The position numbers and the translations under genes were made by a program. Shown here one piece after another: positions 1 through 64,000 of a stretch of 64,000 nucleotides of DNA. Origin of the DNA: Cohnella sp. OV330 (lineage in GTDB: Bacteria; Bacillota; Bacilli; Paenibacillales; Paenibacillaceae); NCBI RefSeq assembly GCF_900112065.1, contig NZ_FOKE01000001.1, positions 574,828 to 638,827 of the forward strand, in the 5' to 3' direction. The notes below the pieces were generated by a model that was not told the origin of the DNA, did not search any database, and worked only from the letters and a program-made list of their open reading frames with translations. Position 1 is the first letter of the stretch, and every line of letters starts with the position of its first letter.

Positions 1-949
1 TGGTGAAGTCCAGGTACGCGCCGCCGTGCGGCGTGCCGCGTCCCGCCTCGACCTCGCGGAAGATCGCGAGCGTCGTCTGGTCGCGCGCCGCGGTGTACTT
101 GCCGCCGACTTCGCCGTTGTACTTGTTCATGAATTCCTCGTGATTGCCGTTCAGCAGCCGCCCGCCCAGCTTGTAGCGGAACGGGTCCCACATAATCGGG
201 TCGATGCCGACGAGCGGCGGGAACAGGTGGGCGATCGGGAAAAACTGCACCATTTCCATATCCCGCAGCTCAGCGCCCGCCTCCGCCGCCAGCACGTAGC
301 CGTCGCCGGTCATGTTCGTCGAGGCGCTATTGCGCTCGTACACCTCGGTCAGCCCGCCGGTCGCCAGAATGACCGAGCCCGCCGAGATGCCGACGGGGCG
401 CATGCCCTCCATCTCGAACCCGACGGCGCCGACCGCCTTGCCGTCCTCGACGACGATTTTCGTGATCATCACGTTTTTGAGCCGGCGGATCTTCTCGTCC
501 TTCCAGATCGCCCGCTTCAAGCCGTTCGACGTCGCGCCGCCCGTATTCAAAATATCCACGTACACGCAGCGAGCCCGCGAGTGTCCGGGCGCGAACGCCT
601 GCGAACGCTTGCCGTCCGGCGTCCGGGCCCATTTCACGCCGTAGTCTTCGGCCTCCAGGATGACCTCCGCGCCGCGATCGACGATCGCGCGCACGATCTC
701 CGGGTCGGCCAGCCCGCGGCTGCCCTTCATCGTATCTTCGAAGTGGGTGTCCGCGTCGTCTTCCTCGGCTTCGCCGAGCGCCACCGCGACCGTCATCTGG
801 GCGAGAATCGTAGCGCCGCCGCGGCCGATCAGGCTCTTGTCCGTCAGGATGACGTCGGCGCCTTCGTCCGCCGCGGCTCTGGCGGCCATCATGCCCGCCG
901 CGCCCGAACCGACGATCAATACATCGGTTTGCAGTAGAATCGCATCCAC
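1..949 (-). CDS. FAD-dependent oxidoreductase, fumarate reductase/succinate dehydrogenase flavoprotein type (partial)
   Basis: About 316 residues are present; the 3' end lies beyond the window start. Start is a GTG at 949 preceded by GAGAGGAG eight bases upstream. The N-terminus has the FAD-binding Rossmann motif GSGAAGMMAARAA (residues ~15-27). A GRGGAT segment follows, and a second dinucleotide-fold stretch SVILATGG sits near residue 200, as in the SdhA/FrdA/AprA flavoprotein family. The segment TNMTGDGYVLAAEAGAEL is also typical of that family. It is the last gene of a block with pxpA 36 bp upstream, UbiD and an ABC importer. I infer that it oxidises or reduces an intermediate of the same pathway; the substrate is unknown. 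No iron-sulfur or membrane-anchor partner is visible here, so it is probably not respiratory SdhA. Confidence 0.85.
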   Translation of the reverse strand, partial: MDAILLQTDVLIVGSGAAGMMAARAAADEGADVILTDKSLIGRGGATILAQMTVAVALGEAEEDDADTHFEDTMKGSRGLADPEIVRAIVDRGAEVILEAEDYGVKWARTPDGKRSQAFAPGHSRARCVYVDILNTGGATSNGLKRAIWKDEKIRRLKNVMITKIVVEDGKAVGAVGFEMEGMRPVGISAGSVILATGGLTEVYERNSASTNMTGDGYVLAAEAGAELRDMEMVQFFPIAHLFPPLVGIDPIMWDPFRYKLGGRLLNGNHEEFMNKYNGEVGGKYTAARDQTTLAIFREVEAGRGTPHGGAYLDFT

Positions 950-985
950 GCGCGCCGCTCCTCTCTATCGTTCGTTTCGTTTATA

Positions 986-1747
986 TTAGCCGCCGAACGC
1001 CCGCACTTCGATGCCGGATTCGGACAGCTTGCTTCTGATTCTGCTGGCGAACTCGACGGCGCGGACGCCGTCGCCGTGCACGCATATCGTATCCGCACGG
1101 ATGTCGACGTCGACCTGCTGCTGGGTCAGCACCTTGCCCTCGGCGACCATTCGCACCACCTGCGCGAGCGAGCGGTCCTCGTCCGTGATGACCGAGTCGG
1201 GCAGCCTTCTGGACGTGAGCGAGCCGTCGGACTGGTAGGTCCGGTCGGAGAACACTTCGCTCGCCGTGCGTAGTCCGATGCGCTCGCCCGCCGCGATCAG
1301 CTCGCTGCCGGCCAAGCCGAACAGGATGAGCGACGGGTCGACCCGATAGACCGCTTCGGCGATCGCGTTCGCGAGCCCGGCATTGCGCGCTGCCATATTA
1401 TAGAGGGAGCCATGCGCCTTCACGTGCTGCAGCCGCGCGCCCTCCGCCTGCACGAAGCCCCACAGCGCGCCTAGCTGGTAGACGACCAGGTCGTAAGCTT
1501 CCTCGGGACTGATGTCCATGTCCCTGCGGCCGAAGCCGATCAGGTCCTGCAGCCCCGGATGCGCGCCGAGCGCGACGCCGTTGTCCAGCGCGAGCCGGAC
1601 CGTCCGGCGCATCGTCGCCGGGTCGCCGGCATGGAACCCGCAGGCGATGTTGGCCGACGTCACGTACTTCAAAATCTCTTCGTCCCGCCCCAGCTTGTAG
1701 GCGCCGAAGCTCTCTCCCAGATCGCAATTCAAATCCACCGTTTTCAT
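986..1747 (-). CDS. pxpA: 5-oxoprolinase subunit A (LamB/YcsF family)
   Basis: 253 residues, the usual family length. The start at 1747 is chosen because GGAAGGA lies just upstream and the protein then begins [15 protein letters not shown], the family signature; the longer reading frame adds 63 low-complexity residues. Further conserved blocks are [22 protein letters not shown] and [10 protein letters not shown]. PxpA acts with PxpB and PxpC to open the lactam ring of 5-oxoproline with ATP. Here pxpB-pxpC lie about 5.5 kb upstream on the same strand, separated from pxpA by the ABC importer and ubiD. In B. subtilis ycsF is near kipI-kipA-kipR, so the split arrangement with a decarboxylase in between is unusual. 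The substrate may be a related lactam rather than 5-oxoproline; that is inference. Confidence 0.93.
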
Positions 1748-1980
1748 CGCAGGCGTTCCTTCCTTTCGCTGCGTCCCGGCAGTCGGCGCTTCGCGCATGC
1801 CGGACCTCCCGGGACGGATATGAATGCCGCCCGTCCGCGGCCCCTCGTCCGCGCGCGAGACCGATCTGTCGCGCGCAGACGAAGAGCCGCCGTACGGCGG
1901 CCGCGCCCCAAGACTGCGAGAGCCGGAGCGCGGCACCGACGGCGCTGCTTCAAATTGCTTTATACTGCTTCAGGCTATGA
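1748..1980. other. Intergenic gap ubiD-pxpA
   Basis: 233 bp between co-directional genes. It is GC-rich and holds short inverted stretches, for example the palindromic GCCGCCGTACGGCGGC near 1889-1904 and a loose pair CGTCCGCGCGCGAG / CTGTCGCGCGCAGACG. There is no T-run typical of a terminator and no convincing promoter. Confidence 0.4.
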
Positions 1981-3405
1981 TTAGAGCCACTTGCCCAGCC
2001 CGTCCGTACCCGGCTCGGACAGCGCGTCCAGGTCGGCCAGCTCGATATGTTCGCGCGGCACGACGGCGCGCTTCGGGAATACGATCGGCGGCGCCGGCTT
2101 CGTCGCGTCGACGATCGCGGCTGCGGACATGCGCGGCATGTTCTTGCCTTCCTTGCTGTATTCCCAGTTGGTCGGCAGCAAGCCGCCCGGTCCGTTCCAC
2201 TTGGGAATGACCAGCAGATCCCGCTCCGCGTCGAAGCGGGTGCCGATCGCCCACGCCACTTCCTCGCCGTTGAAGACGTCGATGTCGTCGTCCACGACGA
2301 CGATGTGCCGCAGATTTTCCTGCTCGGTGTTCAACGCGGCGAACGCCGCCTTTTTCACGTCGGCCTCCCGCTCCTTGTGGAGCGAGATGTAGCAGTGCAT
2401 CCGGGCGTAAAACGGCACGTGCACGGTTTTCAGGCTCGGCACGACCTCCTTGACGGTCTGGTAGATGCTGCCCGAACGCGGCACGCCGCCGACGACCAGA
2501 TGCTCCCGGCTCGACGCGACGATATCCTGGAAGATCGCGTCATTGCGGTGCGTGATCCGCTTGATGCGGATCGTCGGCACCGAGCCGCCGCCGAGATAGT
2601 GACCCGGCCACTCGCCGAACGGTCCTTCCGGATGGTCCTCGTCCGGCAAAATCTCGCCTTCGAGGATGATCTCCGCATGCGCGGGGACGAGCAGGTCGGA
2701 CGTCTCAGCCTGGACGAGCTCCAGCGCCTCGCCCATCAGCGCGCCGGCCGCCTCGTACTCGCCGCCGATGCCCTGCACCCGCGACACCGAGCCCATGACG
2801 AAGCCCGGATGATGGCCGAGCGCGATCGCGATCGGCGCGGGCTTGCCCATCTTCTTGTACTTCTTGTAGATCAGGCCGCCGTGATGCGCGCCGAGGAACC
2901 AGACGCCCATGTCGGTCGCGTTAAAAATCTGATGCCGGTAGATACCCGCATTGATCAGGCCGGATTCGGGATCGCGGATGATCATCACGCCGGCCGACAG
3001 ATACGGACCGCCGTCCATCTCGTTGTGAACGGGAATCGGCAGCTTGCCCAGGTCGACGTCCTGCTCCGCGATGACGTTCTCCTTGACCTTCGCCTGCGAG
3101 CGCTCGACGACGACCGGCTCGATCGGCTTTTGCAGCTTCTCCCCGTACACCCGGGGAATGTCCTGCACCTCGCAGCCCAAGTACAGGGCGATGCGCTCGT
3201 ATTCCGTGAGCAGGTTGGAGACGCAGGCAAAGTCCGCGCCTTTTACCCGGTTAAAGAGAAGCGCCGGATACTCGCCCTTCTCCGCGAGCGCCGCGGCATA
3301 GCCGGTGATCCCGAAGCGGGGATCGACCTCCTTGTCCACGAGCCGCACGCTGCGCTTGTCGAATTCCGCCAGTTGGCGGAGGTACGTCCTCAGATCCTGG
3401 GCCAT
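1981..3405 (-). CDS. UbiD-family (prenyl-FMN) decarboxylase
   Basis: 474 residues, close to the E. coli UbiD length. The signature EGPFGEWPGHYLGGG carries the two catalytic-type glutamates of the family, and INAGIYRHQIF carries the conserved arginine that contacts prenyl-FMN. A C-terminal stretch VDDDIDVFNGEEVAWAIGTR matches the family's terminal domain. Enzymes of this family reversibly decarboxylate aromatic, heteroaromatic or acrylic acids and need prenyl-FMN made by UbiX; no ubiX is in the window. It starts 18 bp after the binding-protein gene of the ABC importer and is followed by pxpA and a flavoprotein. That context suggests catabolism of an imported acid whose later product is a lactam opened by PxpABC. 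It is not obviously part of menaquinone synthesis, since no men genes are nearby. Confidence 0.9.
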   Translation of the reverse strand: MAQDLRTYLRQLAEFDKRSVRLVDKEVDPRFGITGYAAALAEKGEYPALLFNRVKGADFACVSNLLTEYERIALYLGCEVQDIPRVYGEKLQKPIEPVVVERSQAKVKENVIAEQDVDLGKLPIPVHNEMDGGPYLSAGVMIIRDPESGLINAGIYRHQIFNATDMGVWFLGAHHGGLIYKKYKKMGKPAPIAIALGHHPGFVMGSVSRVQGIGGEYEAAGALMGEALELVQAETSDLLVPAHAEIILEGEILPDEDHPEGPFGEWPGHYLGGGSVPTIRIKRITHRNDAIFQDIVASSREHLVVGGVPRSGSIYQTVKEVVPSLKTVHVPFYARMHCYISLHKEREADVKKAAFAALNTEQENLRHIVVVDDDIDVFNGEEVAWAIGTRFDAERDLLVIPKWNGPGGLLPTNWEYSKEGKNMPRMSAAAIVDATKPAPPIVFPKRAVVPREHIELADLDALSEPGTDGLGKWL

Positions 3406-3423
3406 GCTGCCATCTCCTGTTCG

Positions 3424-4494
3424 TTAGGGAAGTAAAGACAGATCCACTGCGTCGGCGAACGGAATTTCCTTTTTCAAAATGCCTTGGTCAAGCTGCGTCT
3501 TCTGGACGTATTCCGCGCCGCCTTCGGTCACCTTCAGCCCTTCCGGCACCTTGGTCAGCTGGGTGGCGACGGCTTTCTTCAGCACGTCGGCCGGCACCTT
3601 GTCGAACAGCTTCTGAACGGCCGCGACCGCGCTGTCCGGATCTTGCTGCGCACGCGCGTTGACTTCGGTCGTTACCTGCAGGAATTGCTTCATCAGATCC
3701 TGGTTCTTGGCGACCCAGTCCGTCTTCGCCATGATGACGATGCCCGCGAACTCGAACGGCGGATCGTACAGCACGCGGTAGTTGCCCGTCGCGACCATTT
3801 GCGACAGCGTCGGCTCCGACACCATGCCGCCGGCCGCTTGGCCGCTCTCGATCGCGGCCAGCATCGTGGCGCCGCTGCCGCCGTTGATGAGCTTTACGTC
3901 CTTTTCCGGATCGAGTCCGGCTTCCTTCAAGCCTTCGCGCAGCCCCGTATCCGACAGGCTGCCGACCTTCGTCACGGCCAGCGTCTTGCCCTTGAGCTCG
4001 GCCAGAGACTGGTACGCAGCGTCTTTCTTCACGACGAGCGAATAGCCGACGCCGTTGAAGATCTCGGCATACGCCTTGACGCCGAGTCCGTTCTGGATCT
4101 GGCGCAGCACGTGCTCGTAGGAACCGAGCACGACGTCGAGACTGCCGCCGACGAGCGCCTGCACCATGTCGGAGCCGGCGGTGAAGTCCTTCTCGTCGAT
4201 CTCGATGCCGGCCTTTTCGTACGAGCCGTCGTTGATCCCGACCTGGGCGACGAGCGGCGTCATGCCGCCGCCGACGAGGCCGAGGCGGATCTTGCCTCCT
4301 GCCGGCGTCGCGGGTGACGCTTCGCCGCTGCCCGAGGCGGACGGCGAAGCCGAAGCCGTAGCGCCGGCATCGGAGCTTGCGCTCGAGCTGGCGCTTGCGC
4401 TGGAGTTAGAATTGGAGTTGGAATTGCCGCACGCGGACAAGACGACCAGCATAATCGACAGCAGCAGCAGCGCGAATGATTTTTTCTTTTTCAC
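3424..4494 (-). CDS. ABC transporter substrate-binding lipoprotein, NitT/TauT (SsuA-like) type
   Basis: 356 residues. The N-terminus is a lipoprotein signal, with MKKKKSF, a hydrophobic run and a lipobox ending VLSAC, followed by a Ser/Asn/Ala-rich linker of about 50 residues. The mature part starts KIRLGLVGGG and has VQALVGGSLDVVLGSYEH and LKGKTLAVTKVGSLSDT, typical of SsuA/TauA/NMT1-like periplasmic-binding folds that capture small organic acids. It belongs with the permease and ATPase upstream. The ligand cannot be read from the sequence. The neighbours (UbiD, 5-oxoprolinase) suggest an aromatic or heterocyclic carboxylate; that is inference. Confidence 0.9.
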   Translation of the reverse strand: MKKKKSFALLLLSIMLVVLSACGNSNSNSNSSASASSSASSDAGATASASPSASGSGEASPATPAGGKIRLGLVGGGMTPLVAQVGINDGSYEKAGIEIDEKDFTAGSDMVQALVGGSLDVVLGSYEHVLRQIQNGLGVKAYAEIFNGVGYSLVVKKDAAYQSLAELKGKTLAVTKVGSLSDTGLREGLKEAGLDPEKDVKLINGGSGATMLAAIESGQAAGGMVSEPTLSQMVATGNYRVLYDPPFEFAGIVIMAKTDWVAKNQDLMKQFLQVTTEVNARAQQDPDSAVAAVQKLFDKVPADVLKKAVATQLTKVPEGLKVTEGGAEYVQKTQLDQGILKKEIPFADAVDLSLLP

Positions 4495-4615
4495 GGAATA
4501 GCCCTCCTCTGGAATATCGAGCTTGTGCCCGGATATATATCAAGCCGCTCCGTTTGTCGGGTCCAGCGTAATGTAGATTCTCGATCGTGCGAGATTCCGC
4601 AGCGTCGAACGCCGC
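4495..4615. other. Gap between permease and binding-protein genes
   Basis: 121 bp inside the importer operon. No stem-loop followed by a T-run was found, so read-through is likely. Confidence 0.35.
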
Positions 4616-5413
4616 TTAGCGATGCCGGAGCAGGACGCGCTCCAGCAGCAGCACGCACTGCTCGAGGACGACCGCGATCAGCATGATCAGTACGAGTCCG
4701 GTAAAAATGCCCGTCGTATCCAGCATGTTCGAGGAGTACGTGATGTAGTAGCCGAGTCCCCGGTTGGAGCCGACCAGCTCCGCGATGACCGAGCCGATGA
4801 GCGCCATGCCGATATTGAGCCGGATGCTGGTCAGGATCCAGACGGTAATCGACGGAAGCACGACCCAGCGCAGCTTGTGCGACCATTTCGCCTTGTAGGT
4901 GCTCATCATATCCATGAGGTCTTTGTCGATGTTGCGCATGCCTTCGAACGCGTTGTAGAACGCCACGAAGATGACCATTGCCGTGACCATCAGGATCTTG
5001 GAGGAGAGCCCGATGCCGAACCATACGATGAACAGCGGCGCCAGCGATACGCGGGGCAGGCTGTAGAGCGCCATCATGTACGGATAGATCCATCGCTCGA
5101 AAATGCCGCTGAACGCGAGCCCGATGCCAAGCAGCGTGCCGCCGACCATCCCGATCGCGAGCCCCGCGATCGCCTCCTGCAGCGTCGCGCTCATGTGGTA
5201 CCACAGATCCCCATCCCCGAGCATCTCGACGATGCGGCCAGCGATGAGGGAAGGCTTGCTCAACCAAAAGGCGTTGAACGCGCGGCCGGACAGCAGCTCC
5301 CATGCGCCGATCAGCAGCACGAACACGACGATGCGGCCGGCCCATACGGACGTCTTGGAATACTCGCGTTCGCGAAAGCCCGAGCGGGTCGCGCTTTTCG
5401 ATGTTGCAGCCAT
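4616..5413 (-). CDS. ABC transporter permease, SsuC/TauC-like
   Basis: 265 residues with about six predicted membrane segments: VWAGRIVVFVLLIGAW, LAIGMVGGTLLGIGLAFS, KILMVTAMVIFVAFYNAF and others. The cytoplasmic coupling loop of BPD permeases is seen around WSHKLRWVVLPSITVWILTSIRL. It forms the membrane channel of the importer. Its ATG overlaps the TGA of the ATPase gene by one base (ATGA at 5413), which implies translational coupling. Confidence 0.93.
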   Translation of the reverse strand: MAATSKSATRSGFREREYSKTSVWAGRIVVFVLLIGAWELLSGRAFNAFWLSKPSLIAGRIVEMLGDGDLWYHMSATLQEAIAGLAIGMVGGTLLGIGLAFSGIFERWIYPYMMALYSLPRVSLAPLFIVWFGIGLSSKILMVTAMVIFVAFYNAFEGMRNIDKDLMDMMSTYKAKWSHKLRWVVLPSITVWILTSIRLNIGMALIGSVIAELVGSNRGLGYYITYSSNMLDTTGIFTGLVLIMLIAVVLEQCVLLLERVLLRHR

Positions 5414-6204
5414 CAGCCGATCCCTCCCGTGCCGCCGCCGGACATTTGCGTCCAGATTTCTCTCTGCAATTCTTTGAAGACCGGATCGAACCGGATGTCG
5501 TAAAAAGGCCGGGGCCGCGCGAGCCGGATATCGAACTCTGCCTTGATCCTGCCGGGGCGGTCCGTCATGACGATGACCCGGTCCGACAGCGCGATCGCTT
5601 CTTCGATGTCGTGCGTGATGAACAATACGCTTTTGCCGACCGACTCCCAGATGTGCAGGAATTGCTCGCCGATCTTGACGCGGGTCTGGGCGTCCAGCGG
5701 GCCGAACGGTTCGTCCATCAGATAGATATCCGGGTCGTAGGCGAAGGTGCGCGCGAGCGCGACCCGCTTGCGCATGCCGCCGGACAGCTGCTTCGGATAG
5801 AAGTTCGCGAAGCCTTCGAGCCCGACCATTTTCAGCAGCCTTGTGGCTTCCGCGACCTGCTCCTTGTCGGGCAGCCCCTTGATCGCCAGCGGCAGCCGGA
5901 CATTGTGTAGCACCGTCTTCCAGGGGAGCAGCGCGTCGTTCTGAAACACCATGCCGACCCCGTCGGGTACGTCGTCGATCGGCCGGCCGTCGATATAGGC
6001 GGCTCCCGCCGCCGGCTGCAGTAGACCTGCCGCGACCTTCAGCAGCGTCGATTTCCCGCAGCCGCTCGGGCCGACGACGGAGACGAACTCGCCGTCCTTC
6101 ACGTCCAGATTGACGCCGTGGAGCGCCACGGTCCGCTGTCCTTTCGAGTGATACTCCACCGCCAAATCCCGTATCGAGAGCTTCGGCTCCTTGTCGTTTG
6201 CCAT
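5413..6204 (-). CDS. ABC transporter ATP-binding protein, SsuB/TauB-like
   Basis: 263 residues. Walker A GPSGCGKST (about residues 45-53), Q-loop MVFQNDALLPW, signature LSGGMRKRVALART, Walker B IYLMDEPFGPLDA and the H-loop FITHDIEEA are all intact. It powers uptake through the adjacent permease and binding lipoprotein. The start at 6204 follows GGGAGGG, which lies in the last codons of pxpC, and the gene begins only 4 bp after the pxpC stop. Importer and 5-oxoprolinase genes are therefore one transcription unit. Confidence 0.95.
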   Translation of the reverse strand: MANDKEPKLSIRDLAVEYHSKGQRTVALHGVNLDVKDGEFVSVVGPSGCGKSTLLKVAAGLLQPAAGAAYIDGRPIDDVPDGVGMVFQNDALLPWKTVLHNVRLPLAIKGLPDKEQVAEATRLLKMVGLEGFANFYPKQLSGGMRKRVALARTFAYDPDIYLMDEPFGPLDAQTRVKIGEQFLHIWESVGKSVLFITHDIEEAIALSDRVIVMTDRPGRIKAEFDIRLARPRPFYDIRFDPVFKELQREIWTQMSGGGTGGIG

Positions 6205-6208
6205 CGGC

Positions 6209-7237
6209 TTACACCCTCCCGTTCCCGCTGGCCTGCATGCGTTCCAACCCGCTGCGCAGCGTTCGAATTCCGTTTTCCCGCGTTAAATACAGTCGCTGCG
6301 CCTCGCGCAAGGAGACGGTCCTGAACCGGACCGTGCCGCCCAGATTGGTCTGGGCCAGCAGCGGCCAGTCCACGGATGCGACCTGCGCGATCTTGGGATA
6401 GCCGCCCGTCGTCTGCCGGTCCGCCATGAGCACGATCGGCTGACCGTCGGGCGGCACCTGCACCGTCCCGAACGTCACCGCCGAGGAGATGAGCTCCCGT
6501 TTCTCTCTTAGCCGCAGGCCTTCTCCGTCTCTGGACAGCCGGTAGCCCATCCGGTCGGAATCGGTCCGCACTTTAAACGCTTCGGCGAAAAACCGCTCCG
6601 CGCTCTCCTCTTCGAACAGCGCCAGCTCCTGTCCCGCGACCGCCCGCACCTCCGGATTCGCCTCATAGGACGGCAGCAGGTCCGGCGCGACCGACCAGCG
6701 GCTGAACGCGACGCCGTCCGCCTGCGCTTCGTCCGCGAGCAGCGACGCCAGCGCCAGGCTGGCCGTCGCGGGCGCTCCGACCGGGAGCCGGTCGCCCTTG
6801 TGCAGCGCCCGTCCTTCCCAGCCGCCGATGCCCGCCCGAAGATAGGTGGAGCGGCTGTTCATTTTCACCGGCGCGTCCACGCCGCCCGCGACCGCGAGGT
6901 AAGCGCGGCATCCCTGCCGCGTCGGGCCGAACCGAAGGACGCTTCCTTCCGGCGCGACGACCGTTTTCCAAAGGGGCAATTCCCGGTCGTTCAGGCGAGG
7001 CGACAGGTCGCCGCCGCAGACGGAGATGAGCGCGGGCTCCGCAAAGTAGATCTCCGGCCCGAGCATCGTCATCTCGAGCCCCGCCGCGCTCTCGTCGTTG
7101 CCGACCAGCAGGTTAGCGATCCGCAGCGCGAAAGCGTCCATTGCGCCGCCGACGATGACGCCGAACTGCTGCGCGCCGTACCGGCCGAGATCCTGGACCG
7201 TCGTCAGCAGCCCGGGCTTTACGATAATCATGCTCAT
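6209..7237 (-). CDS. pxpC: 5-oxoprolinase subunit C (KipA / biotin-dependent carboxyltransferase-like)
   Basis: 342 residues from the ATG at 7237 (MSMIIVKPG), which overlaps the pxpB stop by 4 bp (ATGA). The reading frame could be extended upstream to 7711, but that would run through pxpB. Family motifs include LLTTVQDLGRYGAQQFGVIVGGAMD near the N-terminus (residues ~10-34), RAYLAVAGGVDAP, SDRMGYRLSRDG and ADRQTTGGYPKIAQVASVD. PxpC with PxpB forms the ATP-dependent part of bacterial 5-oxoprolinase; in B. subtilis the KipA homologue also counters KipI in sporulation kinase control. Confidence 0.94.
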   Translation of the reverse strand: MSMIIVKPGLLTTVQDLGRYGAQQFGVIVGGAMDAFALRIANLLVGNDESAAGLEMTMLGPEIYFAEPALISVCGGDLSPRLNDRELPLWKTVVAPEGSVLRFGPTRQGCRAYLAVAGGVDAPVKMNSRSTYLRAGIGGWEGRALHKGDRLPVGAPATASLALASLLADEAQADGVAFSRWSVAPDLLPSYEANPEVRAVAGQELALFEEESAERFFAEAFKVRTDSDRMGYRLSRDGEGLRLREKRELISSAVTFGTVQVPPDGQPIVLMADRQTTGGYPKIAQVASVDWPLLAQTNLGGTVRFRTVSLREAQRLYLTRENGIRTLRSGLERMQASGNGRV

Positions 7238-8019
7238 CGCAGCGCCGCCTCCCGACTGTCGAATTCTTCCCGGGAGATGGGCCGGAAGCGGACGATGTCC
7301 CCCGCCCGCAGGAGCGTCGGCGGCATGGCGTCCGGCAGGAACAGCGGCTCCGGCGTCTTGCCGATGAGCTGCCAGCCCCCCGGCGTCGCGATCGGATATA
7401 CGCCCGTCTGATCCCCCGCGATGCCGACGGTGCCCGCAGGGATCGAGATCCGCGGCGTCTGCCTGCGCGGCGTGGCGATGCGTTGCGGCAGCCCGCCGAG
7501 GTAGGCGAAGCCCGGCGCGAAGCCGAGCATGTACACGAGATAGTCGGCGGAGGCGTGAATCTCGATAACCTCTTGCTCCGACAATCCGTGCGCCGCCGCA
7601 ACCTCCGGCAGATCGGGGCCCAGCTCGCCGCCGTAGCAGACCGGAATCTCCGTCACTCTCGGCATGCTTTTCGCCGCGTCCTCCAGCTTCGCCAGCTGAT
7701 CGCCAAGCCATCCGGCGACAAGGGCGAGAGGATCGGCCAGCTCGGACGATTCGGTATGGCCCCCAAGTCCGCCAAGTCCCGCCAGCACCTCAAAAGGATC
7801 GAAGTATACCGTTACGGACAGGAAGGCGGGCACGTATTCGATCATGCCGGGGAAACGATGCCGCTCCAGATGCTCCGCCAGCTGCCTCACCCGGTCGTGC
7901 GTCTGACGGCAGATCGTCTCTCCGAGCTGCACCGTGACCGCCGAGTCGCCGAGCGGCAGCAATTTGGCCTCGACTGCGCCATATTTTTCGTAGTTGTCTG
8001 CCAACCCTTCCAATTTCAT
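7234..8019 (-). CDS. pxpB: 5-oxoprolinase subunit B (KipI family)
   Basis: About 261 residues. Family blocks: LLPLGDSAVTVQLGE at the N-terminus, VPAFLSVTVYFDP, ASADYLVYMLGFAPGFAYLGGL, IPAGTVGIAGDQTGVYPIATPGGWQLIGKTP and a C-terminal DIVRFRPISREEF. Three starts are adjacent (GTG 8025, ATG 8022, ATG 8019) after AAGGTGA; 8019 gives the best, though short, spacing. It is the first gene of the block that runs leftwards from the palindromic region at 8053-8079. B. subtilis KipI binds the kinase KipI/KinA module; the enzymatic role as 5-oxoprolinase is the better general assignment. Confidence 0.93.
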   Translation of the reverse strand: MKLEGLADNYEKYGAVEAKLLPLGDSAVTVQLGETICRQTHDRVRQLAEHLERHRFPGMIEYVPAFLSVTVYFDPFEVLAGLGGLGGHTESSELADPLALVAGWLGDQLAKLEDAAKSMPRVTEIPVCYGGELGPDLPEVAAAHGLSEQEVIEIHASADYLVYMLGFAPGFAYLGGLPQRIATPRRQTPRISIPAGTVGIAGDQTGVYPIATPGGWQLIGKTPEPLFLPDAMPPTLLRAGDIVRFRPISREEFDSREAALR

Positions 8020-8052
8020 CATCACCTTGTATAATGAATCCTATGTTATGTG

Positions 8053-8086
8053 AATCCCGAATTTCGGGATTATAATCCCAAATTTC
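8053..8086. promoter_or_regulatory. Nested palindromes in pxpB/IclR divergent region, candidate IclR operator
   Basis: 8053-8071 is a perfect inverted repeat AATCCCGAA-T-TTCGGGATT. It overlaps a second perfect palindrome GGGATTATAATCCC at 8066-8079, and a further half-site AATCCCAAATTT follows at 8074-8085. The second palindrome contains TATAAT on both strands. Repeated half-sites over a promoter between an IclR gene and its likely target are what an IclR repressor/activator would use. Binding itself is inference. Confidence 0.7.
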
Positions 8087-8259
8087 AAATCTATATAATA
8101 CGATCATTATAGTAGGTAATGAGAAAATAGCAAGTAGCAATTCCGATCTTGGCGTCGGACGACAACAATCGCATATCCAAGCGCTGGCCGTTCAGGGTAT
8201 ACTTACCGAAGAAAACAGGCAGGACGGGCGCGAATCGGAGCGGTATTCAGGAGGAAGTC

Positions 8260-9036
8260 GTGGAAAACAAGAGCAAAAACAAGACGGTTATCAAATCTAT
8301 GGATCTATTGAATTTGTTTTTGAATCATACCAAACTCAGCATGAACGACATCATTCGGCTGTCGGGCGTCCCTAAGTCCTCCGCTCACCGCATGATCGGC
8401 TCGCTCGCGGACATGGGTTTCCTGACCAAGGATCAGGACGGCCTGTATTCGCTCGGCCTGCTGTTCCTCCAATTCGGCAATCTGGTCGCCGAGCGGCTCG
8501 ATATCCGCCATGTCGCCGCTCCCGACATGCTGCGGCTTCGGGACGGCATCGACGAAGCCGTTCATCTGGCGGTACGCGACGGCCATTTCTCCATGTACGT
8601 CGAAAAGCTCGATACCGACCACCCCGTGCGGCTGTTCACCAAGATCGGCAGAAAGGCGCCGCTCTACGCCGGCGCCTCTTCGCGTATTTTGCTGGCCTTC
8701 ATGCCCGATGCGGAGCGCGAAAGTTACCTGGGCGAGGTCAAGCTCGAGAAAATCGGGGACGGGACGATCGTCAGCATGGACAAGTTGCGGGAGACGCTGG
8801 CCTTGACCCGACAAACGGGGTACAGCTTCAGCCGCTCGGAGCTGGAAAACTACACGGCGGAGCTTTGCGCGCCTATCTTCGATCACGCCGGGCGCATGGC
8901 GGCCGGCCTCAGTATCGCCGGCCCGGAGGTCCGCTTCGGCGAAGACCGCCTGCCCGAGCTGATCCGCACCGTCAAACAGACGGCTCACGACATCTCCCGG
9001 AAGCTCGGCTACGCGGGACCGCCTATTTCGCTGTAG
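8260..9036 (+). CDS. IclR-family transcriptional regulator (KipR-like)
   Basis: 258 residues from a GTG at 8260 that sits 5 bases after AGGAGG (8249-8254). The frame is open back to 8149, but no ribosome site supports that. The N-terminal winged helix is seen in LLNLFLNHTKLSMNDIIRLSGVPKSSAHRMIGSLADMGFL (residues ~15-54). A GAF-like ligand domain follows with EAVHLAVRDGHFSMYVEKLD, RKAPLYAGASSRILLAFM and the C-terminal LCAPIFDHAGRMAAGLSIAGP. In B. subtilis the IclR protein KipR controls the kipI-kipA operon. The divergent position here with palindromes in the shared upstream region points to the same job. Confidence 0.93.
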   Translation: MENKSKNKTVIKSMDLLNLFLNHTKLSMNDIIRLSGVPKSSAHRMIGSLADMGFLTKDQDGLYSLGLLFLQFGNLVAERLDIRHVAAPDMLRLRDGIDEAVHLAVRDGHFSMYVEKLDTDHPVRLFTKIGRKAPLYAGASSRILLAFMPDAERESYLGEVKLEKIGDGTIVSMDKLRETLALTRQTGYSFSRSELENYTAELCAPIFDHAGRMAAGLSIAGPEVRFGEDRLPELIRTVKQTAHDISRKLGYAGPPISL

Positions 9037-9060
9037 CGCTGCTGCTGGTCGCAAAAAGGC

Positions 9061-9087
9061 GCATCGCCTCTCCAAGTGCAGGCGATG
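9061..9087. repeat. Solitary stem-loop, same core as the 30.1-kb array
   Basis: CATCGCCT (9062-9069) and AGGCGATG (9080-9087) form an 8-bp stem with a 10-base loop, 25 bp after the IclR stop. The same stem with a 10-base loop recurs three times at 30,092-30,224, also preceded by GGCG. There is no T-run, so it is not a simple terminator. Confidence 0.6.
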
Positions 9088-9172
9088 GCCGCGCTCTGGA
9101 TCTGCTGAGATATGTCTGGAGTTGTTTCAGCAGACATACGCCCCTTACCCGCGGCCCGTAGCTGCTCAAGTG

Positions 9173-9440
9173 ATACTCCAGAATAGCGCAAAATTGCGCT
9201 ATTCTCGCGCCCAAGCCCCCATCCGCTCACCTGCCACTCACGTAATACTCAAAAATAGCGCAAAATTGAGCTATTTTCGTACCTGCGCCCCCTCCCCGCT
9301 CCCTGCCGCTTACGCGATACTCCAAAATAGCGCAATAATGAGCTATTCTGTACCCGCACTCCCAGCCTCTCACCCGCCGCTCACGTGATTCTCCAGAGTA
9401 GCGCAAATTTGCGCTATTCTCGTACCCGAGCCCCCAGCCA
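9173..9440. repeat. Tandem array, four units of ~72 bp with AATAGCGC stem-loop
   Basis: Units begin ATACTCC/ATTCTCC at 9173, 9245, 9317 and 9388 (steps 72, 72, 71). The first carries a perfect 11-bp inverted repeat GAATAGCGCAA / TTGCGCTATTC around AA (9181-9204). The later units keep ATAGCGCAA and GCTATT with small changes. The rest of each unit is C-rich on the plus strand. The array fills the convergent gap between the IclR gene and copA. Unit length is a multiple of three, so a long frame stays open, but no ribosome site or protein family was seen. Confidence 0.85.
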
Positions 9441-9484
9441 GCTCCCCACCGCTCACCTAAGCCTAAGTCGGAGCCGAATAAAGC

Positions 9485-9525
9485 AAAAGAGCTGCCCCGT
9501 CATCGCCTGACTTTCGGGACAGCTC
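9485..9525 (-). terminator. Rho-independent terminator of copA
   Basis: GAGCTGTCCCG / CGGGGCAGCTC stem (9489-9525), followed on the minus strand by TTTTGC. It lies about 40 bp past the copA stop. Confidence 0.75.
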
Positions 9526-9567
9526 CTTGCTCATTTTCACTACTTAATAAACCGGCTTCACCGCCAT

Positions 9568-12048
9568 TCACGGCCGAAGCTTCGCCCGCTGCAGCCGCAG
9601 CGCGTTCAGCACGACGGACACCGAGCTGAGCGCCATCGCCGCACCGGCGACCCAGGGCGCGAGCAGGCCGATCGCCGCGACCGGGATTCCGATCGTATTA
9701 TAGCCGAGCGCCCAGAACAGATTTTGCCGGATATTGCGCATCGTGAGCCGGCTCATCTCGATCGCGTCCGGGATGCTCGACAGGTCGCCGCGCATGAGCG
9801 TCACGTCGGCTGCTTCCATCGCGACGTCCGTCCCCGTGCCCACCGCCATGCCGACGTCGGCGATCGCGAGCGCCGGCGCGTCGTTGATGCCGTCGCCGAC
9901 CATCGCGACCTTCCGGCCCGCCGCCTGCAGCTTTTTCACCTCTGCCGCCTTGCCCTCCGGCAGCACTTCGGCCAGCACGCGGGGGATGCCCGCTTGGGCT
10001 GCGATCGCCGCCGCCGTGCGGGCGTTGTCGCCCGTGATCATGACGACTTCGATGCCCATGGCCCGGAGACGGGCGACGGCCGCCGCGGAAGTATCCTTCA
10101 CCGTATCCGCCACCGCGATCGTTCCCGCGTATCGGCCGTCGATCGCCGCAAGCATCGCGGTCTTGCCCGCTTCTTCAAGTCGCGTCATCGCCTCCGATGA
10201 CGCCGCGCCGATCGTCACGCCCTCCCGCTCCAACAGCCGTCGCGTGCCGACCAGTACCCGCTTGCCTTCTACGACCGCGAGCACGCCATAGCCCGGCAGC
10301 GCCTCGAAGGACGAAGCTTCCGGGATGGCGATTCCCCGCTCCCGAACGCCGATTACGATCGCTTCCGCAAGCGGATGCTCGGAATTCTTCTCCGCCGCGC
10401 CGACAAAGCGCAGCAGATGAGCGGCTTTATCCTCTTCGCTCAGGGACGATTGAACGCCCGCAGCTCCCTCCGCGACCAGCACGTCCGTCAATTCCGGCTT
10501 GCCCTTCGTGACGGTGCCTGTCTTATCGAGCACGACCGTGTCGATGCCCTGCGTCGTCTCCAGATGCTCGCCGCCCTTGAACAGGATGCCGAATTCGGCC
10601 GCGCGGCCGGAGCCGGCCATGATCGAAGTCGGCGTCGCCAATCCGAGCGCGCAAGGACAGGCGATGACGAGGATCGCGATCGCCTTTTCCAGCGCCCCGG
10701 CGAAGTCCCAAGGCTGCACGAAGAAGTACCAGACGAGGAAAGCCGCGACCGCGATGCCGACCACGATCGGCACGAATATGCCGGAGATCACGTCCGCCAC
10801 CCGTTGGATCGGCGCCTTCGAGCCTTGCGCTTCCTCGACGATCTTGACGATCTGCGCGAGCGCCGAGTCTTTGCCGACCTTGGTCGCGCGGATGCGCAGC
10901 CGCCCGTTCTTGTTGATCGTCGCGCCGATGACCGCGTCGCCGGCCTTCTTGCCGACCGGCAAGCTCTCCCCCGTCAGCATCGATTCGTCGACGGACGATT
11001 CGCCTTCGAGCACTTCGCCGTCGACCGGCACCTTCTCGCCCGGCCGCACGAGGACGATGTCCCCGCGCACGACTTCTTCTACCGGAATCGAGCGCTCCGC
11101 GCCGTCCCTTACGACCAGGGCCGTTTTGGCCTGCAAGCCCATCAGCGACTTGATCGCCTCGGACGTACGGCCTTTGGCCAACCGCTCGAACCATTTGCCG
11201 AGCAGCACCAGCGTGATCAGAATCGAGCTCGTCTCGAAGTAAAGCGACGGCGCGTGGTGAACGCCCATCCCCGAAGACGCCCAGTCGATCGTCAGGTACA
11301 GGCTGTAGAAGTAAGCGGCCGACGTGCCGAGCGAGACGAGGACGTCCATGTTCGCGCTGCCGTTCCGCAGCGCTTTGTATGCGCCGACGTAGAAGCCGCG
11401 GCCGATATAGAACTGAACCGGCGTAGCCAAGATCAGCTGAAACCAAGGATTCATGAACAGCTCCGGCACGTAGATCCAAGAGGTAAACGAAAAATGGCCG
11501 ACCATGCTCCAGAGCAGCGGCAAAGACAACGCGGCGGAGATCAGCAGCTTGCGCAGTTGGCGGCTTCGTTCGACAGCCCGGCGATCCACGCCTGCGGCAT
11601 CCCCCTCGTCCTTCTTCAGCGTCGCCTTGTAGCCGAGCTGCTCGACCTTCCTTTGCATATCGGCTGCCGATACCGCTCCCGGCACGTATTCGACCCGCGC
11701 GGTCTCCAGCGCGAGATTGACGGAAGCGGCGCTGACGCCGGGCAGCTTGCCGATTCCCTTTTCGATGCGGGCGGCGCAGGCCGCGCAGGTCATGCCCTCG
11801 ATGACGAAGTCCGCCGTCTCCTTTACGGTATCGTAGCCCAGCTTGCGGATCGTTTCCTCCATCGCGTCGACGCCGACGCGCGACGGGTCGTAGCTGACAC
11901 TCGCCTTCTCCAGCGCAAAGTTAACATTAGCGGTGTCGACCCCTTCGAGCTTGCCGAGGCCTTTTTCGATGCGGTTCGCGCAAGCCGCGCAGGTCATGCC
12001 CGTGATCGCCAACGTCGCCTGCTCCGTACCTTGCTGTTTTGAATTCAT
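9568..12048 (-). CDS. copA: Copper-exporting P1B-type ATPase
   Basis: 826 residues. Two heavy-metal-associated domains each carry GMTCAACA (Cys20/Cys23 and Cys88/Cys91). Eight membrane segments follow, with the P1B copper motif CPC in [15 protein letters not shown]. The phosphorylation site DKTGTVTKG, the HP motif SEHPLAEA, and the ATP/hinge motifs [16 protein letters not shown] are intact. It pumps Cu(I) out of the cytosol. It lies 71 bp after csoR on the same strand. The ATG at 12048 follows a G-run (GGGGGG) that doubles as part of a CsoR-like box. No copZ chaperone gene is next to it. Confidence 0.97.
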
Positions 12049-12054
12049 TTTACG

Positions 12055-12071
12055 ATACCCCCCAACCCTAT
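12055..12071 (-). promoter_or_regulatory. CsoR-like box in front of copA
   Basis: Plus strand ATACCCCCCAACCCTAT matches the csoR upstream box in 15 of 17 positions. It is the G/C-rich ATAGGGT...GGGGTAT pattern known for CsoR operators. It overlaps the copA ribosome site and lies only 7 bp from the ATG. A repressor there could block a near-leaderless promoter. Confidence 0.6.
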
Positions 12072-12090
12072 AATAAAAGCCATAAGAAAA

Positions 12091-12104
12091 CGGCGATATC
12101 GCCG
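12091..12104 (-). terminator. Small hairpin between csoR and copA
   Basis: The perfect palindrome CGGCGATATCGCCG forms a 5-bp stem with a 4-base loop and is followed on the minus strand by TTTTCTT. It may act as a weak terminator or processing signal between csoR and copA. Confidence 0.4.
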
Positions 12105-12119
12105 CAGGTAGTCGTTGAA

Positions 12120-12473
12120 TTACTTAATCAGCTTGTTCATCGTCGTCATCAGCTCGGCCAGGACATCCGTGTCGCCTTCCTGTATCCGCTCGACGACGCA
12201 GCTCTTGAGATGATGCTCGAGCAGCAGCTTGCCGACCCCGTTCAGCGCGGATTGGACGGAAGCGATCTGGTTAAGCACGTCGTCGCAGTAAGTATCCCGC
12301 TCGATCAGGCCTTTAATCCCGCGAACCTGTCCTTCGATACGGTTCAGTCTGCTGATGAGGCTGCTTTTTACTTTGTCGGAATGGTGGCTTTTGCGCTCTG
12401 CGCCGTCGTGATGGCAAGACTCCGCGTCGTCGCTGCCTACGACCGGCACATGCAGTTCGGTATTATCGCTCAA
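12120..12473 (-). CDS. csoR: Copper-sensing transcriptional repressor CsoR
   Basis: 117 residues, starting with TTG at 12473 after AAGGGGG. It is an all-helical DUF156 protein. The Cu(I) ligands are in the exact CsoR spacing: Cys63, His88 (25 later) and Cys92 (4 later), in [10 protein letters not shown] and [11 protein letters not shown]. The conserved [17 protein letters not shown] helix is present. The N-terminal ~30 residues form a Cys/His-rich tail (CHH, SHH) not needed for the core fold. It represses copper export genes until Cu(I) binds. A matching box lies inside its own promoter, so it is autoregulated and probably controls copA too. Confidence 0.95.
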
Positions 12474-12499
12474 GATCGCGGCCCCCTTTTGTTGACCTT

Positions 12500-12528
12500 A
12501 TTATACTCCCCCACCCTATATAATGCAA
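12500..12528 (-). promoter_or_regulatory. csoR promoter with CsoR-like box in the spacer
   Basis: On the minus strand, -35 TTGCAT (12523-12528), 17-base spacer and -10 TATAAT (12500-12505). The box ATACTCCCCCACCCTAT (plus strand, 12503-12519) occupies the spacer, a repressing position. Confidence 0.75.
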
Positions 12529-12575
12529 GTGTTTGGACTGAACGCGGACTCCCGAGGCAACGACTACGGCAACGA

Positions 12576-14225
12576 CTACATGCAGTATCGGTTCCGACCC
12601 ATTTTTTTAGAACGATACAAAGCCGCATCCGCTTCCTTGATCAATGCTTCGACCGTGTGTCCCGCCCAGGGGAATACCGAGATGCCCATGCTGGTCGTCG
12701 CGAAGAACCGATTGGCGCCGAATGCCCACGGCTCTTGCAGCGTTTTCATCAATGTCGACGCCATTCGCTCGGCTTCCGCCTCGTCTTCGATCTCGGTCAG
12801 CACGATGGCGAACTCGTCGCCGCCGATACGGGCCGCCAGATCCTTATCGCGCACGCAGCGCTTTAATCGCTCGGCCAATCCTTTAAGCAGCGAGTCGCCG
12901 GTATCATGCCCCATCGTATCGTTGACGTGCTTGAAGTGATCGCAGTCCAGGTAAATGAGCGCCATCTTTCTCCGGTTCCGCTTCGCGTCCGAGAGCGCCC
13001 GCTGCAAATGTTCGGAGAAAAACCGCCTGTTCGGAAGGCCCGTCAACGTATCGTGATAAGCCATTTCGGTGAGCTGGAACTCCAATTTCTTTCGCTCCGT
13101 GATGTCTCTTGCCACCGCGAGAAAATGGATGATCCTTCCTTGACCGTCGAGGACCGGCGTCACCTTCGCCTCGAGCCACAGCCATCCCGCCGTCCGATGC
13201 TCGAAGCGGCACTCGAGCGCCCGCGTCTCCTTCGTCCGCCTCATATCGGAGATGAGCTGCCGGATCCGCAGCCGGTCTTCCGAATGAACGAACGTCAGCA
13301 CCGATTTGTCTTCAAAGTGCTCCGGCGGATAGCCGAGCACGGTCCGAATGGACGGCGACGCGTACTTGGCGATGCCGTCGACGTCCCAGATGCCGACGAC
13401 GTCATGCATGTTTTCCGCGATGATCCGATACTTCTCCTCGCTCCGCTGAAGCGCTTCTTCGGCTTTTTTCCTGGCCGTGACATTGTGGAATATCATCTGG
13501 GCCGAAGGCTCGCCGCCGTAGGAAATGCCGATGCCCATCACTTCCACGAATACGATCGATCCGTCGGGCCGAACGATTCGCTGCTCGAGAAGCGCTTCCG
13601 TGCTTCCTTCGGATTTGTAGAGTCTTTGCATTCGTTCGAATGAAGCCTCCCGGTCGTCGGGATGGACATAGTCGAGCACGGAGCGTCCGATCAGCTCCTC
13701 CGGCCCGTTCAAGCCAAGCAGCGCGATCCCTGCCCGGTTCACGTAACGAAGCTTGCCTTCCGTATGAACGACGATCGGTTCCGGCGACTTTTCCACCAAC
13801 AGCCGGTAGCGTTCCTCGCTTTCTTTCAGTTCTTGCTCGACCCGCTTTCGATCCGAGATATCTCTCAGCATGGTCATCGTGGCCGGCTGCCCTTCGTACG
13901 GAATAAACATGGCCCCGATCTCCACGTCGATGACATGGCCGTCCGGACGGACGATTTTCATCTCCCTGAAAGGCAGCTCTCTCCCGATCTCCGGCGTGAA
14001 TGCCTTCAGTCTGACAACGTCGTGATAATCGGAATGCAAGTAATCGAAAATCGTACGGCCGACAGGACTCTCGCCGCCGGTATAATGGAGCGACGCCGGA
14101 TTCGCGTACAGGATGATGCCTTCCCGCTGAACGATGATCCCCTCGGGCGACGACTCCACCAACCTGCGATAACGTTCCTCCAGCTCCCGCAGCGCTTGTG
14201 CAAGCTTGTCGTTTTCAGGATTCAT
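12576..14225 (-). CDS. Diguanylate cyclase with three PAS domains (PAS-PAS-PAS-GGDEF)
   Basis: 549 residues from the ATG at 14225 (MNPENDKLAQ), after AAGGGGGAAG. Three PAS repeats begin ERYRRLVESSPEGIIV (~15), ERYRLLVEKSPEPIVV (~145) and EKYRIIAENMHDVVGI (~270). The GGDEF domain follows from about 385 (DTLTGLPNRRFF). The catalytic motif GGDEF is intact at ~468-472, and an inhibitory-site RDKD sits exactly five residues before it. It should make cyclic di-GMP in response to signals sensed by the PAS domains. There is no membrane segment. It overlaps the preceding EAL gene by 11 bp, so the two opposing activities are co-translated. Confidence 0.93.
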   Translation of the reverse strand: MNPENDKLAQALRELEERYRRLVESSPEGIIVQREGIILYANPASLHYTGGESPVGRTIFDYLHSDYHDVVRLKAFTPEIGRELPFREMKIVRPDGHVIDVEIGAMFIPYEGQPATMTMLRDISDRKRVEQELKESEERYRLLVEKSPEPIVVHTEGKLRYVNRAGIALLGLNGPEELIGRSVLDYVHPDDREASFERMQRLYKSEGSTEALLEQRIVRPDGSIVFVEVMGIGISYGGEPSAQMIFHNVTARKKAEEALQRSEEKYRIIAENMHDVVGIWDVDGIAKYASPSIRTVLGYPPEHFEDKSVLTFVHSEDRLRIRQLISDMRRTKETRALECRFEHRTAGWLWLEAKVTPVLDGQGRIIHFLAVARDITERKKLEFQLTEMAYHDTLTGLPNRRFFSEHLQRALSDAKRNRRKMALIYLDCDHFKHVNDTMGHDTGDSLLKGLAERLKRCVRDKDLAARIGGDEFAIVLTEIEDEAEAERMASTLMKTLQEPWAFGANRFFATTSMGISVFPWAGHTVEALIKEADAALYRSKKMGRNRYCM

Positions 14226-16239
14226 CCCGGCTTCCCCCTTGTTTTCTCGGCGTGATATCGCGCCCGACGCTGATGACGCGTTCGACCTGCCCGTCCCCGC
14301 CGAGCACCGGCGTGCAGCCGGTTTCGACCCACAGCCATCTCCCGTCCCCGTGCCTGAGTCTGAACTCGCCATGGCTCGGCTTTTTTTGCTTCATCATGTC
14401 GTCGAAAAACGCGATCGCATGCTGGCGATCCTCGGGGTGGATCAGATCGGACAGCGTATTCCCTTCGAGCTTGTCCAGCGAGATTCCCAGAAAAAGCGCG
14501 TGCGAGGGGGAAACGAATTGCATACGGCCGGCGGCATCGAGCACGGAAATTAAATCCGTCGAATTTTCGGCGATCAGCCGGTAGCTCGCATACACCTGCC
14601 GAAGCGCATCTTCCGCTCTCTTTCTCTCGGTAATGTCGATCGCCGAGCCGATCACCTCCACGACTTTGCCGCCACGTCGCATGGGCCTTAAGGAGGATAG
14701 GAACCAGATGCCGCCGATATCTGCCTCGTACGATACATGTTCTTCCCCGAGCCAAGCTCTCCGGTAGTATCCCTCGATTCGGTCCGCAACGTCAGGGGGA
14801 AGAAATTCGCGAAGCGTCTTGCCCACGATAAATTCGGGCGAAAAGCCCATACGGAAGACGAGTTCCCCTTCGCAAAGCGTATGAACGAATTGTTCTTTTT
14901 CCTTTTTGAATTTCATCGTCACGCCTTGCTGTTTGCGGAGCGTCGTCTCGAGATTTCTTCGGGTCGCGCGCGCCTGCTCCCGCATCAACATCTGGTCCGT
15001 CAGCCCCGCCTTGATGCCCAGGCTAGCAACGACGCCGTTGATGTGCTGGAAATTCTGCATTAACGCTTCGGCAGGGACCGGTCTGCTGAATAGGTAGCCC
15101 TGCGCTTCGTCGCATAGATTTTGCTGCAGAAAAATCAGATGCTCGGGCTTCTCTACGCCTTCGGCGATGACATTCAAATTCAGATGATGCGCCATCGCGA
15201 TGATCGTCTTGATGATCATCGCGTCGTTATCGTCCTCCGTGCAATCCCGGACAAAGGATTGGTCGATCTTTAAAGTATCGATCGGGAATCGCTTCAGATA
15301 GTAAAGCGAACTATACCCGATGCCGAAGTCGTCTACGCTGATCTTCACGCCAAGCCGCTTAAGCTCCTTCAGCGTCGCGATCGAACGCTCCACGTCCATC
15401 GTCATGCCTTCGGTAATCTCCAGCTCCAGATAACGCGGCTCCAACCCCGTATCCGCCAAGGCGCGCCCAACCATATCGACGACGTTCTCCTGTTCGAATT
15501 GACGCGGCGATAAATTGACCGCGATCGTGAGCGGTCCGGCGCCTTGATCCTGCCACGCCTTGTTCTGGGCGCATGCCGTTCGAAGCACCCATTCGCCGAT
15601 CGGCAGGATAAGCTTCGACGCTTCGGCGGCCGGAATAAAATCGCATGGAGCTACGATGCCGCGTTCGGGATGGTGCCAACGAAGAAGCGCCTCGGTTCCC
15701 ACGATGCGCCCCGTTCGGATATCGAGATGCGGCTGATAATACACGCGAAGCTGATCCAGGTCGATAGCCCGGCTCAACGCCTCGACGAGCGGAGCTCCGG
15801 CCAAAGCGGCCGCCCGCCCCGCAGCGGATTCGGCGGCGTCCATCCCCGCTGCCGAATCGCGCACCAACGGCGTCGCGAGGCCGTAAATGCCGACTAGCGC
15901 ACGGTCGGCATAAACCGGCACGAACGTGATAGACATCGCCGTTTCCCCGCCGTCTTTGCCGATGCAGGCCGCTTCGACAGGCTGCGCGCGGCCCGCTTTC
16001 GCTTTGAGCATGCACCGCGTTCCCCGAAGCAGATCCCTTTTCGCAACCATCCGGTTTAAATGGAACTCGTTCGATTCTTTCGGAGGACGGCCGAATAAAG
16101 CATGGAAAGCTTCGTTGCCCCCCAGCAGGATGCCGTTGACGTCGACCCACCATGCGGGTTCGGAATGATGCTCGAACATCATCTTTGCGCTCTGCACGAA
16201 TTGCTTGACTTGAGGCGTCTCCGCCCGCTCCTGAACCAT
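14215..16239 (-). CDS. Cyclic-di-GMP phosphodiesterase with PAS domains (PAS-EAL-PAS-PAS)
   Basis: About 674 residues if the ATG at 16239 (MVQERAETPQ) is used; an ATG at 16305 and a TTG at 16332 are in frame, but none of the three has a strong ribosome site. Order: N-terminal PAS (FEHHSEPAWWVDVNGILL), EAL domain, then two PAS domains. EAL catalytic motifs are intact: TEALLRWHH, AVNLSPRQ, ELEITEG, DDFGIGYSSL, LKIDQSFV and VIAEGVE. It should hydrolyse cyclic di-GMP. The C-terminal PAS ends next to the start of the GGDEF protein, so a former single PAS-EAL-PAS-GGDEF chain may have split in two. That is inference. Confidence 0.92.
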   Translation of the reverse strand: MVQERAETPQVKQFVQSAKMMFEHHSEPAWWVDVNGILLGGNEAFHALFGRPPKESNEFHLNRMVAKRDLLRGTRCMLKAKAGRAQPVEAACIGKDGGETAMSITFVPVYADRALVGIYGLATPLVRDSAAGMDAAESAAGRAAALAGAPLVEALSRAIDLDQLRVYYQPHLDIRTGRIVGTEALLRWHHPERGIVAPCDFIPAAEASKLILPIGEWVLRTACAQNKAWQDQGAGPLTIAVNLSPRQFEQENVVDMVGRALADTGLEPRYLELEITEGMTMDVERSIATLKELKRLGVKISVDDFGIGYSSLYYLKRFPIDTLKIDQSFVRDCTEDDNDAMIIKTIIAMAHHLNLNVIAEGVEKPEHLIFLQQNLCDEAQGYLFSRPVPAEALMQNFQHINGVVASLGIKAGLTDQMLMREQARATRRNLETTLRKQQGVTMKFKKEKEQFVHTLCEGELVFRMGFSPEFIVGKTLREFLPPDVADRIEGYYRRAWLGEEHVSYEADIGGIWFLSSLRPMRRGGKVVEVIGSAIDITERKRAEDALRQVYASYRLIAENSTDLISVLDAAGRMQFVSPSHALFLGISLDKLEGNTLSDLIHPEDRQHAIAFFDDMMKQKKPSHGEFRLRHGDGRWLWVETGCTPVLGGDGQVERVISVGRDITPRKQGGSRDES

Positions 16240-16453
16240 GCCGTCACATCCATTTTTCGAGTCCGTCCCGGTCCGCCGGACCTGCCGCTTCAAGACGAGA
16301 TCCATCAGAAGCGATGCACACGGCTTGGGCAAGCAAAGCCGCCCGGCTCTGGTCCGGACGGCCTATCTATTCCATTCATTAAAATGTATTAAAATCTTTA
16401 TTTTCCCATTTCACTACAAATGAAAGCGTATGACATTTTAAAACTAGGAAAAA

Positions 16454-16485
16454 AAGTATTCATTCCGAATACTTATTCGTATAAT
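16454..16485 (+). promoter_or_regulatory. XRE promoter with overlapping inverted repeat
   Basis: Perfect 8-bp arms AAGTATTC / GAATACTT around ATTCC (16454-16474), followed closely by TATAAT (16480-16485). No good -35 is seen at the usual distance, so the repeat lies where the -35 should be. A candidate autoregulatory operator for the XRE protein. Confidence 0.6.
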
Positions 16486-16527
16486 AAAGGATAATTGTCC
16501 TAATTTCAATGATCAGCGGGGATTATC

Positions 16528-16902
16528 ATGACCCATCCATTCGGAAAACGATTAAAGGGGTTGCGAAAAAAACGAGGGTTCACGATGGAGAAGCTCGGTG
16601 CCGCGGTAGGCGTAGCCAAGACGACGATCTCCGGCTACGAAAACGGCAACCGGGAGCCTCCGCTCGCCGTGATCGCCAAACTGGCCCATGCGCTTCGGAC
16701 AACGGCCGACTATTTGCTGGGCATCACTGACGCCGAAGAACAGCCCTTCCTGTCGCCAGCCGTCGACGCAAGCGCGGGAGCGCCAACCTTTCATTGGAAC
16801 GGCGCGGAGCTGGACGAGCAGGAGCTGCGGACCATTTGCGAATTCATAGAATCGATCGTCGCCAAAAACAAGCGCAGAACATCAGAAGAACGATCATCCT
16901 GA
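16528..16902 (+). CDS. XRE-family helix-turn-helix regulator
   Basis: 124 residues. The N-terminal Cro/CI-type HTH covers residues ~5-60: FGKRLKGLRKKRGFTMEKLG, then VAKTTISGYENGNREPP and HALRTTADYLLGITD. A short variable C-terminal region ends in a charged helix EQELRTICEFIESIVAKNKRR that may mediate dimerisation. It lies 19 bp before a GAF-like gene on the same strand. An inverted repeat over the promoter suggests autoregulation. The target is not known. Confidence 0.92.
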   Translation: MTHPFGKRLKGLRKKRGFTMEKLGAAVGVAKTTISGYENGNREPPLAVIAKLAHALRTTADYLLGITDAEEQPFLSPAVDASAGAPTFHWNGAELDEQELRTICEFIESIVAKNKRRTSEERSS

Positions 16903-16921
16903 CGGATTCAAGGGGTTGCCT

Positions 16922-17569
16922 ATGGAGGAAGTCATCATCTCTTTAAAAAAGTTCAAGACGTCCAAGGAACTGGCGAAGCTGCTCGCCAGGCTCGACGGAG
17001 GGGGCGGACAGGATTATAACGTATCGACGAATCTGCTGCGGCTCTATCAAGAGGACCTGATCGACCGTTCCGAATATCTAGCCATTCGGGCCAAGGTCCT
17101 GATGGGTCATTACTTCGGCCGCATGCGGCAATGTTATCCCGACCTTAGAGGCGGATTATACTTCTATGACATGGACGCGCTGCGTATCTGGAATGCTTCG
17201 GTCGCGCATTTTCCGGATATGTTCAATGAGTACACCCAGGGTCTCAGCGTGGAACAGGATGTCCCCGATCGTTCGCCGGCCCCCGTGTATACGTCTCATG
17301 CGTTCGGGATCGAGGACGTGCGCCGGTCCGACCATCCGATCGCGGCCAATCATCGCGAGATGTACGAGCAAGCGTCGATCCAGTCCTTCGTGACGCTGCC
17401 CCTGTTGAACGGCACCGAGTCGATCGGCTATCAATTCATTTCAGCGCGATGCCCGCGCGCGTTTATGGAGGCGGAATTGACGTTCTTCTCCTCCGCTTCC
17501 GAATACTTGATCCGGGAGCTCGCCTCTATTAAACCGTTCATGATCCGCCAGCTCGAACAATCGAGATAG
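16922..17569 (+). CDS. GAF-like domain protein of unknown function
   Basis: 215 residues. The ATG at 16922 is preferred over an in-frame TTG at 16916 because AAGGGG lies at the right distance. The first ~60 residues are helical (SLKKFKTSKELAKLLARLD). The rest has a GAF-like pattern: LYFYDMDALRIWNASVAHFPDMFNEYTQG, IQSFVTLPLLNGTESIGYQFISARCPRAFMEAELTFFSSASEYLIREL. GAF domains bind small molecules or mediate dimerisation. No HTH or enzyme domain was recognised. It follows the XRE gene as a probable two-gene operon, so it may sense a signal for that regulator. Confidence 0.75.
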   Translation: MEEVIISLKKFKTSKELAKLLARLDGGGGQDYNVSTNLLRLYQEDLIDRSEYLAIRAKVLMGHYFGRMRQCYPDLRGGLYFYDMDALRIWNASVAHFPDMFNEYTQGLSVEQDVPDRSPAPVYTSHAFGIEDVRRSDHPIAANHREMYEQASIQSFVTLPLLNGTESIGYQFISARCPRAFMEAELTFFSSASEYLIRELASIKPFMIRQLEQSR

Positions 17570-17580
17570 CCATGCAAGGA

Positions 17581-17618
17581 AAAACAGCCTTCATTCGGCC
17601 CAGGCCGGATGAAGGCTG
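17581..17618 (-). terminator. Terminator between GAF gene and alpha-galactosidase gene
   Basis: AGCCTTCATCCGGCC / GGCCGAATGAAGGCT stem (14 of 15 pairs, 17587-17618), followed on the minus strand by TTTTT. It ends the melA transcript and may also stop the convergent XRE operon. Confidence 0.85.
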
Positions 17619-17645
17619 CTTCGCGTGCATGCCCTTCGCTGCTGC

Positions 17646-18944
17646 TTAACGGAACTTCGGCAGCCAGTCGCCGTGCGCTTCGATCAGGTCGTCGCACAGG
17701 GAGACGATGTCGTCCATCGACAGCTCGGCGGCGGTGTGCGGGTCGAGCAGCGCGGCGTGATAAATGTGCTCCTTCTTGCCGGCCATGGCGGCTTCGATCG
17801 TGAGCAGCTGGGTGTTGATGTTGGTCCGGTTGAGCGCGGCGAGCTGCGGCGGCAGGTCGCCCACGTACGTCGGCGTCACGCCAGAAGCGTCTACGAGGCA
17901 GGGCACCTCGACGCAAGCTTCCTTCGGCAGGTTCGTGATGAGGCCGGTGTTCATGACGTTGCCGCCGATCTTGAACGGCACGTTGGTCTCCATCGCGTCG
18001 AAAATGTAGGACGCATACTCGTGCGACCGCTCGTGCGTCAGCGTCGCGTTGTTCACGATGCTGTCGCGCATCTCTTTCCAGCCCTTGATCTGTTCGACGC
18101 AGCGGCGCGGATATTCGTCCAGCGGAATGTTGAAGCGCTCGATCAGCTCCGGATAGTTTTTCTTGATGAAATACGGGTGGTACTCCGCGTTGTGCTCGCT
18201 CGATTCCGTGACATAATAGCCGAACTTCGCCATCAGCTCGTAGCGCACCATGTCGTGATGCTTTTCCTTTTGCTTTTCGGCCGCGCGGCGCTTGATCTCC
18301 GGATACAGGTCGACGCCGTCCTTGGTTACCTCGAGCAGCCAAGCCATGTGGTTAATGCCAGCGATGCGGGAAGTTACGCCTTCCTTGTCCATGCCGAGTC
18401 CGTCGAACAAATGGCTGACGCACGCCTGCACGCTGTGGCACAGGCCGACCGTTTTCACGCCGCCGTAGGTGTTCATGACGTTGGTCAGCACGGCCATCGG
18501 ATTCGTATAGTTCAGGAACCAGGCGTCCGGACAAACCTCGCGGATGTCGCGGGCGAAGTCCATCATGACCGGAATCGTGCGCAGATTGCGGAAGATGCCG
18601 CCGATGCCCAGCGTGTCCGCGATCGTCTGGCGAAGCCCGTACTTCTTCGGCACCTCGAAGTCGGTGATCGTGCAGGGATCGTAGCCGCCGACTTGGATGG
18701 CGTTGACGACGTACTTGGCGCCGCGCAGCGCCTCCTTGCGATCCGAGTAGGCGACGATGCGGCACTTGCTGCCGGACGAAGCCTGGATGTTACGAAGCAT
18801 GCTCTCGGATTCCTTCAGCCGCTCCGGATCGATGTCGAACAGCGCCAGCTCGAAGCCCTGAAGCGAGGGCACGAGCATGCTGTCACCTAGTACATTTTTG
18901 ACGAATACCGTACTGCCCGCTCCGAGGAACGTGATCTTGGACAT
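17646..18944 (-). CDS. melA: GH4 alpha-galactosidase (NAD- and Mn-dependent)
   Basis: 432 residues, as usual for GH4. The NAD-binding Rossmann start is KITFLGAGSTVFVKN. GH4 landmarks are YTNPMAVLTN, the metal-binding LCHSVQ (Cys and His) and GINHMAWLLE. The enzyme uses an oxidation-elimination mechanism on alpha-galactosides such as melibiose. It is divergent from an AraC regulator, with a 21-bp-spaced direct repeat just upstream of its promoter. MelA rather than a 6-phospho-glycosidase is favoured by the CHS motif and the AraC partner; the exact sugar is inferred. Confidence 0.9.
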   Translation of the reverse strand: MSKITFLGAGSTVFVKNVLGDSMLVPSLQGFELALFDIDPERLKESESMLRNIQASSGSKCRIVAYSDRKEALRGAKYVVNAIQVGGYDPCTITDFEVPKKYGLRQTIADTLGIGGIFRNLRTIPVMMDFARDIREVCPDAWFLNYTNPMAVLTNVMNTYGGVKTVGLCHSVQACVSHLFDGLGMDKEGVTSRIAGINHMAWLLEVTKDGVDLYPEIKRRAAEKQKEKHHDMVRYELMAKFGYYVTESSEHNAEYHPYFIKKNYPELIERFNIPLDEYPRRCVEQIKGWKEMRDSIVNNATLTHERSHEYASYIFDAMETNVPFKIGGNVMNTGLITNLPKEACVEVPCLVDASGVTPTYVGDLPPQLAALNRTNINTQLLTIEAAMAGKKEHIYHAALLDPHTAAELSMDDIVSLCDDLIEAHGDWLPKFR

Positions 18945-18991
18945 GAGATATTAGCCTCCCTGATTCCCGGTGGTATTAAGCCTATCTGCGA

Positions 18992-19053
18992 TTTATAATA
19001 AATAAAAAGCGCTTCCGGGAATATGGAACAATACGTTCAACTTATGGAATAAT
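18992..19053 (-). promoter_or_regulatory. melA promoter with AraC-type direct repeat
   Basis: Direct repeats ATGGAACAAT (19023-19032) and ATGGAATAAT (19044-19053) are 21 bp apart, two helical turns on one DNA face, as in AraC-family activator sites. They lie just upstream of a weak -35 and a -10-like TATAAA (18992-18997) of melA. Confidence 0.65.
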
Positions 19054-19081
19054 GTAGTCTATCAAGTGGAGGGAATTCATC

Positions 19082-19936
19082 ATGCCCAACCCGTTCAGCC
19101 GCACGTCGGTGCATCCGAACCCCCGCGCTTCCGGGACGCTGTCCGTCCTGTTCGCCGGATACTCGCAGACCGAGCCGGAGCACCGGATGGGGCCACAGAA
19201 GCTGGAGCACTATCTCATCCATACGGTCGCCGAGGGCAAAGGGTGGTACAGGTGCCGCGACCAGCACTACGATCTCGAGGAAGGCGACAGCTTCGTCATC
19301 CTGCCAGGGGAGATGTACGCTTACGAATCGGACAAGGAGCGGCCGTGGCGGTATCGCTGGATCGCCTTCCGCGGGCCCGAAGCCGAGCGTTGGCTCGCCG
19401 CGGCGGGCATCGACGCGCTGCATCCCATTGTGCGAGGCGGCAGCGAGGACGCGCTGCGGGCGATCCGGGCGGTCGACGGCGTGTTCGCCAAGAAAAGCTG
19501 GACTGCCGACTGGGAGGCGGAGGGCTGGCTGCGGCTCGCGTTCGCGTCTTGGGCCAAGGCGAATCGCCCGCATGGTCCCGCCGCCGGCGCCGAACCGCGC
19601 AGCCTCTCCGCCGTCGAGGCCGACCGGGCCGCGCGCTGGCTGCAGGCGCAGCAGTCCGATCCCTCCGTCACGATCGCGCGGATGGCCGCCGAGCTCGGCT
19701 ACCACCGCACGCATCTGACGAAGCTGTTCAAGCGGGAGACGGGCATGACGCCCGTCGCCTACCTGCAGCAGCTGCGCATCGAACGCGCCAGCTCGCTGCT
19801 CGCCGAGCCGCTCTCCGTCGAAGAGGTCGCCCTATCCGTCGGGTACAGCGATCCGCTCTACTTTTCCAAGTCTTTCAAGAAGCTGACGGGACAGACGCCT
19901 TCGGAATACAGGCGGCGGGTGCGGACGGGGGGGTGA
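19082..19936 (+). CDS. AraC-family regulator with cupin sensor domain
   Basis: 284 residues, ATG after GGAGG. The N-terminal cupin sugar-binding half contains YLIHTVAEGKGWYRCRDQHYDLEEGDSFVILPGEM. The C-terminal pair of HTH motifs is VTIARMAAELGYHRTHLTKLFKRETGMTP and LSVEEVALSVGYSDPLYFSKSFKKLTGQTPSEYRR. It is divergent from melA and likely activates it when an alpha-galactoside is bound. Confidence 0.93.
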   Translation: MPNPFSRTSVHPNPRASGTLSVLFAGYSQTEPEHRMGPQKLEHYLIHTVAEGKGWYRCRDQHYDLEEGDSFVILPGEMYAYESDKERPWRYRWIAFRGPEAERWLAAAGIDALHPIVRGGSEDALRAIRAVDGVFAKKSWTADWEAEGWLRLAFASWAKANRPHGPAAGAEPRSLSAVEADRAARWLQAQQSDPSVTIARMAAELGYHRTHLTKLFKRETGMTPVAYLQQLRIERASSLLAEPLSVEEVALSVGYSDPLYFSKSFKKLTGQTPSEYRRRVRTGG

Positions 19937-20034
19937 GCGTTAGGCCGCGAACGGAGTTGCGCGGTAAAACCGCGTAACTCCGACCGATGAGCGCAAATGG
20001 TCACTAACGCCGACTGTGGTAAACGAATGAAGAA

Positions 20035-20082
20035 CGGGCAGCCGCGCGTCCCTCCGGACGACCTTGCAGCTGCCCGCTTTTT
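20035..20082 (+). terminator. Terminator after AraC gene
   Basis: CGGGCAGC / GCTGCCCG stem with an internal GTCC/GGAC pairing and then CTTTTT on the plus strand. It overlaps the leuA stop codon, so the hairpin may also serve leuA. Confidence 0.7.
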
Positions 20083-21649
20083 AACCGATCGCCTGCTCCG
20101 CTTCTTCGCCCGGCGCCGAATCGAGCACGATGGCGTTAATGCCGTTCAGGAACGCCAGCGCGCTGGCCTTGATAATATCCGTATCCATCGCACGCCCCGC
20201 GAAGGTCTTGCCGTCGTATTCAAGCTGGATGTTCACCCGGCCGACCGCTTCTTCCCCTCTGGAGAGACTGTTGATCTTGTAATGCTTCAGCCGCACCTCG
20301 TATCCCGCCAACTCTCGGATGACGCCGTACAACGCGTCGATCGGACCGTCGCCGACCGCGCTGCCCTTGAGCGTCTCCGCGCCCCGGCGCAGCTTGACCG
20401 TAGCGGTCGGACACAGCTCGTTCGTGACGACCTGGAACGACTCCAGCTCGAACAAACGCGCGGCGACCGCTTCGTCCTTCGGCTGGGCTTCTCGGTGCCC
20501 GTTCACGAGCGCGAACACGTCGTGATCGTACACTTCCTTGCGCGCGTCGGCGAGCGCCAGGAACTTCTCGAACAGCGCTTCGAAGTCCGCGTCGTCCTTC
20601 GGCTCGAAGCCCATGCGCGCCGCAGCGTGTTTGAACGCGTGCCGGCCGGACCGCGCCGTCAGCACGAGCTCCATGCTTTCGGCCCCGACCTCCTCGGGCG
20701 ACATGATCTCGTAAACGCGCTTATCCTTGAGCAGTCCGTCCTGGTGGATGCCCGAGGAATGGGCAAACGCGTTTTCGCCCGTAATCGCCTTATTCACTTG
20801 CACGTCGAGACCGGTCAGATGCGTCAACAATCTGGACGTCGGAAGCAGCTCCGTCGTGCGGATATTGGTGGAGCAGCCGAACAGCGCCTCACGCACCTTC
20901 AGCGCCATGACGACCTCTTCAAGAGACGTATTGCCGGCACGCTCGCCCAGGCCGTTCACCGTGACTTCGACCTTGTCCGCGCCGCCCCGGATCGCGCTCA
21001 GCGTGTTCGCGGTCGCCAGGCCGAGATCGTTGTGGCAGTGAACGCTCAGAATGACGCGCTCGTCGAGGTTTTTGAGCCGTTCGTTGATGCGCCGGATCAG
21101 CTCCCCGAACTCATGCGGCTCCGCGTAGCCGACCGTATCCGGCACGTTGATCATCGTCGCGCCGGCTTTGACGACCGCCTCGATCGTGCGCCACAAATAG
21201 TCGAAATCGGATCGAGATGCATCCTCGGTCGAGTACTGCACGTGCGGCAGCAGCGTCTTGGCGTATCTTACGGCTTCGACGCCCATCTCCATGACCGCGT
21301 CTTTCGACCGGTTGAATTTTTTCTCGACGTGAATGTTCGACGTGCCGAGCACGATATGAATGAGCGGCTGATCCGCTTCCTTGATGCTCTCATAGACGGC
21401 GTCGATGTCGCTCTTGACGGCGCGCGCCAGCGCGGTCACCGACATCTGGCGTCCTACCGCGCGGGTGACGGCTTGCACGGACTCGAAGTCTCCGCGGGAA
21501 GATGCGGGAAATCCGGCCTCGACGATATCGACCTTCAGGCGTTCCAGCTGACGGGCGAACTCGACCTTCTGCACGGCGTTCAACTTGGCGCCAGGCACCT
21601 GTTCCCCGTCCCTTAACGTCGTATCCAATACGATAATTTTGCGGCTCAT
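20081..21649 (-). CDS. leuA: 2-isopropylmalate synthase
   Basis: 522 residues. The HMGL-like catalytic barrel starts IVLDTTLRDGEQVPG, with metal ligands in DTTLRDGEQ and HCHNDLG. GLGERAGNTSLEEV and HSSGIHQDG are also family motifs. The C-terminal LeuA regulatory domain (from ~395, FELESFQVV...) binds leucine for feedback. It condenses acetyl-CoA with 2-oxoisovalerate, the first committed step of leucine synthesis. The gene stands alone here, without ilv or leuBCD. Its leader is a T-box riboswitch, so it is controlled both by uncharged tRNA-Leu and by product inhibition. Confidence 0.96.
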   Translation of the reverse strand: MSRKIIVLDTTLRDGEQVPGAKLNAVQKVEFARQLERLKVDIVEAGFPASSRGDFESVQAVTRAVGRQMSVTALARAVKSDIDAVYESIKEADQPLIHIVLGTSNIHVEKKFNRSKDAVMEMGVEAVRYAKTLLPHVQYSTEDASRSDFDYLWRTIEAVVKAGATMINVPDTVGYAEPHEFGELIRRINERLKNLDERVILSVHCHNDLGLATANTLSAIRGGADKVEVTVNGLGERAGNTSLEEVVMALKVREALFGCSTNIRTTELLPTSRLLTHLTGLDVQVNKAITGENAFAHSSGIHQDGLLKDKRVYEIMSPEEVGAESMELVLTARSGRHAFKHAAARMGFEPKDDADFEALFEKFLALADARKEVYDHDVFALVNGHREAQPKDEAVAARLFELESFQVVTNELCPTATVKLRRGAETLKGSAVGDGPIDALYGVIRELAGYEVRLKHYKINSLSRGEEAVGRVNIQLEYDGKTFAGRAMDTDIIKASALAFLNGINAIVLDSAPGEEAEQAIG

Positions 21650-21723
21650 GGGATATCCCCCTCAGGTTTTATAATGGGAAATCTATGTGAAGCAGGCTCG
21701 TTTAAACCCGGAATTTAAACGAC

Positions 21724-21987
21724 AAAAAACCCCGTCTCTGTTATAGAGACGGGGTTTAACCCGCGGTACCACTCTAATTCGTTTCCGGCATGCGGAAACA
21801 ATCTCGTTCGATGGCCAACACCATCTATCCTTGTAACGGCGGAATCCCGGTTTACCCTACATATCAGGCAACTGTTCATAGAGGAGTTCAACGTGATCCG
21901 CGCTGCCGTTTCGCACCAACCAACGGCTCTCTGAAAGGCGTCTTCACATCTACTGGTTCTAATCAACACATTTGGCTTATGAAGTTA
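21724..21987 (-). promoter_or_regulatory. T-box riboswitch (leucine) of leuA
   Basis: The T-box sequence AGAGTGGTACCGCGG (21761-21775) is followed by a strong terminator hairpin (21724-21757: AACCCCGTCTCT / AGAGACGGGGTT, then TTTTTT). A stem I region lies upstream, with GAACTC CTC near 21881-21889 as the likely specifier region; CUC reads leucine. Uncharged tRNA-Leu would pair with the T-box, prevent the terminator and allow leuA transcription. The specifier call is inference; the T-box and terminator are directly seen. Confidence 0.93.
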
Positions 21988-21993
21988 TCGGTA

Positions 21994-22023
21994 ATTATAG
22001 GCCGCCCGAGAAGCGATTGTCAA
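21994..22023 (-). promoter_or_regulatory. leuA promoter
   Basis: -35 TTGACA (22018-22023), 18-base spacer and -10 TATAAT (21994-21999) on the minus strand. Both hexamers are consensus, as expected for a strong promoter feeding a T-box leader. Confidence 0.9.
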
Positions 22024-22068
22024 CAGGCATTTATCATGCCTCGACGCCGGGCTTTTATTCTCGCGCGC

Positions 22069-23061
22069 TCATGCCGGCTCCACGGCGATCCTGCAGGACA
22101 CGGTTGCGGACGCGTACGGAACGAGTACCCGGAGACCGGTCGCCTCGGGCGGCAAGGGCAGGTTGAAGGCGTTGGTCACGCAAGTATACGGCTCGGGACA
22201 AACGAAGCCCCGGCGGCCGTCGCCGTTGTGCAGCACCCATGTGCCGAAGGCGCGGTCCGCTCGATACCGCACGCGGATTCCAGCCTCCGGGTCGGTCAGC
22301 ACCGCTTCGTTCGCGTCATCGCCGACCGCCTCGAAGACGTCGTCCAAGGCGACGCCGCCGATCGGCATTCCCTGCCGCAGCGTCGAGCCCCGCGCATCCT
22401 CCGCCAGCTCGCCCGTCGGCAAGAAGCTCGCGTCGAGCATCCACCTGCGGCCGACCGGCGCCGCGAACGTGCAGGACGCCGGCGACGAAGCTGCGCCCAG
22501 CGGGAAGTTGAAGGCGGTGTGATAGCCGAGCCCCCACGGAAACGCGGCATCGCTCTCGTTGTGCACGTCGATCCGCTGGATGAGCGCGTTCCCCAGCAGC
22601 TCGACCCGCATGACGAGGCGAAAACGATGCGGGAACTGCGCCGTCACCGACGGATGAAGCGCGGAATCGAACGCCGTGACCAGCCTCGCGCTGTCGTCGT
22701 CCCGGCCGCAGGAGACGACCTCCCACGCCTTGTCGTGCACGAAGCCGTGCGCGTGGCTGCCGGTCGCCGGATCGTTCACGTCGAGCCGGTAGACTCTGCC
22801 CGCGTATTCGAATGCTCCTCCGGCAATGCGGTTCGGCGGGAACAGCACCGGAATGCCGTACAGCATCGGAGAAGCTTCGTACGCTTTGACGGACGCCGGC
22901 GTCCGCAACAGCTCCAAGCCCGATGCCTTGCAGCGGAGCGAGACGACCCGGCTGCCTAAGGCGGGGACGATCGTCGCCTCCAGGCGGTCGCTCTCGATCA
23001 GGACGCCAGGCCTTCCCAGCCAGGCGACGACGCGGCCGCCATGGATATCGTCCGGCCACAC
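22069..23061 (-). CDS. Aldose 1-epimerase (galactose mutarotase-like) family protein
   Basis: 330 residues, GTG start at 23061, 4 bp after the oxidoreductase stop. Family features are LLYGIPVLFPPNR (here PMLYGIPVLFPPNRIAGG), HGFVHDKAWEV, ALIQRIDVHNESDAAFPWGLGYHTAF and FVCPEPYTCVTNAFN. These proteins interconvert sugar anomers. As last gene of a sugar ABC operon it probably prepares an imported sugar for the oxidoreductase. Sugar identity is unknown. Confidence 0.87.
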   Translation of the reverse strand: MWPDDIHGGRVVAWLGRPGVLIESDRLEATIVPALGSRVVSLRCKASGLELLRTPASVKAYEASPMLYGIPVLFPPNRIAGGAFEYAGRVYRLDVNDPATGSHAHGFVHDKAWEVVSCGRDDDSARLVTAFDSALHPSVTAQFPHRFRLVMRVELLGNALIQRIDVHNESDAAFPWGLGYHTAFNFPLGAASSPASCTFAAPVGRRWMLDASFLPTGELAEDARGSTLRQGMPIGGVALDDVFEAVGDDANEAVLTDPEAGIRVRYRADRAFGTWVLHNGDGRRGFVCPEPYTCVTNAFNLPLPPEATGLRVLVPYASATVSCRIAVEPA

Positions 23062-23065
23062 GGCG

Positions 23066-24082
23066 TCAGATCCGCTCGACCGACCCGCTCAGGACGGACC
23101 GGTGGATGGCATGCACCAGCTTCGTGTTCAGCAGGCCCGCGGCCGCGCCCGACTCCGGCGTCGTACCGAGGCGGACATGATCGACGAACGCGTTCAGCAT
23201 ATAGCTCGGCGCGGAGGTGAACAGGCCGTTGATCGGCGTGCCCAGCGTATGTATATGGCTGTAGACGCCACCGGCCTTGCGCACCATCTGATCGGACAGG
23301 TCCACGTACAACGCGCCGTCGTTCCCGATGATCTCGTACTTGAAGTCGTAGATCAGCGGCATCGACTCGGGGAGCACCCAGCTTGTGGTGAACGTCGCGT
23401 GCGTGCCGTCGTCGAAGCTGACGACCGACTGGATCGAATCGTAGGTGTCGATGCCCATGCCGACGAGCTTCTTCTTTGTGCCGACGGCGTAGACGCTGAC
23501 CGGCGTCGCAGTCTTCTTCAGCCACAGCGCGATATCCGTCGCGTGCGGCAGCAGGAACCAGCCCGGCGAGGAGCCCTTCGACCACTTAAGCATCTGCGTC
23601 GGGACGAAAATCGTATCGTTGAGACGCGCGTTAATTGTGAGAATGTCGCCGATCTCGCCGCGCTCGACCGCTTCCTTGACGGCGACGAAGGGCGTGTTCC
23701 ACCGGTTCTCGAACGCCACCATACACGTGACTCCGGCGCGGTCGACCGCCGCTTGCATCTCCTCCGCTTCCTCGACCGAAGTGGAGAACGGCTTTTCGAC
23801 CATGAAGTGAAGCCCGTGCTCGGCCGCCAGCATGACCGGCTCCTTGTGAAGGAAGTCCGGCGTCGCAATGACGAGTGCGTCCAGCTGTTCCCCCGCAATC
23901 ATCTCGCGGACGTCCGCATAGCCGGGAACGTTGTAGCGCAACTTGCTCTTATCCAGCGTAGCGGCAAAGGCGTCGCTGACGGCGACGAGCTCCGCATGCG
24001 GATTGCGAAGCAGCGTATCCGCAAACAAGCTGCCCCGAATGCCCATGCCGACGATGCCGAATCTGATTTTTCCTTTTTCCAT
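23066..24082 (-). CDS. Gfo/Idh/MocA-family NAD(P)-dependent oxidoreductase
   Basis: 338 residues. N-terminal Rossmann fold IRFGIVGMGIRGSLFADTLL, then LVAVSDAF, and the EKP motif region HFMVEKPFSTSVEEAEEM. The C-terminal half has the substrate-binding fold. The family oxidises or reduces sugars, inositols and related polyols. It sits between the ABC permeases and the epimerase-like gene in one operon. Confidence 0.92.
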   Translation of the reverse strand: MEKGKIRFGIVGMGIRGSLFADTLLRNPHAELVAVSDAFAATLDKSKLRYNVPGYADVREMIAGEQLDALVIATPDFLHKEPVMLAAEHGLHFMVEKPFSTSVEEAEEMQAAVDRAGVTCMVAFENRWNTPFVAVKEAVERGEIGDILTINARLNDTIFVPTQMLKWSKGSSPGWFLLPHATDIALWLKKTATPVSVYAVGTKKKLVGMGIDTYDSIQSVVSFDDGTHATFTTSWVLPESMPLIYDFKYEIIGNDGALYVDLSDQMVRKAGGVYSHIHTLGTPINGLFTSAPSYMLNAFVDHVRLGTTPESGAAAGLLNTKLVHAIHRSVLSGSVERI

Positions 24083-24132
24083 TGCTGATAGCTCCTCTTA
24101 GAAAACGTATGATGAGTGCCGCATTGCTTGCG

Positions 24133-24969
24133 TTATTTGACCGCGCCCGCCGTCATGCCGCTTACGAGATGCTTCTGCAGCAGCCAGAAAGCGACGACGA
24201 TCGGCAATGTCGTCATGACCGAGCCGGCCATCAGATAGTCCCAGTTGACGACGTACTGCCCCTGGAAGCTGGCGATGCCGACCGAGAGCGTCCACTTGTC
24301 GTAGTCGCTGAGGAACGTCTGCGCGAACATGAATTCGTTCCAGCTCGTCAGGAAGGAGAAGACGGCCGTCACCACGAGTCCAGGCAGCGTCAGCGGCAGG
24401 ATCACCCGGACGAACGTCGTCCATCGTCCCGCGCCGTCGATCGAAGCGGCCTCGTCGATGGCGGTCGATACGCTGTCGAAATAACCCTTGAGCATCCACG
24501 TACAAAACGGAATCGCGATCGTCGCGTACGCGATCACCAGGCCGAAGTAGGAGTTCAGCAGGTGGTAGTCCTTCATGATGAGGTACAGCGGAATGATCAA
24601 CAGCGAGCCCGGCAGCATCTGCGTCAGCAGGATGATATAGCCAATGCTCATGCGGCCCCTGAACTGGAACCGCGACATCGCGTAGCCGCCGAGCGCGGAC
24701 ACGATCAGCGACAGCACCGTCGTGAGCAGGGAGACGATCGCCGTATTTTTAAACCAGGAGATGAAGTTCACGTTCGGATCGGCCTTCGCGTTCAGCATCC
24801 CTTTGTAACCCTCGGCATTCAGATGCTGCGGCAAATACTGCAGCGGCTTGCTATAGATCTCCGCCTGCGGCTTGAGCGAGGTCAGGATCATCCAGACGAA
24901 CGGCGCGATCGCGAACAGGGAGATCAAGACGGCAGCAATATAGACGAGCGGCATATTTCTTTTCTTCAT
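24133..24969 (-). CDS. Sugar ABC transporter permease, MalG-like (CUT1)
   Basis: 278 residues with six membrane segments. The coupling EAA-type loop is seen in STAIDEAASIDGAGRWTTFVRVILPLTLPG. The ATG overlaps the end of the MalF-like gene by 4 bp. It works with that permease and the binding lipoprotein. The ATPase is not encoded here; CUT1 systems often share a distant MsmX-type ATPase. Confidence 0.93.
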   Translation of the reverse strand: MKKRNMPLVYIAAVLISLFAIAPFVWMILTSLKPQAEIYSKPLQYLPQHLNAEGYKGMLNAKADPNVNFISWFKNTAIVSLLTTVLSLIVSALGGYAMSRFQFRGRMSIGYIILLTQMLPGSLLIIPLYLIMKDYHLLNSYFGLVIAYATIAIPFCTWMLKGYFDSVSTAIDEAASIDGAGRWTTFVRVILPLTLPGLVVTAVFSFLTSWNEFMFAQTFLSDYDKWTLSVGIASFQGQYVVNWDYLMAGSVMTTLPIVVAFWLLQKHLVSGMTAGAVK

Positions 24970-25943
24970 GCCGATTCACCCGCCTTCGTGGCCTTCATGT
25001 AGAGCACGGTGAAGACGACCGAGATGAGCAGCAGGAACATGCCCGCCGCCGCGGCGAGACCGAAGTCGAACGACTTGAAGCCGGCCCGGTAGATAAAAAT
25101 CGTCAGCAGCTCCGTGGCGCGGCTCGGTCCGCCGCCCGTCAGCACGTATACGATGCCGAAGTCCTTGACCGTCCAGATGACCAGCAGCAGGAACACGATG
25201 ACGGATACGGGCTTCAGCGCCGGCAGCGTCACGCTCGTGAACTGCTTCCACGCCGAGGCTCCGTCGATGCTCGCGGCTTCGTAATGGTCCTTGGGAATGC
25301 CTTGGAGACCGGCGAGCAGCATGATGGCGGCGAACGGGAAGCCCTTCCACACGTTGACGAACATCGCGGCCCACAGTGCCGTGTCGGATTCGCCCAGGAA
25401 GGCCAGAGGGTTCGACAGAATGTTCATTTTGATCAAAACGTCGTTAACGACACCGAATTGATAGTCGAACATGAGAATGAAGACCAGGCAGGTGACTACC
25501 TCGGGAACCGCCCACGGGATGATGACCAGCGCCCGGACGAGTCCGCGGCCCTTGAACGGCGTGTTGAGCAGCACGGCGGTACCGATCCCAAGCACGAAGC
25601 GCAGGACGACCGTGACGAAAATGTACAGGAACGTGATGCCGAGCGACTGCCAGAAATAGCCTGAATCCATCACAGCCGCGTAATTGTCCAATCCGACGAA
25701 CGGATGTCCCTCCGCGATCGGCCGCGCGACCTTCCAGTATTGAAAGCTCATCAGCGCCGCCTTCAGAATCGGGTAGAGCAGCACGAGCCCGACCGCCAGT
25801 GCGAGCGGCGCGATGAACAAATAGGCGGCCCTATTCTGCTTCAGCCTCCGCCATTCGGAGCGCCAGAATCGCGGCCGGGGGGCTGCTTCCGTCTGCTGTG
25901 TCGGCAAGGAGGGCTGTCCGAGAAGCGCGTTGTCGTTGTTCAT
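24966..25943 (-). CDS. Sugar ABC transporter permease, MalF-like (CUT1)
   Basis: 325 residues. Start ATG at 25943 after GAGGAAGGA. A ~30-residue N-terminal tail precedes the first membrane segment (AYLFIAPLALAVGLVLLYPIL). The EAA loop is PKDHYEAASIDGASAWKQFTSVTLPALKP. It pairs with the MalG-like permease. Confidence 0.93.
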   Translation of the reverse strand: MNNDNALLGQPSLPTQQTEAAPRPRFWRSEWRRLKQNRAAYLFIAPLALAVGLVLLYPILKAALMSFQYWKVARPIAEGHPFVGLDNYAAVMDSGYFWQSLGITFLYIFVTVVLRFVLGIGTAVLLNTPFKGRGLVRALVIIPWAVPEVVTCLVFILMFDYQFGVVNDVLIKMNILSNPLAFLGESDTALWAAMFVNVWKGFPFAAIMLLAGLQGIPKDHYEAASIDGASAWKQFTSVTLPALKPVSVIVFLLLVIWTVKDFGIVYVLTGGGPSRATELLTIFIYRAGFKSFDFGLAAAAGMFLLLISVVFTVLYMKATKAGESA

Positions 25944-26003
25944 TTCCTTCCTCCTCGCAGGCGTCTAATCCGGCGGCGCGGGCCCCCGGACCGGCCTGAC
26001 GAA

Positions 26004-27386
26004 TTAATTCATCGCTTTTTTCATCTCTTCCGCCGCCTTGTCTAGCGAGGACTTCGCGTCCTGCTTGGCGACGAACATATTTTGCGCGTAGTTGATCAGC
26101 GTCTGGTTCAGCGTGCCAAGCTCGGGAATCGGCGGATCCATGACGGCCGGGGCGTACACTTTTTGCTGGAAGTCGAAAAATTGCGCGGCAAGCGGGTTCG
26201 CCTGGGCATACGCGTCCGTGCCTGCGTAAGCCTTGCTGCTCGGAATCATGCCGGATTGCGAGATGATCTCCTGCGCCTCGGCGGAAGCCATCCACTTCAG
26301 GAAGTCCCAAGCCTCGTCCGGATACTTGCTGTTCGCGGAGATCATGGCGACGAGCGGATAGTTATGCGGATTCGGTTTGTACGTCTGGCCTTCGTATTCG
26401 ACGGAAGGCTGCGGCATCAGGCCGAGATCGTCCATCAGCGCAGTGTCTCGCTCTCTTGTCATGCCGATAAACCACGGGCCGTCCATCATCATCGCGGCCT
26501 GGCCGTTCCAGAACATCTCGCGGCTGACCTTCTTGTCCCGCGTGCCCGGAGGCGTCGCTTGCGGATTGTCGATGAGGTCCTGCCACCATTCGGCCGCCCA
26601 GACGTTGGCCGGCGAGTTGACGTTGATCCGGTCGGCCGTATAAGGGCCGGACTCGCCGTCGCCGAAGAAGATGCCGCCGGATACCGGTCTCGCCACGAGA
26701 CGATACCATTCGGAAGCGACGAACGGGTGCGAGCCTACGACGCTCGAAAACCCGTATTGGTCGACGTTGCCGTCCCCGTCCGTATCGACGCCCAGCTTGA
26801 TCGCGGCCTGTTTGAAGTCCTCCAGCGTCTTGATCGAAGCGGGATCGATGCCGGCTTTTTGGAACAGCGATTTGCGGTAAAAGATGCCGGTGGTGCCCCA
26901 GGCATAATCGGATAACGCATAATAAGAGCCGTTTACCTTGCTAAGCTCCTGGCCGACGAGATCCGTCTCCAGCTCCGTTCCTTTGATGCGGTCGTCCAGA
27001 TTCAAGAAGGCGCCCTTTTCTCCTTGCAGTGCGTTGTAGGTCGCGATGTTCTCGGGATAGACCTGAACGATGTCGCCCTGCGTGCCTGCGATGATCTCGG
27101 TGGTCAGCTTGTCCCAGAAGTTTTCGTAGTCCGTGCCGTGCACCGTGATTTCGACGTTGGGATTCGCTTCGTTGTACTTTTGGATTAAGGCGTCGATCGC
27201 TTTCTTGTGAGGCGCTTCCGCATATACGGAAGTTTCGAAGGACAGCTTGATTTTCTCCGCGCCGGCCGAGCCGCTGCCCGCCGCGTTCGCATCGTCTGCG
27301 CCGTTCGAGCATCCCGCCAGCGCGACCGTGCCGATCGCGCTGGCCGCCGTAAGCAGTGCCAGGCTCTTCTTGAATCTGTTTTCCAT
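26004..27386 (-). CDS. Sugar ABC transporter substrate-binding lipoprotein
   Basis: 460 residues. Lipoprotein signal MENRFKKSLALLTAASAIGTVALAGC with lipobox ALAGC. Mature part has the family-1 extracellular solute-binding fold (IKLSFETSVYAEAPHKKAIDALIQKYNEANPNVEITV). A calcium-loop-like DTDGDGNVDQYGF occurs near residue 195. It delivers a sugar to the two permeases encoded just downstream. Ribosome site GGGAGAGG precedes the ATG. Confidence 0.93.
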   Translation of the reverse strand: MENRFKKSLALLTAASAIGTVALAGCSNGADDANAAGSGSAGAEKIKLSFETSVYAEAPHKKAIDALIQKYNEANPNVEITVHGTDYENFWDKLTTEIIAGTQGDIVQVYPENIATYNALQGEKGAFLNLDDRIKGTELETDLVGQELSKVNGSYYALSDYAWGTTGIFYRKSLFQKAGIDPASIKTLEDFKQAAIKLGVDTDGDGNVDQYGFSSVVGSHPFVASEWYRLVARPVSGGIFFGDGESGPYTADRINVNSPANVWAAEWWQDLIDNPQATPPGTRDKKVSREMFWNGQAAMMMDGPWFIGMTRERDTALMDDLGLMPQPSVEYEGQTYKPNPHNYPLVAMISANSKYPDEAWDFLKWMASAEAQEIISQSGMIPSSKAYAGTDAYAQANPLAAQFFDFQQKVYAPAVMDPPIPELGTLNQTLINYAQNMFVAKQDAKSSLDKAAEEMKKAMN

Positions 27387-27523
27387 CGAATGACCTCTCC
27401 CTCTTCGTATCGAATGTCGACCTGACGCAGCCTGCCTCCAAGTCGTGCCTTAATCAAATCATCGCCGACCGGCCCGCACAACAAACCATTTTCTCCGATA
27501 CAACCAATCGGACAATTTCATGT

Positions 27524-27545
27524 CATCGTAAGCGTTATTACGATG
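27524..27545 (-). promoter_or_regulatory. Inverted repeat / cre-like site upstream of sugar ABC operon
   Basis: CATCGTAA / TTACGATG arms, 8 bp each, around GCGTTA. The core CGTAAGCGTTATTA also fits the CcpA cre pattern TGNAANCGNWWNCA at all but two fixed positions. It could be a carbon-catabolite site or an operator for the local AraC protein. Confidence 0.5.
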
Positions 27546-27675
27546 GTACGTTTAATGACATGAATCAGCCATACGTTTTATCGCCTTAACCAACCTTATT
27601 CCACCTGCCAACTTTTTTCTCCATGCCGTAAAAACCTGCCACATCAACGTTTCCAAGCGCTATTTGGACAAAAAC

Positions 27676-27709
27676 AAACAATCCGGCCGCGCTTTTAAGC
27701 GCGACCGGA
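27676..27709 (-). terminator. Terminator of membrane AraC gene
   Basis: TCCGGTCGCGCTT / AAGCGCGGCCGGA stem (27682-27709) followed on the minus strand by TTGTTTGTTTTT. Confidence 0.75.
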
Positions 27710-27729
27710 CTGCGAACTCGATATGGCTG

Positions 27730-29994
27730 TTAACCCTGCTTTTCCTTGCGATAATCGATCGGCGGCACGCCGACGATTTTTTTGAACGTGCGGGCGAACG
27801 AGATCGGACTGCTGTATCCGGTCCGCTCGGAGATCTCCTGGACCGGCAGGCTCGTCTCGGCAAGCAACTGCTGAGCGTGGCGGATGCGCAGGTCGATCAG
27901 GAAGTCGACGAACTTCAGGCCGAATTCTTCCTTGAAGAGACGGCTCAAATATTTGCCGCTGATGCCGAACTTCTCGCTGAGATAGTCCAGCGACAGCTCG
28001 GGACGCGCGAAGTCGCTCTCGATGTACGCCTTGACCTCTTTGATGAGCACGCCTTGGTTTCGCGATTCCCGAGACTGCTCGACCCGCTCCTCGAAAGCTT
28101 CCAGCGCTTCGAAAAAAGCGTGCGCGATGTCTCCCATCATCTCGACCTCGGCCAGCGTCTTGGCGAGCGCCGGCATGATGTCCGTGCTCCACAGCCGCCG
28201 ATACTCGGCGCTCATTCCCTCCACGGCCCGGCCGAGGTTGAAGATCAAGTAGTTCATTACCTGCCCGATATCCTCGCGCGAAGCCCGGTCGAGCTCCATC
28301 TGCCGGATGAGCGAGCGGAACTCCGCCCGCCACTTCGCGTCCGACAAGCGCAGCAAGTCTACGATGCCGTCGATCCGCTGAAGATGACGAAATACTTCGC
28401 CTCGCCCCGTCGGACTGCCCGCATGCTTCAGAATCCGGTTGTTGCCTTCGATGGACTTGTATTGAAGCGCGGCGAGCGCCTCCTGGTAAGCGTCGTGGAT
28501 ATTCTCCGGACGCACGGCCGGCTCCCCAAGCCCGATCGTCATCTCGAACGGAATATCGGCCCGGATGCGCGCATGCCACTCCCCGATCAGCGCCGACATC
28601 GCTTCGTCCGGCACGTCGCTTTCGCACATGAGCATGACCGCCAGCTGGTTCGCCATCGTCCAGAGCATCCATACCCGGCAGCCTTCGGCCTCCTCCGTCA
28701 GTCCGCCCACGATCGCTTCCACGGCCTTTTTCCAGCCATCCTGCTCCTCCTGGGCGTACGTCCGCCGCCATTCGGCGCTCCGGTCGATCTCCAGGACGAC
28801 GACGGAGGCTTTGCCGAACGCCGCGTACATGCCGTGCTGATCCGCCGTAGCCGCCCACTCTTCAGGGCCGACCTGGCGAATGCCTTCAAGCAGCCCGTAC
28901 AGGTAGAAGTTCCGCTTGACCTCAAGGTCCTGCTGCAGCTGCCGCTGGAAACGGCTGTTCTGGTCGATCATGTTTTCCATCATCGAGTGGATATATCTGA
29001 ATTCCCCGCCGTAGCGCTCGTCGCCGTCCTTGACCGGGCCGCTGCCGGGCGAGTACCTCTCCAACTGCGCGACCAGGTTGCGGATCGGGCGGTAATTCTG
29101 GCGGGTCATCCAGACGATCCAGCCGAGCGCCAGCGCGCAAACGAGCAAGCCCAGCACCAGCCAGACATTGAAGAGGGACAGCAGGAATGCGATCCACTTG
29201 CCGTCGTTCCACTCGCTGACGAGCCGCCAGCCCGTATAGTCGGACACCGAAGCGGACGCGAGCGTCTTGTTCGCCTTCGGCGCGACGTCCGCCGGGTCCG
29301 TATGGAATAGGTCCTGTCCCGCTCCGTCGTACAGATGCAACTGCGTGACCGATGCGTCGTACATGTCCCGTACGAGCTGCTGAAGGGAAGCCGCGTTGAC
29401 GTTGATGACGATCAGCCCGTAGCGGCCCGAAAAGATGGACACGCTCCGCGTCAGCGTCACGACCGGCGTTCCCGTCTCGGACGGGAGCTCTTTATACAGC
29501 CGAAGATCGGACCATTTGCTGTTCGGCGCCTTCAGGCTGGATTCGATAAAAGGCGCGTCCGGATACCGGTTGAGCGGATATGTCGTGCTCATGTTCAGGA
29601 CCATACGGTCGTCGGCCCGGACCATGTAGATGGAATGGATGAGCGGATTGGCGATCTTGAGCTCGGCCAGCTCGTTCATGACATCGACCTGCAGCGACAG
29701 ATCGGCGGCCGTCGGCTCCGAGAAATACCGCAGCACGGTGCGGTTGCGCAGCATCTCCAGCGTGATCTTCTGGTCGATCGCCGTCAGCGACGCGTCCACG
29801 ACGAGCTGCGCCTGCCGGGTGACATAGTCGTTTGTCTTGCGGGCGGCTTCCTGGTTGCGGCTGTTCAGAATCTGAAAAAAAATAAAAAACAGAAAAGCGG
29901 TCAGGATGAAAAACGCCGGCAAGTAAGACAGCAGCATCTTGCCGAACCAGGTCCGGCTGCCGCCCGTTCTCTCTCTACGAAGTTTAAACCCCAT
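27730..29994 (-). CDS. Membrane-bound AraC-family regulator with extracytoplasmic sensor
   Basis: 754 residues. Membrane segment 1 is at ~22-45 (LLSYLPAFFILTAFLFFIFFQIL), followed by a large outside sensor region. Membrane segment 2 is near 270-300 (FNVWLVLGLLVCALALGWIVWM). A cytoplasmic linker and a C-terminal AraC HTH pair follow: LSLDYLSEKFGISGKYLSRLFKEEFGLKF and LPVQEISERTGYSSPISFARTFKKIVGVPP. This Paenibacillus-type architecture senses sugars or cell-surface signals directly. It lies upstream of the sugar ABC operon on the same strand and likely controls it. Confidence 0.92.
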   Translation of the reverse strand: MGFKLRRERTGGSRTWFGKMLLSYLPAFFILTAFLFFIFFQILNSRNQEAARKTNDYVTRQAQLVVDASLTAIDQKITLEMLRNRTVLRYFSEPTAADLSLQVDVMNELAELKIANPLIHSIYMVRADDRMVLNMSTTYPLNRYPDAPFIESSLKAPNSKWSDLRLYKELPSETGTPVVTLTRSVSIFSGRYGLIVINVNAASLQQLVRDMYDASVTQLHLYDGAGQDLFHTDPADVAPKANKTLASASVSDYTGWRLVSEWNDGKWIAFLLSLFNVWLVLGLLVCALALGWIVWMTRQNYRPIRNLVAQLERYSPGSGPVKDGDERYGGEFRYIHSMMENMIDQNSRFQRQLQQDLEVKRNFYLYGLLEGIRQVGPEEWAATADQHGMYAAFGKASVVVLEIDRSAEWRRTYAQEEQDGWKKAVEAIVGGLTEEAEGCRVWMLWTMANQLAVMLMCESDVPDEAMSALIGEWHARIRADIPFEMTIGLGEPAVRPENIHDAYQEALAALQYKSIEGNNRILKHAGSPTGRGEVFRHLQRIDGIVDLLRLSDAKWRAEFRSLIRQMELDRASREDIGQVMNYLIFNLGRAVEGMSAEYRRLWSTDIMPALAKTLAEVEMMGDIAHAFFEALEAFEERVEQSRESRNQGVLIKEVKAYIESDFARPELSLDYLSEKFGISGKYLSRLFKEEFGLKFVDFLIDLRIRHAQQLLAETSLPVQEISERTGYSSPISFARTFKKIVGVPPIDYRKEKQG

Positions 29995-30078
29995 CCTCTA
30001 CGCCCCTTCTTCTGGCTGCGATTGCGGATATGCGTCTATTGTCTGCGCGGACGGACAATTCTCGTACCGTAGGAGTGC

Positions 30079-30235
30079 GTGCTGGCGAGCACATCGCCTG
30101 CTGTACGAGAGGCGATTCGCTTCCGGCCCGCTTCTTTAGGCGCATCGCCTGCTACTCGAGAGGCGATTCGCTTCCGGGACGCATCTTTAGGCGCATCGCC
30201 TGCTATTCGAGAGGCGATTCGCTTCCGGGACGAAC
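30079..30235. repeat. Tandem array, three 51-bp units with CATCGCCT stem-loop
   Basis: CATCGCCTGCT begins at 30092, 30143 and 30194, exactly 51 bp apart. Each unit has ATCGCCT / AGGCGAT arms with a 10-base loop, then TTCGCTTCCGG. It lies upstream of the membrane AraC gene and after the DUF3048 gene's end. The same stem occurs once at 9,061. Confidence 0.85.
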
Positions 30236-30253
30236 TCGTCTGCCCGCCATCTT

Positions 30254-31345
30254 TTATTCATACGTCACATGACTCGCGAACCCGCCGTCCGTCGGCACCA
30301 CGTGGTAATAGGTCGTGCCCGGCACGAACTTGAGCTCGCGGCCGTCGCGGTAAATGCGGATGATGTCGCCCGGCGTTCGCTTCCACTCGCAAGCGATCGC
30401 GCGCCCCTCCTGGAACAATACGGCTTCGCCGCCGCTGTTCAGATCGATCTCCAGCCTGCCGTAGTCGTCGTAGGCGTGATGCTTGGCCGACAGGACGACG
30501 AGATTGGCGGCCGTGAGCTGACGCGAATTGTTGAGATCGATATGCGGCTGGCCGTTGACCGATCGTGCGTAAAGATGCGCGGAGGCATCGTATTGATAGG
30601 ATACCTTGTAGTCCGACAATTGGAATTTGATGTCGACCTGGGTTGCGGTAGGCTTTCCGATCACGTCCGGCGTCGGGTCGAACTGCACCAGCGGCACGGT
30701 CGCCGTCTCGTCGTACTTCAACTTTTGCGCGCCCGTATACAGCTTGTCCTGCGTGGAATAAAGATTGTGCGGCGCCTTGCGGTCTTTGGAGCGGTAAAAG
30801 TAAGCGCCGGCATTGTTGATCTCGTCCATGTCGGCCTTGCCCGAGTGCTGGAGGATAGCGAGCGCGTCGTTGCTCGCCCCCGCATGGACGAGGACGCCGC
30901 CGTACGTCTCCCCGACGTCGATCAGATAGGGGCGGATGCTACGGATCGGGCCGATCGGATCGTCGAACGTCTGGCTCTGAAAGATTGCCAATAACCGCGT
31001 GATGCCGCCCTCCGCAAGGATCTCCCACACCGTGTCGGCATGGGTTAGGCCGGATTGCGGACGCGCAGCCTTGAAGTTGTTGATCATGACGCTGAGCGGC
31101 CTGCGGACGACGGCTTGGTCCGTCGGCAGCCCCGTGAGCGGCGCGAGAAAGGCGGCCGTCGGCTCGGGGGGCTCGGTCGCCGCGGCGGACGGAGACGAAG
31201 CGGACGAGGACGAGGCGGACGCGGTCCCGATCGGCGCGGTCGCGGGCTCGCTCTCCCCGCCGCAGGCCCCGAGTACGGCCATGGCGGCGGCCAGCGTCAG
31301 CGCCAGCAGCGCGGTGCGAATCGCGCTCGAAGTGTTCGCGGTCAT
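30254..31345 (-). CDS. DUF3048 (YerB-like) lipoprotein
   Basis: 363 residues. Signal MTANTSSAIRTALLALTLAAAMAVLGAC ends in a lipobox, then a Ser/Ala/Pro linker. The mature part has LTGLPTD, RRPLSVMINNFKAARPQSGLTHADTVWEILAEGGITRLLAIFQS and SDRKAPHNLYS, all typical of DUF3048 proteins such as B. subtilis YerB. The family is surface-attached with unknown biochemical role. Ribosome site GGAGG. It is divergent from the coiled-coil gene. Confidence 0.88.
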   Translation of the reverse strand: MTANTSSAIRTALLALTLAAAMAVLGACGGESEPATAPIGTASASSSSASSPSAAATEPPEPTAAFLAPLTGLPTDQAVVRRPLSVMINNFKAARPQSGLTHADTVWEILAEGGITRLLAIFQSQTFDDPIGPIRSIRPYLIDVGETYGGVLVHAGASNDALAILQHSGKADMDEINNAGAYFYRSKDRKAPHNLYSTQDKLYTGAQKLKYDETATVPLVQFDPTPDVIGKPTATQVDIKFQLSDYKVSYQYDASAHLYARSVNGQPHIDLNNSRQLTAANLVVLSAKHHAYDDYGRLEIDLNSGGEAVLFQEGRAIACEWKRTPGDIIRIYRDGRELKFVPGTTYYHVVPTDGGFASHVTYE

Positions 31346-31508
31346 TCGGTGGCCTCCAGACGATAATTAAATATAGTATTTCCATTAAACCACAACCCTC
31401 GCCTGCTTGTCCTGCCCCGGATACATTGCTCATTTCCAAAAGAAACCTTTTCGCCCTTTATTCGTCTAATGGATTATCGCATCCGATATGATAAACGAGG
31501 TGACCTGC

Positions 31509-32468
31509 ATGAACGAACCCTTGCTGGCATGGAACGAGCAACTGGAGCAGGCAAAGAGAGACTTGGCGCTGCGGGCCAAATGGACCAAACGGCGAACCGA
31601 GCTTGTCCGCGAGGTGGAGCAGCAGCGTCGGGAAGAGTCGCATTGGTCGGAGCGGCTCGCGAGCGAGCAGGACGACGTCGAGCGTATGCGGGCAGCCAGC
31701 TTTTCGCAATTCGTGCTGCAGCTGTTCGGCAAGCTGGACGAAAAGCTGTCCAAGGAAGAACGCGAAGCGGCCGAAGCAAAACTGAAGCGGGATGCGGCCG
31801 CGGCTGCGCTGCTTGCACTGGAGCGCGAGCAATCGGACGTCATCGGCAAACTGGTCGAGGTCGAATATGCCGAGCGTCGCTGCAGCGAGCTGCTCGCCAT
31901 GAAGGAGCAATGGATCCGGGAATACGATGCGACAGCGTGGCAGGAGCTTGAAGCCATCTCGGCGGAGATCGGGCAGCTGCAGTCGATGAAGATCGAGTTC
32001 GACGAAGCGATTCGCGCCGGGCTGGAGGTCGAAGGCGCGCTCGAGTACGCGGGGGAGAAGCTGTCTTCGGCAAGAGGCTGGGGGACTCATGACCTGTTCG
32101 GCGGCGGTTTGATCTCGACGGCGGTGAAGCACGGGCTAATCGACGAAGCCTCCGTGCACATCCATCATGCGGAGGATGCGCTGCGCCGATTCGGCAAGGA
32201 GCTTGCGGATTTAAACCAGTCGCACGACGCCTCCGTGCCGCAAGTGAGCGGACTGCTTAAATTTTCGGATTTTTTCTTTGACGGACTGCTGGCGGATTGG
32301 ATGGTCCAGGGACGCATCGACAGTTCGATTGAATCCGTCCGCGCCCGCAACCGCGATATCGGACGGCTGATCGGCAAGCTTCAAGGGGAAAAGAAACAAT
32401 TGGAATACCGGATCGCGGCGATGAACAACCGGCGGCAGGAAATCGTGGAATCCTACGGCGGCCGCTAA
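31509..32468 (+). CDS. Coiled-coil protein of unknown function
   Basis: 319 residues from the ATG at 31509, seven codons inside the longest frame, because GAGGTGA lies directly before it. Residues ~5-165 are almost continuous coiled coil (NEQLEQAKRDLALRAKWTKRR..., KLSKEEREAAEAKLKRDAAAA). A short conserved-looking region SARGWGTHDLFGGGLISTAVKHGLIDEA follows, and a second coiled coil closes the protein. No signal peptide or membrane segment. Such glycine-centred segments occur in uncharacterised Bacillales coiled-coil proteins. No function assigned. Confidence 0.85.
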   Translation: MNEPLLAWNEQLEQAKRDLALRAKWTKRRTELVREVEQQRREESHWSERLASEQDDVERMRAASFSQFVLQLFGKLDEKLSKEEREAAEAKLKRDAAAAALLALEREQSDVIGKLVEVEYAERRCSELLAMKEQWIREYDATAWQELEAISAEIGQLQSMKIEFDEAIRAGLEVEGALEYAGEKLSSARGWGTHDLFGGGLISTAVKHGLIDEASVHIHHAEDALRRFGKELADLNQSHDASVPQVSGLLKFSDFFFDGLLADWMVQGRIDSSIESVRARNRDIGRLIGKLQGEKKQLEYRIAAMNNRRQEIVESYGGR

Positions 32469-32486
32469 TCGGCCGCGCTCGCCGGG

Positions 32487-32515
32487 TTGGCACGAGACGG
32501 CAATTCGTTTATAAT
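32487..32515 (+). promoter_or_regulatory. Promoter upstream of neopullulanase gene
   Basis: -35 TTGGCA (32487-32492), exactly 17-base spacer, -10 TATAAT (32510-32515). It lies after the coiled-coil stop and ahead of a hairpin, implying a ~115-nt leader before the ATG at 32637. Confidence 0.8.
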
Positions 32516-32523
32516 GATACGCA

Positions 32524-32590
32524 GCACAACTCAAAGGCAATGTTACCGACAGGTACAACCTCGACAAGCATTTCGGGGTTGTGCCTTTTT
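32524..32590 (+). promoter_or_regulatory. Leader with terminator hairpin ahead of neopullulanase gene (candidate attenuator)
   Basis: AGGTACAACC (32551-32560) pairs with GGTTGTGCCT (32577-32586), extended by inner pairs, and TTTTT follows: an intrinsic terminator inside the leader. An upstream GCACAAC (32524-32530) can pair instead with GTTGTGC of the 3' arm, as an antiterminator would. A 17-codon-plus frame starting ATG 32540 ([10 protein letters not shown]) overlaps the hairpin; its ribosome site is poor. It could also be just the terminator of the upstream gene. Confidence 0.55.
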
Positions 32591-32636
32591 ACGTTCGCGG
32601 ATGCTTGTCCATTTCGATCGCAAAGGAGCCTGTACC

Positions 32637-34385
32637 ATGATTCTAAGAGAAGCCGTCTATCACCGCCCGAAGCAGAACTTCGCCTACGCGGCGGACCGCC
32701 GGACGCTGCACTTGCGCGTGCGCGCGAAGCGCGGCGACCTCGTCCGCGCCGACGCCGTCGTCGGCGACAAGTACGCCTGGGAGCAGACCGCGGCATCCGT
32801 ACCGATGCGCGTCTTCGCGAGCGACGAGCTGTTCGATTATTGGGAGACCGCCGTCGTCCCGCCTTACCGCCGCCTGCGCTATGCTTTCAAGCTGACCGCC
32901 GAAGACGAGACGATATACGTGACGGAAAAAGGCTTCGCCGATCGGCTGGCCCCGAACCCGGACGAATTTTTCGACTTTCCGTACATCAATCCGGCCGACG
33001 TGTTCGCGCCGCCGTCCTGGGTGAAGGATGCCGTGTTCTACCAGATCTTCCCTGAACGATTCGCGAACGGCGATCCTTCGCTCGATCCGGAGGACGTTCA
33101 GCCTTGGGGCGGCGAACCGACGCCGCGCAACTTTTTCGGCGGGGACCTGAAGGGCGTGCGCGACCATCTCGATCATCTGAAGCGGCTGGGCGTCAACGCG
33201 ATCTACTTCACGCCGGTGTTCGAAGCGACGACGAACCACAAGTACGACACGACGGACTATATGAAGGTCGACCCGCATTTCGGGACCAACGAGGATCTGA
33301 AGGCGCTCGTCGAAGAATGCCATTCGCGGGGCATCCGCGTGCTGCTCGACGCTGTGTTCAACCATGCAGGCAAGACGTTCCCGCCGTTCGTCGACGTGCT
33401 GGAGAAGGGCGCGGATTCGGAATACGCGGGCTGGTTCCATGTCCGTGAATTCCCGCTGAACGTCGTCGACGGCATCCCGACCTACGAGACGTTCGCGTTC
33501 GAGCCGATCATGCCGAAGCTCAATACGGAGAATGCCGACGTTAAAAAGTATCTGCTCGACGTCGCGCGCTACTGGGTCGAGGAGATCGGCATCGACGGCT
33601 GGCGGCTGGACGTGGCCAACGAGGTGGATCACGCCTTCTGGCGCGAGTTCAGGCAGACGGTTAAGGCGGTCAATCCCGAAGCGTATATCCTCGGCGAGAT
33701 TTGGCACGATTCGATGATGTGGCTGCAGGGCGACCAATTCGACGCGGTGATGAACTATCCGTTCACCAATGCGGTGCTCGACTTTTTCGCCAAAGACCGC
33801 ATCGACGCTCACGGTTTCGCCAGCGCGATCGGCAGGCAGCTGGCGGCGTATCCGCAGACCGTCACGGAGACAGCGTTTAACCTGCTCGACAGCCATGATA
33901 CGGCGCGCCTGCTCACCCTCTGCGGCGGCAGCGAAAAGCGCATGAAGCTCGCGGCGCTGTTCCAGCTCACGTATCCGGGCGTCCCTTGCATCTATTACGG
34001 GGATGAGGTCGGCATGAGCGGCGGCGGCGACCCCGGCTGCCGCGGCTGCATGGTGTGGGACGAAGAGGGACAAAACACGGACCTGCTTCGCTTCTACAGC
34101 GAGACGATCGCGCTTCGCCGGACGTACGGCGCCTTTCGCGATGCCGACATCGCGTTCGTGCAGGCCGAGCGCGGCAGCGGCACGCTCGTGTACGAGCGCC
34201 GCGGCGCCGACGGCAGCCGGTTCATCGTCGCGATGAACGCGGGCGTACTGCCTGTCGAGATATCGGCCGACGCGGACAGCCGCTCCTGGCAGGACGCTTA
34301 CAGCGGCGAGCCGGCGCTTGTCACGGACGGCAGCCTGCGCGCCGTGCTGCCAGGGTTCGGCTTCGCGGTGTGGCGTCAGGTATAA
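32637..34385 (+). CDS. GH13 neopullulanase/cyclomaltodextrinase/maltogenic amylase
   Basis: 582 residues, the usual family length. The start at 32637 ([10 protein letters not shown]) has AAGGAG eight bases upstream and removes 50 spurious residues. N-terminal starch-binding-like domain (1-120) as in neopullulanases, then the barrel. Catalytic Asp325 ([10 protein letters not shown]), Glu354 (ILGEIWHDS) and Asp421 (LLDSHDTAR) are present. There is no signal peptide, so it acts inside the cell on imported maltodextrins or cyclodextrins. Regulated by its own promoter with a hairpin leader. Confidence 0.95.
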
Positions 34386-34399
34386 CCGTCAGAGCAGTA

Positions 34400-34600
34400 T
34401 GCGCTGCCGCCGGGCGGGATGTGTTGACGTAGGTCAACGCTTGAGCCGTTCGCGCTGCCGCCGAGCGGAATGTGTTGACGTAGGTCAACGCTTGAGCCGT
34501 TCGCGCTGCCGCCGGGCGGAATGTGTTGACGTAGGTCAACACTTGGCCTGTACGCGCTACCGCCGGGCGGGATGTGTTGACGTAGGTCAACACTTGGCTT
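34400..34600. repeat. Tandem array, four 51-bp units with TGTTGAC stem-loop
   Basis: ATGTGTTGAC begins at 34419, 34470, 34521 and 34572, exactly 51 bp apart. Each unit has TGTTGAC / GTCAAC(A/G) arms around GTAG, followed by CTTGRSC and CGCTGCCGCCGGGCGG. The same 51-bp pattern and stem recur at 62,320-62,500. Frames stay open on both strands because 51 is a multiple of three, but no ribosome site supports a protein. Confidence 0.9.
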
Positions 34601-34621
34601 GTCCTAGGCGAAGCCAAAAAC

Positions 34622-34672
34622 AGAGGATGTTCTAGAAGTCAAAAGGTATGACTTTTGGGACATCCTCTTTGC
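34622..34672 (+). terminator. Terminator after repeat array
   Basis: AGAGGATGT...ACATCCTCT long stem with an inner GAAGTCA / TGACTTTT pairing, then TTTGC. It probably ends the neopullulanase transcript beyond the repeats. Confidence 0.7.
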
Positions 34673-34776
34673 ATTGGAATCTGTAAGGGCATGCTGGAGG
34701 AATCCCCCACCCGCCCCTTAATTCAGCAACTTCCGGCAGGGATCGGTCGTTAGTTAGAAGAGAGGGGATGACCAGG

Positions 34777-35394
34777 ATGCGATATAAAATGCATGTGCTT
34801 ACGCTTCTATCCGGCCTCTTGTGGTTAACGGGCTGCGAAACGAACGAGCAGGCCAGCTCGACCGGGCCGACACCCGTCGAGCCCCGGACTGCGACGCCCT
34901 CCGGACCTTCGCCTGGTGCAAAGACAATTGACGGATCTGCAGCGGCGGAAAGCCGGGAAGGAGACTTCGTGTACAGGCTCGTGAGCGAGAAGCCTGCGTA
35001 CGCGGAGGGTGAACGCGTGAACTTGTACGCAGAGCTCGAATATACCGGATCTGAATCCTCCGTGACGATCTACCACTCGGTTTCTCCATTCTATTTCCCG
35101 ATGGAGGAGACGACCCGGAATTACGGGATCGCCTACGTGATGAACCAACCGCTCGTACCTACGGAGCTCGCTCCCGACAAGCCGCTCCGGGAAGCGTACG
35201 TCGGCAGCGGCGGATACGGCAGCCAGGATCCGAAGGCGTATATTGAATTCATGCAGCGAATCGGCAAGCTGGACTTTCCTACAGGGACTTACGTCGTGAA
35301 CGGGTTCGCGGACTTTTACGTGCAGCCCAAAGGCGGCGAGAAAACCGACTACAAGCTGAAGGCAACGATTACGTTTAAGGTCGGCGGCGCCTAA
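34777..35394 (+). CDS. Putative lipoprotein of unknown function
   Basis: 205 residues. The ATG at 34777 is favoured over 34768 because GAGGGGA then has proper spacing. Signal MRYKMHVLTLLSGLLWLTGC ends in a lipobox (LTGC), then a Pro/Ser/Thr-rich linker. The mature part is a beta-rich domain (FVYRLVSEKPAYAEGERVNLYAELEYTGSESSVTIYHS) resembling immunoglobulin-like intracellular-protease-inhibitor-type or BsuPI folds. No function assigned. Confidence 0.8.
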   Translation: MRYKMHVLTLLSGLLWLTGCETNEQASSTGPTPVEPRTATPSGPSPGAKTIDGSAAAESREGDFVYRLVSEKPAYAEGERVNLYAELEYTGSESSVTIYHSVSPFYFPMEETTRNYGIAYVMNQPLVPTELAPDKPLREAYVGSGGYGSQDPKAYIEFMQRIGKLDFPTGTYVVNGFADFYVQPKGGEKTDYKLKATITFKVGGA

Positions 35395-35446
35395 ATCCGC
35401 CGAATGACTGAATCGGCGCGATCGCGGCGCTTTCTTCCATGACAAA

Positions 35447-35502
35447 AAAGAGCTTGCCCGAAAGTCACGCCGGTTCAGGTGACGATAGGGCAAGCTCTTT
35501 AT
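35447..35502. terminator. Bidirectional terminator between lipoprotein and amylase genes
   Basis: AAAGAGCTTGCCC / GGGCAAGCTCTTT stem, with TTTATTT on the plus side and TTTTTTGTC on the minus side. Confidence 0.85.
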
Positions 35503-35579
35503 TTGGATGAAATGTCAGGACGCATCGCTTTGTGTAGCCTTTGCGCTTGCAGAGGCTCACTCCTCAAGCTCGCGACGCG

Positions 35580-37250
35580 TTATTTCAATATGACCGTTCC
35601 GTACGCGGGCAGCGTAATCGTGCCTTCCTTCAAGCCGGCGCCCGATTCGCTCGCGTACCACAGCTTGCGGTACGCCTTCGCCGATTCCGCATCAAGCGCG
35701 ATCGTCTTCGGCTCCGCCGTCAGATTGTGCGCGACGTAGACCCGCTCCTCCGCCGTCGCCCTGATAAAGGCGACCGTACCCGCGGGCGGTTCCGCCGCTA
35801 CCGGCACGATCGCGCCGTCCCGCAGCGCTGCCGACTGCCCGCGCAGCGCGATCAGCTCGCGATACCGGCTGAGCATCGAGCCCGCTTCGCCGTCCTGCGC
35901 CTCCACGCTCACGGCCGGATCCGTATTGGCGACCGAAGGCTCCCAGCGCGTCTGTCCGGTTCCCGCCTCGGACGGCTCTCGGATCGCCCCGCCTTTTCCA
36001 GCATTCGACTGCCCTTCTCCAGCATTCGTCCGGCCCTCGCCAGCCTGCGACGAATCCGGATCCGCCCCCGACTTCGTCCAGCGCATCGGCTCGCGCTTGC
36101 GCTCGTCGGCGCCGGCGCCCTGCATGCCGAACTCCTCGCCGTAGTAGACGAACGGTCGGCCCGGCATCGTGAGCAGCATCGCCGCCGCCAGCTTGCCCTT
36201 GGCGACGTCGCCGCCGGCCAGGCTCATGAAGCGGTCGCGGTCGTGGTTGTCGAGGAACGGCGCGTCAATGTACTTGCCGCCCGACTCCCGCGCGAAAATC
36301 TCGCTCGTCCGTTCCAGCCGGCTCGGCATGTCGGATGCCGTTCCTTTCGCGGCCGCATCTCGAATCCAGTCGCTCAAGTCGAAGTCGAACGTCGAGTCCA
36401 GCGCATTCTTCACGTAAGGCACGATTGCGCCGGCGCTCGACCATACTTCCCCGACCAGGTAGACGTCCGGATGCTTCGCGGTCAAGCCGCGCCGGAATTC
36501 CTGCCACCACGCCTGGTTTTTCTTCGCTACCGCCGGGCTGTTCGCCTGAGACTTGAAGTCCTCGTACACGTGCTTCGCCGCGTCGAGCCGGAAGCCGTCG
36601 ACGCCTTGATCGAGCCAATAGTTGCCGATCTTGATCATCTCGGCGCGCACCGCGGGCTCGTCAAAGTTCAGGTCGGGCATGCCGCTCCAAAACGTGCCAA
36701 GGTAATGGTCCCCGCCCCCGACCGCATGCCAAGCCTCGCCGCCCGTGGCGCTCATCGCCGACGTCGACAATCCACGATCCTCCGCCCAGGTATACCAGTT
36801 GCGATGCGCGTCATCCTTGCCCGAAGCGGACGCCGCGAACCAGGGATGCTCCGCGCTCGTATGGTTGACGACCAGGTCCATGAGCACCTTCATGCCGTGC
36901 TTATGCGCCGCGGCCAGCAGCGACTTGTAATCGTCCATCGTGCCGAACTGCGGGTTGATGCCGTAATAATCCGTCACGTCATAGCCGTGATAGCTCGGCG
37001 AAGGCTGGATCGGCGTGAGCCATAGTCCGTCGACGCCGAGCTCCTCCAGATAATCGAGCTTCTGCTCGATCCCCTTGATATCGCCGATCCCGTCGCCATT
37101 CGAATCGGCGAACGAGCGCACGAAGATTTCGTAGTAGACGCCCGAAGGTCCCTTCGCGTCCTCCGTTTTAACCGTTGAACAGGAGACGAGCAGCGAGCCG
37201 AGTGCCCCGACGGCCGCCGCAGCCGTGACGATGCGCCGAAGCTTTCGCAC
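35580..37250 (-). CDS. Lipoprotein GH13 alpha-amylase
   Basis: 556 residues from a GTG at 37250, preceded by GAGAGGTG. This start gives a proper lipoprotein signal (VRKLRRIVTAAAAVGALG, Cys24 in LLVSC); the frame is open 29 residues further. GH13 catalytic residues lie in GFRLDAAKHV, LVGEVWSS and FLDNHDRDR. Domain B carries DLVVNHTSAEHPW, and the C-terminal beta domain ends TVILK. An extra insert near residue ~405 has three 7-residue repeats (AGEGRTN, AGEGQSN, AGKGGAI). The enzyme is outside the cell, anchored to the membrane, and should cut starch or maltodextrin for the malEFG importer encoded just upstream. Confidence 0.93.
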   Translation of the reverse strand: MRKLRRIVTAAAAVGALGSLLVSCSTVKTEDAKGPSGVYYEIFVRSFADSNGDGIGDIKGIEQKLDYLEELGVDGLWLTPIQPSPSYHGYDVTDYYGINPQFGTMDDYKSLLAAAHKHGMKVLMDLVVNHTSAEHPWFAASASGKDDAHRNWYTWAEDRGLSTSAMSATGGEAWHAVGGGDHYLGTFWSGMPDLNFDEPAVRAEMIKIGNYWLDQGVDGFRLDAAKHVYEDFKSQANSPAVAKKNQAWWQEFRRGLTAKHPDVYLVGEVWSSAGAIVPYVKNALDSTFDFDLSDWIRDAAAKGTASDMPSRLERTSEIFARESGGKYIDAPFLDNHDRDRFMSLAGGDVAKGKLAAAMLLTMPGRPFVYYGEEFGMQGAGADERKREPMRWTKSGADPDSSQAGEGRTNAGEGQSNAGKGGAIREPSEAGTGQTRWEPSVANTDPAVSVEAQDGEAGSMLSRYRELIALRGQSAALRDGAIVPVAAEPPAGTVAFIRATAEERVYVAHNLTAEPKTIALDAESAKAYRKLWYASESGAGLKEGTITLPAYGTVILK

Positions 37251-37345
37251 CGCCGCACCTCTCTCCCCCGCGTCCGCACCCGTCTCCCCCTGCATCCCGC
37301 CGGCAACTGCCCCCGCTGGATCCGGCCGTCTTTTCATCGAGCGGA

Positions 37346-38179
37346 TCAGCCCTTGCTCGCGCCGGCCGTCAAGCCGTCCACCAAGAAGCGCTGCGTGTAC
37401 ATGAACAGAATCGTGATCGGAATCGCGACGAGCACGCAGCCAGCGGCGAACAGCGTGAATTCCGTACTATTATAAGCGTCGATGATATTCCACAGTCCGA
37501 CGGCCAGCGTCCACTTCTCCGGCGTACGCAAAATCATGCGCGCGAAGATGAAGTCGACCCAGGCGCCCGCGAACGTCGTGAGCGAGATATACGTCACGAT
37601 CGGCCGGGACAGCGGCAGAATGATGCTGGTGAAAATTTTCATATGGCTCGCGCCGTCGATGACCGCCGCCTCCTCGAGGCTGCGCGGAATCGTGTCGAAA
37701 AAGCCTTTAGCCACGAACATGCCGAGCGCGGCGCCCGCCGAGTAGACGATGATGAGCGCCCACTGCGTATCCAGCAGGTTCAGCATGTTGAAGATGACGA
37801 ACAGCGCCGTGATCGCGAGGAAGCCCGGGAACATGCCGAGGATCAGCACGACCGTCAGCATCGTCTTGCGGCCCTTGAACCGGAAGCGGGAAAACGCGTA
37901 CGCCGTCAGCAGTTGGATCAGCGTACCGAGAATCATGCTGATCGTCGCGACCTTCAGCGTGTTCCAATACCAGGTCGCGTACGGAATGCTCCGGTCCGCG
38001 CGATCGCGGAACAGATCGCGATAATGGTCCAGCGTCCAGTGCTGCGGGATGAACGTGTCGCTGAACAGGGAGTTGCCGACGCGGAAGGAGGACAGCAGCG
38101 TCCAGAGCGCCGGGTACAGCGCCGCGCATCCGATCAGAATGAGCAGCGCGTAGCTGAGTACCAGTTTCGAACGTTTCAT
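37346..38179 (-). CDS. Maltodextrin ABC transporter permease, MalG-like
   Basis: 277 residues, six membrane segments. The EAA loop is IPRSLEEAAVIDGASHMKIFTSIILPLSRP. Its ATG overlaps the MalF-like stop by 4 bp. It lies 95 bp upstream of the amylase. With MalE- and MalF-like partners it imports malto-oligosaccharides; the ATPase is probably a shared MsmX-type protein elsewhere. Confidence 0.94.
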   Translation of the reverse strand: MKRSKLVLSYALLILIGCAALYPALWTLLSSFRVGNSLFSDTFIPQHWTLDHYRDLFRDRADRSIPYATWYWNTLKVATISMILGTLIQLLTAYAFSRFRFKGRKTMLTVVLILGMFPGFLAITALFVIFNMLNLLDTQWALIIVYSAGAALGMFVAKGFFDTIPRSLEEAAVIDGASHMKIFTSIILPLSRPIVTYISLTTFAGAWVDFIFARMILRTPEKWTLAVGLWNIIDAYNSTEFTLFAAGCVLVAIPITILFMYTQRFLVDGLTAGASKG

Positions 38180-39468
38180 TGGATCATGTCCTCCTCCTTG
38201 AACGATTTAGTACGGGTGTATACCAGAATAGCCATCGTGGCGATGAACAGGAAGATCAAGATGGATACGGCAGCCGCGATGTTGTATTGGTTGAAATCCA
38301 GCGTCAGCTTATACAGCCAGGTGACGAGCAGGTCCGTTCTGCCGGCGTTGTTGTAATCCATCGTCGCGGGGTTGCCGCCGGTCAGCAGGAAGATGACGTT
38401 GAAATTGTTGATGTTGCCGGTGAACTGCGTGATCAGAAGCGGCGCCGTAGCGAACAGGATGTACGGCATCGTGATGTTGCGGAACTTCATCCAGGCCGAA
38501 GCGCCGTCCACGTCCGCCGCCTCGTACAGGTCCTTGGAGATGTTGGTCAGGATACCCATGACGAGCACCATCGAGACCGGGATGCCGATCCACATGTTGA
38601 CGACGACGACGGAAAACTTGGCCCAAAACGGATCATTCAGCCATGGCAGTCCTTCGAGTCCGAATGCCCGGAAGTAGGCGTTGATCGGACCGAATTTTTC
38701 GTTCAGCATGTTTTTCATGATGAGCAAGGAAACGAACTGAGGAATGGCATAGGGAATAATGAACAGCATGCGCCAGAAGCCTTTGAACTTGATGCCCTTC
38801 TGGTTGACTAGCAGCGCGACGAGAATGCCGCCGAAGTAGCAGGTCACGGTGGCTAGGATCGCCCAGATGATCGTCCAGGTCAAGACGCCGAAGAACGTAT
38901 TGCTCCAGACATTCAGGTTGAACAGCTTGTGGAACGTAGCGAAGCCGACCCAATCGACGAGGTTTTTGGGCGGTATATGGTTGGGCGACGCATAATTGGT
39001 GAACGCGATCAACGAGGTGAAGATGATCGGCATGACCGTGAAGAACAGCACGCCGAGAAACGGCAGCGCGAGCAGCAGCCACGGGAATACGTCGTTCTTC
39101 AGGCCGTGGATCTCTTTGCCTTGCTGGATGCGCAGTCCGACCCGATAAGCGTCGCGAATATTCAAAATGTAAATGAGCAGGAATACGACGACGACGAGCG
39201 CCGCGAGGACGCCGTGAATCATCATGAAAATCGAATGGTCCCCTTCGACCATGACGCTGATCTTGCCTTTTTTCTCGAAATGACGTCCCTTGTCGCCAAG
39301 GGTCATGAGCCCGTCCAGATAGGGAAACAACTGCGCCGCTACGATATAAATGCCGGCTGCGTGCGTAAGAAGCAGCATCGCCGCTTTTTTGTGCTGCTTG
39401 TTGTAGAACTGGCCGAGTCCCGCAAATAAAACCGACAGCCAGGCGGCCGACATTGCTTGTCGCTTCAA
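38176..39468 (-). CDS. Maltodextrin ABC transporter permease, MalF-like
   Basis: About 430 residues. A TTG at 39468 after GGAGAGGG is preferred; an ATG at 39495 lies against a stem-loop without a ribosome site. The N-terminus has AGLGQFYNKQHKKAAMLLL, a TM2-like pair seen in B. subtilis MdxF-type proteins, then the usual MalF membrane domain with the EAA loop SKDLYEAADVDGASAWMKFRNITMPY. Forms the channel with MalG. Confidence 0.93.
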   Translation of the reverse strand: MKRQAMSAAWLSVLFAGLGQFYNKQHKKAAMLLLTHAAGIYIVAAQLFPYLDGLMTLGDKGRHFEKKGKISVMVEGDHSIFMMIHGVLAALVVVVFLLIYILNIRDAYRVGLRIQQGKEIHGLKNDVFPWLLLALPFLGVLFFTVMPIIFTSLIAFTNYASPNHIPPKNLVDWVGFATFHKLFNLNVWSNTFFGVLTWTIIWAILATVTCYFGGILVALLVNQKGIKFKGFWRMLFIIPYAIPQFVSLLIMKNMLNEKFGPINAYFRAFGLEGLPWLNDPFWAKFSVVVVNMWIGIPVSMVLVMGILTNISKDLYEAADVDGASAWMKFRNITMPYILFATAPLLITQFTGNINNFNVIFLLTGGNPATMDYNNAGRTDLLVTWLYKLTLDFNQYNIAAAVSILIFLFIATMAILVYTRTKSFKEEDMIQ

Positions 39469-39497
39469 ACAGGCCCTCTCCTTCCTTAAAGCCATTA

Positions 39498-39520
39498 CAC
39501 CCGCCGGGCTGCGGCGGGTG
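39498..39520 (-). repeat. Stem-loop between malE- and malF-like genes
   Basis: CACCCGCCG / CGGCGGGTG arms around five bases, no T-run. Position after malE and before malF is classic for an RNA-stabilising element that raises binding-protein mRNA over permease mRNA. Confidence 0.65.
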
Positions 39521-39556
39521 AATGGTTGTGATGTTGTTCCCTAGAGGTTAAGCGGA

Positions 39557-40885
39557 TTATTGAGCGGTCGCGATAGCGTCCTTGATTTTCTTCGCCCAGT
39601 CGTCCATCGTCTTTTGCGCGTCCGCTTTGTCGTTCCACAGGGAGGACAGCGCGGCTTCGTGCGTCGACCAGAAGGCGTTCATGCCCGCGACCTTCGGCAT
39701 CGGCGTGGAGTTGTCGAACTGCTTCAGGAAGACGCTCGCGAACGGATCGCTCGTGACCTTCTCGCTTGCGGCTACGTTTTTGTTCGCAGGCAGGCTGCCG
39801 AACATTTCGAAGTTTTTCGCTTGGAATTCCTCGGAGGAGATCAGCTCGGCGAACATCTTCGATGCGATCGGGTACTTCGTGTTCGCGTTGACGAGGAAGC
39901 CCTTGACGCCCGAGAACGGCATCATCGGCTTGCCGTTCGGCAGCGTCGGATATTCGGCGACGCCGAGGTTCTTGACGCTCTTCTTGAACTCTTCGGTCTG
40001 CCACGGACCGCTGACGTTCATGGCCAGTTTGCCTTCGTTGAAGAGGCTCGTCTTGATGTCGGCCTTCACGTCGGCCGCCTTGATCGGCAGGATGTCCTTC
40101 AGGCTCTGGAAGAACTTCGCGGCTTCTACGCCTTCCGGCTTGTTGATGCCGATGTCGCTCTCGTCGGTGCCGTCCTTGCCGAATACGTACGCGCCGTATC
40201 CGCCGAAGAAGCCCCAGCTCCAGTATCCGTTTCCGAGTTCCCACATATAAGCGTATTTGTTAGCCTTGGGGTCGTTATACGTCTTCGCGAACTTGATGAC
40301 GTCGTCCCAAGTCTTCGGCATTTCGCCGTTCGGTACCAGGTCCTTGTTGTAGAAGACCGCCGTCGTCTCGACGGACATCGGATAGCCGTACAGCACGCCG
40401 TCCATCGTGAAGGCGTCGACCGACTTCTCGGAGTTGTTCGCCTTCGTCTCTTCCTCATGCAGGTCGTTCGGCAGAATGACGCCGGCTTGCACTGCCGAGC
40501 CCAGACGGTCGTGCACGGCGGAGAAGACGTCGGCGCCGACGCCGGCAGGGCCGTCGGTGATCATCTTTTCGATCGATTTGTCCGGACCTACGTCCTCGAC
40601 TTTAACGTCGATGTTGTACTTCTCCTTGAATACTTTGGCGGCTTCGTCGACGATGCCCTTCTCGCTGGCGCTGTACCACACGGTCAGCTTGGCGCCTTCT
40701 TCAGGCGCATACGTTTCTTCTTCGGATGCCGACGCGGACGCGGAAGCCGATGCGGACGGCGCGGCCGACTCGCTAGCCGGCGCCGAAGACGCGGCGTTGT
40801 TGTTATTGTTGCTGCCTCCGCAAGCCGTCAATCCGGCTACGAGAGCCGTCGATACGAGAAGCGCGGATACCTTTTTGATTTCCAT
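39557..40885 (-). CDS. Maltodextrin ABC transporter substrate-binding lipoprotein, MalE-like
   Basis: 442 residues, start ATG at 40885 (MEIKKVSALLV) with AAAGGGG upstream; a TTG six bases earlier is too close. Lipobox GLTAC, then a Ser/Ala-rich linker. Mature domain KLTVWYSASEKGIVDEAAKVFKEKYNIDVKVEDVG is the maltose-binding type. PMMPFSGVKGFLVNANTKYP also fits MalE. It lies divergent from a LacI gene, with CAAACGTTTG boxes in between. Confidence 0.94.
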   Translation of the reverse strand: MEIKKVSALLVSTALVAGLTACGGSNNNNNAASSAPASESAAPSASASASASASEEETYAPEEGAKLTVWYSASEKGIVDEAAKVFKEKYNIDVKVEDVGPDKSIEKMITDGPAGVGADVFSAVHDRLGSAVQAGVILPNDLHEEETKANNSEKSVDAFTMDGVLYGYPMSVETTAVFYNKDLVPNGEMPKTWDDVIKFAKTYNDPKANKYAYMWELGNGYWSWGFFGGYGAYVFGKDGTDESDIGINKPEGVEAAKFFQSLKDILPIKAADVKADIKTSLFNEGKLAMNVSGPWQTEEFKKSVKNLGVAEYPTLPNGKPMMPFSGVKGFLVNANTKYPIASKMFAELISSEEFQAKNFEMFGSLPANKNVAASEKVTSDPFASVFLKQFDNSTPMPKVAGMNAFWSTHEAALSSLWNDKADAQKTMDDWAKKIKDAIATAQ

Positions 40886-41044
40886 TTGCAAATGACCCCT
40901 TTCATAGATAGGAACTTGCGATGAAGCATGGCGGCCCGAACGGAGTTAAAAACGTCCTGGGCTTTACGTCGGTTTACGCGGTCTCGACATTCGTGCGCAG
41001 CATTCGTTGCGTGCTAGTTTGCGCGTTTACATATGGAAATATGT

Positions 41045-41060
41045 TAGTGCAAACGTTTGT
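41045..41060. promoter_or_regulatory. LacI-type operator 1 (malE side)
   Basis: TAGTGCAAACGTTTGT, palindromic core CAAACGTTTG, about 160 bp upstream of the malE-like ATG. Identical over 16 bases to a site inside the GH15 gene. Confidence 0.75.
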
Positions 41061-41195
41061 CCGAAACGCAATGTTAAAACATAAACCAACTGATTTACAG
41101 CTGCATCCCCCGACTAAATTCCGTCAATCCTGCGTTTAAACCCTTGAAAGCGCTTGATCTACGTCACTCACTATACCGCATTCCATACAACTTGT

Positions 41196-41209
41196 AAAAA
41201 CGTTTGCAC
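41196..41209. promoter_or_regulatory. LacI-type operator 2
   Basis: AAAAACGTTTGCAC, one half matches the CAAACGTTTG palindrome fully, the other is degenerate. Confidence 0.55.
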
Positions 41210-41385
41210 AACTCATTTTCAAGCCTTTTTCCTATTTAATCGCTTGTTTACTTTCGGAAACGCCCTGATTCATACGATTTTCTTCGTTTTTTGATGCCGA
41301 CTCCCTGTCCTTTATTTTTCTATTTACTTTGATAATCGGCTGGGATAGGATGAGTATAGTTGTTCATTCTTAGGCGCATCATAAG

Positions 41386-41400
41386 TTCAAACGTTTGCAC
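41386..41400. promoter_or_regulatory. LacI-type operator 3 (lacI side)
   Basis: TTCAAACGTTTGCAC, 34 bp upstream of the LacI start codon, placed for autoregulation. Confidence 0.75.
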
Positions 41401-41433
41401 ATAATGTCTGCGCCACTCGCGGAGGTACCCGAT

Positions 41434-42462
41434 ATGGTCACCATCAAAGACATCGCGAGACTCGCTGGCGTATCCCCTTCTACTGTATCCAGAGTGGTGT
41501 CCAACCATCCGCGGATCAGCCCGGAGACGTCCCGCAAAGTAAAAGCGATCATGGAAGAGCAAGGCTATCACCCTAACGTGATGGCCAAGAGTCTCGTATC
41601 CAAAACGACGCAAACGCTCGGCATCATGCTGCCCAGGCCGGCCGAGGAGCTTTTTCAGAACTATTTTTTCGGCGAGCTGCTGCGCGGCATCGTCACCCAG
41701 GCGACGCGCATGAACTACGACTTGCTCATGACGACGGCCACTTCTTCGTCCGACGAAGTGAATACGATTTCACGTCTCGTCCGCGGACGCAGAGTCGACG
41801 GCGTGCTGCTCCTCGCCTCCAAGCGAGACGACCCGCTAATCGCTTTTTTGAGCCAGGAGCGGTTTCCTTTCGTCCTGATCGGGAGAAGCGAGGCATACCC
41901 CGATGCGGCCATGGTAGACAATAACAACGTGCAAACGGCATACGACGCCACTCAACACCTGATCTCCCAAGGACACAAGCGAATCGGCTTCGTGAGCGGT
42001 CCGCCCGACCTCACGTTGTCGCACGACCGGCTGCTCGGCTACCGGCAGGCGCTTGACGAGCATGACCTGGAGACGCGCGCCGAATGGATCGTCGAAGGCG
42101 AATTTTTGCAGGAGAGCGGCTTCCGCGCCATGTCCCAGTTCATGAGCCTGCCCGAACGTCCTACCGCGATCGTCGTCATCGACGATAATGTGGCCTTCGG
42201 CGTGCTGCGCGGACTGTCGGAGCTGGGCTACCGCGTGCCGGACGATATCAGTCTCGTCAGCTTCAACAATATCGCGCTGTCCGAGATGGCCTCGCCACCG
42301 CTGTCCTCCGTGGATATCGGGACGTATTCGCTCGGCTATACGGCGGTTCAGTCGCTGCTGCGCGTCATAAGCGGCGAGCCGATCCATCAGAATCCCGTCA
42401 TTATCCCGCATCGCCTTATCGTGCGGGAATCCTCGATGAACCCGACGTTTAAAAGGAGCTGA
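41434..42462 (+). CDS. LacI-family transcriptional regulator (MalR-like)
   Basis: 342 residues; the ATG at 41434 follows GGAGG with good spacing and gives the standard MVTIKDIARLAGVSPSTVSRVV HTH start. The hinge helix NVMAKSLVS and the periplasmic-binding-like sugar domain follow. The C-terminal region has FNNIALSEMASPPLSSVDI, typical of the family. Divergent from malEFG-amylase and 5 bp before the GH15 gene. CAAACGTTTG boxes at its promoter and the malE promoter make it the likely maltodextrin repressor. Confidence 0.95.
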   Translation: MVTIKDIARLAGVSPSTVSRVVSNHPRISPETSRKVKAIMEEQGYHPNVMAKSLVSKTTQTLGIMLPRPAEELFQNYFFGELLRGIVTQATRMNYDLLMTTATSSSDEVNTISRLVRGRRVDGVLLLASKRDDPLIAFLSQERFPFVLIGRSEAYPDAAMVDNNNVQTAYDATQHLISQGHKRIGFVSGPPDLTLSHDRLLGYRQALDEHDLETRAEWIVEGEFLQESGFRAMSQFMSLPERPTAIVVIDDNVAFGVLRGLSELGYRVPDDISLVSFNNIALSEMASPPLSSVDIGTYSLGYTAVQSLLRVISGEPIHQNPVIIPHRLIVRESSMNPTFKRS

Positions 42463-42467
42463 CAACT

Positions 42468-44432
42468 ATGAACGACAACAAGCCCTATCTCGTGGATGCG
42501 GTCATCGGCAACGGGCGCACCCTCGCTTCGATCGGCCGCACCGGACGCCTCTACCGGCTATGGTGGCCGCATATCGATTTTCCGCAGCACGTGGACGTCA
42601 TCCGGACGGGCCTCAAAATGGACGGCTTCGGCGACGGCACCGTCTGGTTCGACGAAGCGGACGCTGGCTGGACGCATGAGATCGCCTACGTGCCGCGCAC
42701 GAATATCGTACAGATCGACGCGCGATCGGACCGGTATCCGCTGGAGGTCGCACAACGCGACTTCGCCGTGCCCGGTGCCGATATTGTCGTACGGGACTAC
42801 GCGATCACGAACCGGTCGGATGCGGTAGTATCGTTTTCGTTCGTTTGGTACTCGTCTTTTCAGATTACCGAGAGCGCGCTGTACAATACGACGATGTTCG
42901 ACGACGGGTCGGACAGCTTGATTCATTACCGGCAGCGCACTTTTTTTGCGGTTTCTAGTGCAAACGTTTGTGCAGGCTATCAATGCGGGCATGCGCGGGA
43001 GGGCGCGAATCACGCTTGGCTCGGCGGCAATGACATCGATATGCAGCCCGACGGTTCGCTCGTCTGGCACTTCGCGGACGTCGCGCCCGGCGAAACGGTC
43101 TCTATGCCGGTCTATATCGCCGCCGGCACGACGCGGGCCGAAGCGCTTGAGGTCATGGCCGTCGCCAAGGCGAAGCGCGCGGCAGACTGGCGCGCCAAGA
43201 CCGAGGCGTATTGGCATGCCTACCTGGAGGCCGCAGCGCCTTGCCCTGCGGGTGCGGACGCCGATATCGCCGAAGCGTACGAGCGTTCGCTGCTAACGTT
43301 CCGCCTGATGGCGGACAAAGAGACCGGCAGCCTGCTGGCAGCGCCCGAGCCCGACGAGACCTTCTCGCGCTGCGGCGGGTACGCGTATTGCTGGGGGAGG
43401 GATGCCGCCTTTATTACGACGGCGCTCAATAAGGCGGGATTGACCGGCGTGTCGGAAAAGTTTTACGACTGGACGCTTACCGCCCAAGAGCCGAACGGCT
43501 CCTGGCAGCAGCGGCACTATCACGACGGCAGCCTTGCGCCTTCGTGGGGGCTCCAAATCGACGAGGGCGCCTCGATATTATGGGGCATGTGGCAGCTGTA
43601 CGAGCAGACCGGAGACCGCAGCTTCGTTGAGCGGATGTGGCCGGCGATCTCGCGCGGCGCCGTCTTCCTCGCTTCCTTTATCGACGAGAAGACAGGTCTG
43701 CCGCTGCCGAGCATGGATCTCTGGGAGGAGCGCAAAGGCGAGCATACTTACTCTGCCTCCGCCGTGTGCGGCGGACTTAGAGCCGCAGCTGCCTTCGGCC
43801 GGCTGATGGGCCACGAAGAACCGGCGGCGCAGTGGGAGAAGATCGCGGCCGGCATCGCCTCGGCCATCGCGTCGCGCTGCTGGAACGAAGCGGAAGGCAG
43901 CTTCTACCGCGGCCTCCATCTGTCCGTCGACGCCGGCAGGTTCGCCAGCGCGGCCGCCCTCGGCGTTTCCGGCGCCGCATCCCGCGACGCCAAGGGCTAC
44001 GAGCGGTTCACGCTCGACGTCGATCCGGTCGTCGACATCAGCCTGCTCGGCGTGTCCGTGCCGTTCGCCGTCCTGCCGGCGGACCACGACTATATGCGCC
44101 GCACGGCCGACGCGATCGAGCGCAAGCTGACCGTGCCCGGCGTCGGCGGCATCAAGCGCTACGAGGACGACGGCTACATCGGCGGCAACCCTTGGATTCT
44201 GACGACGCTCTGGCTGGCGCAATACCGCGTGCAGAACGGCCAGTTCGCCGAAGCCCGCGAACTGCTCCAGTGGGCGCTCGATCATCGCACCGAGACCGGC
44301 CTCTTGCCCGAGCAGGCCGACCGCGATACCGGCGCCCCCGCCTGGATCGTGCCGCTCACCTGGTCGCATGCGATGTTCGTGCTGACCGTGTCTATGCTTG
44401 CGGAAGCCGGGTATTGGTCGGGGAAGGAATGA
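42468..44432 (+). CDS. GH15 glucoamylase/glucodextranase-type enzyme
   Basis: 654 residues. N-terminal beta-sandwich (1-270), then an (alpha/alpha)6 barrel. Barrel landmarks: GYAYCWGRDAAFITTALNKAG, EPNGSWQQRHYHDGSLAPSWGLQIDEGASILWG, the acid in MDLWEERKGEHTYSAS and the base in TGLLPEQAD. It cuts glucose from the ends of malto-oligosaccharides. No signal peptide, so it is cytosolic and works on what malEFG imports. It is translationally close to lacI (5 bp). A LacI-type box lies within its coding sequence. Confidence 0.93.
   Translation: MNDNKPYLVDAVIGNGRTLASIGRTGRLYRLWWPHIDFPQHVDVIRTGLKMDGFGDGTVWFDEADAGWTHEIAYVPRTNIVQIDARSDRYPLEVAQRDFAVPGADIVVRDYAITNRSDAVVSFSFVWYSSFQITESALYNTTMFDDGSDSLIHYRQRTFFAVSSANVCAGYQCGHAREGANHAWLGGNDIDMQPDGSLVWHFADVAPGETVSMPVYIAAGTTRAEALEVMAVAKAKRAADWRAKTEAYWHAYLEAAAPCPAGADADIAEAYERSLLTFRLMADKETGSLLAAPEPDETFSRCGGYAYCWGRDAAFITTALNKAGLTGVSEKFYDWTLTAQEPNGSWQQRHYHDGSLAPSWGLQIDEGASILWGMWQLYEQTGDRSFVERMWPAISRGAVFLASFIDEKTGLPLPSMDLWEERKGEHTYSASAVCGGLRAAAAFGRLMGHEEPAAQWEKIAAGIASAIASRCWNEAEGSFYRGLHLSVDAGRFASAAALGVSGAASRDAKGYERFTLDVDPVVDISLLGVSVPFAVLPADHDYMRRTADAIERKLTVPGVGGIKRYEDDGYIGGNPWILTTLWLAQYRVQNGQFAEARELLQWALDHRTETGLLPEQADRDTGAPAWIVPLTWSHAMFVLTVSMLAEAGYWSGKE
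42956..42974. promoter_or_regulatory. LacI-type operator inside GH15 gene
   Basis: TAGTGCAAACGTTTGTGCA; the first 16 bases equal operator 1 at 41,045. It encodes S-A-N-V-C-A with AGT and TGT codons that are rare in this GC-rich gene. Confidence 0.65.
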
Positions 44433-44447
44433 GCGAGAACGACAAGC

Positions 44448-44477
44448 AAAAAGAACCGCCGCGAGGCGGTTCTTTTT
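44448..44477 (+). terminator. Terminator after GH15 gene
   Basis: AAGAACCGCC / GGCGGTTCTT stem followed by TTTTTG on the plus strand, 15 bp past the stop. Confidence 0.9.
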
Positions 44478-44509
44478 GTTTTCCAAGAATCGCGCAAGTT
44501 CCCTTACGT

Positions 44510-44700
44510 CGGCGTAACGGCTGCAACGTTGCTTTTCCCGCTTGCTGCTATTCCCGAGCCTGGTCGCCCCGCTGTAGCCGCGATTTACACGCTTGCTGCC
44601 CGCAGTCGGTCCGGCAACGTTGCTTTTCCCGCTTATAGCCTCACTTTAGCCTCGTCGCCTCACTGTAGTCGCGTTTTTCCCGCTTCCAGCTATGCAGGCT
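44510..44700. repeat. Degenerate repeat array with TTTTCCCGCTT units
   Basis: CGCTT-ending units at 44533, 44584 (degenerate TTTACACGCTT), 44624 and 44675; steps of 51, 40 and 51 bp. GCAACGTTGCTTTTCCCGCT occurs twice (44523 and 44614). It fills the convergent gap between the GH15 gene and the S66 peptidase. Stem-loops are less regular than in the other arrays. Confidence 0.6.
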
Positions 44701-44731
44701 AGCCGACAGCTGCATATTTCCGCCCATCCGC

Positions 44732-45748
44732 TCACGGCATGAATGTCTGCACGACCGTCCCCCGCCCCGCCTCAACCACGACCTCCGCGTACGCGCCGTT
44801 GACGAGCGTAAGCTGCGGCGGCTTGTGCCCGCAGTCGATGTCGTAGGCGACCGGCAAGCCCAACTCGTCGGCGATCTCTTCGAACATGTCGAGCTCGGTA
44901 TAGCCTTCCCTCGGAATATGCACGCCGCTGCGGCCGAACAGAATGCCCGCGCAATTTTCGAACCATCCCGCCAGCTTCATCTGCACGAGCGAACGCCGCA
45001 TATCCACCGTCGCCAGCTCGCAGTTTTCTAAATACCACAGCACCGGCTCGCCCGGAATATGCCGCTCGCGGAAAGCTCTCACGTCGCCATAAGGCGTACC
45101 GATCAGATGACGGATGACGTCGATGCAGCCGCCCAGTAGCCGGCCGCTCGCCTTCATCCGCTCCCCGCCTACGATCTTCCAGACGGTCGGCTCCGTCAAA
45201 TGATAGACGCCCTGCGCAGGAGCAGCCTCGCTCCACGAATCCTGATGATGCGTCGAGGAAGTTTGCGCAACCGATTCTCCTTCGCCCGTCCATAGCACCT
45301 GCTCCCATGCTGCAGTCGTCGGATCGGTCCATTCGCCGCGCAGGTCTACGAAGTTCGTGCCGTGCGCCGTCGCCATGCCCGTCCGGAGCGTCACCGCGAG
45401 CAGCAGCACGCTGATATCCGAGTAGCCCATGATCCATTTAGGCGCAATCCTGTCGAAGTCTAGATGCTCCAGAACCTCGATCAGCAGCTCGCCGCCCCAC
45501 GGAGGCATAACGAGATCGGTTCGGCCGTCCTGCAAAAACGCGTTCAGCTCCGCGGCACGCACCCGCGCCGGCGCCGATTTGGCCTTGTGCTGCGTCCATG
45601 TCGTCTCGCCTACGGCGACCTGATAGCCCTGCCGCTCGAACCGGGCGACTGCCTGGCGTATGAACGAATGCCGTTCCTCGGAAACGCCCGAAGACGGCGC
45701 CGTGACCCCGATCGTAGCCTGCTGCGGCAATTTCGGATAAACAATCAT
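44732..45748 (-). CDS. Peptidase S66 (LD-carboxypeptidase/MccF-like)
   Basis: 338 residues from the ATG at 45748 (MIVYPKLPQQ), after AAGGGGCGAG. The S66 nucleophile serine lies in WIMGYSDISVLLLA. RLLGGCIDVIRHLIGTPYG and the late DCGHKPPQLTLVNGAYAEV carry the glutamate/histidine parts. PPWGGELLIEVLEHLDF fits the substrate groove. Such enzymes trim peptidoglycan peptides or cleave microcin C-like nucleotide-peptides (MccF). Substrate cannot be told; no microcin locus nearby. Confidence 0.9.
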   Translation of the reverse strand: MIVYPKLPQQATIGVTAPSSGVSEERHSFIRQAVARFERQGYQVAVGETTWTQHKAKSAPARVRAAELNAFLQDGRTDLVMPPWGGELLIEVLEHLDFDRIAPKWIMGYSDISVLLLAVTLRTGMATAHGTNFVDLRGEWTDPTTAAWEQVLWTGEGESVAQTSSTHHQDSWSEAAPAQGVYHLTEPTVWKIVGGERMKASGRLLGGCIDVIRHLIGTPYGDVRAFRERHIPGEPVLWYLENCELATVDMRRSLVQMKLAGWFENCAGILFGRSGVHIPREGYTELDMFEEIADELGLPVAYDIDCGHKPPQLTLVNGAYAEVVVEAGRGTVVQTFMP

Positions 45749-45871
45749 CGCTCTCGCCCCTTGACGGACACGAATATCCTGACGCGTCCGCATCGTTTAA
45801 TCGTCTAATGAGAGTTTATCCTCAGCGGCGGCAGCCGTCTATCCGTCGGATCAGATCGCAGACTCGCCGCA

Positions 45872-45900
45872 CAAAAAAAAGCAGCGGCCCGGGCCGCTGC
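45872..45900 (-). terminator. Terminator after esterase gene
   Basis: Perfect GCAGCGGCCC / GGGCCGCTGC stem followed on the minus strand by TTTTTTTTGT. Confidence 0.95.
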
Positions 45901-45913
45901 GCTGTCGTATGAA

Positions 45914-46735
45914 TCAGATGCTCCAATGCTGCCAATCCCGCTGACGCTGCTCATAGCCGCCGAGCCAGTCGCCCGTCGCCTTGAACAGCTGTTCTTTATG
46001 CTCGCCCTTCGAATACGTATGATCGGCCTGGAAAATGATCGACTTCTCGCAACGTCCCTCGCCGCGAAGCCAAAACGTCTTCTCCAACAGGAACGTATAG
46101 TCCACCGGAATCGTCTCGTCCCCGGTCCCGTGCACGAGGAATACGTCGCCCGGGAACTTTTGCGTTTCCTGGAACGGCTGATGCTTCATCAGCGCATCGA
46201 AGAACGCCGGCTTAATCGAATAGCCGAGGTAGTCCGCCTGGCCTTTGGTGACGGCTTCGTCGTACGCTTTGCGTCCCACGATTCGCAGAATGTCGTTGAA
46301 CGGATAAGCGACCGGCGACCAGAGCGCCAGCGACTTCACGCGGCGATCGCGCACGCCCGTCAGCAGCGCGACCGATCCGCCCAGGCTATGGCCAAGCAGC
46401 GTCACGCGCGTCGGGTCGACGATATCGAGGCCGAGCGCATAGTCGAGCACCGCCCGCGTCTGTTCGATCATCGAATCGAGCCCGTGGTCCCCGTAAGCGC
46501 CCTCGCTCTCTCCGCATCCCGCGAAGTCGAAGCGGATCACCAAGCTGCCCCGACCGGCGAACTCGCGTGCCGCAAGTACGAAGAGCCGGTCCACGCCGAT
46601 GCGATTGCCCACAAAGCCATGATTAATGATGACGAGCGGCAGCTTGTTGCACTCGTTCTTCCCTTCCTGAGAAGGATAGTGAATCGTGGCAGCGAGCGAC
46701 AAATCGCCGTATCGTATCGTTAAAGAGCGCTCCAT
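45914..46735 (-). CDS. Alpha/beta hydrolase (cinnamoyl-esterase-like)
   Basis: 273 residues from the ATG at 46735, after AAAAGGGGG. Nucleophile Ser117 in LLGHSLGGSVALL, acid in VHGTGDETIP, base His in FQADHTYSKGE. The oxyanion stretch IINHGFVGNRIG and RFDFAGCGESEG resemble feruloyl/cinnamoyl esterases and serine aminopeptidase-like hydrolases. No signal peptide. Substrate unknown. Confidence 0.9.
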   Translation of the reverse strand: MERSLTIRYGDLSLAATIHYPSQEGKNECNKLPLVIINHGFVGNRIGVDRLFVLAAREFAGRGSLVIRFDFAGCGESEGAYGDHGLDSMIEQTRAVLDYALGLDIVDPTRVTLLGHSLGGSVALLTGVRDRRVKSLALWSPVAYPFNDILRIVGRKAYDEAVTKGQADYLGYSIKPAFFDALMKHQPFQETQKFPGDVFLVHGTGDETIPVDYTFLLEKTFWLRGEGRCEKSIIFQADHTYSKGEHKEQLFKATGDWLGGYEQRQRDWQHWSI

Positions 46736-46783
46736 AAGAACGTCCCCCTTTTCCATTAATTCCGATTAATTTACTATGTATTA

Positions 46784-46812
46784 AATATAACGCCAGTCGC
46801 TCCTCCTGTCAA
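46784..46812 (-). promoter_or_regulatory. Promoter of esterase gene
   Basis: -35 TTGACA (46807-46812), 17-base spacer, -10 TATATT (46784-46789) on the minus strand. Confidence 0.8.
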
Positions 46813-46890
46813 CAAGGCCGGAGAGAAATAAAGGCGGGACTGGGGAACACTAACCATCTCGATTCGCAAAACCAACGAGGAGGTCGTCGA

Positions 46891-47010
46891 ATGGAAGCAT
46901 TCACCGAATGGGTGTCCGCGCATGTACTCACGTCGATGCTAATCGTCGGGTCGGTCATCGCCGTCGTTTTCGTGTTCGCGAACCGCAAGGCCCTATTTTA
47001 CAAGCAGTAA
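46891..47010 (+). CDS. Small single-pass membrane protein (39 residues)
   Basis: 39 residues, start ATG at 46891 after GAGGAGG with good spacing. A short amphipathic start (MEAFTEWVSAHV), one membrane helix (LTSMLIVGSVIAVVFVFA) and a basic tail (NRKALFYKQ), so the C-terminus is probably inside. It is followed by a strong hairpin at 47016-47053. The ribosome site, topology and terminator make it a credible real gene. No family recognised. Confidence 0.75.
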   Translation: MEAFTEWVSAHVLTSMLIVGSVIAVVFVFANRKALFYKQ

Positions 47011-47015
47011 AGGAA

Positions 47016-47053
47016 AGAGCCGCTCCGGCGCTGCAATAGCGCGGAAGCGGCTC
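47016..47053. terminator. Terminator between small membrane gene and purD
   Basis: GAGCCGCTCCGGCGCT / AGCGCGGAAGCGGCTC long stem; short T-rich tails on either side (CTTATATT, CTTTCC). It serves the small gene and the end of the pur operon. Confidence 0.7.
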
Positions 47054-47069
47054 CTTATATTCGATACGA

Positions 47070-48329
47070 TTAAACCAAAGCCTTCGCGGCGATGTCCGTG
47101 CGGTTCTGCTTGCCCTCGAACGTAATGCCGGACGCTGTCCGGTAAGCTGCTTCGCGCGCTTCGGCGATACCGGCGCCAAGACCCACGATGCCCAGCACCC
47201 GGCCGCCGGCCGTCACGATCCGGCCGTCTTTCTCCGCGGTACCCGCGTGGAAAACGAGTCCATCATTCACCGCTTCGAGTCCGTCGATCGGCAGCCCCTT
47301 CGGATAGGAGCCCGGGTAGCCGCCGGACGCGAGCACGACGCATACCGCAGCCTCGTCGCTCCATTCGATCTCGATGTCGCCGAGTCGCCCTTCGAGCGAA
47401 GCTAGGATGATCTCAAGCAGATCGCTTTTCAGGCGCGGCAGCACCACCTGCGTCTCCGGATCGCCGAAGCGCGCGTTGAACTCGACCGTCTTGGGCCCTT
47501 CCGGCGTAAGCATGAGGCCGCCGAACAGCACGCCGCGGAACGGGCGGCCTTCGGAGACCATCGCGCGCGCTGTGGGCTTCACGATGTTCTCGATCGCCTC
47601 GTCGATGATCGACTGCGGGATGTGGGGCAGCGGCGAGTAGGTGCCCATGCCGCCCGTATTCGGGCCTTTGTCGCCATCGTATGCCGGCTTATGGTCCTGC
47701 GATGCAGGCATCGCCCGCACCGTCTCGCCGTCAACGAATGCCAGAATCGACATTTCCTGTCCGGTCATGAATTCCTCGATGACGATCTTGTCGCCGGCCG
47801 CGCCGAACGACTTGTCGACCATCGTGTCCTTGAGCGCCTGCTCCGCTTCCTCGCGGGTGAAGCAGACGGTCACGCCCTTGCCCGCTGCAAGCCCGTCCGC
47901 CTTGATGACGATCGGCACCGGCTGCGAAGCGAGATAGTCGCGCGCCGACGCGTAATCCGTGAACGTCTCGTACTTCGCGGTCGGAATGTTGTATTTATGA
48001 AGCAGATCCTTCATGAAAATCTTGCTGCCTTCGATCTCCGCCGCGGCCTTGTTCGGCCCGTATACCGGAATCGACGCCGCTTCGAACGCATCGACGATGC
48101 CCGCCGCCAGCGGATCGTCAGGCCCGACGACGACAAGGTCGATCGCCTGATCCTTGGCGAACTGCACGAGCTTGTCGAACTCCAGCTCCCCGATCGGCAC
48201 CAGCGTGGCGAGCTGCGCGATCCCCGCGTTGCCCGGCGCGCAGAAGATGTGCTCGGCCTTCGGATTTTTGCGAAGCGCCCAGACGATCGTATGCTCGCGG
48301 CCCCCGCGGCCAATGACTAAAATACGCAT
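47070..48329 (-). CDS. purD: Phosphoribosylamine-glycine ligase
   Basis: 419 residues. ATP-grasp enzyme that joins phosphoribosylamine and glycine in purine step 2. Landmarks: MRILVIGRGGREHTIVWALR, VVGPDDPLAAGIVDAF, VIKADGLAAGKGV, NTGGMGTYSPLP, and EFNARFGDPETQVVLPRLKSDL. Last gene of the pur operon, 22 bp after purH. Confidence 0.98.
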   Translation of the reverse strand: MRILVIGRGGREHTIVWALRKNPKAEHIFCAPGNAGIAQLATLVPIGELEFDKLVQFAKDQAIDLVVVGPDDPLAAGIVDAFEAASIPVYGPNKAAAEIEGSKIFMKDLLHKYNIPTAKYETFTDYASARDYLASQPVPIVIKADGLAAGKGVTVCFTREEAEQALKDTMVDKSFGAAGDKIVIEEFMTGQEMSILAFVDGETVRAMPASQDHKPAYDGDKGPNTGGMGTYSPLPHIPQSIIDEAIENIVKPTARAMVSEGRPFRGVLFGGLMLTPEGPKTVEFNARFGDPETQVVLPRLKSDLLEIILASLEGRLGDIEIEWSDEAAVCVVLASGGYPGSYPKGLPIDGLEAVNDGLVFHAGTAEKDGRIVTAGGRVLGIVGLGAGIAEAREAAYRTASGITFEGKQNRTDIAAKALV

Positions 48330-48351
48330 GTTCTCTTTCTCCCTCCGCCGA

Positions 48352-49911
48352 TCAGTGCTTAAAGTGACGGACGCCCGTGACGACCATCGCGATGCCTGCA
48401 GCGTTCGCCGCGGCCACGGATTCCGCGTCCTTCACCGAACCGCCCGGCTGGATGATCGCCGTGATGCCCGCCTGCGCCGCCAGCTCGACCGTGTCTCCCA
48501 TCGGGAAGAACGCATCCGAAGCGAGTACCGCTCCGTTGGCCTTGTCGCCTGCTTGCTCGATGGCAATGCGGGCCGCGCCGACGCGATTCATCTGGCCTGC
48601 GCCCACGCCAACCGTCATGCTGTCCGCCGCGAGCAGGATCGCGTTCGACTTCACGTGCTTAACGACCTTCCATGCGAAAAGCAGCTGCTTCAGCTCTTCT
48701 GCGGTCGGCGCGCGCTCCGTGACGACCTGGAGGTCGGCCTCGTCCAGCGAGTGGACGTCGCTTTGTTGGACGAGCATGCCGCCGTCGACGCTCGTCACGA
48801 GCCATTCCGGCTTGCGCTCGGCCGCGCTCTGTACCTGGCTGTCGGTGCCGGTGGCGAGCAGGCGAATGTTCTTTTTACGGCTCAAAATCTCAAGCGCTTC
48901 CGGCGTGAAATCCGGCGCGATGACGATCTCGAGGAAAATCTGCGCGAGGCGGTCGGCCGTCTGTGCGTCGATCATGCGGTTCGCCGCGACGATGCCGCCG
49001 AAGATCGACGTCGGGTCGGACTCGTACGCTTTGACGTACGCTTCGTCGATGTCCGCGCCGATGCCGACGCCGCACGGGTTCATATGCTTGATCGCCACGA
49101 CCGCCGGCTCGTCGAACTCGGAAACGATCGCGAGCGCCGCGTTAGCGTCGTTAATATTGTTGTATGAAAGCTCCTTGCCGTGCAGCTGCTTCGCCGTCGT
49201 AATGCTCGGGCCTTTCTTGGCGAGCGGCTTGCGATAGAAGGCAGCCTGCTGATGCGGATTTTCGCCGTAGCGCAGCTCCTGCACCTTTTCGTAGGTGAAC
49301 GTCAGGCTCTCGGGCAGCGGATCGCCAAGCTGTTCGGCGAAGTACTCGGAGATGAGCGCATCGTATGCAGCCGTGTGGCGGAATACTTTCGCCGCGAGGC
49401 GCTTGCGCGTCTCGAGCGTCGTGTCGCCGCTCGCTTGAATTTGCGCGAGAACCTCGTCGTAGTCGCCTGCATCGACGACGACGGAGACGAACGCATGGTT
49501 TTTCGCGGCAGAGCGCAGCATCGTCGGACCGCCGATATCGATGTTCTCGATGGCGTCCTCATAGCTGACGTCGGGCTTGGACACCGTCTCCTTGAACGGA
49601 TACAGGTTCACGACGACGAGGTCGATGTAGTCGAGGCCCAGCTTTTCCATCGCCTCTACATGCTCGGCGCTGTCGCGGATCGCGAGCAGTCCGCTATGGA
49701 CGGCAGGATGCAGCGTCTTGACGCGGCCGTCGAGAATTTCCGGGAAGCCCGTCACGTCCGAAATGCCGATGACCGGCACGCCTTCGCGCTCGAGCAACGC
49801 ATGGGTGCCGCCCGTCGAGATGATCTGCACGCCTTGCGCGGCGAGCGCGCGGCAAAATTCGGTGATGCCCGTCTTGTCGGATACGCTGACCAGCGCTCTT
49901 TTGATTGCCAT
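48352..49911 (-). CDS. purH: Bifunctional AICAR transformylase/IMP cyclohydrolase
   Basis: 519 residues. N-terminal IMP cyclohydrolase ([30 protein letters not shown]) and C-terminal transformylase ([35 protein letters not shown]) give the last two steps to IMP. ATG at 49911. Separated from purN by a 260-bp gap with a long inverted repeat. Confidence 0.98.
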
Positions 49912-49949
49912 GACTGTTCATCCACTCCTAATAGGGTTGATTAATGCCG

Positions 49950-50021
49950 CCGGGGTGGGGTTATCCCCTTCACACAGGACGACGGCGCGGTACCTGAGCG
50001 AACGGGATAAGCCCACCCCGG
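49950..50021 (-). repeat. Long inverted repeat between purN and purH
   Basis: CCGGGGTGGGGTTATCCC (49950-49967) and GGGATAAGCCCACCCCGG (50004-50021) pair in 17 of 18 positions around a 36-base loop. There is no T-run, so it is not a terminator. It sits in the 260-bp purN-purH gap and might alter mRNA stability or be a mobile-type palindrome. Confidence 0.7.
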
Positions 50022-50171
50022 GGCTGTCATACGATAAGTCTGGGGTGACGCTTACGGTCGGAAATGGTTAGTTGCTAAAAGTATAGCAATGCGGTGCATC
50101 GTTAATCGGCGGCAGCGACGCACTTCCGAGCACGCAGCGATACGGCGCACCGTTACTCAAAAGCTCCTAAC

Positions 50172-50792
50172 CTAATCTTTCACAGTAACGATACGACCCG
50201 CCAGCGAAACGCGGCCCTCTGCGATCAAGCGCACCGTACGCGGCAGGAGCTCGTGCTCGATCGCATGGATACGCGGCGCGAGCGTCTCCTCCGTGTCGCC
50301 CGAAGCGAGCTCGATGACCCGCTGGGCGATGATCGGACCGCTATCGAGTCCGCCGTCCACGAAGTGCACGGTCACGCCGGTCACCTTGACGCCATAGTCG
50401 AGCGCTTGTCCGATCGCGCGGATCCCGGGAAATGCAGGCAGCAGCGACGGGTGCACGTTGATCATTCGGCCTTCGTAGGCGCCGACCAGCACGTCCGTCA
50501 AGATCCGCATATAGCCGGCCAGCACGATCAAGCCGACTCCGCGCGCGGCCAGCTCGGCCGCGATTACGGTCTCATACGCCTCGCGGGACGCGTATTCCTT
50601 CGGCCGGAAGACAAACGTCTCGATGCCAAGCGCGCCGGCCCGGGATACAACCTTGGCCTCCGGCTTGTCGCAGACGAGCAGCGCGATCTCGGCGGGACCG
50701 AGATCGCCGGCCCTCGCCGCTTCGGCCAGCGCCTGGAAGTTGCTTCCGCTGCCGGATGCGAATACGGCGATCCGGAGCTTGTCGCGGCTCAT
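50172..50792 (-). CDS. purN: Phosphoribosylglycinamide formyltransferase
   Basis: 206 residues. Formyl-THF-dependent GAR transformylase, purine step 3. Motifs: [48 protein letters not shown] and [19 protein letters not shown]. Overlaps purM by 4 bp (ATGA), so coupled. Confidence 0.98.
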
Positions 50793-51835
50793 TCGAATTC
50801 GGCGCGACCGAATGTCACGACGCGGGAGCCTTCGGTGACGCGGCCGATGACGTACGCCTTCTCGCCGAGCTCGCTAGCGAGCGCGACGGCCTGCTCCGCT
50901 TGGTCCGCCGGCACGACTAGTACCATGCCGATGCCCATGTTAAACGTCGTGTACATGTCGCGGTCGCTGATCGCGCCGTCGCGCTGCATGAGTCCGAACA
51001 CCGGCTGCACCGGCCATGCGCCCAGGTCGATGTCGACGTTGACGCCCTCCGGCAGCACGCGCGGGATATTCTCGATGAACCCGCCGCCGGTAATATGCGC
51101 CATGCCTTTCACCTGCACGCTCTCGATCAGCTTGAGCACCGACTTCACATAGATGCGCGTTGGCTCGATGAGCGCTTCGCCCAGCGTCTTGCCTTCGAGC
51201 TCGGGCAGCTTGTCAGAGAACTTGTAGCCCTTGGTATCCAGCAGCAGCCGGCGAACCAGCGAGAAGCCGTTGGAGTGAACGCCGCTCGAGCCAAGCCCGA
51301 TCACCGCGTCGCCGGCCGCGATGCCGCTGCCGTCGATCGCCTTCGGCTTGTCCACGATGCCGACGGTAAAGCCTGCGATATCGTACTCGCCGTCTTGGTA
51401 CATACCCGGCATCTCCGCCGTCTCGCCGCCGATCAGCGCGCAGCCGGCTTGCTCGCAGCCGTCCGCGACCCCTTTGACGATCGCTTCGATCTTCTCGGGT
51501 ACCAGCTTGCCGCATGCCAGGTAGTCAAGGAAAAACAGCGGCTCCGCCCCTGTCACGACCACGTCGTTCACGCACATCGCTACCGCGTCGATGCCGATCG
51601 TATCGTGCTTGTCCATTTCGAACGCCAGCTTCAGCTTCGTGCCGACGCCGTCCGTGCCGGAGACGAGCACCGGCTCCTCGTACTTGTCCTTGTTCAGGCC
51701 GAACAGCCCGCCGAACCCGCCGAGTCCCGTCAGCACCTCCGGACGCATCGTGCGCTTCACGTGCTTTTTCATTCGTTCGACCGCTTCATTGCCTGCGGCA
51801 ATATCGACGCCGGCTTGTTTGTAAGCTTCGGACAC
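50789..51835 (-). CDS. purM: Phosphoribosylformylglycinamidine cyclo-ligase
   Basis: 348 residues, GTG start at 51835 after AGGGGG. AIR synthetase, purine step 5. Motifs: [35 protein letters not shown]-type [33 protein letters not shown] and [16 protein letters not shown]. Confidence 0.98.
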
Positions 51836-51869
51836 TTGGGTTAAGCCCCCTTGGGTAGAATTGTAAAAC

Positions 51870-52050
51870 TAAAATTGTTCCGCTATCCGCTCCGCAACCA
51901 CCTCGGCGCAGGCACATAGCGCCAAAAAGTTCCGCTATTCACACCACAACAACCTCAGTGCAGGCACATAGCGGCAAAAAGCACCGCTATTCGCACCGCC
52001 GACACCTCAGCGCTAGTGAATAACGGCACTAAATGCCGCTATCCCGCGCC
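51870..52050. repeat. Tandem array inside pur operon, four 52-bp units with ATAGCG stem-loop
   Basis: CCGCTAT begins at 51880, 51932, 51984 and 52036, exactly 52 bp apart. Stems such as ATAGCGG / CCGCTAT around caaaaagca are built in. It fills the purF-purM gap. The core resembles the ATAGCGC/GCGCTAT core of the 9.2-kb array although the unit length differs. Confidence 0.85.
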
Positions 52051-52095
52051 CCCGATGGCCGAGGCGCACGCCGCGTCAGCCACGCACCGCTCGCC

Positions 52096-53733
52096 TCAGT
52101 CGCAGCTGCAACTCGTCGCCTTGGCGTCCTCGAACTCCACCGGCGTCGGGTAGTCGTTGGTGAAGCAGCCGAGGCACAGTCCCCGGTCGTACTCGCCCTC
52201 CGCCCCGCCGACCGCCTCGAGCAGCCCCGGCTTGCTGAGGAAATAAAGCGAGTCCGCGTTGATCGCCTTGCGGATCTCCTCGACCGTCTTGCTCGACGCG
52301 ATGAGATCGCGGCGATCCGGCGTGTCGATGCCGTAGTAGCAAGGATTCGCGAATGGCGGCGACGTGATGCGCACATGCACCTCGAGCGCGCCGGCCTCGC
52401 GAAGCAGATTGACGATTCGCAGCGAGGTGGTGCCCCGCACGATCGAATCGTCGATCATGACGACGCGCTTGCCCTGCACGACCTTGCGGACGGCGGACAG
52501 CTTCATCTTGACGCCCTTCTCGCGCAGCTCCTGGGAGGGCTGGATGAAGGTGCGTCCGGTATATTTGTTTTTGATGAGTCCGAGCTCGTACGGGATGCCC
52601 GTCTGCTCCGCGTAGCCAATCGCGGCCGAGATGCTCGAGTCCGGCACGCCCGTCACGATGTCGGCGTCCACGAACGACTCCAGCGCGAGCTGCTGGCCCA
52701 TGCGCTTGCGGGCGCTGTGCAGGTTGATCGTGCCGATGTCGCTGTCCGGACGCGCGAAGTAGATGTACTCCATCGCGCATACCGAGCGCCGCTGCAGCAC
52801 CGCGTAGCGTTCTTCGCGAACGCCGCTGCGGTCCAGCACGATGATCTCGCCCGGCTCCACGTCGCGAACATACTCGGCGCCGATGACCTCGAAGGAGCAG
52901 GACTCGGAGGCGAAAATGTAGGCGTCGCCGAGACGGCCCATGACCATCGGACGCAGGCCGTTCGGATCGCAGGCCGCGATCAGCACGTCCTTGGTCATGA
53001 TCAGGAACGCGAAGCCCCCGATCAGCCGCGAGAACGCATCCTTGACCGCCTCGACCAGATCCTTGGACGAGCGCGCGATCATATGCGCGATAACTTCGGT
53101 GTCGCTCGTCGTCTGGAAGATCGAGCCCGACTCCTCGAGCTCCCGCCGGATGATCGGCTCGTTGACGAGGTTGCCGTTCGTGCAAACGGCCAGGTCGCCG
53201 CCCCGGTACTTGAAGACGAGCGGCTGCGCATTGGCCAACCGGCTCGCGCCGGCCGTCGAGTAACGGACGTGGCCGATCGCGTTGGCGCCGACGAGCGAGT
53301 CCAGCCGGTCGCGGTCGAATACTTCCTTCACCAGGCCCATGCCGCGGTGATAGTGGAAGTCGCCGCCGAGATTCGACGTGCAGATGCCGCAGCTCTCCTC
53401 GCCGCGGTGCTGCAGCGCGTGCAGCCCGTAGTAGGACAGCTCTGCGGCGTCTTTGTGCCCGAACACGCCGAACACGCCGCATTCTTCCTTCAGCTTGTCC
53501 ATCATGCCCGAAGCCTGGTCGTTGCCCTGATTATAATAATCCCCGGTCCAGAAACGCGCCTCGGCGGCCGGCAGCCCTTCCGTCTGCGAAGACGGCAGGT
53601 CGCCGGTCCGTCCGCTCATGTCGTAAGGCAGGATGCTCGCGGTCGGACCGTGAGGCTGCCTGTCGGACGAGGCGCTTGCTCCCTCGACGACAGGCAGCGC
53701 ACGGCCCGCTCCGGCGTTTATTTCATCCGGCAT
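52096..53733 (-). CDS. purF: Amidophosphoribosyltransferase
   Basis: 545 residues from the ATG at 53733 ([10 protein letters not shown]), after AAGGAAG; an earlier ATG at 53751 has no ribosome site. First enzyme of the pathway (PRPP to phosphoribosylamine). Nucleophile Cys in [16 protein letters not shown], glutamine-domain [17 protein letters not shown] motif [15 protein letters not shown], and cluster cysteines including LCLGCFTND. The part before the nucleophile is about 84 residues, much longer than the 11-residue propeptide of B. subtilis PurF. It would have to be cut off or tolerated. Confidence 0.96.
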
Positions 53734-55961
53734 GGGATCGCTTCCTTCCATTCTGTGCGGAATTCGTTCACGGGTGCCTGAATTGCCGTATGTCCGTTGA
53801 CCGCGATGACCAGCTCGTCTCCGCCTACGACGCCGAGCTTCTGCGCCGGTACGCCTTGTTCGGCGAGCCAGGCTTCGAGCGCCGCTGCGGACCCCGGTTT
53901 GACCGACAGCAAAATGCGCGATTGCGATTCGCTGAACAGCGCCAGGTCCGGACGCAGGTTGGTCGTGAAGTCGACCTTCGCCCCGAGACCGCGGCCGAAC
54001 GTCGCCTCCGCTACCGCCGCAGCCAGTCCGCCTTCGGACAGGTCGTGCGCCGAAGCGACGAGGCCTTGGCGGATCGCGCCGAGCACGGCGCCGTGCAGCG
54101 CTTTTTCCACAGCCAGGTCGATGACCGGCGGGCGGCCTTCGGTCAGGCCGTGTACCGCGTATTGGAACTCGCTGCCGCCGATCTCCGCCTTCGTCTCGCC
54201 GAGCAAGTAGATGACGTCGCCTTCAGCCTTGAATTCTTGCGTCGTGATGTGGTCGATGTCCGTGATCAGGCCGACCATGCCGACGACCGGCGTCGGGTAG
54301 ATCGCGCCCTTGGCGTTCTCGTTGTACAGCGACACGTTGCCGCCGATGACCGGCGTCTCGAGGAAGCGGCAGGCTTCGGCCATGCCGTCGACCGACTTTT
54401 CCATCTGCCAGAACACTTCCGGCTTCTCCGGCGAGCCGAAGTTGAGGTTGTCCGTGATCGCGAGCGGCTCGCCGCCCGAGCAGACGATGTTGCGCGCCGC
54501 TTCGGCGACGGCGATGCGTCCGCCGACCTCAGGGTCGAGGTACACATAGCGGCCGTTGCAGTCCGTCGTCATCGCAAGCGCCTTGCGCGTGCCGCGAATC
54601 GCGACGACTGCGGCATCCGAGCCGGGAACGACCGCGGTCGACGTGCGGACTTGGTAGTCGTACTGGCTGTAAACCCACTCCTTGCTCGCGAGCGAAGGAG
54701 AGCCGAGCACCTTTTTCAGCGAATCCGTCAGGTCGAGCATTTGCTCGTAGCGGTTCGTATCGATGGAGCCGTTTTTCAGATAGTAATCCGGCACCTTGGA
54801 AGGCTTGTTGTACACCGGGCAGTCGTCGACGAGCGCCTTGACCGGCATGTCCGCGACCTCTTCGCCCTTGTGGAACAGGCGGAGACGGCCGTCGTCCGTC
54901 ACCTTGCCGACCTTCGCGCAGTGCAGTCCCCAACGCTCGAAGATCGCCTTGGCTTGCGCCTCGTGATGCGGCTCAGTAACGAAAAGCATGCGCTCTTGCG
55001 ACTCGGACAGCATCATCTCGTAGGCAGTCATGCCTTCTTCGCGCTGCGGCACCTCGTCGAGGTACAGCTCCATGCCGTTGCCCGCCTTGCTCGCCATCTC
55101 GGCGCTCGAGCAGGTGAGGCCCGCTGCGCCCATGTCCTGGATGCCGAGCACGATGCCGGAGTCGATCAGCTCGAGCGTCGCTTCCATGACGAGCTTCTCC
55201 ATGAACGGATCGCCGACCTGGACGGCGGAGCGCTTGGCTTCGGACTCGGCGGTCAAATCCTCGGACGCGAACGTCGCGCCGTGGATGCCGTCGCGGCCGG
55301 TGGCCGGACCGACGTAGAACACCGGGTTGCCGACGCCCTTGGCGACGCCGCGTTGGATCTTGTCGTGGTCGATGAGGCCGACGCACATCGCGTTGACGAG
55401 CGGGTTGCCCTCATACGCTTCGTCGAACATAACCTCGCCCGCGACCGTCGGGATGCCGATGCAGTTGCCGTAGCCGGCGATGCCGCTGACGACATGCTCG
55501 AACAGGTACTTGACGCGGTCGCTCTCGAGCTTGCCGAAACGCAGCGAGTTGAGCAGCGCGATCGGACGGGATCCCATCGAAAAGATGTCGCGGATGATGC
55601 CGCCGACGCCGGTCGCGGCGCCTTGATACGGCTCGACCGCGGACGGGTGGTTGTGCGACTCGATCTTGAAGACGACGGCTTGCTTGTCGCCGATGTCGAC
55701 GATGCCTGCGCCTTCGCCCGGTCCCATCAGGACGCGCGGGCCGGTCGTCGGGAAGCGGCGGAGCAGCGGCTTGGAGTTCTTGTACGCGCAGTGCTCGGAC
55801 CACATGACGCTGAACACGCCGATCTCGGTGTAGTTCGGCTGGCGTCCGAGGAAACCGCAGATGAGTTCGAATTCGGAATCGGAGACTCCGAATTGCTTGT
55901 AGATTTTCTGCTCGGCGATCTGCTGGACCGTCGGTTCTTTAGCGGGTGCTTGCTGCGCCAT
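53718..55961 (-). CDS. purL: FGAM synthase large subunit
   Basis: 747 residues, the small-type PurL that works with PurS and PurQ (step 4). Motifs: [64 protein letters not shown] and [16 protein letters not shown]. Overlaps purQ by 23 bp and purF by 16 bp, implying coupled translation of the complex. Confidence 0.98.
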
Positions 55962-56631
55962 TGCGTTCCCTCCAAGCGTTCAGTACTGACGTAAACATCT
56001 TCGCGCCGTCCGCCGAGCCGAGCAGCTCGCTGACCGCGCGCTCCGGGTGCGGCATCATGCCGACGACGTTGCCCGCTTCGTTCGAGATGCCGGCGATGTT
56101 GCCGACCGAGCCGTTCGGGTTCAAGCCGTCATAGGTGAAAACGATCTGGCCGTTCGCCTTGAGGCTCGCCAGCGTCTCTTCGTCGCAGTAGTAATTGCCT
56201 TCGCCATGCGCGATCGGAATCGTGACGACCTCGCCCTTTTCATAGTCGCGGGTGAACGCGGTGTTCGCGTTCTCGACGCGCAGGCCAACCGGGTGGCAGC
56301 GGAACTTGAGGCTGTTGTTGCGGATGAGCGCGCCGGGCAGGAGACCCGCCTCGGTGAGCACCTGGAAGCCGTTGCACACGCCGAGCACGAACTTGCCCTC
56401 GGCCGCGGCCTTGCGCACTTCGTTCATGACCGGGGCGAGCTGGGCGATCGCGCCGCAGCGCAGGTAGTCGCCGTAGGAGAAGCCGCCCGGCACGAGAATG
56501 CCGTCATAGGCGGACAGGTCGGTAGCCGTTTGCCAGACATAATCGACATCCTCGCCCAGCACGTCGACGACCGCGTTATACATGTCCAGGTCGCAGTTGG
56601 AGCCCGGGAATACGATGACCGCGAATTTCAT
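55939..56631 (-). CDS. purQ: FGAM synthase glutaminase subunit
   Basis: 230 residues. Class I amidotransferase that feeds ammonia to PurL. Catalytic Cys in [10 protein letters not shown], His/Glu in [12 protein letters not shown]. Start [17 protein letters not shown]. 6 bp after purS. Confidence 0.98.
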
Positions 56632-56637
56632 GAGGTC

Positions 56638-56880
56638 TCAGCCCTCCAGTTCGAATCGGTAGTCTTCGATGACGGTGTTGGCGAGCAGCTTTTCGCACAT
56701 GGCCTTCACGCGCTCTTCGGCAACGGCGCGGTCGGTCGTATCGATCGTGAGCTCCATGTACTTGCCGATGCGGACCTTCGCGACTTCGTCGAAGCCGAGC
56801 GTCTGCAGCGAGCCTTGAACGGCGTTGCCTTGCGGGTCGAGCACGTTTTCCTTGATCGTCACGTATACCGTTGCTTTCAT
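56638..56880 (-). CDS. purS: FGAM synthase subunit PurS
   Basis: 80 residues, ATG after GGAGGAG. Small bridging protein of the PurLQS complex (KATVYVTIKENVLDPQGNAVQGSLQTLGF). The gene order purS-Q-L is standard for Bacilli. Confidence 0.97.
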   Translation of the reverse strand: MKATVYVTIKENVLDPQGNAVQGSLQTLGFDEVAKVRIGKYMELTIDTTDRAVAEERVKAMCEKLLANTVIEDYRFELEG

Positions 56881-57035
56881 GGGATGGGTCTCCTCCTGGA
56901 TAGGGACATGGGATAGGGGATGTATGGTCGAAAGTAGAGCGACGGAGGCAAAGTTACGGCGAGCTGCGGACGGGATTGCGGATGAAAGGGCGACGAGTGG
57001 CGCAAACCTTTCTCCTTGACCGGCTGCGCGGCGGG
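56881..57035. other. Non-coding start of purS-purC gap
   Basis: Part of a 436-bp gap within the operon. G-rich on the plus strand, no gene or T-run terminator seen; the rest of the gap is a repeat array. Confidence 0.5.
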
Positions 57036-57275
57036 GAATAACTGCAAAAGTGCAGCTATTTGTCGCGCACCAGCGCCCCGGAGCTATATAACTGCAAATA
57101 TGCAGCTATTTCAGCTCCGTGCCCGCGCAACGCTGCAAATGCCCGAAAATAAATGTATTTTTGCAGCTATTCCGGCGGCGCCATCTCAGTTGACGGAAAA
57201 CAGATGTATTTTTGCAGCTATTCCGGCGGCGCCATCTCAGTTGACGGAAAACAGATGTATTTTTGCAGTTATCGG
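57036..57275. repeat. Tandem array inside pur operon with TGCAGCTATT units
   Basis: TGCAGCTATT (or TGCAGTTAT) occurs at 57050, 57100, 57161, 57212 and 57263; steps 50, 61, 51, 51. The units 57161-57211 and 57212-57262 are identical 51-mers. The first two form CTGCA-loop-TGCAG hairpins. It fills most of the purS-purC gap. A frame stays open with a 17-residue repeat (e.g. CIFAAIPAAPSQLTENR), but no ribosome site is seen. Confidence 0.88.
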
Positions 57276-57316
57276 CGACGATAGCGGCGATTGCTCAAGC
57301 CGCGAATCGCGAGCCG

Positions 57317-58240
57317 CTAGTACTTGACCGCCTGGAACGTGTTGAAGCCGTAACTCGTCGGCTCCGTCAGCCGGCGGTAAATCTCCTGGTAGCGCGCCGT
57401 AGTCGCATTCACCACATCGTCCGGGAGGCGCGGCGGCGTGCTGTCGCGATCCCAATCCGTGCTGAGCAGGTACGTGCGTACCGGCTCCTTGTCCATGCTG
57501 TCAATCTCGATGTCGAGCTCGTACTTCTCTTCGGCCCAGAAGCGCGAGGAATCCGGCGTGAACAACTCGTCGATCAGGATGATCTCGTCGCCCAGCAGAC
57601 CGAACTCGAACTTGCAGTCCGCCAGGATGATGCTCTTGTGCTCGCATACCGCGAGCGCGTAATCGTATAGCAGGAGGCTGCGCTTGCGAAGGCCGGCGGC
57701 CAGCTCCGAGCCGATGCGGCGCTCCATCTCCTCGAAGGAGATGTCCTCGTCGTGGCCGACGTCGTTTTTGCCCGCAGGGGTAAAGATCGGCTCCTCCAGC
57801 TTGGCGTTCTTGCGCAGGCCGGCGGGGAGCGGAATGCCGTTGACCTCGCCGTTCTTCTGGTACTGCCGCCAGCCGCCGCCCGTGATGTAGCCGCGCACGA
57901 CGCACTCGATGTCGATCCGCTTCGCCTTTTTCGTGACCATGATCCGCCCGGCCAGCTTGTCGGGTTCGGAGACGAGGTCGCCCAGCTTGCGGACGTCCGT
58001 ATGGACGACGTGATTGGGAACGAGATCCTTCGTCTTGTCGAACCAGAAGGCGCTAAGGCCGTTCAGCACCTTGCCCTTCTCGGGAACGGCGGGGTCGAGC
58101 ACGTAGTCGAACGCCGAGATCCGGTCGGTCACGACGATGAGCAGATGCTCGCCGAGATCGTAGAGCTCCCTGACCTTGCCCTTGTGGATGAGCGGCGCCT
58201 TGACGAGCCCTTCCGCGGTAGATAACGCTTCTGTAGACAT
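57317..58240 (-). CDS. purC: SAICAR synthase
   Basis: 307 residues from the ATG at 58240 after GGAGG. Motifs: KGKVRELYDLGEHLLIVVTDRISAFDYVL, ECVVRGYITGGGWRQYQ and DELFTPDSSRFWA. It is of the longer (~300 residue) SAICAR synthase type, not the ~240-residue B. subtilis type. Step 7 of the pathway. Followed by a 436-bp repeat-bearing gap before purS. Confidence 0.97.
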   Translation of the reverse strand: MSTEALSTAEGLVKAPLIHKGKVRELYDLGEHLLIVVTDRISAFDYVLDPAVPEKGKVLNGLSAFWFDKTKDLVPNHVVHTDVRKLGDLVSEPDKLAGRIMVTKKAKRIDIECVVRGYITGGGWRQYQKNGEVNGIPLPAGLRKNAKLEEPIFTPAGKNDVGHDEDISFEEMERRIGSELAAGLRKRSLLLYDYALAVCEHKSIILADCKFEFGLLGDEIILIDELFTPDSSRFWAEEKYELDIEIDSMDKEPVRTYLLSTDWDRDSTPPRLPDDVVNATTARYQEIYRRLTEPTSYGFNTFQAVKY

Positions 58241-58273
58241 GTCAGCCTCCTGCATTCTTTATATAAGAAGAGA

Positions 58274-59569
58274 TTATTCCAGACCGAGCCGCTTGAAAAT
58301 CGTCTCGACGTGCTTCAGGTGCCACGAAGGGTTGAACGCGTCCGCGATCTCTTCGGCGCTCAGGGCGTCGGTGATCTCTTTCGTCTCGGAGACGATGGAC
58401 TGGAAGTCGCGCTGCTCTTCCCAGGCTTGCATCGCGCGCGGCTGAACCGTATCGTACGCCTGCTCGCGGGAGAAGCCTTTGTCGATCAGCTTCGTCATGA
58501 TGCGGCCGGAGAACGGCACGTTGTAGGTGCTGCGCATGTTGCGCTTCATGTTCTCGGGGAAAACCTGCAGGTTTTTCACGATGTTGCCGAAGCGGTTCAG
58601 CATGTAGTTCAGCAGCATCGTCGCGTCCGGCAGAATGATGCGTTCGACGGAGGAGTGAGAGATATCGCGCTCGTGCCACAGCGCCACGTTTTCGTAGGCG
58701 GTGATCATGTGGCCGCGGATGACGCGGGAGAGGCCGCTGATGTTCTCGCAGCCGATCGGATTGCGCTTGTGCGGCATCGCCGACGAGCCCTTCTGGCCCT
58801 TGGCGAACGGCTCTTCGACTTCGCGGAACTCGCTCTTCTGCAGCGCGCGGATCTCGGTCGCGAACTTGTCGAGCGAAGAGCCGATGAGCGCCAGCGTCGC
58901 CATGTACTCGGCGTGGCGGTCGCGCTGCAGCGTCTGCGTGGAGATCGGCGCCGCGCTGATGCCGAGCTTGTCGCACACGTACTGCTCGACGAACGGGTCG
59001 AGGTTGGCGTAGGTGCCGACCGCGCCGGACATTTTGCCGTACTGGACTTCGTCCGCGGCTCTGCGGAAGCGCTCGAGGTTGCGCTTCATCTCTTCGTGCC
59101 ACAGCGCGAGCTTCAGGCCGAACGTCGTCGGCTCCGCGTGCACGCCGTGCGTGCGACCCATCATCGGGGTCGACTTATATTGAATCGCCTGGTCGCGAAG
59201 GATGGCGATGAAGTTCACGAGGTCGCGCTCGAGAATCTCGTTGGCTTGCTTCAGCACGTAGCCGAGGGCGGTGTCGACGACATCCGTCGACGTCATGCCG
59301 TAGTGCACCCACTTGCGCTCCTCGCCGAGGCTCTCGGATACGGCGCGCGTGAACGCGATGACGTCGTGGCGGGTCTCCTGCTCGATCTCGTAGATCCGGT
59401 CGATGTCGAACTTGGCGTTCTCGCGCAGCAGCACGGTGTCCGCCTTCGGGATATGGCCGAGCTCCGCCCAAGCCTCGCAAGCGCACAGCTCGACTTCGAG
59501 CCATGCTTTGAATTTGTTTTCTTCGGTCCAGATAGCCCGCATCTCGGGGCGGCTGTAGCGTTCGATCAT
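58274..59569 (-). CDS. purB: Adenylosuccinate lyase
   Basis: 431 residues. Fumarase/aspartase superfamily; signature [22 protein letters not shown], and [16 protein letters not shown]. Acts twice in purine synthesis (SAICAR and adenylosuccinate). Next to purC and purK. Confidence 0.98.
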
Positions 59570-59575
59570 GATGGA

Positions 59576-60865
59576 TTAGACCCTCCAAATGGTTGATTCG
59601 TCGATCCATGCGAGCGCGGCTTCGGTATCCGCGGCCAGCACGTTGACATGGCCCATCTTGCGCCCGGTCTTGGCTTCGGCCTTGCCGTACAGGTGAATCT
59701 TCATCGCGACGCCGAGCCTGTCGGCCTCCGGATCGCGCGACTGCATCCAGTCCAACAGCGGCTCGACATGCTCGCCTAGGATATTGCCCATCACGACGGG
59801 CGACAATAGCGAGGTGTCGCCGAGCGGGAGGTCGCAGATCGCGCGGATATGCTGCTCGAACTGGGACGTGCGGCACGCCTCCATCGTATAGTGCCCGGAA
59901 TTGTGCGGCCGCGGCGCCAGCTCGTTGACGAACAGCGTGCCGTCCTTGGCGACGAACATCTCGACCGCGATCAAGCCGACGGCGCCGAGCGTCTCCGCGA
60001 TCGACACCGCGAGGCGCTCCGCCTCGGCGATGACGGCGTCCGGCACCCGCGCGGGCACGATGGACAAATGCAATATATTGCGAACGTGAATATTCTCGGC
60101 AGGGGGGAACGTTCGGATCTCTCCCGACGGCCTGCGCGCGGCGATGACCGAGATCTCCCGCTCGAAGTCGATGAACTTCTCGAGCACGAGCTCGGTGCCG
60201 GCGCGGCTCGCCTCGTCCCAGGCGAGAGCCAGCGCGTCCGTCCCGCGCAGCACCCATTGGCCCTTGCCGTCGTAGCCGCCGGTCGCCGTCTTCAGCACGG
60301 CGGGCAAGCCCAGGCGCTCGGCCGCCTCCTGCAGGTCGGCGAAGCTGGCGATCTCGGCGTAAGGCGCGACCCGCGCGCCCGCCGCCTCGATGGCGCGCTT
60401 CTCGCGCAGCCGATGCTGCGTCGTATGCAGCAGGGCGCTGCCCTGCGGCACGTACGATTCGGCCTCCAGCATCGCCGCGACGTCCGCGTCCACGTTCTCG
60501 AACTCATACGTGATGACGTCGCTGCGGCGCGCCAGCTCGCGCGCCGCGTCGCGGTCGGCGTAGCCGGCCACGATCTGCTCGGCCGTCTGGCCGCAAGGCG
60601 CGTCCGGCGTCGGATCGAGCGCCACGAATCGGTAGCCCATCCGGCTGCCCGCGTGCGCCAGCATCCGTCCCAGCTGCCCGCCGCCCAGGACGCCGATCGT
60701 GGCGCCCGGCAAGATCGGACGAGCCGGCTTCGCGCCGACTACGGCCGCCTGGCCGCCCTGCGCCGCTCCGTTCTGCAGGCCGCCGACCGGCCCGCAGCCG
60801 TCGACGCCGCATGCCTCGCCTTCGCCGCCCAGCAGTCCTTCAAGCTCGCGATTCAGCCCGCTCAT
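59576..60865 (-). CDS. purK: N5-carboxyaminoimidazole ribonucleotide synthase
   Basis: 429 residues, about 50 longer than usual at the N-terminus. The ATP-grasp fold begins at [19 protein letters not shown] (~56); before it is a Gly/Ala-rich stretch ([15 protein letters not shown]). The ATG at 60865 overlaps purE by 4 bp (ATGA), which supports this start. Other motifs: [27 protein letters not shown]. Step 6a with PurE. Confidence 0.96.
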
Positions 60866-61347
60866 GGCAGCACCGCGTTGTCCAGCACGTCCTGCGTGAT
60901 CCGCTCGCGCCGCGCGGCGACGCGCGCCTGCACGTCCGCGTCGAACGCGCCGACGATCTGCGCCGCCAGCAGGCCGGCGTTCGTGGCGCCGGCCGCGCCG
61001 ATCGCGACCGTCGCGACCGGGATGCCCCCCGGCATCTGGACGATCGACAACAACGAGTCCAGCCCGTTCAGGGCGGCGGACTTCACGGGCACGCCGATGA
61101 CGGGCAGGACGGTCTTCGCGGCGACCATGCCGGGCAGATGCGCCGCGCCGCCGGCGCCGGCCACGATGACCTTGAGCCCGCGCTGCGCCGCGGATTCCGC
61201 GTATTCGAACATGAGATCCGGCGTACGATGCGCCGATACGACTTTTTTCTCATAGGGGACGTTCAGTTCGTCCAGCACCTCGCACGCCTTCTTCATCGTC
61301 TCCCAATCGGACGTGCTGCCCATGATGACCCCGACGATTGCCGACAT
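60862..61347 (-). CDS. purE: N5-CAIR mutase
   Basis: 161 residues. Class I Pur[33 protein letters not shown] and [33 protein letters not shown]. First gene of the pur operon, ATG after AAAGGGTGG, overlapping purK by 4 bp. Its ~370-nt leader has the guanine riboswitch. Confidence 0.98.
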
Positions 61348-61476
61348 GGTTCCACCCTTTCCCCCGTTAGCTTTTCCTCATTGTCATTATTGCACAAATT
61401 CCGTCGCAACTTGTCCGGTCCGCGAATCCGTCCGCACGTTGCGGCGATCCCCCGGCACGGACCCGGCCTAAAGCGC

Positions 61477-61508
61477 AAAAAAGGGCGACTTCCGGCCGTT
61501 GTCGGCCC
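61477..61508 (-). terminator. Terminator in pur leader
   Basis: GGGCCGAC / GTCGCCC stem with an inner GGCC pairing (61483-61508), followed by TTTTTT on the minus strand. It lies ~120 nt after the riboswitch aptamer and ~130 nt before purE, so it is the probable off-state terminator. Confidence 0.8.
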
Positions 61509-61627
61509 TCCGTCTAACCCCGTCTCTCACCCTATATTCCCGGCTTCGCTCCCAGGCGCCGCAAAGGCGCAACGCGTTCCTTCCCGCGAGGGATCGTCCC
61601 GCATTCCGCCTATCGTCCGTCCGAGAG

Positions 61628-61694
61628 CTCGTAGTCCGGAAATTTAAGGTCTCCGGGTAGAGACGATCGGGCCTTATTCCCGATAATATACGAG
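61628..61694 (-). promoter_or_regulatory. Purine (guanine-type) riboswitch aptamer of pur operon
   Basis: Minus-strand P1 arms CTCGTA / TACGAG close a three-way junction with TATTAT in J1/2, TCTCTACC in J2/3 and the P3 loop region. The specificity position reads C in GGACTACGAG (GACTAC), which marks guanine rather than adenine binding. Ligand binding should favour the terminator at 61483 and turn off all twelve pur genes. Confidence 0.93.
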
Positions 61695-61721
61695 CGATTC
61701 CGATTCTGTTTGCCGGTTTTT

Positions 61722-61751
61722 AGTTTAACCCAAACCTCACATGTCTGTCAA
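61722..61751 (-). promoter_or_regulatory. pur operon promoter
   Basis: -35 TTGACA (61746-61751), 18-base spacer, -10 TAAACT (61722-61727). TSS would lie just before the riboswitch aptamer. Confidence 0.8.
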
Positions 61752-61755
61752 ACGA

Positions 61756-61800
61756 AAAGGCGAACGCTAACGATTGCAGAAAAAACGAATGTTCGGATTT
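61756..61800 (-). promoter_or_regulatory. Pair of PurBox-like sites (PurR)
   Basis: AAATCCGAACATT on the minus strand (61788-61800) matches the PurBox AWWWCCGAACWWT at every position. A second, opposed and weaker copy lies at 61756-61768 (AGCGTTCGCCTTT on the minus strand), 19 bases away. They sit directly upstream of -35. This is the B. subtilis PurR layout, so the operon is likely under dual control. Confidence 0.75.
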
Positions 61801-62084
61801 TAGCCCTGCAATTCCGAGGGTGAAGGTTAGATTAAGAAATTTTCAGTAAATTTAAGATTATGAAGGTTAAACAAAAGCAGCGACTCCGAAGAGAACGCTT
61901 CACGGCCGTGTCGAAGGGCGGGAGCAGCGGCGGTCGGAGCCCCGAAAATAAACAATGCTCGCGTCCACTTCTATGACACGCCTCATCCGTGCCGGCGATT
62001 GAGCATCGTCGCTACTCGGTATGCCCTGCTCCGGTATGGCCTGCTGCGGCAAGTCACGGCAGCGCGAGCCAGACATTGCGCCCC
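61801..62084. other. Non-coding region right of pur promoter
   Basis: About 280 bp. AT-rich on the left (61,801-61,880), GC-rich later. No gene, terminator or clear promoter was seen. Confidence 0.4.
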
Positions 62085-62250
62085 CGCTATCGCCGCGTTC
62101 ATGCACAGAATATGTGCATCTTGGCTCTACACGGGCAATTCGCCGGCGCCATCGCGGCGTTCATGCACAGAATATGTGCATCTTGGCGTTGGCCGGGCGT
62201 TGTGCTGACGCCATCACCGTGTACATGCACAGAATATGTGCATCCTGGCA
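62085..62250. repeat. Array of three ATGCACA stem-loops
   Basis: ATGCACAgaataTGTGCAT starts at 62101, 62163 and 62224 (steps 62 and 61), each followed by CTTGGC or CCTGGC and preceded by a CATCRCNGYGT-like stretch. Perfect 7-bp arms with a 5-base loop in all three copies. Confidence 0.85.
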
Positions 62251-62299
62251 TCGTCGCCCGCGATCCTTACTCGCTGCCGCTTGACCGGCACATCGCCCC

Positions 62300-62510
62300 T
62301 TCTCGCTGCCGCTCAGTAGAATGTGTAGACGCAGGTCAACACTTCTCCTCTACTCGCTCCCGCTCGGAACAATGTATTGACCTACGTCAACACTTCGCCT
62401 CTACTCGCTCCCGCTCGGCACAATGTATTGACCTACATCAACACTTCGCCTCTTCTCGCTCCCGCTCGGCACAATGTATTGACGTAGGTCAACACTTCAC
62501 CCCGCTCGCG
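62300..62510. repeat. Tandem array, four 51-bp units with TTGAC stem-loop
   Basis: AATGTATTGAC (first copy AATGTGTAGAC) begins at 62320, 62371, 62422 and 62473, exactly 51 bp apart. TTGAC / GTCAA arms around CTAC, CTAC, CTAC-like or GTAG loops, then ACACTT and CTCGCTCCCGCTCGG. Same design and length as the 34.4-kb array. Confidence 0.9.
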
Positions 62511-62781
62511 TCCGCTCAGCAGTTGCCCATGCCCCATGCACGCCAGCAGTCAAATGAGTCCTACCACGAGCAGGGCCAGCGCCTGCTCCCGCAGGCTCCG
62601 CGCAACTCGCCGCTCCGAAGCCCCGCTCCGGAGGCCGTTGCCCGACAACATCGCGTTAACTCCGCCCCCGGACCATACAAAAATGGAGCGAAGCACGCCG
62701 CTCCACCCCAAAAACCATTCCTATAACGTCGACGTCCGACTTGCCGTATTCACGCTTGGCAACCGGTTCTACCTGCCGCCT
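62511..62781. other. Non-coding gap left of GNAT-like gene
   Basis: About 270 bp, GC-rich, without a gene, ribosome site or hairpin followed by T-run. Confidence 0.4.
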
Positions 62782-62813
62782 TAAAGAAAAAGACGCCTCA
62801 GGCCTGGGGCGCC
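62782..62813 (-). terminator. Terminator of GNAT/peptide operon
   Basis: GGCGCCCC / GAGGCGTC stem around AGGCCT (62792-62813), then TTTTTCTTT on the minus strand. The stop codon of the GNAT-like gene lies inside the hairpin. Confidence 0.75.
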
Positions 62814-63406
62814 ATTTGCTTCTTCTCGTGGGGCGTTATGATGGCCTCGGGCAGCGCCCCTCTTCGCGCCAATCGCGACGCGAGACCGCCTATCCAGGCG
62901 TCCAGCTCGCTTAGCGGCGCCTTGTACAGCGCCAGCCCCTCGACGACGGTCCGCGCCGCGCCGGGTAGCCGCGCGATCCGCGCGAACAGCCGCTCGTTCG
63001 GATCATGATCGGCGACGGTCCAGAACTGTACGTACGCGGCGTCCGGATTGCCCTCGCGAATCGAATCGACGAGCGCCCTGGCAGCGGCGAGGAACACGAC
63101 CGGCGATCTGCTGTCCGGTTCGATGAAGACGGTCTCGATCTGGCAGTTCTCCCGGTCTTCGTACTCGCCGGGCCCGGTGCCGTAGACAAAGCCGAATGCG
63201 CCGATCTTCTCGTAGGAATCCTCGCCATGGATGAGCGTAGCCCTGCCGAGCGCAAGCGGACTTGCAAGGAAACTTAGCTTGATCGCGAAGGGATACGGCA
63301 TATTGAGCGCATCGTGGCGCGATATGAGATAACGAAGGTAGGAGGCATGGTCCATATCGAGCTCGCAGTTCCGAAATATCAAGCTCTCGCCCGCGCTTAG
63401 CGTCAT
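62798..63406 (-). CDS. GNAT-like acetyltransferase-family protein (putative)
   Basis: 202 residues from the ATG at 63406 (MTLSAGESLIFRNCELDM), after GGAGGTGG; the frame extends 13 residues further without support. The fold pattern looks GNAT-like: an N-terminal helix pair, KIGAFGFVYGTG as a strand-turn, CQIETVFIEPDSRSPVVFLAAARALVDSIRE as acceptor/acyl-CoA strand and helix, then AYVQFWTVADHDPNERLFARIARLPG. The CoA motif is not classical, so the call is tentative. It lies 77 bp after the small peptide gene on the same strand. Confidence 0.6.
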   Translation of the reverse strand: MTLSAGESLIFRNCELDMDHASYLRYLISRHDALNMPYPFAIKLSFLASPLALGRATLIHGEDSYEKIGAFGFVYGTGPGEYEDRENCQIETVFIEPDSRSPVVFLAAARALVDSIREGNPDAAYVQFWTVADHDPNERLFARIARLPGAARTVVEGLALYKAPLSELDAWIGGLASRLARRGALPEAIITPHEKKQMAPQA

Positions 63407-63483
63407 GTCGGCCACCTCCAGACTTCGGTTAAATGTGCGGCGCAAGCACCGCCCAGCCGCGTTCGGCCGGGACGGCCGCTCTC

Positions 63484-63585
63484 TTACTTTTGAAGCTGGG
63501 CGCGGAGTTTATCGTTAACCAGGATGATTTTTCCGAAGCCGCTGCCTTTAACGACTTCCTTGATATCAGGCTTAGCAGGATACAT
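63484..63585 (-). CDS. Small peptide gene (33 residues), possible modified-peptide precursor
   Basis: 33 residues, too short for usual gene finders. ATG at 63585 follows AAGGAGG with 7-base spacing, one of the best ribosome sites of the window. The N-terminal part is MYPAKPDIKEVVK, then a GSGFG turn, then a hydrophobic/charged part ending LRAQLQK. Six lysines and no cysteine. It sits 44 bp after a GNAT gene and 77 bp before a GNAT-like gene, all on one strand with one terminator after them. A precursor acylated by a GNAT enzyme is a possible reading; a regulatory or structural peptide is also possible. No known family recognised. Confidence 0.7.
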   Translation of the reverse strand: MYPAKPDIKEVVKGSGFGKIILVNDKLRAQLQK

Positions 63586-63629
63586 ACGACGACCTCCTTC
63601 GACAAATATTGGGTGATTGCCCAACACAA

Positions 63630-64000
63630 CTATACACGATTCCACTTTTCCAGAACAGACCTAATCTTGCCCACCGAGCCGGCGTATATCGTCTCCGGTC
63701 CCCATTCGCCGTCGCGGACGCCGCATGGCTCTACGAACTTCGCGTACAGCCTGTTCAAGTAGCGGTTATCGCTCTGCGCCGCCAGCCGGATCTCCCGCAC
63801 GCCCGGATGGCGCTCCGCGATCGTATGGACCATAAAGGCAAGTCCTTCGGAAAAAAGACGGCTTCCGCGGTATTCCCGGTCGGAGAGCGCGAGATCGATC
63901 AAGGCGACGTTTTTGTCGGCGAAGCCGTCGTCCCGCGTGCCGTGGAAGAAGACGCCGATGCCGACGGGGTGCCCGTCTTTTTTCGCCAGCACGAGATGAC
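63630..64000 (-). CDS. GNAT-family acetyltransferase (partial, 5' end beyond window)
   Basis: The last ~123 residues are visible; the frame continues past the window end (HLVLAKKDGHPVGIGVFFHG). GNAT features: VALIDLALSDREYRGSRLFSEGLAFMVHTIAERHPGVREIRLAAQSDNRYLNRLYAKF, with the acetyl-CoA loop region REYRGSRLF and the late NxxLNRLYAKF helix. It transfers an acyl group to an amine. The peptide gene follows directly, so peptide acylation is a possible role. Confidence 0.85.
   Translation of the reverse strand, partial: HLVLAKKDGHPVGIGVFFHGTRDDGFADKNVALIDLALSDREYRGSRLFSEGLAFMVHTIAERHPGVREIRLAAQSDNRYLNRLYAKFVEPCGVRDGEWGPETIYAGSVGKIRSVLEKWNRV

Follow-up and report, generated by a model that had tools for sequence, protein, structure and literature searches.

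Near the right edge of the window, by which we mean the whole 64,000-nucleotide stretch that was analysed (G000:C22:574828-638827), four genes follow one another on the minus strand in the order ABC exporter, GNAT-A, a 33-residue peptide gene and GNAT-B, with gaps of 6, 44 and 77 nt. Positions beyond the window are given in the coordinates of the 18 kb around the peptide locus (L003), in which a window position equals the L003 position plus 60,000. The features are:

62684..62710, minus strand: terminator-like hairpin 3' of GNAT-B, 12 pairs followed by TTTTT (consensus scan only)
62794..62811, no strand given: weak hairpin over the end of GNAT-B, a CGCC/GGCG stem followed by a mismatch (the terminator of the earlier note)
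62798..63406, minus strand: GNAT-B gene, 202 aa, paralogue of GNAT-A by profile (open reading frame; own GGAGG; GNAT fold in the model)
63484..63585, minus strand: gene for the 33-aa peptide, stop codon included, a candidate precursor or substrate (open reading frame; homologues; codon test)
63593..63599, minus strand: ribosome-binding site AAGGAGG of the peptide gene (sequence; 7 nt ahead of the ATG)
63630..64000, minus strand: 3' part of the GNAT-A gene (PF00583; model)
L003:4152-6371, outside the window, minus strand: MsbA-like ABC exporter gene (PF00664, PF00005, PF00027)

The peptide gene, read from 63585 to 63484, encodes MYPAKPDIKEVVKGSGFGKIILVNDKLRAQLQK (33 aa). Its AAGGAGG site and its position between two same-strand GNAT genes, across small gaps, are as the earlier note had described them from the letters alone. 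The same note had expected the cluster to continue to the right, and it does: the full GNAT-A gene (171 aa, L003:3630-4145, to 64145) runs 145 bases past the window edge, and just beyond lies the predicted exporter, with 6 bp between GNAT-A and the exporter start in the window's genome and with a cyclic-nucleotide-binding (cNMP-binding) domain at its C-terminus. The search to the right that had been proposed for an exporter or protease thus yielded the former; among the 16 neighbouring ORF products at the window locus no protease or RiPP synthetase was assigned, and the one Peptidase_C26 match there falls within GMP synthase. The shared terminator that had been placed at 62782-62813 did not stand, since its stem on the minus strand is weak and the scan lists it on the plus strand only; a better minus-strand site is at 62710-62684, in a scanned stretch with 8 terminator-like sites against 3.7 expected by the consensus scan. 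A promoter-like site matching the consensus at 10 of 12 positions precedes the exporter gene (2 such sites against 0.8 expected, consensus scan).

The operon is set among purine genes, with proteins of the purE, purK, adenylosuccinate lyase and SAICAR synthetase types to its left (window 57317-61347) and a purine permease, a DUF218 protein and guaA to its right (L003:6568-10750). This right flank is shared, wholly or partly, by loci L027 and L029-L032. Farther right, L003:11036-14959 encodes a large protein that combines RCC1-like repeats with an Ig-like domain and with S-layer homology (SLH) domains. Downstream of the operon, window 62289-62492 holds tandem direct repeats with 51-nt spacing, which form three overlapping 102-nt copies (the second 84% and the third 82% identical to the first), and at 62074-62259 a 62-nt unit occurs three times in tandem (second 82%, third 68% identical to the first).

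GNAT-A and GNAT-B match one another at the profile level (99.8%, hhalign) and are, on that comparison, paralogues. Structure models (pLDDT 93.3 for A and 91.5 for B) place both proteins in the GNAT fold, and GNAT-A also matches PF00583. The second gene had been called GNAT-like; its modelled fold agrees with this, although no Pfam family matches it above the cut-off. Homologues in Cohnella, Paenibacillus and Brevibacillus are mostly named "hypothetical protein" and in some cases "GNAT family N-acetyltransferase". Fold matches are many, tied and generic, so that function is not deducible from the fold. A tandem-GNAT structure (2wpx) appears among the matches listed for A, tied with ordinary GNATs and hence uninformative.

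In the CoA loop of GNAT-A, R93 and F98 are each found in 55/55 sequences and there is no Gly at position 96; in GNAT-B, R100 is kept in 57/57, Gly occurs at position 103 in 4/57, and position 105 is occupied by F (47), L (9) or M (1). As aligned, both loops are non-canonical and degenerate, keeping the first residue and lacking the small last one, and this missing residue makes the use of acyl-CoA uncertain in both proteins; a donor other than acetyl-CoA may be involved. Tyr134 of the LYxKF motif, which we take to be the usual general acid of GNATs, is present in 55/55 GNAT-A sequences, and the aligned place in the 57 GNAT-B sequences holds F (32), L (16), Y (2) or others. From these alignments we infer that A is the catalytic member of the pair and B an accessory partner. 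In one case, P0015, B and A are joined in that order in a single 352-aa frame (2 member sequences, one 2.2-kb contig, source "lgn"). The linker KEEIAVG looks as if the frame runs through the ribosome site and GTG start that belong to GNAT-A itself (compare L046), and the fusion, weak evidence in itself, may be due to an error or to a stop codon lost recently. No other natural B-A fusion emerged when P0015 was used as the query.

The peptide belongs to a family with the pattern M-[YFIV]-P...KGSGFG[KR]I...N[DE]xLR. Counting the window's own genome throughout, a single-sequence search recovered homologues in 15/37 genomes of the same genus and 28/394 of the same family, and a profile search recovered them in 47/392 genomes of the order, spanning 17/49 genera, and in 8/398 of the class, these eight including the window's own genome, the already-known G232 and a partial match in G632. 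Plasmid-borne relatives were not found, and the peptide matches neither Pfam (E<=10) nor NCBIfam. A set of 91 distinct peptides was gathered by profile or by position beside GNATs, with starts chosen partly by ribosome-site score, so agreement in motifs is partly built in; within it, [DE]xxR lies in the last 20 residues of 91/91 (shuffle mean 5.2), Pro at residues 3-5 in 89/91 (21.1), a hydrophobic residue at position 2 in 87/91 (26.1), and exact KGSGFG in 56/91. A purine-rich, SD-like site precedes the 30 listed copies, whose starts were chosen partly by SD score. The peptides are 30-44 aa long with a net charge of 2 to 7 (median 4). Conservation spans the whole peptide, with no division into leader and core. 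None of the 91 contains Cys and all carry Lys within residues 4-20, which makes amines the obvious handle for modification.

The codons indicate that what is conserved is the protein product. Among 21 hand-picked close pairs, dN/dS is below 0.5 in 18 of the 20 with a defined dS, the exceptions being L029-L031 (0.08/0.15) and L113-L117 (0.22/0.28). Between the window peptide and that of L019, dN is 0.10 with dS undefined through saturation, and the flanking GNATs differ at dN 0.45-0.48. On this codon comparison the peptide is under purifying selection, and the 33-residue frame looks like a real gene of a conserved family. Had the frame been unconserved or free to change, the earlier proposal would have failed; the relatives point the other way. 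They also bear on the view that the short frame is a translational leader or attenuator, or arose by chance, for which its small size and the abutment of its stop codon on GNAT-B in the main layout might speak. Against such a role stand the conservation at the amino-acid level, the use of both AGY and TCN codons for the Ser of KGSGFG, a dN lower than dS, the 10 loci in which the peptide lies downstream of both GNAT genes, and peptide copies with no GNATs nearby. We consider this reading extremely improbable, and on the codon test and the layouts a chance ORF or leader peptide was ruled out.

To view the family in its genomic setting, 68 loci were selected with the peptide as the sole criterion, 28 being places from the family search and 40 being stretches that cover every new row of the order search; same-strand GNAT genes were counted over no more than 6.5 kb, and over less where the stretch was shorter. 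Exactly two such genes are found in 59/68 loci, three (fragments) in 1, one in 4 and none in 4, and both GNAT-A and GNAT-B lie on the peptide strand in 60/68, in line with the prediction that homologues would sit next to GNAT genes. The layout A>peptide>B accounts for 48 loci, 37 of them with an exporter, and all 48 have the short peptide form (at most 36 aa, with [NYQ][DE]x[LK]R). The layouts B>A>peptide (10 loci) and peptide>B>A (1) have a long form in 11/11, most ending like ..NEQVRTSAA... The single A>B>peptide locus, L058, has an additional peptide between A and B. Median spacing is 44 nt from A to the peptide (n=59) and -1 from the peptide to the first in-frame start of B (n=49). Clustering of ORFs of at least 90 aa across the 68 loci gave no third conserved partner beyond GNAT and ABC proteins; the leftover clusters comprise a loose assortment, on both strands, of response-regulator-type and other proteins (22/68 loci), others in at most 10 loci, and one lying entirely on the opposite strand, which we read as probable antisense shadows. 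Frames that look split, whether by decay or by sequencing error, occur among the GNATs of L029 and in the exporters of L031 and L101.

An ABC exporter is present in 40/68 loci; the other 28 have none in the stretch read, and contig ends cut only some of these. The cNMP-binding domain (PF00027) was found in 9 of 10 exporters scanned, namely the window's and 8 of 9 further ones; the exception, that of L050, is 595 aa long, as is the exporter of L049.

These arrangements bear on two roles in which the peptide would not be matured by the enzymes beside it. It might be a bacteriocin or signal that is secreted unmodified, and the GNATs might give the producer immunity by acetylating the peptide within the cell. 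A GNAT is known to confer self-immunity to a peptide antibiotic in the case of MccE and microcin C, and the cationic charge of the peptides and the frequent exporter would suit such a scheme. Two GNATs in 60/68 loci nevertheless exceed what immunity would need, bacteriocins evolve fast whereas this family is conserved across genera, and the 28 loci with no exporter nearby fit poorly; we therefore judge immunity unlikely. A small gene adjoining GNAT genes could also recall a toxin-antitoxin module of the GNAT type, in which the peptide would serve as antitoxin. Known GNAT toxins, however, pair with DNA-binding antitoxins, whereas the peptide has no Pfam match; two GNATs with an exporter are a misfit, and neither GNAT matches PADLOC. 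This is a very improbable account. A defence system was likewise rejected, the GNATs having no PADLOC match and the exporter matching solely through its ATPase and cNMP domains.

Peptide and enzymes also track each other across whole genomes. GNAT-A adjoins the peptide in 15/15 peptide-positive genomes of the same genus (the GNAT frames of L029 look broken), and 18 of the 22 peptide-negative ones have no GNAT-A (E<=1e-10). Each of the remaining 4 has another short frame beside its GNAT pair: in G002 and G011 divergent peptides adjoin GNAT-B, that of G011 being weakly assigned by its place and [DE]xxR element (8 bits only), and in G018 and G024 a more distant GNAT pair accompanies another kind of peptide. 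Where the peptide has no GNATs nearby, GNAT-A is encoded elsewhere in 6 of 7 genomes searched, the exception being G632 with its partial peptide match; the 4 of 68 loci with no nearby GNATs likewise belong to genomes with GNAT-A elsewhere. Some genomes hold an extra peptide copy far from the GNAT pair. In G498 and G509, A and a peptide lie on one contig and a peptide and B on another (L103/L119 and L105/L126), and since the two contigs together carry A and B, each genome still holds both. This pattern agrees with enzymes that work jointly and reach a diffusible substrate in trans.

A related enzyme pair is associated with a second, unrelated peptide family. In the three loci checked for an exporter and second GNAT (L182, L183 and L189), the distant GNAT pair has both, and a short frame beginning MGAPACNPP or MGQSGCN lies on the opposite strand between the GNAT genes. 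The distant GNAT-A was found in 14/296 genomes of the order (E<=1e-15), two of them through distant relatives only. Among 14 full-length close loci (L190-L201, L204 and L205; the distant L202 and L203 and the fragments L206-L208 were excluded), 13 have a frame of the type MG[ADQ][PS][AG]x[NQ] on the opposite strand, about 100-125 bases away from the GNAT; in L198 no MG-type frame was found. The starts (MGAPACNPP.., MGDPGTQS.., MGQSGCN..) are unrelated to the M-[YFIV]-P...GSGFG family. Removal of Met would expose Gly2, which would make N-terminal acylation an attractive possibility for this second family.

The existence of two peptide families also weighs on a reading in which the product or substrate of the GNAT pair is a small molecule, such as a signal or lipid-like compound, that the exporter moves, with the peptide as a small accessory subunit or activator of the pair. 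Conservation over the full length of the peptide, as for a binding partner, its constancy beside the enzymes and the non-canonical CoA loops would all be at home in such a scheme. Substrates fit better than subunits, though, with the two peptide genes found in 5/68 loci (L047, L057, L058, L096 and L100), with the further distant copies, and with an unrelated family beside a related GNAT pair. We regard the small-molecule scheme as improbable.

The best explanation, which we hold to be probable with real room for doubt, is that the peptide is modified by the GNATs and then exported. A peptide of about 33 aa would be translated without a separate long leader, and its C-terminal [DE]xxR element would be the likely recognition site. 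A and B would cooperate like a split tandem GNAT, B helping to bind the peptide or the donor and A moving an acyl group onto a peptide amine. The acceptor would be either the N-terminal Met, in view of the M-[YFIV]-P conservation, or a lysine in the Lys-rich KGSGFGK segment. The product would leave through the MsbA-like exporter, perhaps tuned by its cNMP-binding domain. More tentatively, and with doubt slightly the stronger, the loci might represent an undescribed RiPP-like class, present in Paenibacillales and Brevibacillus, whose leaderless peptides of about 33 aa mature solely through acylation by a GNAT pair split over two genes, possibly at the N-terminal amine and from a non-CoA donor such as acyl-ACP; the enzyme class would then have taken on at least two peptide families unrelated to each other. 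In the open-licence literature, as far as its available portions go, no relevant description of the cluster or of the peptide motif strings was found, which does not prove absence; the compact system of peptide, GNAT pair and exporter is thus apparently undescribed. If the proposal is true, one tiny gene, two small enzymes and one exporter would provide a minimal route to ribosomal peptides that are lipidated or capped, and such a set would be easy to reconstruct and engineer. The system would also offer a natural split arrangement for asking why two domains are required in tandem GNATs, and what donor serves a GNAT with a degenerate CoA loop.

To our knowledge, the closest parallel to the A/B pair is NpuN. 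In the available excerpts of PMC13060382, selidamides are defined as ribosomal peptides with a side chain lipidated by a GNAT; NpuN-type GNATs acylate Lys or Orn side chains of lanthipeptides (selidamides, nostolysamides), and NpuN itself, whose acylation target in nostolysamides is Lys1, is a tandem GNAT of which one domain only has a clear P-loop and the CoA loop motif Q/R-x-x-G-x-G/A. The likeness to what these excerpts describe lies in a ribosomal peptide gene beside GNATs and in two GNAT domains, one tandem protein in NpuN and two genes here, P0015 being the only possible fusion; the difference is that neither A nor B has the Q/R-x-x-G-x-G/A loop. Known selidamides commonly have a long NHLP or Nif11 leader, which is not part of the definition and is absent from these 30-44-aa peptides (33 aa at the window locus). 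A lanthionine synthetase, common in known members and not always present in selidamide clusters according to the same excerpts (PMC13060382), is absent among the 16 neighbouring ORF products at the window locus, other loci having been screened for partners by clustering ORFs of at least 90 aa and not by family scan, and the lack of Cys in all 91 peptides is a further difference. The lipolanthine microvionin, the goadvionins and the lipoavitides, which those excerpts name (PMC13060382), are N-terminally acylated class III lanthipeptides; in these, too, a GNAT acylates an amine of a ribosomal peptide, and N-terminal acylation would fit the M-[YFIV]-P start, whereas here the peptides are free of Cys and those 16 products include no lanthipeptide synthetase. 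From the single-chain N-terminal acetyltransferases RimI, Ard1/NatA and Naa50 the system differs in its degenerate CoA loop, its paralogous partner gene and its dedicated peptide gene within the operon.

The earlier suggestion of a candidate acylated-peptide, RiPP-like cluster is thus upheld in the conserved linkage of peptide and GNATs, the selection and the exporter, and departs from known selidamides in the long leader, tandem GNAT and canonical CoA loop that are absent here. Since features of known members are missing and the defining chemistry lies beyond sequence data, assignment to the selidamides is not possible. One general RiPP feature is present, a precursor peptide that is encoded by a gene and kept next to candidate modifying enzymes (60/68 loci; selection), and the best reading of these sequences is that the A/B GNAT pair and its putatively exported peptide would form a leaderless, GNAT-only, RiPP-like class, one that by analogy may work like a selidamide system in principle.
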